Source: Chromera velia (lineage: Eukaryota; Sar; Chromeraceae). Taken from it: a DNA stretch of 25,000 nt. The stretch is from NCBI GenBank assembly GCA_018398765.1, contig JAHBMJ010003429.1, positions 1 through 25,000 of the forward strand. The letters are read 5' to 3'. The notes beneath the pieces are model-generated. The model did no database searches. It was not told where the DNA came from and saw only the letters and a list, made by a program, of their open reading frames with translations. The translations under genes and the position numbers were made by a program. Shown here one piece after another: positions 1 through 25,000 of this stretch. Position 1 is the stretch's first letter, and each line of letters opens with the position of its first letter.

Positions 1-21
1 GGGGGGGGGGGGGGGGGGGGG
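1..21. repeat. Homopolymer G run at window edge
   Basis: Twenty-one consecutive G bases open the window. A run this long at a sequence end more often reflects a sequencing or assembly edge than biology, although the next 500 bases are also G-rich. Confidence 0.8.
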
Positions 22-479
22 AGGTACTGGGAAGAATAGGACGGGCAGACCTAGAGGCAGGCCTAGGGGGGGTTGAAAAGGAGGAATGAGTCTATCGGTG
101 CCGGGGGGAAGGGATAGGCTGGTGATGGGGGCCGGAGTGCAGAGCATGGACATAGGTGCATAGACGAGAGAGAACTCCATAAAGAGGGATCGGGTCTGAC
201 TCAGATCGGCATCGTCAGAGGAATATGATGGAGGGGCGAACTCCGGCTTTGCCACACCGAGGTCAGGAGAGGAAGAGGCGGGACGCAGGATCCCGAAACG
301 GGCAGTCCCTCTATTCCGTCCTGCGTCTGCAGAGAGGGGGAGGAAGGTGCTAAACGCATACCAGATTCATCCCCCAAGTGTTCTAATGGATGGGGGGAGG
401 ATTAACTATGCTGACCTCGTAGATCTGCCTGTATACAGGCAGCCCAGAAATGGTGGGTTGGGGGGACAGAGATGGCAGT
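22..479. other. G-rich stretch without recognised gene
   Basis: No convincing reading frame or motif was found here. The plus strand is G-rich, with several runs of five to seven G. It may be the 5' untranslated or leader part of the retroelement downstream, but no long terminal repeat or element boundary can be seen. Confidence 0.4.
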
Positions 480-540
480 ATAGCATGGACAAAACGAGAA
501 CAATCGAGGCTATCCTGAGGTAGGAAACAACTCCCAGGGA

Positions 541-1198
541 GGCGAGGGAGGAAGTTCTCTCCTTCCTCAGGGACTGCTCAGTCGAGGGGGATTTGGATTT
601 CCTAGGCCTGACCGAGCTGATCTACACGATGGTGGTGGCGAGGCAGCGTCTACATGGACTCTTTGCTGAGAGGGGGGAGGGGCAGAGCAAGGGGGAGGGA
701 CATGGTTGACTAGGACCTATGACGGACTGTTCTTCTGGTCAGTGCATGTTTGATGTGGCCTTTGATTTTTCTTTCTTTTCATCTATAGTAGACGAAATGA
801 GGGATAAGCTGGCAGGGTTAAATGACTGTCTTGATACTGATCTGAGGGATTATGGGGGCTTTGGCAGGGAGAGCATAAGGCAAAAGATCAAGGCGGAGTT
901 AGACTGTCTTATACTCAAGCTCGTTGGGTGCAGGATGCTTATTGCACTACTTGATGTGCATGGGGGGGAACCATATCCGGTTTGTGCACAGAGAGTGGAA
1001 ACATGCAAATGCGCATTGACAGTTGTCTTGGTTGCTAAGCCTTCCCATCCTCCTTCATACACTTTGAAGGTGCTGCCGGCTTCTCCTGATGATCGATATA
1101 GGGCGTGGTCATACAGTCGGACCTTGTTCAGGAAAGGATGTCGACAAAAGATCATGAGAAGATTGATCCTGTTTCATTTTATCGCTGCTTCTGTCTGA
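541..1198 (+). pseudogene. 5' coding remnant of the retroelement
   Basis: Two frames look coding. One runs from about 541 to 710 and ends in a stop before 719; it reads like an amphipathic helical segment (…LTELIYTMVVARQRLHGLF…). The second, 719-1198, contains a helical stretch (…ESIRQKIKAELDCLILKLVG…). Both have the same spacing of Leu, Ile and Arg/Lys. No named domain was recognised. They lie just upstream of the endonuclease on the same strand, so they are probably its N-terminal part interrupted by stops and shifts. A CCHH zinc finger like that reported for related elements was not confidently located. Confidence 0.4.
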
Positions 1199-1201
1199 CT
1201 T

Positions 1202-1712
1202 GAGTTGGGGAATAGTGCGTACAGTAAATATTTGAAGGAGGTGAGGAGTGCGCATAGAGAAACAGGTGGGCATGCTGGGTGGTGGGACAGGAAAGTGATT
1301 TACATGGTTTGGTCCCAATGGAAGAAAGACCTGTATCTCGGGAGTACGATGAGAATGGCGCTTAATCCTAGCGCTTAATCGCATCATGCAGCACTTCTAT
1401 ACAGCTTTGCGATCACGGAGGGAGGGTTGGGCAGCGAATAAATTTGGGCGGGGGTATGCATATCATTTTTACTCAGTGCTGTCTAGTGATGTTTCTCGTC
1501 ATGCTTTCTTCGTTGTATTACCTCTGGCATGGGTGGATGGTGGACAAATAAGTCTTCGTATGATGGAATTGCTTTGTATTAGAGCGTATCAACCGATGTG
1601 GAATACTGTGGATGTCTTAAGGAAGGAAAGGAATGACCCTTCAATTGAACTGAAACCAGAACGCTCCCGTTTGTCTGCCCGTGCGTGCAGGAGAGGTTCA
1701 GGTTATACTTAG
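1202..1712 (+). pseudogene. GIY-YIG endonuclease domain, disrupted
   Basis: From 1202 the frame reads into VIYMVW (1295-1312) and, after eight residues, LYLGST (1331-1348). These match the GIY and YIG strands of the GIY-YIG nuclease fold. A 13-base near-duplication (1358-1380) then shifts the frame. Past it the domain continues with an R..QH helix, a later MMELLCIRAYQPMWN segment carrying the metal-binding Glu, and the terminal Asn. In this family the Glu binds the catalytic metal and the Tyr/Arg residues support cleavage. In Penelope-like elements the domain nicks target DNA for target-primed reverse transcription. A stop at 1710-1712 separates it from the middle region, which follows in the same frame. 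Confidence 0.72.
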
Positions 1713-1742
1713 CTGAGACATAAGCTTCGCTCCTCTCTGTGC

Positions 1743-2666
1743 ATGACGAAGGAGTCGGGGAAACTTGAGAGGGGAGGTATTTTCCTCTCTCATAATAGAT
1801 TTATGCAGAGGGTAGGTGGGAAAAGGGGGGATGAGTCTGGGGATGTATGTGTTTCTCTTTTTCGTAACAGACTTTTTATGATGTTTTTCAAGAAGGTGTT
1901 TCCTGATAGGTCGATCAGATCTGTCAATGCCAGTAAGGATGATCATATCAAGGCATGTATGAGGAGGGTTCCGAGAAGGGGAATTCTTACTACACGCAGA
2001 CACACATTTGACATAAACGTTAAACGTCTGTATGAATTGAATAGATGGTCAATGATGGAGATACTGAAAGGGAAGTCGATTTCTATTCACCTTCCGCTTG
2101 CTGACTGTCCGAAGTTCAGGGTTTTTTACTTTTGTCAGTTCGAATTGATCAGAAAGGAAGTTGCTCCACAGAGCTCAGTTCATCTGAGACTCCTGCCGTC
2201 AAAACTCAAAAATTTGAAACAGATGCTTGACAATACATACAAGGTTTGTTTTGATGCTCCTTCTGAATTGTATGGTAACTTGCATGATGATTGTCCTTGC
2301 ATTCGAATCGCTCGACTTCTCGATCTGCCCCTTCTGGAGGGACATGCATGTGCATTTCTTTCTTCTTCTCCATCTCTCCGTTCGCTTTTCTCTCTCGCTT
2401 TGAATTTTTTGTCTTCATGTAAATTATGGCCGAACAGTGGATCGTGGGCAACAGTTGAGAAGGGGATTGACTTTTTTGTTTCTTCTCTTGTCTCCCCAAG
2501 GGGTTGTAGGAGGGGATGTCTCGGCTCTGCCCGGCATGGTCAGGGGAGGGGGGGTGGTGGAGGTGTGTCTGCAGTGGTTATGGCAGACCTAAAGGAGAGG
2601 TGGGTGACTACTCTTTTATGTGCTCCGTGCTCTGAGGAGGGGGCCCTCCCTTCCGAAGAAGGCTAG
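1743..2666 (+). pseudogene. Middle region of retroelement polyprotein
   Basis: A 307-codon open stretch continues in the same frame as the second part of the endonuclease domain. It is rich in Arg, Lys and Phe for its first 200 residues (for example FMMFFKKVFPDRSIR) and becomes Gly/Arg-rich and low-complexity near its end. No domain was recognised. Its position between endonuclease and reverse transcriptase suggests a linker or N-terminal RT extension. Its frame gives way to that of the RT somewhere in about 2560-2660, so an indel or an unseen splice is needed to join them. Confidence 0.45.
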
Positions 2667-4082
2667 GATGGTGAAAAAGTTGTTGGATGTGTTGGCTGTT
2701 ATCCTGGTGGATAAGGCTTGAGGTGATCTAACCTTTCTATATGCATGGAAGTATAGCCAAGCTATAAGAACGGCTTTCATAGATAACCGATCGTATGCTA
2801 TCTTACAACAGGCGGACTTTGATTGCGCTGTTAATGATCTAGTGAGTGGCATCGCGGACTAGTCTGCTGCCCTGAAGTCTTTTCTTTCATGTTTTGGTCC
2901 CTTGAATAGAAGGAAGCATCGTTTTGGGACTGGTCTTCTATGGGCAAAGAGGAAATCTTGGGGGGACGATGGTTGGTTGCCCGCGGGCTGGTTGTTTATC
3001 AAATATTGCCCGCTTGTCTCATATGCGTTGCGTGGACGTAAGTCTCTTTTTTCCTTTGCATGTAAATATTTAGGCCTGCTTCGTTACTTCGGCCCTCACT
3101 GTGACTTAAACTCGACTTTTTCTTTTTAGGAATGTGTGTCTGTATTCAACGCCGGGTATGGACATTCCGCTGATCGGTCTGAACGGCTTTCGCTGAAGCT
3201 TGACTGGCCTATTGGTTACATTAAGATGGTTGTTGATGATATCAAGGCTTTCTTCCCCTCCCTCCCACGCGATGCCTTTTTATTGTCACTTAGAAAGTTC
3301 GTCGCGAGGGTGAAGGCAGAATTTCGACACAGATATATTGTTCTGCCGAAGTTCCGTCCTTTCTGTAAGAAGGAGGCTGAGGGGGCATGTGGAGAGGCAT
3401 GGGTGTCACGCAGATAATATGTGAACCCTGTTGCCTTCTTGTCCTCTCACAACAGATTCGTAGATGCCATCTCATGCCCTATTGATGTCCTACTAGAGAT
3501 CGTTGATCTTGACTTTTGTACTAATCTGATTCATGTTCATGGACGACTGATTCGACAGAAGGAAAGATTCCCTCAGGGGAGCCCATGCTCTCCTAGGGGG
3601 ACGAGATTCTTTGCAGCCTGGCAAGAGTTCTCGGTTACTGATTCTTTCTCTGTTTCATCTTGGGAAGATAAGTCATGGTTTGGTGTATATGATATATGGA
3701 TGACCGCTCTCTTTTTGTTCATTTTTCTGGCTGTGCTTCTTCTAATGTAATGAGTCTTTGGGATGGGAGCCCTCCTGCTTTACTTTTACAGGAAGATCTT
3801 TACAGTCCTGAATGTGTCTTGGAAAGGCAGGGAGGCTCCACGGTGCTGGGGCTTCGGATTTTCTTTCTCCAACAGGCACCCTCTGTTTTGCTTTTTACAG
3901 CTGCAAACCCTAATCGGGATGCTCTCGTCGAATGGTATCATAACCTGTGTGTTTTTTCCTTTTCTTGCCTCCATAATTTCGATAATGTTCTTCCATTCCC
4001 TCCTTTCCCTACCCTGAAGAGAGTTAGATTCATCTATGGTTTTTCTTACATTCTTCGCTTGCAGGAATGGTCGGACAGATAA
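2641..4082 (+). pseudogene. Reverse transcriptase, interrupted by stops and a frameshift
   Basis: One frame from 2641 to about 3690 carries VDKA-stop-G (2707-2724), which resembles the DKG motif of Penelope-like elements. It then has KYCPLVSY (3001-3024; fingers motif, normally RPIVS), DIKAFFPSLP (3238-3267; motif A with the first catalytic Asp) and PQGSPCSP (3571-3594; motif B). The frame then changes, and YMDD (3693-3704; motif C with the other catalytic Asp residues) is read in another frame, followed by VLGLRI (3843-3860; the FLG-type primer-grip region). In-frame stops are at 2719, 2860, 3127 and 3415. The intact enzyme would copy element RNA at a nicked chromosomal site. All key catalytic residues survive, so decay looks fairly recent. 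Confidence 0.75.
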
Positions 4083-4580
4083 GTTTGAATGTATTGTGTT
4101 CCTTGCTTTCCTGTAATGCCCTTGCTCGTATTCTTATTGATGAACTGACTTTTCTTTTTCTTGAATGCTTTCTTCTTCGTTGGCCTTTTCGTTTTCTTGT
4201 AAAAAATTTTTTTGATGTCATTGCTCATTCGAGGAGTCCTTCGTTCATCGCATTATGGAATGAAAGAACTTTCTTTCTTTTTACTGTTCTTGGTTGATTT
4301 TGTTACATTCCCTCCTTTGATGATTAATCTTCTTATGTTCTTTCCTGCTTATACCATTGAGTGCACTATTCACCTGCTGGAAGCGATAGACAAAAGACAC
4401 AGCAAAGGGGAAAAGGGGGTCGCGCACATCGGTTCTTATGCCTTATCCTGTGCTTCTCGATTGATCAGATGTTGCATTCTTGAAGTCAGTCCGTCTGATA
4501 TTGCATGCACGGTTCCGGCGTGTCAGCACCATTGTATATGCGATCAGATCCATGACTTCTTGCGAATGATGCGCGTGTAG
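4067..4580 (+). pseudogene. Possible C-terminal remnant of retroelement
   Basis: Two overlapping open stretches (4067-4297 and 4212-4580) follow the reverse transcriptase on the same strand. The first is rich in Leu and Phe; the second ends with a Cys/His-rich segment (…VPACQHHCICDQIHDF…) before a stop at 4578-4580. They could be the RT thumb and tail of the element read through frameshifts. No conserved motif was recognised and chance open frames are possible. Confidence 0.3.
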
Positions 4581-5312
4581 AAAGTACATACATTAATTAT
4601 TCACTTTTTTCGGCGTCCCCGCCCGGCTCGCACAAAAGTAAAATTTTTTGCATGCATTCTTTTTGCTCGATTATTTGACTTTCCCAGAAGTGAGAGCATG
4701 CCGTCACATTGACCAATCTTGGAGATGGTGATTTCAGTAGAGTCCACCGTCGGTCCCTTAGCAAACAGTACGTGCATAGCAGGACTGTCTTGGCTGTTGA
4801 AAGAGAACTAATCATACTAGAACATTCCTACTACTCATAGTAGTATATAAATTATAACTAAAATTACATAAGTTTACACATTTTTTTTTTTTGTTTCTAT
4901 CTCTAATTTTATATGTTCAGCTGCAAATGGAGCTTTGAATAAACGTAAGTCTTTTTGGTTTTCCTACTAAATCTCTCTCCAACAAGAATTTTACAGAAAC
5001 GTAAACTCACAATGTATTGCTATGGTGAATATGTTGAAAATTCTGCTAGAAATTCCTTGTGAGGAAGTCTTTGTTGTTTTTTGTTCAAATGTTGTAAACT
5101 CCATCCTCCATCCTCCTATAAAAGATTCCGCTTTAAATTTCACATTTTAGGAAGGCAAAAACATTCTCTGTGGTCCAGGAAAAGCCGGCATCCAAGCATA
5201 TGAAAACAGAAAAGAAAACGAGAGAAATGAAACTGGAACAGACGTCAGCTTTTGTATGGAATTATCAACCAGACGAGATTTAGAGCATATTGTTTGTTCC
5301 AATGAGGGGTCA
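4581..5312. other. AT-rich spacer, no gene seen
   Basis: After the retroelement the composition becomes AT-rich, especially at 4820-4900, which includes a run of ten T. No coding frame with domain-like content was seen on either strand. The last part carries the first poorly preserved traces of the minisatellite. Confidence 0.5.
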
Positions 5313-6262
5313 TACACGCAGACAGACAAGAAAGATGAAGACTGAAAGGTCGTTATGTGAGGTGACAAGGAAGATGAAAGTGAAGCGGACTTTCTGCAAG
5401 CAGACGGGCTAGCAGATAGGCCCTTAATGCGCAGGCAGGAAAGATGGAAGCTAGTGGAAAGTAGTCATGTAAGCCGGCAAGATAGACAAAAGTGGAGAGT
5501 CGTCATGTTCGACAGCGCACGACAAAAGAAAGTAGAGACCCACCAAGTAAGCAAAAAAGAAAGATGGAAATATGAAAGTGGAGAGGCCGTCGTGCAAGAA
5601 AAAAGAAAGAAAGATGGAAGTGGAGAGGCCGTCATACAAACAGATAGAGAGACGGAAGTGAAGAGGCCGTCATGCCAACAGACAGAAAGATGAAAGTGGA
5701 GAGGCCGTCGTGCAAGAAGACAGAACGATTAAAGTAGAGAGGCCATCATGTAAACAGACAGAAAGATAAAAGTGGAGAGGCCGTCGTGCAAACAGACAGA
5801 AAGATGGAAGTGGAGAGGCCGTCATGCAAACAGACAAAAAAATGGAAGTGGAGAGGCCGTCGTGCAAACAGACAGAAAGACGAAAGTGGAGAGGCGTCAT
5901 GCAAACAGATAGAAAGATGAAAGTGGAGAGGCGCCATGTAAACAGACAGAAAGATGAAAGTGGAGAGGCGCCATGCAAACAGACAGAAAGATGGAAGTGG
6001 AGAGGCGCCATGCAAATAGACAGAAAGATGGAAGCGGAAAGGTGTCATGCAAACAGACAAAAAGATGAAAGTGGAGAGGCCGTCATGCAAACAGACAGAA
6101 AGATGGAAGTGGAGAGGCCGTCGTGCAAACAGACAGAAAGATGGAAGTGGAGAGGCCGTCATACAAACAGATAAAAAAATGGAAGTGGAGAGGTCGTCAT
6201 GCAAAGAGACAGAAAGATGGAAGTGGAGAGGCCGTCATTCAAGCAGGAAAGGTGAAAGTGGA
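5313..6262. repeat. 38-bp minisatellite array
   Basis: Roughly two dozen head-to-tail units are present, with a consensus of 38 bases built around AGATGGAAGTGGAGAGGCC followed by GTCGTGCAAACAGACAGAA. Units at 5690-6240 are nearly identical. The left part (5313-5620) is increasingly diverged and irregular in length, and several units near 5890-6040 lack one or two bases (GAGGCGTC, GAGGCGCC). Consensus units have no stop in several frames on either strand, so the array gives long overlapping open frames of Lys/Arg-rich or Ser/Leu/Cys-rich peptides. These are treated as by-products of the repeat rather than as genes. Confidence 0.9.
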
Positions 6263-7171
6263 GAAAAGTTCAACGTCTGCGTGTTTATCTTCATATAGGA
6301 CTTCTGACCTGAAGATTTGATCCTCTCACCACGTGTCCAGACAGAAGCTTGATTGAACTATGTATGTAGAGTTCGTAATAAGGTCAGTCAAAAAGCTGTT
6401 GCTTAGCTGTACGCACAGACGCAGGATTGACTGCAAATTTGGACCTACTGGTGGGACTGTTACCTCCATCTTCCAGATGTACAGGAGAATATACAGCTAT
6501 GTCTGTCCCATACCAATTCTTTTTTACCATCGAAGATCCTATAGCTTAATTAAATGCATTGGCGTGGCCGAGATCGATCTTGTGCCATGCACTGGCGTCC
6601 CGCACATATTGCTTGAGGGGCACGTTTCTCTCTGCATGTTGTGCGGAGGGATAGATTGTTTTCTCGTGACCGTTCGCACGGAGCCCGCCATGCATGACGG
6701 ATGGGTGTCGCGATCAGGCTTCACTCGCGTGCATTACCCGTTGACCCGGGTCGCGGGGGTATACAGAACTAGACAAGAACCGAGGCCCTGGGCCCCGGCA
6801 CTGCGTCACGGTGAACTAGTTATAATTTTTCTTGCTTTCCGGGGCCGTTCGCAAGCTTGCTTGCGTCAGATGCGCGTCTCTGACCTCGGCATGCCACTTT
6901 GAATGATAAGGCAGAGGGCCCGCGGGCCACAAAATTAAGCCGCGCGCTCGCCGGGTTTGCCGGGATCTTGCCGGGGCCCGCGAACATGCAATCACTCGAG
7001 ATCGTCGCGCCGAGTCTGACCAGTCTGACTTCACAGTTAGAGGATCAACCTTGTGCTTCACATATCCAACGTGATCGCTTGTCTTTCGTCTCATCGCTGT
7101 CAAGTCTGTTCTCGTTTCTGTTTTTCGTCTTCTGAGTGGTGTGAAGCTCGCTGAAAAGGCTTGAGTTGAAG
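6263..7171. promoter_or_regulatory. Upstream region of the NagB/PIG-L fusion gene
   Basis: About 900 bases separate the minisatellite from the first ATG of the downstream gene. The stretch 6640-7020 is GC-rich compared with other spacers, unlike the AT-rich stretch next to the retroelement. A 180-codon open frame at 6360-6902 has no domain-like content and is treated as chance. A pyrimidine-rich stretch just before the gene (7080-7135, TCGTCTC and TTCTCG type) may mark a 5' leader. No defined TATA box or operator was identified. Confidence 0.35.
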
Positions 7172-10100
7172 ATGGAAGGCGGTGAAGGTTCCTTTCGCTT
7201 CTTCCCGTCTCTTGAGAAGATCAGAGTACTGGAGGCTGACAACGTCCTCCATCTAGGCAAACTCGCGTGCCTGAAGTTCCTTGAATGGGCACACAAAAAC
7301 CCCAAGGGAGTGGTGGCACTCCCTACAGGAAAGAGTCCAGAGATGTTCATGAAGTACCTCGAGTTCTACAGAGACCACTGGACTACTGAGGCTGTGCAGG
7401 ATGAATTGAAGTCACTGCAACTTGAAGGGTGCGCCTCCTTCCCTGACACTTCTGGACTCACCTTCGTTCAACTGGACGAGTTCTTTCCTCTTCTTCCGTC
7501 CCACAAGAATTCATTCACCAGCTACGTGCGACGTCTGTACCTTCCTCTTCTGAAGATTCCCGAGGAACGATTCATCACTTTTGACTTCACAGATCCCTCC
7601 AAGAACCTTCTTGATGCCTCCAGACAGACACCACTGCTGGAGGATTCCGACTACGTCGAGACCTTCCCCAACGGCATTGCAGATCTGAGCCTCCTCGACA
7701 GGACAGCCACAGACGAGCAGGAGAGAAAGCAACAGAAAGTGCTCCTCAAGGTCTCCGAATTCTGTGAGGCATACGAAGAGGAGGTGCGTTCATTCTTTCT
7801 TGCATGAAGACTCTCTTTTATTTCACACACAAGCACGCTACAAACATACACAACGCAGACAGAGAGAATGGAGGCCACTGACAGGCTCCATGCAGAAGCG
7901 TCGTCCTTCCGCTAACCCCCCCTCACAGAGACATAGCTGAAAGCTTCCTCCATCCTTACCTGCCTGCCCACCTTCCTTTTCTGCCTTCTTTCCACCGCCT
8001 ACTCCGCCCCTTCCTTTTTTTCAGCGACTCACCGAGACTCCTTGTGTTGGGGTCGACCGTTTTGCCTCCCTGACTTCTTCTCATCTCTATTATCCTTTTC
8101 TTCATGTTTTCCTTTGCCTCTTGCAGGTGAGGAGACTTGGCGGCATTGGGTTTTTCATGGGTGGCATCGGGCCAGACGGCCACGTCGCGTTCAACCTGGC
8201 AGGCAGTCGTCACGACAGCCGCACCCGCCTGGTGGCTCTCAACTACCCCTCAGCCGCACAGGCAGCAGGAGACTTGGGTGGAATTGAGTACTCGAGGGGG
8301 AAGGCCGCGGTGACGATCGGCCTGTCGACCATCACATACAGAAAGGACGCCACAGTGCTGATCATTGCCGCAGGGGAGGGCAAGGCTCCGATGGTGTCTG
8401 ATGCCCTCACGGCACCCACGTCGGAGGCAGTGCCCGCCTCTGCGCTGAGGGTTTTGGAGGGGGCAAGGTTCCTCGTATCGAGGGGGGCTGCGAAGCTGTT
8501 GCCTCACAGACGTGCTGAGCACCTGAGGGCAGAGAGAGGGAAATTGAAGCTTGAGGGGGTGGAGGGGAGAGAAAGAGAAATGGATGCAGCGAAGGAGAAA
8601 GAGAGACGCAGTCGGTTGGTGGAAATTGGGGATGAGGCTGTTGTCTCTGCATGCAGAGCCGTGGGGCGATCTGCAGCTGGGGGCCTGGTGTCGGGTGCAG
8701 CGTTGAGCTCGTCCGGTGAAAATGGGGGGCAGGGGGACGCGGCTGCGTTTGTGAGTCTATTTGGTGTGCCCGCAGCAGAGGAGACGGGAGAGCCTTGTGC
8801 TTCAGCACAGGGAGGGGGGGGGAGTACAGCGAAGGGGCAGGGGGAGGGGGGAGAGCAATGGAGTGCGGTGAAGACAAAGGGAAGATCTGCATCGGCAGAC
8901 AGTCTCTCTCTGTCGGCCGATTCGGGTGTGAACTCACTGACTCTCCGCCGTGAGTCGCCGACTGTTTTCTCGTCTTCCTCCAGTGCCGTTGTTGCAACAG
9001 ACAGGAGAGGTCAAACAGGGGAGAGGGAGGGTGTTTGTGCTTCGAGAGTGGAGAAGGAGAGAGAGAGGGGAGGCTCCTCTGTGAAGGGACAGCAGAATGG
9101 GCCCTCCTCTACTGCTTCTCGATGTGGGCGGACTCCCCTCACACTCAGACCTGTTGTGCCTCCCTCAACTGCGGTTCCTTCCACAAGGGTGGGTCGGTGC
9201 ATTCCTTTCTTCTTCTCTCTTGACTTTCTTGAAAGCTTTTTCCTGTAGCAGTTTCTCGAGAAAAATGTGCACTTGAAGCATATGAGAGTTGACCAAAATC
9301 TGCTAGAGTTTGACGTCCTCCTTGCCGGGCTGCTCGGGCCGTCGAAAGAAAGCTTTTGTTGCCTTTCCACTTCCCAGTTATTCAAGTCTGCTGATCATCG
9401 AGCATAGTATTTATCCTTTTCCATGCACACGCTCATCCAACCCGACTTGACTGTTCATGAACTTGCAGGCAAATTCCGTTGTGCCCTCCCCAGGCAGGCA
9501 GACCCTGGCTCCCCCCTTCACCCTGAGGGAGGAGGGCGAGGCAGACCTCGAGGAGGAGGGGGGGCAGGGGGAGAGGGAGGAGGTGGGAAGGAGTGAGTTG
9601 GTAGAACAGAAGATGCTGGGGATGGAGGGGGTTTTGAGGTCCCTTTCAGAGAGAGTGGGGGAGGTGGAGAAGAATCCTGTCGGTCGTCTCTTGTTCGACA
9701 GAGAAGAGGGAGGAGAGAGGGCTGGCTTGGTTGAGGAGTCTGCTGAAGCCTGCAGACAGAGACTCATCCACAAAGTTGCCAGAGGTCTCCGTATTGTCAG
9801 GGGTGAGCCTGCATGGGGCATTGACTCCCGCTATTCCTTCCCCCCCACTGCCAGCAGCAGAGACATGCCGGGGCCCCTGAAAATTCTCCACACCGGACCC
9901 CATCACGACGATGTAGAGCTGTCCTACCACGCTGTCCTTTCCCAGATGCTTGACAAGAAGTCCGCGGCAGCAGGGAAGGTGGAACATTACTTTGCGTATG
10001 CCACTAGTGGTTTCCACTCAGTGACAGACCTGCATCTGTTGACTTGTCTCGAGAGGGCAGGGGGGACTGACAGAGATCGGTTGAAGGCTTTCATGAACAA

Positions 10101-11094
10101 GTGGCGGTTTGCCCTTGTAGAGGCCGACTATGCCTCCGTTCTGGATGAGTTCTCCTCCGCCTTCTCCTCGGAGGACGAGGAAGGCATGCTGGAGGTGGAC
10201 TCTGTCCTCCTCATGAGGGCTGTTGACAGAGTGCTCCTGCGAGAGGAGGCCTCGGAGGGCAGTGCAGCAAAGGGTGTGGATGCCGAGACACACCTCGAGC
10301 GTCTGGAGGCTGCCGTGATCTCACTGTGCTCCGAGGGGGCAGAGAAGAGCCTCCGGGGTAGACGCCCGGGAGACGCGTGTCCTCTTTGGCTTCAGAAGTT
10401 GAAGGGGTTTTTGAGGGAGACGGAGACGGATAGGTACTGGTACTGTATGGGTGTACACCCAGACCGTATCAGCCATCTTCGATCCAAATTCTACACAGAT
10501 GATTTCTTCACCCCCCTCCCCACTTTGGAGGATGACTGCATGCCCCTTGTTCGTATTTTGAGGGAAATGAGACCGGATGTGATCTCCCTTGCCTTCGATC
10601 CTGAAGGGACAGGACCGGATACGCACTTCAAGGTGCTGCAGTTGATTTCAGCAGCCGTGCGTATTTTGCTGGAAGAGGACGAGGCAGCTGGGAAGGGGGG
10701 GGAATGGAAGGTGCATATCTGGGGGTATCGAAATGTGTGGTTTCGGTTTGATCCCTGGGATGCCAATTTGATCTTTCCGGTCTCCAGAGACTCTCTCGAT
10801 GAGGGTCACAGACTGTTTGTCTCGTCTTTCAGAACGCAGGCAGCTGCGTCGTTTCCGTCTCCGCTGTTTGATGGCCCCTTCTCCCTCTGGGCTGCTGCGA
10901 TTCAGGAGGCGCAGAGGGCAGAGCTGCTTCGTTTGATTGGCAGTTCGAGAGAGAGGGAGTCGGTGGGAGAGGAGGAGAGGAGTGTCGTTGCGGCCTTGGA
11001 AAAGAGCGAGGCCGCCGTCCTTCTGAAGGAAATGACCCCGGCGGAATTGATAGCCGGGGCCCGTGACCTGAGAAGCCGCCTTCAGATTGCATGA
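7172..11094 (+). CDS. NagB-like and PIG-L-like domain fusion protein, 3 exons
   Basis: Proposed exons are 7172-7783, 8127-9188 and 9469-11094, all joined in phase 0 (introns GTGCGT...TTGCAG and GTGGGT...TTGCAG), giving about 1099 residues. The first ATG (7172) follows an in-frame stop at 7142. Residues 1-340 match the glucosamine-6-phosphate deaminase/isomerase fold: VVALPTGKSPE (47-57), QLDEFF with Asp102, and GGIGPDGHVAFN with Asp221 and His223. Residues 345-625 are low-complexity (Gly, Ser, Glu, Arg). From about 695 a PIG-L/LmbE deacetylase domain carries PHHDDVE (702-708), a candidate zinc site, and GTGPDTHFK with His944. Two-domain NagB-LmbE proteins are known in bacteria such as Bacteroides, so bacterial origin is an inference. 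The NagB catalytic Glu position is Leu228, so classical deaminase activity is doubtful; a role in amino-sugar metabolism is likely but unproven. Confidence 0.85.
7784..8126 (+). other. Intron 1 of the NagB/PIG-L fusion gene
   Basis: This 343-nt intron begins GTGCGT and ends in a pyrimidine-rich tract followed by TTGCAG. Its removal joins an EEE segment to VRRLGGIGFF in frame, exactly where NagB-type proteins run continuously into the GGIGPDGH motif. This is the strongest evidence that the two flanking open frames are one gene. Confidence 0.85.
9189..9468 (+). other. Intron 2 of the NagB/PIG-L fusion gene
   Basis: This 280-nt intron begins GTGGGT and ends CTTGCAG. The join is phase 0 and lies inside the low-complexity linker, so homology cannot confirm the exact borders; frame and splice consensus support them. 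Confidence 0.7.
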
Positions 11095-13789
11095 GAAGAG
11101 AAAGGGGGTGATTGATGAGAAGAAAAGCTAGGGGGTGAGGGAAGCAGTTCTCTGTTTGTTTGTCGTTCCCGACTGTGTTTTCTTCTGTCGGTCGGCCATG
11201 CGACGTATTCGAACTGCATCTGTTCCCGTGACTGCGATCATCCTCCAAGTCGATCCTCTCAATGTGTGGATCCTGCATTCTCGCCTTGGTCGGTGTTCCT
11301 ACGACTTCGTTTCTGCTGACATCGAGTTGTTTGCTCTTTGAAGGGCTGTTTGTACTTATTCGTCAATCTGTGTCTGTGTTTGCGTTTTCTCTTGCGTCCT
11401 TTTCTTGCGTCCTTTTATGGTAGGTCTTCACACTCCTGCAGGGTCATCTTTTCTATCGTGTCTGCTCTGAATCTGTCTTTCTGTTTTTGCATCGATTTCT
11501 TCGTCTGTCGAGTTTCGTGAATCATCTCAATGAACCTCTTCTGTTTTGCATTTTATGCGGTGACACTGTTCTGCTCTTCTTTCAAAATAGCTCTGGCGCT
11601 TTCGAGGCTGTACATGTCCTCTCCTTCAAGGATGGAGGGAGGAAAGAGAGGGTGAGGTGAAGAAGCAAGGAGATCCGCTGGCGTGTGCGCCTGCGTCGAT
11701 TTTCGTCTTCTGCTTTTTTTGTACCGTACTCATGTGCATGAATTTCACATGATTTTCTTCTCGCTGTTTGTGTATGCTCATCGGTGAATTACACCATAGA
11801 ACGATCTTCTCTACGTCGTTTTTTCGCCCTCAAAACCCCTTACAGTATTCCTCTTTGTTCTTCTTTCCTGTCTTCTTCTCAATACAGTATCTCTCTCTGT
11901 TGTACGGCGTTTGATTTTTTTCAGTTGCTTGGTTCTTCCTACAGAGACAGATCAATGAATGGATCGGTCGTTGATGCACGGTGTCATTTCATTGTTTGAC
12001 TCCGCACACGTAGTTTCTCCCCTCTTCTCCAGTTGACCTTTTGCCCTCTGCTTCACTTTATGGCCTCTTTTTTGAAGGGCGCGATGAAGGATAGGGGGTG
12101 AGGTGAAGTGAAGATGCTCGATTTCAATACGTGTGCAATATACATGACTGAGGAGGTGTCAGGGAGTCTTCACGGAGGCACAGGGTACTTAATTTTTGTG
12201 TCTCTGCTGTACCTGCATCTGTAGAAGGAATACGAGTTCTCTGCACGCGTGAACTATCTGTTGGGTGCGTGAGTTTTTCATTCAAGTCGTGTTGTTTTTT
12301 CGGAATTGAATTCACTTTCGGGCTGTCGTGGCCTTCCGTCAATCTGTTGGTTAGCCCGGAGTGACTTCCATCATGACCCAAGAGTGGTTGTGAGTGTACC
12401 AAAAAGCGTGTGTGTGGGTGTACGTGCGTGCGCATGGATGTGTGGTGAGAGAACAGGCACCCAGCTGAGTTGAACTCGAGCCTGTCCTGCTTTGTGAGTC
12501 ACTCTAGGAGTCACTGGTAGTCGCTACTGAAGCCTGGAGATGCCCCGGCTCCTTGCCTCTCTTCTGAGGCACTGACCAGTCCGGTTCAGTCATTATATAT
12601 AAAGGTAGTATGTATGCTGCAAAGCTATACAGTGAATCAACTAAGTGATATAAGTGATTTACTGGACTAGAGCACTGTCGCCATTTTGTCTTATAGAGGT
12701 CGCCTGGTACTCTAGCTGGTACTTCAAGTTGCCCCAGCAAACAACAGGGGAATCATATACTTTAACTTTTGTGAATTAAAATTTTATAAAAAATATTAAA
12801 ATAGTCTTAAATCTACTCGTATTAAATGAAAATTAGTATGGATAAATTTGCGGCCTAATTACATGACGGATTACAGGATTACATAGTGTTCAGGGCCGGG
12901 GCCTTAGACCTGCGTACCAGTTATCTGACGTCCGCCTTGCACCATACATTCATGCACATTACTCCACATCATGCACGCATACATACCAGCAGTGCAACAA
13001 CACATCCCATCATGACACATGCATTTCTTGCCTTACACTTTAAAACTATTGCACCTGCCGATGAACATGGATGCATTTGAATTAGAGTTCCGGGATAAGA
13101 TTAGCTTATGCTTGATTTTCTCTGACGAAGTGTGAGTGAAAGACAGGGTGACAGAGGGCACTGAGGGGTGGTAGCATGATGATGATGATGATGATTAGCA
13201 TGCATCCTCTATTACTTTTACGACCTAATGCCTACGTGCAGAGCCTATCTCTCTTGCTCTTTTCATCTAATAAAGCATACTGATCAGATCCTCTACCTTA
13301 GAATGCGGCTCTCTGTTTCTTTTCCCCTTCTCTTCTTTGTTATGGACTTCTGCGAGCTGTTCGGCAGTCACATCTCAAAAAGCATCCTTAAGTTCCTCTT
13401 TGCATTCTCCCCACACTCTTCGTCTTATCAAGATTCTTTTTGTGAGTATGTTCACATAATATTCTGCTTCGTTGACCAAGAAGGTGAACAGGGCCATTTT
13501 ATTAATTTTTTTATCCCTTTCTGATTTTTTTACATGCTTTGCTCTTTTGTCTCTCTCGTCTATCCACCCTTATGTCAGATAACCCATGCATTCTTCCCTT
13601 TCCTATTCGTGAACTGAGTATTCTGTGAGCACGTGGACTTCATCCTCGAGGACTGCAATGTTAAGTAAGTTGAAATAGAATGAACAAATTCGTTTTTCTA
13701 GCTAGTGGCACTCTCTGTTCACCTTTCTGTGGCACTCTTCCTTTTGTGATGGCAAAGCTTCTTTCTCCAAGTCTGAATGCTGCTCCGCG
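11095..13789. other. Long spacer without recognised gene
   Basis: About 2.7 kb follows the fusion gene. The plus strand is T-rich with many TCTTT-type tracts, which may include its 3' untranslated region. Short open frames exist on both strands but none shows a domain, biased composition or splice-linked neighbours. A TATA-like string, TATATATAAAGG, lies at about 12594-12605 with no evident gene on either side, and a strongly AT-rich patch lies at 12770-12870. Confidence 0.5.
13176..13196. repeat. (ATG)7 trinucleotide microsatellite
   Basis: Seven uninterrupted ATG units lie between GC and ATTAGCATGC. No coding frame uses them. Confidence 0.9.
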
Positions 13790-14034
13790 TGGACTTAGAC
13801 CTTAGCTCAGGTTAGCTGATTTGTCTGTAATTTTTTGTACTGATCCCAAAGTTAGAGGGGTCAGGGACCCTAAAATGACCTTAAACCGCCACTTTCAAAA
13901 TTGTTTTTAATGAGTTCTTAACAACATATCAGCCCTTAAAAACACTTTAATAAGCCTCCATTGGCAATTTGGCAATGTGTTATTTGCACTGATCCCGAAG
14001 TTAGTACAGACAAATCGGCTAGGTTCTGAGTCCA
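13790..14034. mobile_element. Small inverted-repeat element, MITE-like
   Basis: The left end (TGGACTTAGAC..., 13790-13829) and the reverse complement of the right end (14006-14034) share TGGACT, AGA.C, TAGC and GATTTGTCTGTA, with a 10-base insertion in the left copy. Inside the ends, a 17-base segment (ACTGATCCC-A/G-AAGTTAG) occurs as a direct repeat at 13839-13855 and 13988-14004 with one mismatch. The element is about 245 bp, AT-rich and without an open frame, as expected for a non-autonomous DNA transposon. No target-site duplication was recognised, so a fold-back repeat of other origin remains possible. Confidence 0.5.
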
Positions 14035-14756
14035 CTATGCACTGACCAGGGCGCCGGCTCGGTAAAGAGGGGGCTTTTCCGATTTCTTCTTCTCTGATGC
14101 ACGCACGGAGTGCGCCGGTGTTTCTTTCTGCATTTTCTTCTTTCTTAAGGAAAAACCACAAATGAAGGCGGTTTCCGTTCCCCTCTGTGTCAGCCTGAAA
14201 CCCCCTCGAACTGAGTCAGTCATACCTGTTCTTCTCTCTTTCTTGTCTTGCCAGTAATTGTTTGTTCCGCCTGCTTCTTCAACACCTTCTTCTTTTTCTT
14301 TCTTGATCAGTAACCCGTAAACTCTTCAGTAGTCTGCCAGTAGATTTTCTACCCTATAGTTTCTACCATAATAATACGTCAATTAATGAAACCGTTTGCG
14401 ATTCTTCATTCAATTTAATCCAATTGATACTTTAAAAAATGTTTCAAAGACTCTCAGTGTCTCTCACTGCTGGTGTTATTGTTTACCAAGCTAGTTATCA
14501 AGCTTATTGTACATGTGCCAGTTGTTGACAACTTCACGCGCACTTTCGATTTTTTCAGCAAAAACCAAAAAACTACAAACAACACGGCAAAAACGGGGCA
14601 AGAGAGACTGTGTGGCATGATTTTGGCAACATCCACAGGTGGCCTTGACAACGAAGAGGCTCGGAAGGGCATGAGGGGGAGCTGAAAATGGTTCAAGTCT
14701 TCAACAACAGCACACCATGCTTCAAGGATTCGTATCAGAATCAACAGTCTCAGAAA
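14035..14756. other. Spacer before the J-domain gene's 3' end
   Basis: No gene was seen. The minus strand here lies downstream of the J-domain gene's stop, so part may be its 3' untranslated region. Composition varies: T/C-rich at 14080-14310 and A-rich at 14340-14600. Confidence 0.4.
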
Positions 14757-14762
14757 CATCAT

Positions 14763-14803
<41 letters not shown>

Positions 14804-14809
14804 GCAGCA
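14757..14809. repeat. Compound (CAT)8(CAG)9-10 microsatellite
   Basis: Eight CAT units run directly into nine to ten CAG units. The array lies about 115 bases beyond the stop of the minus-strand J-domain gene, where it would be read as CTG then ATG repeats in any 3' untranslated region. On the plus strand it would give poly-Ser and poly-Ala in a short open frame that is judged not to be a gene. Confidence 0.9.
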
Positions 14810-14925
14810 TCGTTTTCAAAATGGTTAGATCGAGCTCAGAAATCGAGTGAAATCATTAAGTTAACGACGGCGCTAAAGCTTGTGAGGCAATGTGAGCACG
14901 CATATACAGAAGGCACAGAACTCGC

Positions 14926-15585
14926 TCATCTCCTTCTCGCTTCCGGTTCATTGAGCCAATTCCACGCAACGTTAATCCGCATCATCTTCTCTTCATCACC
15001 GTGGTAGCGATCAGGGTGGTACTTCAGAGACAGCTTTCTGTACTGCTTGCGGAGGTGACTGAAATCAGCCCAACAGTGCGCCTCCAGCACCTCGGCGGCC
15101 TCGCACCACTGATCTCTGGAGGTGAAAAAGGAGGAAACCCAGTTGAGAAAGCTATTAATGGCCCACTCAGCCCACTCTTCAAACACCGTGCCTACATACC
15201 AACCAACTGCTGCGCTACCAAGCAACCCACCAACAACAGCACCGACGATGGGGCACCAGGGGCAGGCCAACCCGACCACCGAGGTGAGCCCGGCGGCGGC
15301 GTAACCCCCAGCGTATCCACCAACCACAGAACCAGCGCCCCCGCCTATTGAGCCGCCAATAAGTTCCCCTCCTGTTCTTGCAGTTGAGCCAACAACACCT
15401 ACGACCCAATCGCGTACAGCTGCGGGGCCAGATGCGTAGCCCCGCCGAGAGGACCTCGAAATCGCCTTGACGATGTTCATGGACGTTTGGAACATCCAAA
15501 AGCGGCGGTCCGTCAGGAGTCCGAGCCCATTCATGTAGCTGGCGCTGTGCATATTGACGAATGCCAACTCGTTTGCGCTCAACAC
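14926..15585 (-). CDS. Glycine-zipper and J-domain (DnaJ-like) protein
   Basis: The C-terminal part is a J domain. It reads FSHLRKQYRKLSLKYHPDR with the HPD tripeptide at residues 190-192, numbered from the GTG at 15585. J domains stimulate the ATPase of Hsp70 chaperones through HPD. Before it, residues 70-135 form a hydrophobic glycine-zipper hairpin (GGSIGGGAGSVVGGYAGG, then a CPWCP turn, then VGAVVGGLLGSAAVG), typical of membrane insertion. The start is uncertain: the frame is open upstream to about 15667, and the first ATG is at 15552. The segment SSRRGYASG near residue 50 resembles a mitochondrial presequence cleavage site (inference). A PARP-like frame lies just upstream on the same strand; the two may be one gene broken by a frameshift. 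Confidence 0.72.
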   Translation of the reverse strand: MLSANELAFVNMHSASYMNGLGLLTDRRFWMFQTSMNIVKAISRSSRRGYASGPAAVRDWVVGVVGSTARTGGELIGGSIGGGAGSVVGGYAGGYAAAGLTSVVGLACPWCPIVGAVVGGLLGSAAVGWYVGTVFEEWAEWAINSFLNWVSSFFTSRDQWCEAAEVLEAHCWADFSHLRKQYRKLSLKYHPDRYHGDEEKMMRINVAWNWLNEPEARRR

Positions 15586-15623
15586 GTGTTGCAGACTGCG
15601 CCTGTGGATTTCTCCTCCGATGT

Positions 15624-16118
15624 CTACGTAGACTCCCCGGTGGATTCCGATTTGAACTCTGCCAGCCTGTCGCCGTCAAAGTCTTCGACAGTGACTGCAG
15701 TACGTTCCACAAGCTGCTCAAAAGATGGCGGCCTGAAGACAACCTCTGAATCACCATGAAGCGACAGCGCTTTCTGCGCCATCAACTTCTTGAAATCTTT
15801 GCAGGCCACAATGATGGAAAAAACGACAGGGGTGGAAAACCGGCCCGCCTGACGCACTGCTCGGTTTGCATACCGCTGCGCCTCCACCCTATCACACGAG
15901 GTGTAGATTCCCTTCCCGTGTGCCGTGTGCCGCTTCCCAGGCTTCATGCTGGGGATAAAGCCGTCTCTTTCAATGCTTTTTGCCGCTTCGGAATCTGTCC
16001 CATGGTACAAAGTAACGCTGTCCGGGCACAACCAAACGCCACAAGCACACGGATCTGCTGCAAGACTCTGTTGGAAGAGGAACGAAACCAATAAAATGGG
16101 GACAAACTGCCCAAACAT
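15624..16118 (-). CDS. Small secreted PARP-like ADP-ribosyltransferase
   Basis: This 164-residue frame starts with a hydrophobic signal peptide (residues 1-20, ending SLA-AD). It continues with LYHGTDSEAAKSI (37-49), GF, then HGKGIYTS (67-74), A80 and RY (82-83), and SEVVFRP (124-130). This matches the PARP catalytic core in order and spacing, with His39, Tyr72 and Glu125 as the candidate H-Y-E triad. Such enzymes transfer ADP-ribose from NAD to proteins or other acceptors. It is very short for the family, with no regulatory helical domain, and the secretory signal is unusual for a PARP. The frame stops at 15624 while the neighbouring frame is open across this point. It could be a complete secreted enzyme or the front part of a longer protein. 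Confidence 0.72.
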   Translation of the reverse strand: MFGQFVPILLVSFLFQQSLAADPCACGVWLCPDSVTLYHGTDSEAAKSIERDGFIPSMKPGKRHTAHGKGIYTSCDRVEAQRYANRAVRQAGRFSTPVVFSIIVACKDFKKLMAQKALSLHGDSEVVFRPPSFEQLVERTAVTVEDFDGDRLAEFKSESTGEST

Positions 16119-16633
16119 TTTCGACTCAAAAACGGGCTCTGAACAGCTGTACGTGTCACGAAGGAGACGCAGACGCGGAGACGGCAGGCCAGCAAAGGAG
16201 ACCGCCAGAGATTCAGACTGAATCCTGCACCTTGTCTCATCAATCGGTTGAGAAATGCTCAGAAAGATTGGGTCAATTTCTGTCAGGTGAACGTTGACTT
16301 TGACTAGAGCAGGTCAGCCAGGTCTTGACTGATTATTCTCTTGGATTATAGTAGGGTATAGGTTCTTGGATTGACTCTTGACTGCCTGGAGTTCCCGGAT
16401 GCAGTCTGATCCGGTCTGATCGACTTGCATGAAGGCCGGCCGCATTAAAATCGGCCGTCCGACCGTCGGCGCGGGGCCGGCGCGTTGGTCGGATCCTCCA
16501 AACAGTTCACATGCATTGCATGACTTCAATGACTGCTTTTCGACGTGCATACTGAGTGCTTGGACTTGTCGAAGGCTCACAAAGCACTGAGGCAGAGATT
16601 TTCAGTCTGTGTGACTGTGCGTGAGACCTGGTA
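16119..16633. promoter_or_regulatory. Divergent intergenic region
   Basis: This 515-base spacer separates the minus-strand PARP-like gene from the plus-strand TPR gene, so it should contain promoters for both. A GC-rich patch at 16434-16495 includes repeated GGCCG and CGGCC words (for example GGCCGGCCGC near 16435). No TATA box or named factor site could be assigned. Confidence 0.4.
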
Positions 16634-18359
16634 ATGAGTGCTGATTTAGCTTCTGCCTCAGAGGCAAGTGTTTCGGATGGCGTCTCCCTCTTTGGAGGCA
16701 TCTCCCGATCCTCTTCCCAAGAGACGGGAGGTCTCTTGGGAGGTTCTTCTTCTTTCTCTTATTCCTCCCTTCACCCGAACAGCACACAAATTCCTGCAGA
16801 TGAACAAGCTGACGTCTCCACAGAGAGTGATGCAGGTTGGTTTCTCTCTGCATGCCGTCTCTCCATGCATGTCTTCATTCTAGAGTCTAGACTTCATCAT
16901 TCGTTCCAAAGAACGTGCGTGTGCTACGCTGTTTGAATACATCTGTGCCGCTTGACTGCTTGCAGAACAGACTCGCCTGGAGCTCATTCAGTTGTTCTGT
17001 AACGACTTGAAGGAAATGATTCTGGACTTCAACAGCAAACATGTGGCTGGGGCCTTGGAGCAATTTGACTTTTCGATTTACTCTCTGAAGCTCTACCTCT
17101 TCAGCGATCACGCCCGTGCGTGTCTTTTGCAGTTGATTCCTGATGTACCGATGTCTATTTGGTTCCAGTTGTGTTCTTCGTATCAGCTTCTGGCTGCTCG
17201 GTTGCCTCCCCAAGAGCGCGATGAGCTCACCGACTTCCTTCTGACTGTCGTTGAAGTGCACAAAAAGTCAGACAGAGGCCAATTAAAGAGCGTAGACGGA
17301 CTCTTGAGCTATGTTCTGACGATCCAATCCCACGAGCTGGCCAGCCGAGGGCAGTGTAAGCTGGCCATAGAGAAGTATGAGGAGGCATTGCGGTTGAGAA
17401 AGATGGTTTACGGGGTCGACTCAGCGCCCACCGCCGCCACTCTCAACAGCATGGGATTGGCCCTAAAGAGGCAGGGGAGGTTTGATGAGGCGATGCGGAC
17501 ACTCGAGGAAGCGTTGCGAATCAGAAAGAAGGTGTTGGGGGAAGAGAATCGTGAGACTGCCGCTACAATTCACAACATTGCCATGGTGTTTGAAAGTAAG
17601 GGGAGGCACGCGGAGGCAATTGAATGGCATGAGCAGGCGTTGGGGGTCAGAAAGAAAGTTTTTGGAGATGAGCATCCTTCCACTGCCGCCACCTTCAAAA
17701 ACATTGGGTCGGTTTTAAAGAGGCAGGGGAGGTTTGAGGAGGCAACGGAAAGGCATGATGAAGCGTTGCGTATCAGGAAGAAGATTTTTGGGGAAGAACA
17801 CGCTGAGACAGCCGCCAGTGTGCACTGTATTGCAGTGGTGCTTGAGAGTCTCGGAAGGTATGAAGAGGCAATGGAAATGCATGAGCAAGCGCTGCGGGTA
17901 AAAGGGAAGGTTCTTGGTGGGGAGCATCCTTCTACTGCCTCCACGCTGAACAGCATGGGGTCAGTGTTACGGAAACAAGGGAAGTTTGATGAGGCAGTGG
18001 AAAAACATGAAGAGGCATTGCGAATCAGAAGAAAGATTTTTGGGGAAGAGCATCCTGAGATTGCCGCCTCAGTCCATAACATTGCTGAGGTGTTTGAGAG
18101 TTTGGGGAGGTACGCAGGGGCCATGGAAATGCACGAAGAGGCGCTGCGAGTAAAGCGTCGCGTGCTTGGGGAGAGTCATCCCTCTACTGCATCCACCATC
18201 AATAGCATGGGGTCGGTGCTGAAGAGGCAGGGGAGGACTGACGAGGCCATGCAGAAGTTTGAGGAGGCGCTGGAGATCAGAAAGAAGGTCTGGGGGGCGC
18301 ATCATCCTGAGACCGCTGCCAGTGTCCGTTACATGAAAGATGTCTGGGGCTCATGCTAG
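16634..18359 (+). CDS. Kinesin-light-chain-type TPR repeat protein, 2 exons
   Basis: Exons are 16634-16835 and 16966-18359, joined in phase 1 to make a Glu codon (intron of 130 nt, GTTGGT...TTGCAG); the product is about 531 residues. The N-terminal 67 residues are Ser-rich and probably disordered. Residues 70-190 form a helical region not matched to a family. Residues 226-519 hold seven 42-residue TPR units of the kinesin-light-chain kind (pattern: ...GRFDEAMEKHEEALRIRKK..GEEHPETAAS), preceded by one diverged unit and followed by a truncated one. Such repeats form a right-handed scaffold for protein binding; the partner is unknown. No catalytic domain is present. Large families of this protein type occur in chromerid algae and cyanobacteria. 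Confidence 0.88.
16836..16965 (+). other. Intron of the TPR gene
   Basis: This 130-nt intron runs from GTTGGT to GCTTGCAG. Its removal restores one frame between the Ser-rich leader and the helical region. The acceptor is preceded by a weak pyrimidine tract (GCCGCTTGACTGCTTGCAG). Confidence 0.75.
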
Positions 18360-18538
18360 GTCTGTGGTACCTCCTGGGACTAGGATGTAGACTCATATAT
18401 CATGTAGTGCCTCAACCTTATCACAATGATTTTACTATAGTATGTAAATTTGGAAAAATGTTTTTCGGTCCGATCCTAGATCTCGAGCATTTATAACAAT
18501 ATACAAAGAAGTTAGCAAAGAAGCCGTGTAAGGAGCCG

Positions 18539-18569
<31 letters not shown>

Positions 18570-20266
18570 CGATATTAATTGACTGATACGTTCCGACCCT
18601 AGTTCTGACCTAGGGTTTCCTGCTATATCATTGGAGTATTAGTTAATGAGGCGACTTAACCGGCACCCGTCGTATATCAACGGTGAATAACAATTAGAAT
18701 ATGTAATCGGTATTGCTAGCTTATTAGCAGTAAAACATACATAGAACAAAGATATACATAGAAGGCCTCTACTATATTAGAGCCATAATAGGCCACAGTT
18801 AATTAAAATTTAAAACAAAAAATTATGATTCCATATTAAAAACTACATACGACATATTCCTAAGCTAGTTCAAATCATTACATATATAATTAGTAGGCAA
18901 TCAATATTTAGGGAGAGCCCGAACACTAGTAGTTACAATGTTATACTACCACTCTAGGCATAGTTCTATGTATAGTACTAATACAATCTCATATATATCA
19001 AATCTTTAACTGATACATGTTCGCGGTAAACCGATCTTTACAGTAAAACACATTGCACAATCTATTTTGAAATGATTCTTCATTCAATTAATGGCGTGCT
19101 AATCATATAAAGACGTGTTTGGTTCTTGGCTTCACTGCATGCTTCTCAGCCTATCCGAATCTTTGCCAAGCGCCACTGTCACATCGTTCGCCAGGCAAAG
19201 ATGCTAAAAACTTGATGACCTGAAATCAAACAACTTTGAAGGTCACGACCCCCAGTGACTGTGTCAGACTCCTGGGCCCACCTCTGTCTTTTCTTTTCCC
19301 TCTTTCTCTTCTTTTGTTACTCCTCCATCAGTTCCTGGGAATTGCTCTGTAGTGGCGGTAGGAAACGCAGAGGCACCCCCACCCTCCACAGATTCTAACA
19401 GATCTGGAGCGGACACCTGCATGGAAGCATTTATTGGAACACATGTGCCAGTGACTTGTGGGAGTATTTGTGGAAGCTGGCAACAAACACATTCACCTGC
19501 AGTCACCACTTCACGACGATTCAGAGCCCTCAAGGGACCAAAAAGCGAAACTCCAGAAAAAAGGGACACTATAGAAGAACCACATTGTTCAAGCCAGAGA
19601 AGCCATTTGCAAATTGTCAACGCCTATGTGTGACCGGCTTGGTTTCTTTGTACGGTTGCTTGATTGCTTTCGAGGGAGTCCCAAGGCTCGTTCTTTCTCT
19701 TCATCGGCACCCATTTGACTGACATGCACTGTCAGACCACAAAACTCAAAGAGACTACAGACCTACGAAACAAAGTAAAGGACTTTGACAACTTTGCCGA
19801 TCCATTGAGGCACACACCCAGAGACCCCCTCATCCACCGACCCACGCACTCACTTACTTTGAAAAGCAGAAGAACCCCCGAAATGAAGGAGACGGCAACG
19901 CGCCAATCCAAGACTGCAAATCAGCAAAAAAATAAAAAACGGCCGACAACTGATTTCACAAAAAATCAGGCAGGTCAGAGATGATATTCAAAGTGGACGA
20001 GGCTGGTGTGCATGCATGTAGAAGCCACAGGGATTCATTAGAAGTCCAACCTTACTGTATAGGCATCCAGAACCATACCTTTCTTCGAGGATATGCATCT
20101 GCAGACTTTTTCAGGACCCGAAATGTCGATCATCTAGATGACCACATTGATCGATGCACTGAATAAAATAAACTGCAAGAGCCGGCTAAGTGCTTCCAAT
20201 TCCTTCTGTTCTGATAAAAAGCTTCCGTTTTGAACTACCAGACACCTTCCACCTGTCAATGAACTT
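18360..20266. other. AT-rich spacer between convergent genes
   Basis: This spacer of about 1.9 kb lies between the 3' ends of the TPR gene and the minus-strand membrane-protein gene. Positions 18420-19100 are very AT-rich with no coding frame. A short hairpin-capable word, CCCTAG-7 nt-CTAGGG, lies near 18597-18615. Open frames at 19264-19722 on both strands show no recognised domain and no splice-linked neighbours, so they were not called as genes. Confidence 0.5.
18541..18569. repeat. (TTGA)7 tetranucleotide microsatellite
   Basis: About seven TTGA units end in TCGATATTAATTGA. They lie in the spacer downstream of the TPR gene. Confidence 0.9.
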
Positions 20267-22513
20267 CTACTGTTTAATGGGTCCCTCGAGAGTCCCTTGC
20301 TCAGTGATGAACTGAAGGTCTGACAGCCTGACTGACAGCCTGACTGACTGACCAGCCTCCTTGAACTCATCGAATCCTGTGTTGTAGACCATCGCCTGAA
20401 GGTCCTCTATGTCCCCTGCCGTCTGGTAAACAGACTGGGAGGTTGTGGAGATCCACTGTATTGGGTGGAGAACGATCTGTACGGACGCAGCAAGGGGAGC
20501 GGGGAGAATCCACACGTAAAATCTTACACGCAAGTCGAAACGAACCCTGACATATTCCCTTTCAAAAACTTGTGCAGTAGCATCCCCCCCATTTGAGAGG
20601 ACTGGCAATCTTCCTGACAGCACCCTCTCTTGCGCGTTTGTGGAAAGGTGATACCAGCTAGACAGCTTGCTTGCTGTAGTATTTGGAAGCTGAGTAAAAG
20701 TAAAACAAAAATTCATTCACAAGACTGCAAACATGTATGGCACCCTCAACCCACACACCCACACACCCGAGTGTACAGGTCGGCAGGAATGGAGACGAAC
20801 AGGTAGGAGAAGAAGGCTGCGGCGTCTGCGAAGTCCTTCTTTGCCCCCCCCAATGCCTCCATGACGGTGTCCCTCATATGGTCGATCGAGGCCTGAAAGT
20901 ACCTGCAGGCAGGCAGGCAGGCAGGCAAGAAGAGAAAAGTATCAAGGTCGGGTCCAGAGGGGGCCGGGGTAAGGGAAGCTCCAATCTGAAGATTGCATGT
21001 GCACAGAAAAGACGATGCGTTTCCATGCAGAAATCTTGTCGCACAGACAGACAGAGACACACACACACACACATGCGTGAACTCGCTCAGAGAGGACGGC
21101 GGAAAGGAAAAGTACGGCGACGGCCAGTCTCCCTGACGCGATGCCTTGCCACTTCCCAGCACGCCTGCCTACCTGACTGACTAGTGGATATTTTCCGATG
21201 TCAGATCATGTCGGTGAAATGAATATTCTACTAATAGTGAGGATCTAACACGTGAGAGATCATGTCTCTAAAGCACGCTTCTGAATGCTGACGCACGCAC
21301 CAGTTGAGGTCCACAGATGCGAGTGCCGTCTCCATCAGCAGGAGGTTCCCAAGGAACGAGCAAGTCAAGATGATGCCCAACATTGCAGAGGGAATCGCGA
21401 GGGCCCAGACGGCGTTACGGCAGTAGTACCTGGCCAGAACAATCAGGTTCGTCTCCGGCTGCATTCAAACATGTACAGGCAAGCGGACTGAGTGTGTCGA
21501 CAATCCAGATTGTCTGTGCACAATTGACCTGTAAAATGAAAAGTAGACCAAACAGAAAAACAAGCCGAAGAAGAAGAAGAAGAAGAAGAGACGAAGAAGA
21601 AGAAGAAGAAGAAGAAGAAGAAGAAGACAAAAACAAGAGGTGCGAAAAGAATAACACAGGAAGTAGAGGAAAGAGACAACTGACAGTGCCATCTGGTTTC
21701 TTCAGTACCAGAGCGCTGATCAGGAGAGAGGGGTTGCCAAGCTGCGTGCCCAGAAACTTTCCGACAGCTTCCGAGTCCTCTTTCATTTCCCTGCATGCAG
21801 ACACACAGAAGGAAGACGGAATCATCATCGACGAGAATGATCACAGAGTCCATCCAACAAAAAAGGAAAAGAAAAGAAAAGAAAAGAAAAGGAAAGGGAA
21901 GAGACTGCATGTGGATGATTCGGACAATGCAGAGAAGCGAAGTTGAAAGAGAAAAAAACGGCAGACGAAAAAAGCATTCACGGACCCAAGAAAAAAAGCG
22001 ACTGTATGCAATGATTCCCATCCATCCGCTTGGATGCAGAGAGAGCCTCTAATGTGAACACGCGCGTGAACAGAAATATTAGAGAGGGAACAATTTTAAA
22101 AACAGATGGGGACAAAATGCAAAAAGACTGGGGAAGAGCGACAATGAAGAAGAGAATGCGAAGTGCTGACTCCTGGAACGTTGCCTTGAACTTCTTCCAA
22201 GGAGGAGGCACAAGGAAGCAGCAGGTCATTGTAGAAATCACCCACGCGATCCCGTACAGCCCCAGCATGAGCAGAGTCATGCCCAGGAAGAATGCAACCA
22301 CACAGACGACGCAGAAGAAGATGAACCCGAAGGCCTGATACGCCAAGAGGATCACGGCCACTGGGCAGAGAATGCACTTGAAGAGACAGGACCAGAAGCT
22401 CGAGATGCAGCAGGGCAGCGCGAAAGCGCAGTACTTTACCCTGCAGCCACATACGTACACATGCAAATCAAGAAATAAACACATAGAAAGTCGTGTCGCG
22501 GAGCTACACAGAC

Positions 22514-22544
<31 letters not shown>

Positions 22545-22626
22545 TAGACAGACAGATAGACAGACCATATGTTTCTTCTTCTTCTCCCTCCTTTTCTTCA
22601 TGAACACAACAGATAGACAGACAGTC

Positions 22627-22658
<32 letters not shown>

Positions 22659-22702
22659 TATATGTTTCTTCGTCTCCCTTCTTTTCAGACAGACAGACAG
22701 AC

Positions 22703-22735
<33 letters not shown>

Positions 22736-23912
22736 GAAAGTCGGGGCAGAGATTGAGAGAGACCCAAAAGCAAACACGTGGGCCCAAAAGGATGAAGACA
22801 AAGAAAGAGACTGCTAGAGACCAACCATTTACAGCAGAAGAGGAATTTGAGGCACTGGAACAGGTACACACAGCACCCGCCCGTGCCGATCCCGCAGGCC
22901 CACGCGAAGGCGGTGACAAAAAGGATCACGTCGGTGGCAGCAAATGCTCCGAGTACTATCAGGGGCACGATGTCTTTGTAGGACATGAAGTGAGTCATCA
23001 AGAGGAAGTTGCAGTACCTGCACTCACGTAGATAGAGAGGCACAAAGTGGCGACACAAGTGGTGAACTCCTATTCGTTTGCGGTCGAGAGATCTATACGG
23101 GACAAGATGTGGAAACCCTTAGAGCCTCGAGTGATAAATAAGGAAAAAGCTATCATGGAAACATGTGTGCATTCCTGAAAGACGAGAATCTCTCTAAGCA
23201 TTTTTACCAAGCCCGACTGATCCCCCCCCTCCTTTTCTTTCCTTGACTGACGTGCCAAATTTGAGGCTCTGGTGGAAGTCATGAACCTCAGCCCAGAACC
23301 TCCAAAGTGTCACACAAGAGGTCAGGATGGAGGTCACAACGAGGATAAGCACGAGAATGACAGAGAGGATGCAGACCAAAGTGTGGCAAAAAGAAGCCCC
23401 GCAGCCTTTCTTGGTCTCTGTCTCTAACTCCTCCTCTGTCTCTTCATTCCCTGCTGAGGGGGCGAGGAGACCCTGGTTTTCTCTCATTGTGACCAACTCC
23501 GTCTCTCTCCCACCCTCTCCCAGCCCCGTCTTCTTCTTTGGCCTCTCCAAAGTGAACACCGCGATCAGAGAAGCCACCAGGAGGGTGGGCAGCTGCATGC
23601 AAAGAAATGAAGGATGCCGTGGTTGCGAGTGTTTGTGAGTGGAAGCAGGCCGTAAAGGACAACCGAAAAATGGCTCTGTCGACGTTGAACCGAAGCACAA
23701 TTCATGGAAAGACCCCTTCTCTTTATTGATTGTGTCGAGGTGAATGTCAAGGATATTTACACAAAGCCCAAATGATTCCCTTCTCTCTTCTCTCGGTGGA
23801 ACATTTTCTCTTTGACTTCGCTGACAGAAAGACAGACTATATGTTTCTTCTTCTTCTCCCTCTTTTTCTTCATGAACACAACAGACAAAAGACAGAAAGA
23901 ACAAAGACAGAA

Positions 23913-23983
<71 letters not shown>

Positions 23984-24639
23984 ATGACAGACAGAGAGAC
24001 AAGCGCATAAGCTGACCCACCAACTTACAATTATCGCACACACGTTCTCGTAGAAACAAATGAGGAAAGTCTTGAATATGCTCTCGTATCTGCAAGCACA
24101 CAGACAACCACATCACCCCTCATTACATCGCTTCTCTTTCTAACCATCCGACAGAGGAAGTTGCCGGCGACGTATTGCACGTTTTGCCAAGCATCAAACA
24201 CATGGCGTTCTGCTTACCGTGACGAACAAGCACACAAGGAAAGCGCAGATGTCTTCATAAGGATTTGAGACGCGCATAGTTGGCTGTGTCTTCTTGAAAA
24301 AACAACTGGGATTTTTCCCGCCCCTATGACTTCATTTATCCTGTTTCCATTTATATGCAGTCCACCATTGACTACTTGCTTACTTGTGGAGCTGCGTGAA
24401 GCGAAAAACAGCTGCCTCGTACCCGCAGACTTCCGCATAGAGCATGACTCTCTTTGAGCACCTCTCTTCCTTCTTGAGAAAAATGGAGAGGTCCAGAAGG
24501 TTCTCGTCCTCCTGGATCTCCGTGCACTCCAGAGCGGGGGGCAGGCAGGAGGGATCGAAGTGGTACTTGTTCAAGGGGCATTTGGGAGTGAGGTCGGCCT
24601 GGCTGTACTTCTCTCCGTCTGTCTTCTCCGAGGGTCCAC
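20267..24639 (-). CDS. Unrecognised multi-pass membrane protein, 10 exons, 5' partial
   Basis: Proposed exons on the minus strand, 5' to 3': 24384-24639, 24218-24305, 24029-24082 (or to 24089), 23252-23592, 22868-23017, 22171-22440, 21685-21790, 21301-21458, 20767-20902 and 20267-20689. Phases agree at every join except the exon 2/3 border. The exon 5 donor could also lie a few bases earlier. About 660 residues are visible. A Cys-rich N-terminal part (exon 1, with KCPLNKYHFDPSC) looks extracellular. Roughly seven hydrophobic segments follow, such as TLVCILSVILVLILVVTSIL, AVILLAYQAFGFIFFCVVC and NAVWALAIPSAMLGIILTCS. The last 140 residues are mostly soluble and end with a TAA. No family was recognised; transporter, channel and receptor roles are all open. 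A strong acceptor before exon 1 suggests more exons beyond the window. Confidence 0.62.
20905..20928. repeat. (GCAG)n tract at a splice acceptor
   Basis: Tandem GCAG/CAGG units lie directly beside exon 9 of the membrane-protein gene. On the minus strand they read (GCCT)n and form the pyrimidine-rich tract of the acceptor. Confidence 0.8.
21566..21627. repeat. (GAA)n purine tract inside an intron
   Basis: About twenty GAA units are interrupted once by GAGAC. They lie in the intron between exons 7 and 8 of the minus-strand membrane-protein gene, where the transcript would carry (UUC)n. Confidence 0.9.
21859..21900. repeat. (AAAAG)n purine tract inside an intron
   Basis: About eight AAAAG-like units lie in the intron between exons 6 and 7 of the membrane-protein gene. 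They are pyrimidine-rich in the transcript direction. Confidence 0.85.
22508..22736. repeat. (AGAC)n tracts with two embedded copies of a shared module
   Basis: Three AGAC/AGAT tetranucleotide tracts (about 22508-22565, 22611-22657 and 22687-22735) are separated by a unique-looking module that starts (C/T)ATATGTTTCTTC. The first copy (22565-22610) ends CATGAACACAACAG; the second (22659-22687) is cut short after TCTCCCTTCTTTTC. All of this lies in the intron between exons 5 and 6 of the membrane-protein gene. The repeat creates long open frames of Ser-Val-Cys-Leu on the minus strand that are not genes. Confidence 0.85.
23831..24001. repeat. Second locus of the same module plus (AGAC)n
   Basis: A copy of the module (TATATGTTTCTTCTTCTTCTC to CATGAACACAACAG, 23838-23884) is followed by irregular then perfect AGAC units to about 24001. 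It matches the first copy in the other intron almost base for base. It lies in the intron between exons 3 and 4 of the same gene. Confidence 0.85.
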
Positions 24640-25000
24640 CTGCACATGCACACGCGTGATTCAATTCATATTATTGGCTCTGCGACGGTGGCAACAGCTC
24701 GTACCGGCATTGTTATTCAAAACATGCCGGTTGATCTGCCGATGTTGCGCATATCCGTGGCAAAGACAAAAGACTCGACCGGTGCAGGTGTTGGCGGTCC
24801 AAGCTTTTGGTCTGTCTGTGCGGACGAGCATCTCCGGACTTTGTGTACATACGTGTTGCACAAAAGTGTGAATATATATGCACGCGAATGTTCCTGTTGA
24901 ATCTCGATCACCCATCAAGGACAAAGCCGACTGGAAGGTATTCACTCAAATGTACAAGCCCTTTTTCGAGCTGTCCCCTTCAGAGCTTTCTGATACATTC
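24640..25000. other. Window edge; likely intron with an open plus-strand frame
   Basis: On the minus strand this should be intron upstream of the first visible exon of the membrane-protein gene. On the plus strand an ATG at 24878 opens a frame of about 41 codons that runs off the window (…KDKADWKVFTQMYKPFFEL…). Its composition is protein-like, but it is short and unrecognised, so it was not called as a gene. Confidence 0.3.

Follow-up and report, generated by a model that had tools for sequence, protein, structure and literature searches.

The sequence analyzed here (the window) covers the first 25 kb of contig C3301 in the Chromera velia assembly, which comprises 177.8 Mb in 4,040 contigs. 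The initial annotation had considered a chromerid host, and this is supported: a EukProt protein (P0002), which is the gene model Cvel_29589 of Chromera velia CCMP, is identical in its first 72 residues to contig C3204 of the assembly, and two further pieces of it match that contig at 95%, with the differences at the ends of the pieces.

Comparison by blastn with a full-length copy (L015) showed that positions 9-4830 of the window, on the plus strand, carry a copy of a retroelement (family A, defined below), corresponding to element positions 1055-5857 of 5857. The 5' part of this copy is missing at the contig edge, which lies within a poly-G run (1-8), and stops and frame breaks occur throughout the copy. 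The contigs of L010, L013, L022 and L023 likewise end near element position 1055-1070, and N gaps follow element position 1054 in L021 and 1051 in L028. The poly-G run at element position ~1050 coincides with several contig ends or gaps, and the assembly probably breaks there.

The features of the window copy, all on the plus strand, are as follows. The C-terminal part of an upstream protein region (200-704), in frame with the endonuclease region, is followed by an 87-nt GT-AG intron (705-791) and by a Cys-rich motif 5' of the endonuclease (983-1012), which reads CxxC ... CxC in the relatives. The endonuclease region has a GIY-type motif VIYMVWS (1295-1315), a YIG-type motif LYLGST (1331-1348), the GIY-YIG Arg/His helix NRIMQHF (1377-1397), which stands in a different frame in the window copy, and the GIY-YIG Glu ... 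Asn motif MMELLCIRAYQPMWN (1560-1604). A CxC motif, HDDCPCIR (2283-2306), lies between the endonuclease and the reverse transcriptase (RT). Around ACT CTT T (2598-2661), the frame changes by +1 between endonuclease and RT, which in families A and B is predicted to be a programmed frameshift. The RT region (2629-4294) is decayed in the window copy and contains motif A, VDDIKAFFPSLP (3232-3267), motif B, FPQGSPCSP (3568-3594), motif C, YMDD (3693-3704), and a motif D-like stretch, CVLERQGGSTVLGL (3813-3854). The 3'-terminal stretch (4429-4830) is the unit that is repeated as a pLTR upstream of the copies reaching the element 5' end. Owing to the decay of the window copy, its motifs are spread over different frames. 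All of the motifs named in the initial annotation are present, with the GIY-YIG motifs (1295-1604) ahead of the RT motifs (3232-3704) on one strand. The span proposed there (1202-4082) does lie within the element but is too short, the true extent being 9-4830, and other copies are about 1 kb longer at the 5' end.

Outside the element, a 38-bp minisatellite of 18.5 copies is located 3' of it (5567-6264). One further copy, L009 (contig C3569), carries the same insertion and 3' flank (window 7-6056) at 95% identity, the minisatellite included; L009 is either an allele or a segmental duplication of the window copy. Further downstream, a 467-aa frame rich in tetratricopeptide repeats (TPR_12, E 1.5e-101) occupies 16956-18356, and two overlapping frames on the minus strand (14929-16313) match the PARP catalytic domain (E 6.5e-5, under the cut-off) and DnaJ (E 7.2e-11). 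These two frames possibly belong to one spliced gene.

Families, copies and ends of the element

When the genome was queried with the 317-aa piece encoded at 1713-2666, at least 125 matches were scored. By identity, they formed three broad tiers, at 79-91%, 42-54% and 34-40% for the most part, with a few short pieces between. We took 20 of the closest sequences (family A), two copies of the middle tier (family B, L029-L030) and two of the third tier (family C, L031-L032), together with short pieces from ten more B copies and five more C copies. Two copies that are 48% identical to family C (L053-L054) were taken as family D. The proteins of families B, C and D are 34-54% identical to L015 of family A.

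All family A copies align to one unit of 5,857 bp, laid out as upstream region, 87-nt intron, Cys motif, GIY-YIG motifs, CxC motif and RT. The 3' end of the unit is reached in 20 of the 21 family A sequences (2-4 nt short in L020 and L025); L028 is broken at 3335. The flanks of the copies differ, except in the pair of L009 and the window. In family C, a frame of 738 aa in L032 covers the Cys motif and endonuclease and continues into the RT, and one of 676 aa in L031 covers the linker and likewise continues into the RT; in family D, 1497-4529 of the reverse strand of L053 form one frame with one stop. The permuted order noticed in the initial annotation thus recurs in families B, C and D, and since it does so, in a single frame in C and D, the order of the motifs is not due to chance.

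In all six copies having element position 1 (L009, L015, L016, L017, L021 and L028), a repeat of 359-404 bp from the 3' end of the element itself stands before the element start. The repeat abuts the element start in five of them, and 7 extra bases lie between in L028. This repeat is a pLTR or partial tandem arrangement, which is a trait reported for Penelope-like elements (PLEs) (PMC11167929). Eight copies (L011, L012, L018, L019, L020, L025, L026 and L027) begin inside the element and lack the repeat, which looks like ordinary 5' truncation. The window copy, L010, L013, L014, L022, L023 and L024 were left out of this count for contig ends, gaps or rearrangements. A search for the short target-site duplications expected of PLEs gave matches of 4-6 bp in 9 of the 13 two-ended copies, with offsets of up to 3 nt allowed and no chance control. 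Microsatellites were found within 40 nt of the insertion in one of 14 5' flanks and in none of 19 3' flanks.

Reading frames, intron and stop codon

The RT lies at +1 to the endonuclease frame wherever both are open (for example in L011, L012, L015 and L019 of family A and L029 and L030 of family B). The pattern of the switch was seen in 18 of the 20 family A sequences spanning it and in all 12 B copies; the two exceptions, L021 and L027 of family A, carry base changes in the switch, and in L009 an insertion follows it closely. In families C and D, no offset between the two frames was found. Families A and B were compared with each other in every frame. Protein conservation is seen in the endonuclease frame as far as RWVTTL / RWVSTL, and thereafter in the RT frame. 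The mean BLOSUM62 score per residue in the first 18 nt was 4.5 in the endonuclease frame versus 0.62 and 0.91 in the others; in the RT frame it was 2.12 versus 1.46 and 1.45 at nt 15-39, a modest margin, and 2.68 versus 0.94 and 0.45 at nt 39-66. We prefer to read the offset of families A and B as a predicted programmed +1 frameshift near CTT-T.

There is a real, if lesser, possibility that the offset arises otherwise, namely that a tiny intron of 37 nt (GTGGGT...GAG) is spliced out or that the RT starts at its own ATG. Another intron does exist in the element, A and B would both be back in frame without the 37 nt, as read by eye from the sequences, and an ATG in the RT frame lies just downstream in L015 (L012 has none). 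The comparison of A with B, however, favors the endonuclease frame followed by the RT frame, although these scores are means and the margin at nt 15-39 is modest, and the offset is absent from families C and D. The codon-position bias of informative sites backs the reading frames assigned to the upstream region and early endonuclease, and is flat in the middle of the element. At element positions 4660-5560 of family A (late RT and just beyond), informative sites peak at first codon positions, unlike in the rest of the element.

The second break in the frame is the 87-nt intron. The EukProt protein P0003 (E 4.7e-13) reads ...GEGH-DQMRDEL..., and 87 nt lie between these residues in the genome. 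This stretch starts with GT and ends with AG in all 15 genomic copies spanning it, and it contains an in-frame stop. Because the stretch is present in genomic copies and missing from the transcript protein P0003, we conclude that the element retains an intron, a trait reported for Penelope; for the Penelope elements of rotifers, an ORF intron and the spread of genes containing introns have been reported (PMC3846280). Since the 87 nt hold an in-frame stop, splicing would connect the upstream region with the endonuclease region. We also enumerated GT/AG pairs in families B, C and D, where there were mostly many options, none in one B copy, and the anchors of family C were missing; this enumeration was discarded, as it did not return the transcript-supported pair in the family A copy L012.

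Both P0003 and a second protein, P0001, are labelled Prorocentrum lima and are 97-98% identical to the query copy L015. Against the best genomic copies, P0001 is 99% identical, and P0003 is 93% and 98% identical on either side of the intron. The two proteins likely derive from Chromera RNA contaminating Prorocentrum lima transcriptomes; their presence in Prorocentrum lima by recent transfer is less likely.

The stop itself suggests another route, in which the conserved UGA-CUA-G between the upstream and endonuclease regions is read through in the manner of gag-pol. In family A, TGA is found in 14 of 15 copies and TGACTAG in 13; TGACTAG is found in 8 of 9 aligned B copies (2 further stretches were unaligned), TGACTAGG in both D copies, and TGACTGG in all 5 aligned C copies (1 further was unaligned). 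Readthrough is documented for the context UGA CUA (G) (PMC4207609, PMC4359377). Nevertheless, the family A transcript protein P0003 lacks the GT-AG stretch holding the stop, and the two copies of family D differ in frame across the stop stretch. We consider readthrough very improbable, and as the main route in family A it is displaced by P0003 together with the GT-AG ends of all 15 copies.

The strongly conserved heptamer TGACTAG lies at the 5' splice site of family A (window 707-713); it occurs at the same place in D, and a like stretch is present in B.

Domain evidence and identity of the element

The GIY-YIG positions are common to families A-D, and RT motifs A, B and YMDD are common to the element families. 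In Pfam, no profile matched above the cut-off anywhere in the element, the RT and endonuclease being too diverged; the relatives gave weak matches to GIY-YIG in the endonuclease region and to RVT_1 in the RT. Other weak matches (DUF7575, Zn_Ribbon_1 and others) involved one row each, and one endonuclease-region row fitted DUF7575 (E 0.0071) better than any row fitted GIY-YIG. The protein region 5' of the Cys motif and endonuclease is a further region without a known domain; in the relatives, it had no relevant Pfam match. The CxC linker motif reads DCPCIR in A, SCHCRE or SCRCIE in B, ACPCRS (L032) or AYPCRS (L031) in C, and PCPCEH in D.

The AlphaFold2 models were poor, with a mean pLDDT of 40.3 (RT) and 44.0, the endonuclease region falling below 40. 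In the RT model, in which the insertion-in-fingers domain was sought, residues 1-435 had a pLDDT below 50. The fold search with this low-confidence RT model listed no RT, only unrelated, mostly helical chains. That with the low-confidence endonuclease model listed I-TevI at ranks 48 and 50 among the best 50 matches, the other 48 rows being other chains, mostly aligned to N-terminal helices. Sequence searches of the PDB with the element proteins gave no matches. Sequence searches linked neither the RT nor the endonuclease to any named PLE protein, and the profile and fold searches brought up no RT relative other than Chromera-like copies. In a genome search with RVT_1, 150 of 1,759 candidates were scored, all above the cut-off.

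The telomerase RNA-binding domain (PF12009) matched neither the element nor the controls. No APE-type or restriction-like endonuclease, as in LINE retrotransposons, was matched by Pfam in the scanned proteins, Pfam being also weak or silent on the RT itself, and no maturase, the domain that follows the RT in group II introns, was matched in 26 RT rows, the profiles being weak on this RT. No hammerhead ribozyme was matched by Rfam at gathering in 12 sources, which is weak evidence of absence; up to E 5, two matches were obtained in 5 sources, both to unrelated families below gathering.

Taken together, we are confident, though short of certain, that the first 4.83 kb of the window are a decayed copy of a 5.9-kb retroelement with GIY-YIG before RT, likely a Naiad/Chlamys-like PLE with an N-terminal endonuclease, for which target-primed reverse transcription is predicted. 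In the mechanism that we propose, the pre-mRNA would be spliced and then read as one polyprotein, with a +1 shift of the ribosome immediately ahead of the RT in families A and B. DNA would be nicked by the endonuclease, and from this nick the RT would copy the RNA of the element; 5'-truncated copies and partial tandems in head-to-tail arrangement would result. As the intron persists in genomic copies, the RNA copied would be either unspliced or antisense, a possibility that has been discussed for other Penelope elements (PMC3846280).

A bolder reading, which we offer tentatively, is that these families form a deep alveolate clade of endonuclease-first PLEs with two gates, the UGA-CUAG intron and a programmed +1 frameshift. 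If this is true, unspliced RNA, with UGA-CUAG at the 5' end of the intron, would make the upstream protein only, and the +1 frameshift would set the ratio of the nicking to the copying enzyme.

It is improbable, in our opinion, that the element represents a separate retroelement lineage, in which GIY-YIG was joined independently to an unrelated RT and which merely resembles PLEs. The RT and endonuclease fall below the Pfam cut-offs, no PLE relative was found in the searches, and a long upstream protein region is present, which we know of in no canonical PLE. Against this stand three further Penelope traits that occur together: the pLTR repeat before all six copies that have a 5' end, the retained intron and the CxC linker motif. 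That a GIY-YIG gene merely neighbors a retrotransposon can practically be dismissed: the motif sets of the window are ~2 kb apart in different frames, but the unit order recurs in the other family A loci covering both parts, and families C and D hold both in one frame. The search for genomic relatives, proposed in the initial annotation as a check, yielded at least four families and ruled out two separate elements, the copies sharing a 5.9-kb unit and the endonuclease or linker lying in one frame with the RT core in C and D.

Comparison with known Penelope-like elements

Naiad and Chlamys were reportedly recognized by Craig et al. in 2021 as PLEs with an N-terminal endonuclease, and the permuted order, endonuclease before RT, is already known from them. 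Elements of this type have a CxC linker motif and an insertion-in-fingers domain in the RT, and target microsatellites; a CCHH motif is present in Naiad and absent from Chlamys. The Chromera element resembles them in having GIY-YIG ahead of the RT, CxC between, pLTR repeats and no hammerhead ribozyme match in Rfam. It differs from them in its alveolate host, in the long region before the endonuclease, in the +1 offset before the RT in two of its four families, and in that no microsatellite bias was seen. New relative to the initial annotation are the upstream protein region, the intron, and the +1 offset between endonuclease and RT in A and B. If it is real, the predicted +1 shift would constitute recoding between endonuclease and RT, a step that to our knowledge is known in no other PLE.

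The published Chromera assembly is 193.6 Mb with ~30 Mb of transposable elements, and its main text does not contain the word Penelope (PMC4501334). In the open-licence literature, no paper combining Chromera velia with Penelope was found, and the element was unreported among the matches listed from titles and beginnings of abstracts for alveolate PLEs, PLE frameshifts and PLE readthrough. The element is thus likely an alveolate PLE that was not previously reported, with a predicted recoding step. It would extend the endonuclease-first branch of PLEs to alveolates, the relatives of malaria parasites. PLEs are described as sharing an ancestor with the telomerase RT (PMC3846280), and the families would supply deep RT sequences for the PLE/telomerase tree.

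Like canonical Penelope and Poseidon, the Chromera element combines GIY-YIG and RT with pLTRs or partial tandems and a spliceosomal intron in genomic copies; unlike them, in which the RT precedes the endonuclease, its order is reversed (PMC11167929, PMC3846280). According to a 2025 paper, PLEs were unreported in the TSAR supergroup before those of Ectocarpus (PMC12477816), and this gap would be filled by an endonuclease-first lineage of several families, apparently transcribed, in a close apicomplexan relative. The Chlamys elements of the brown alga Ectocarpus are likewise PLEs in TSAR, but their host is a stramenopile, whereas Chromera is an alveolate (PMC12477816).
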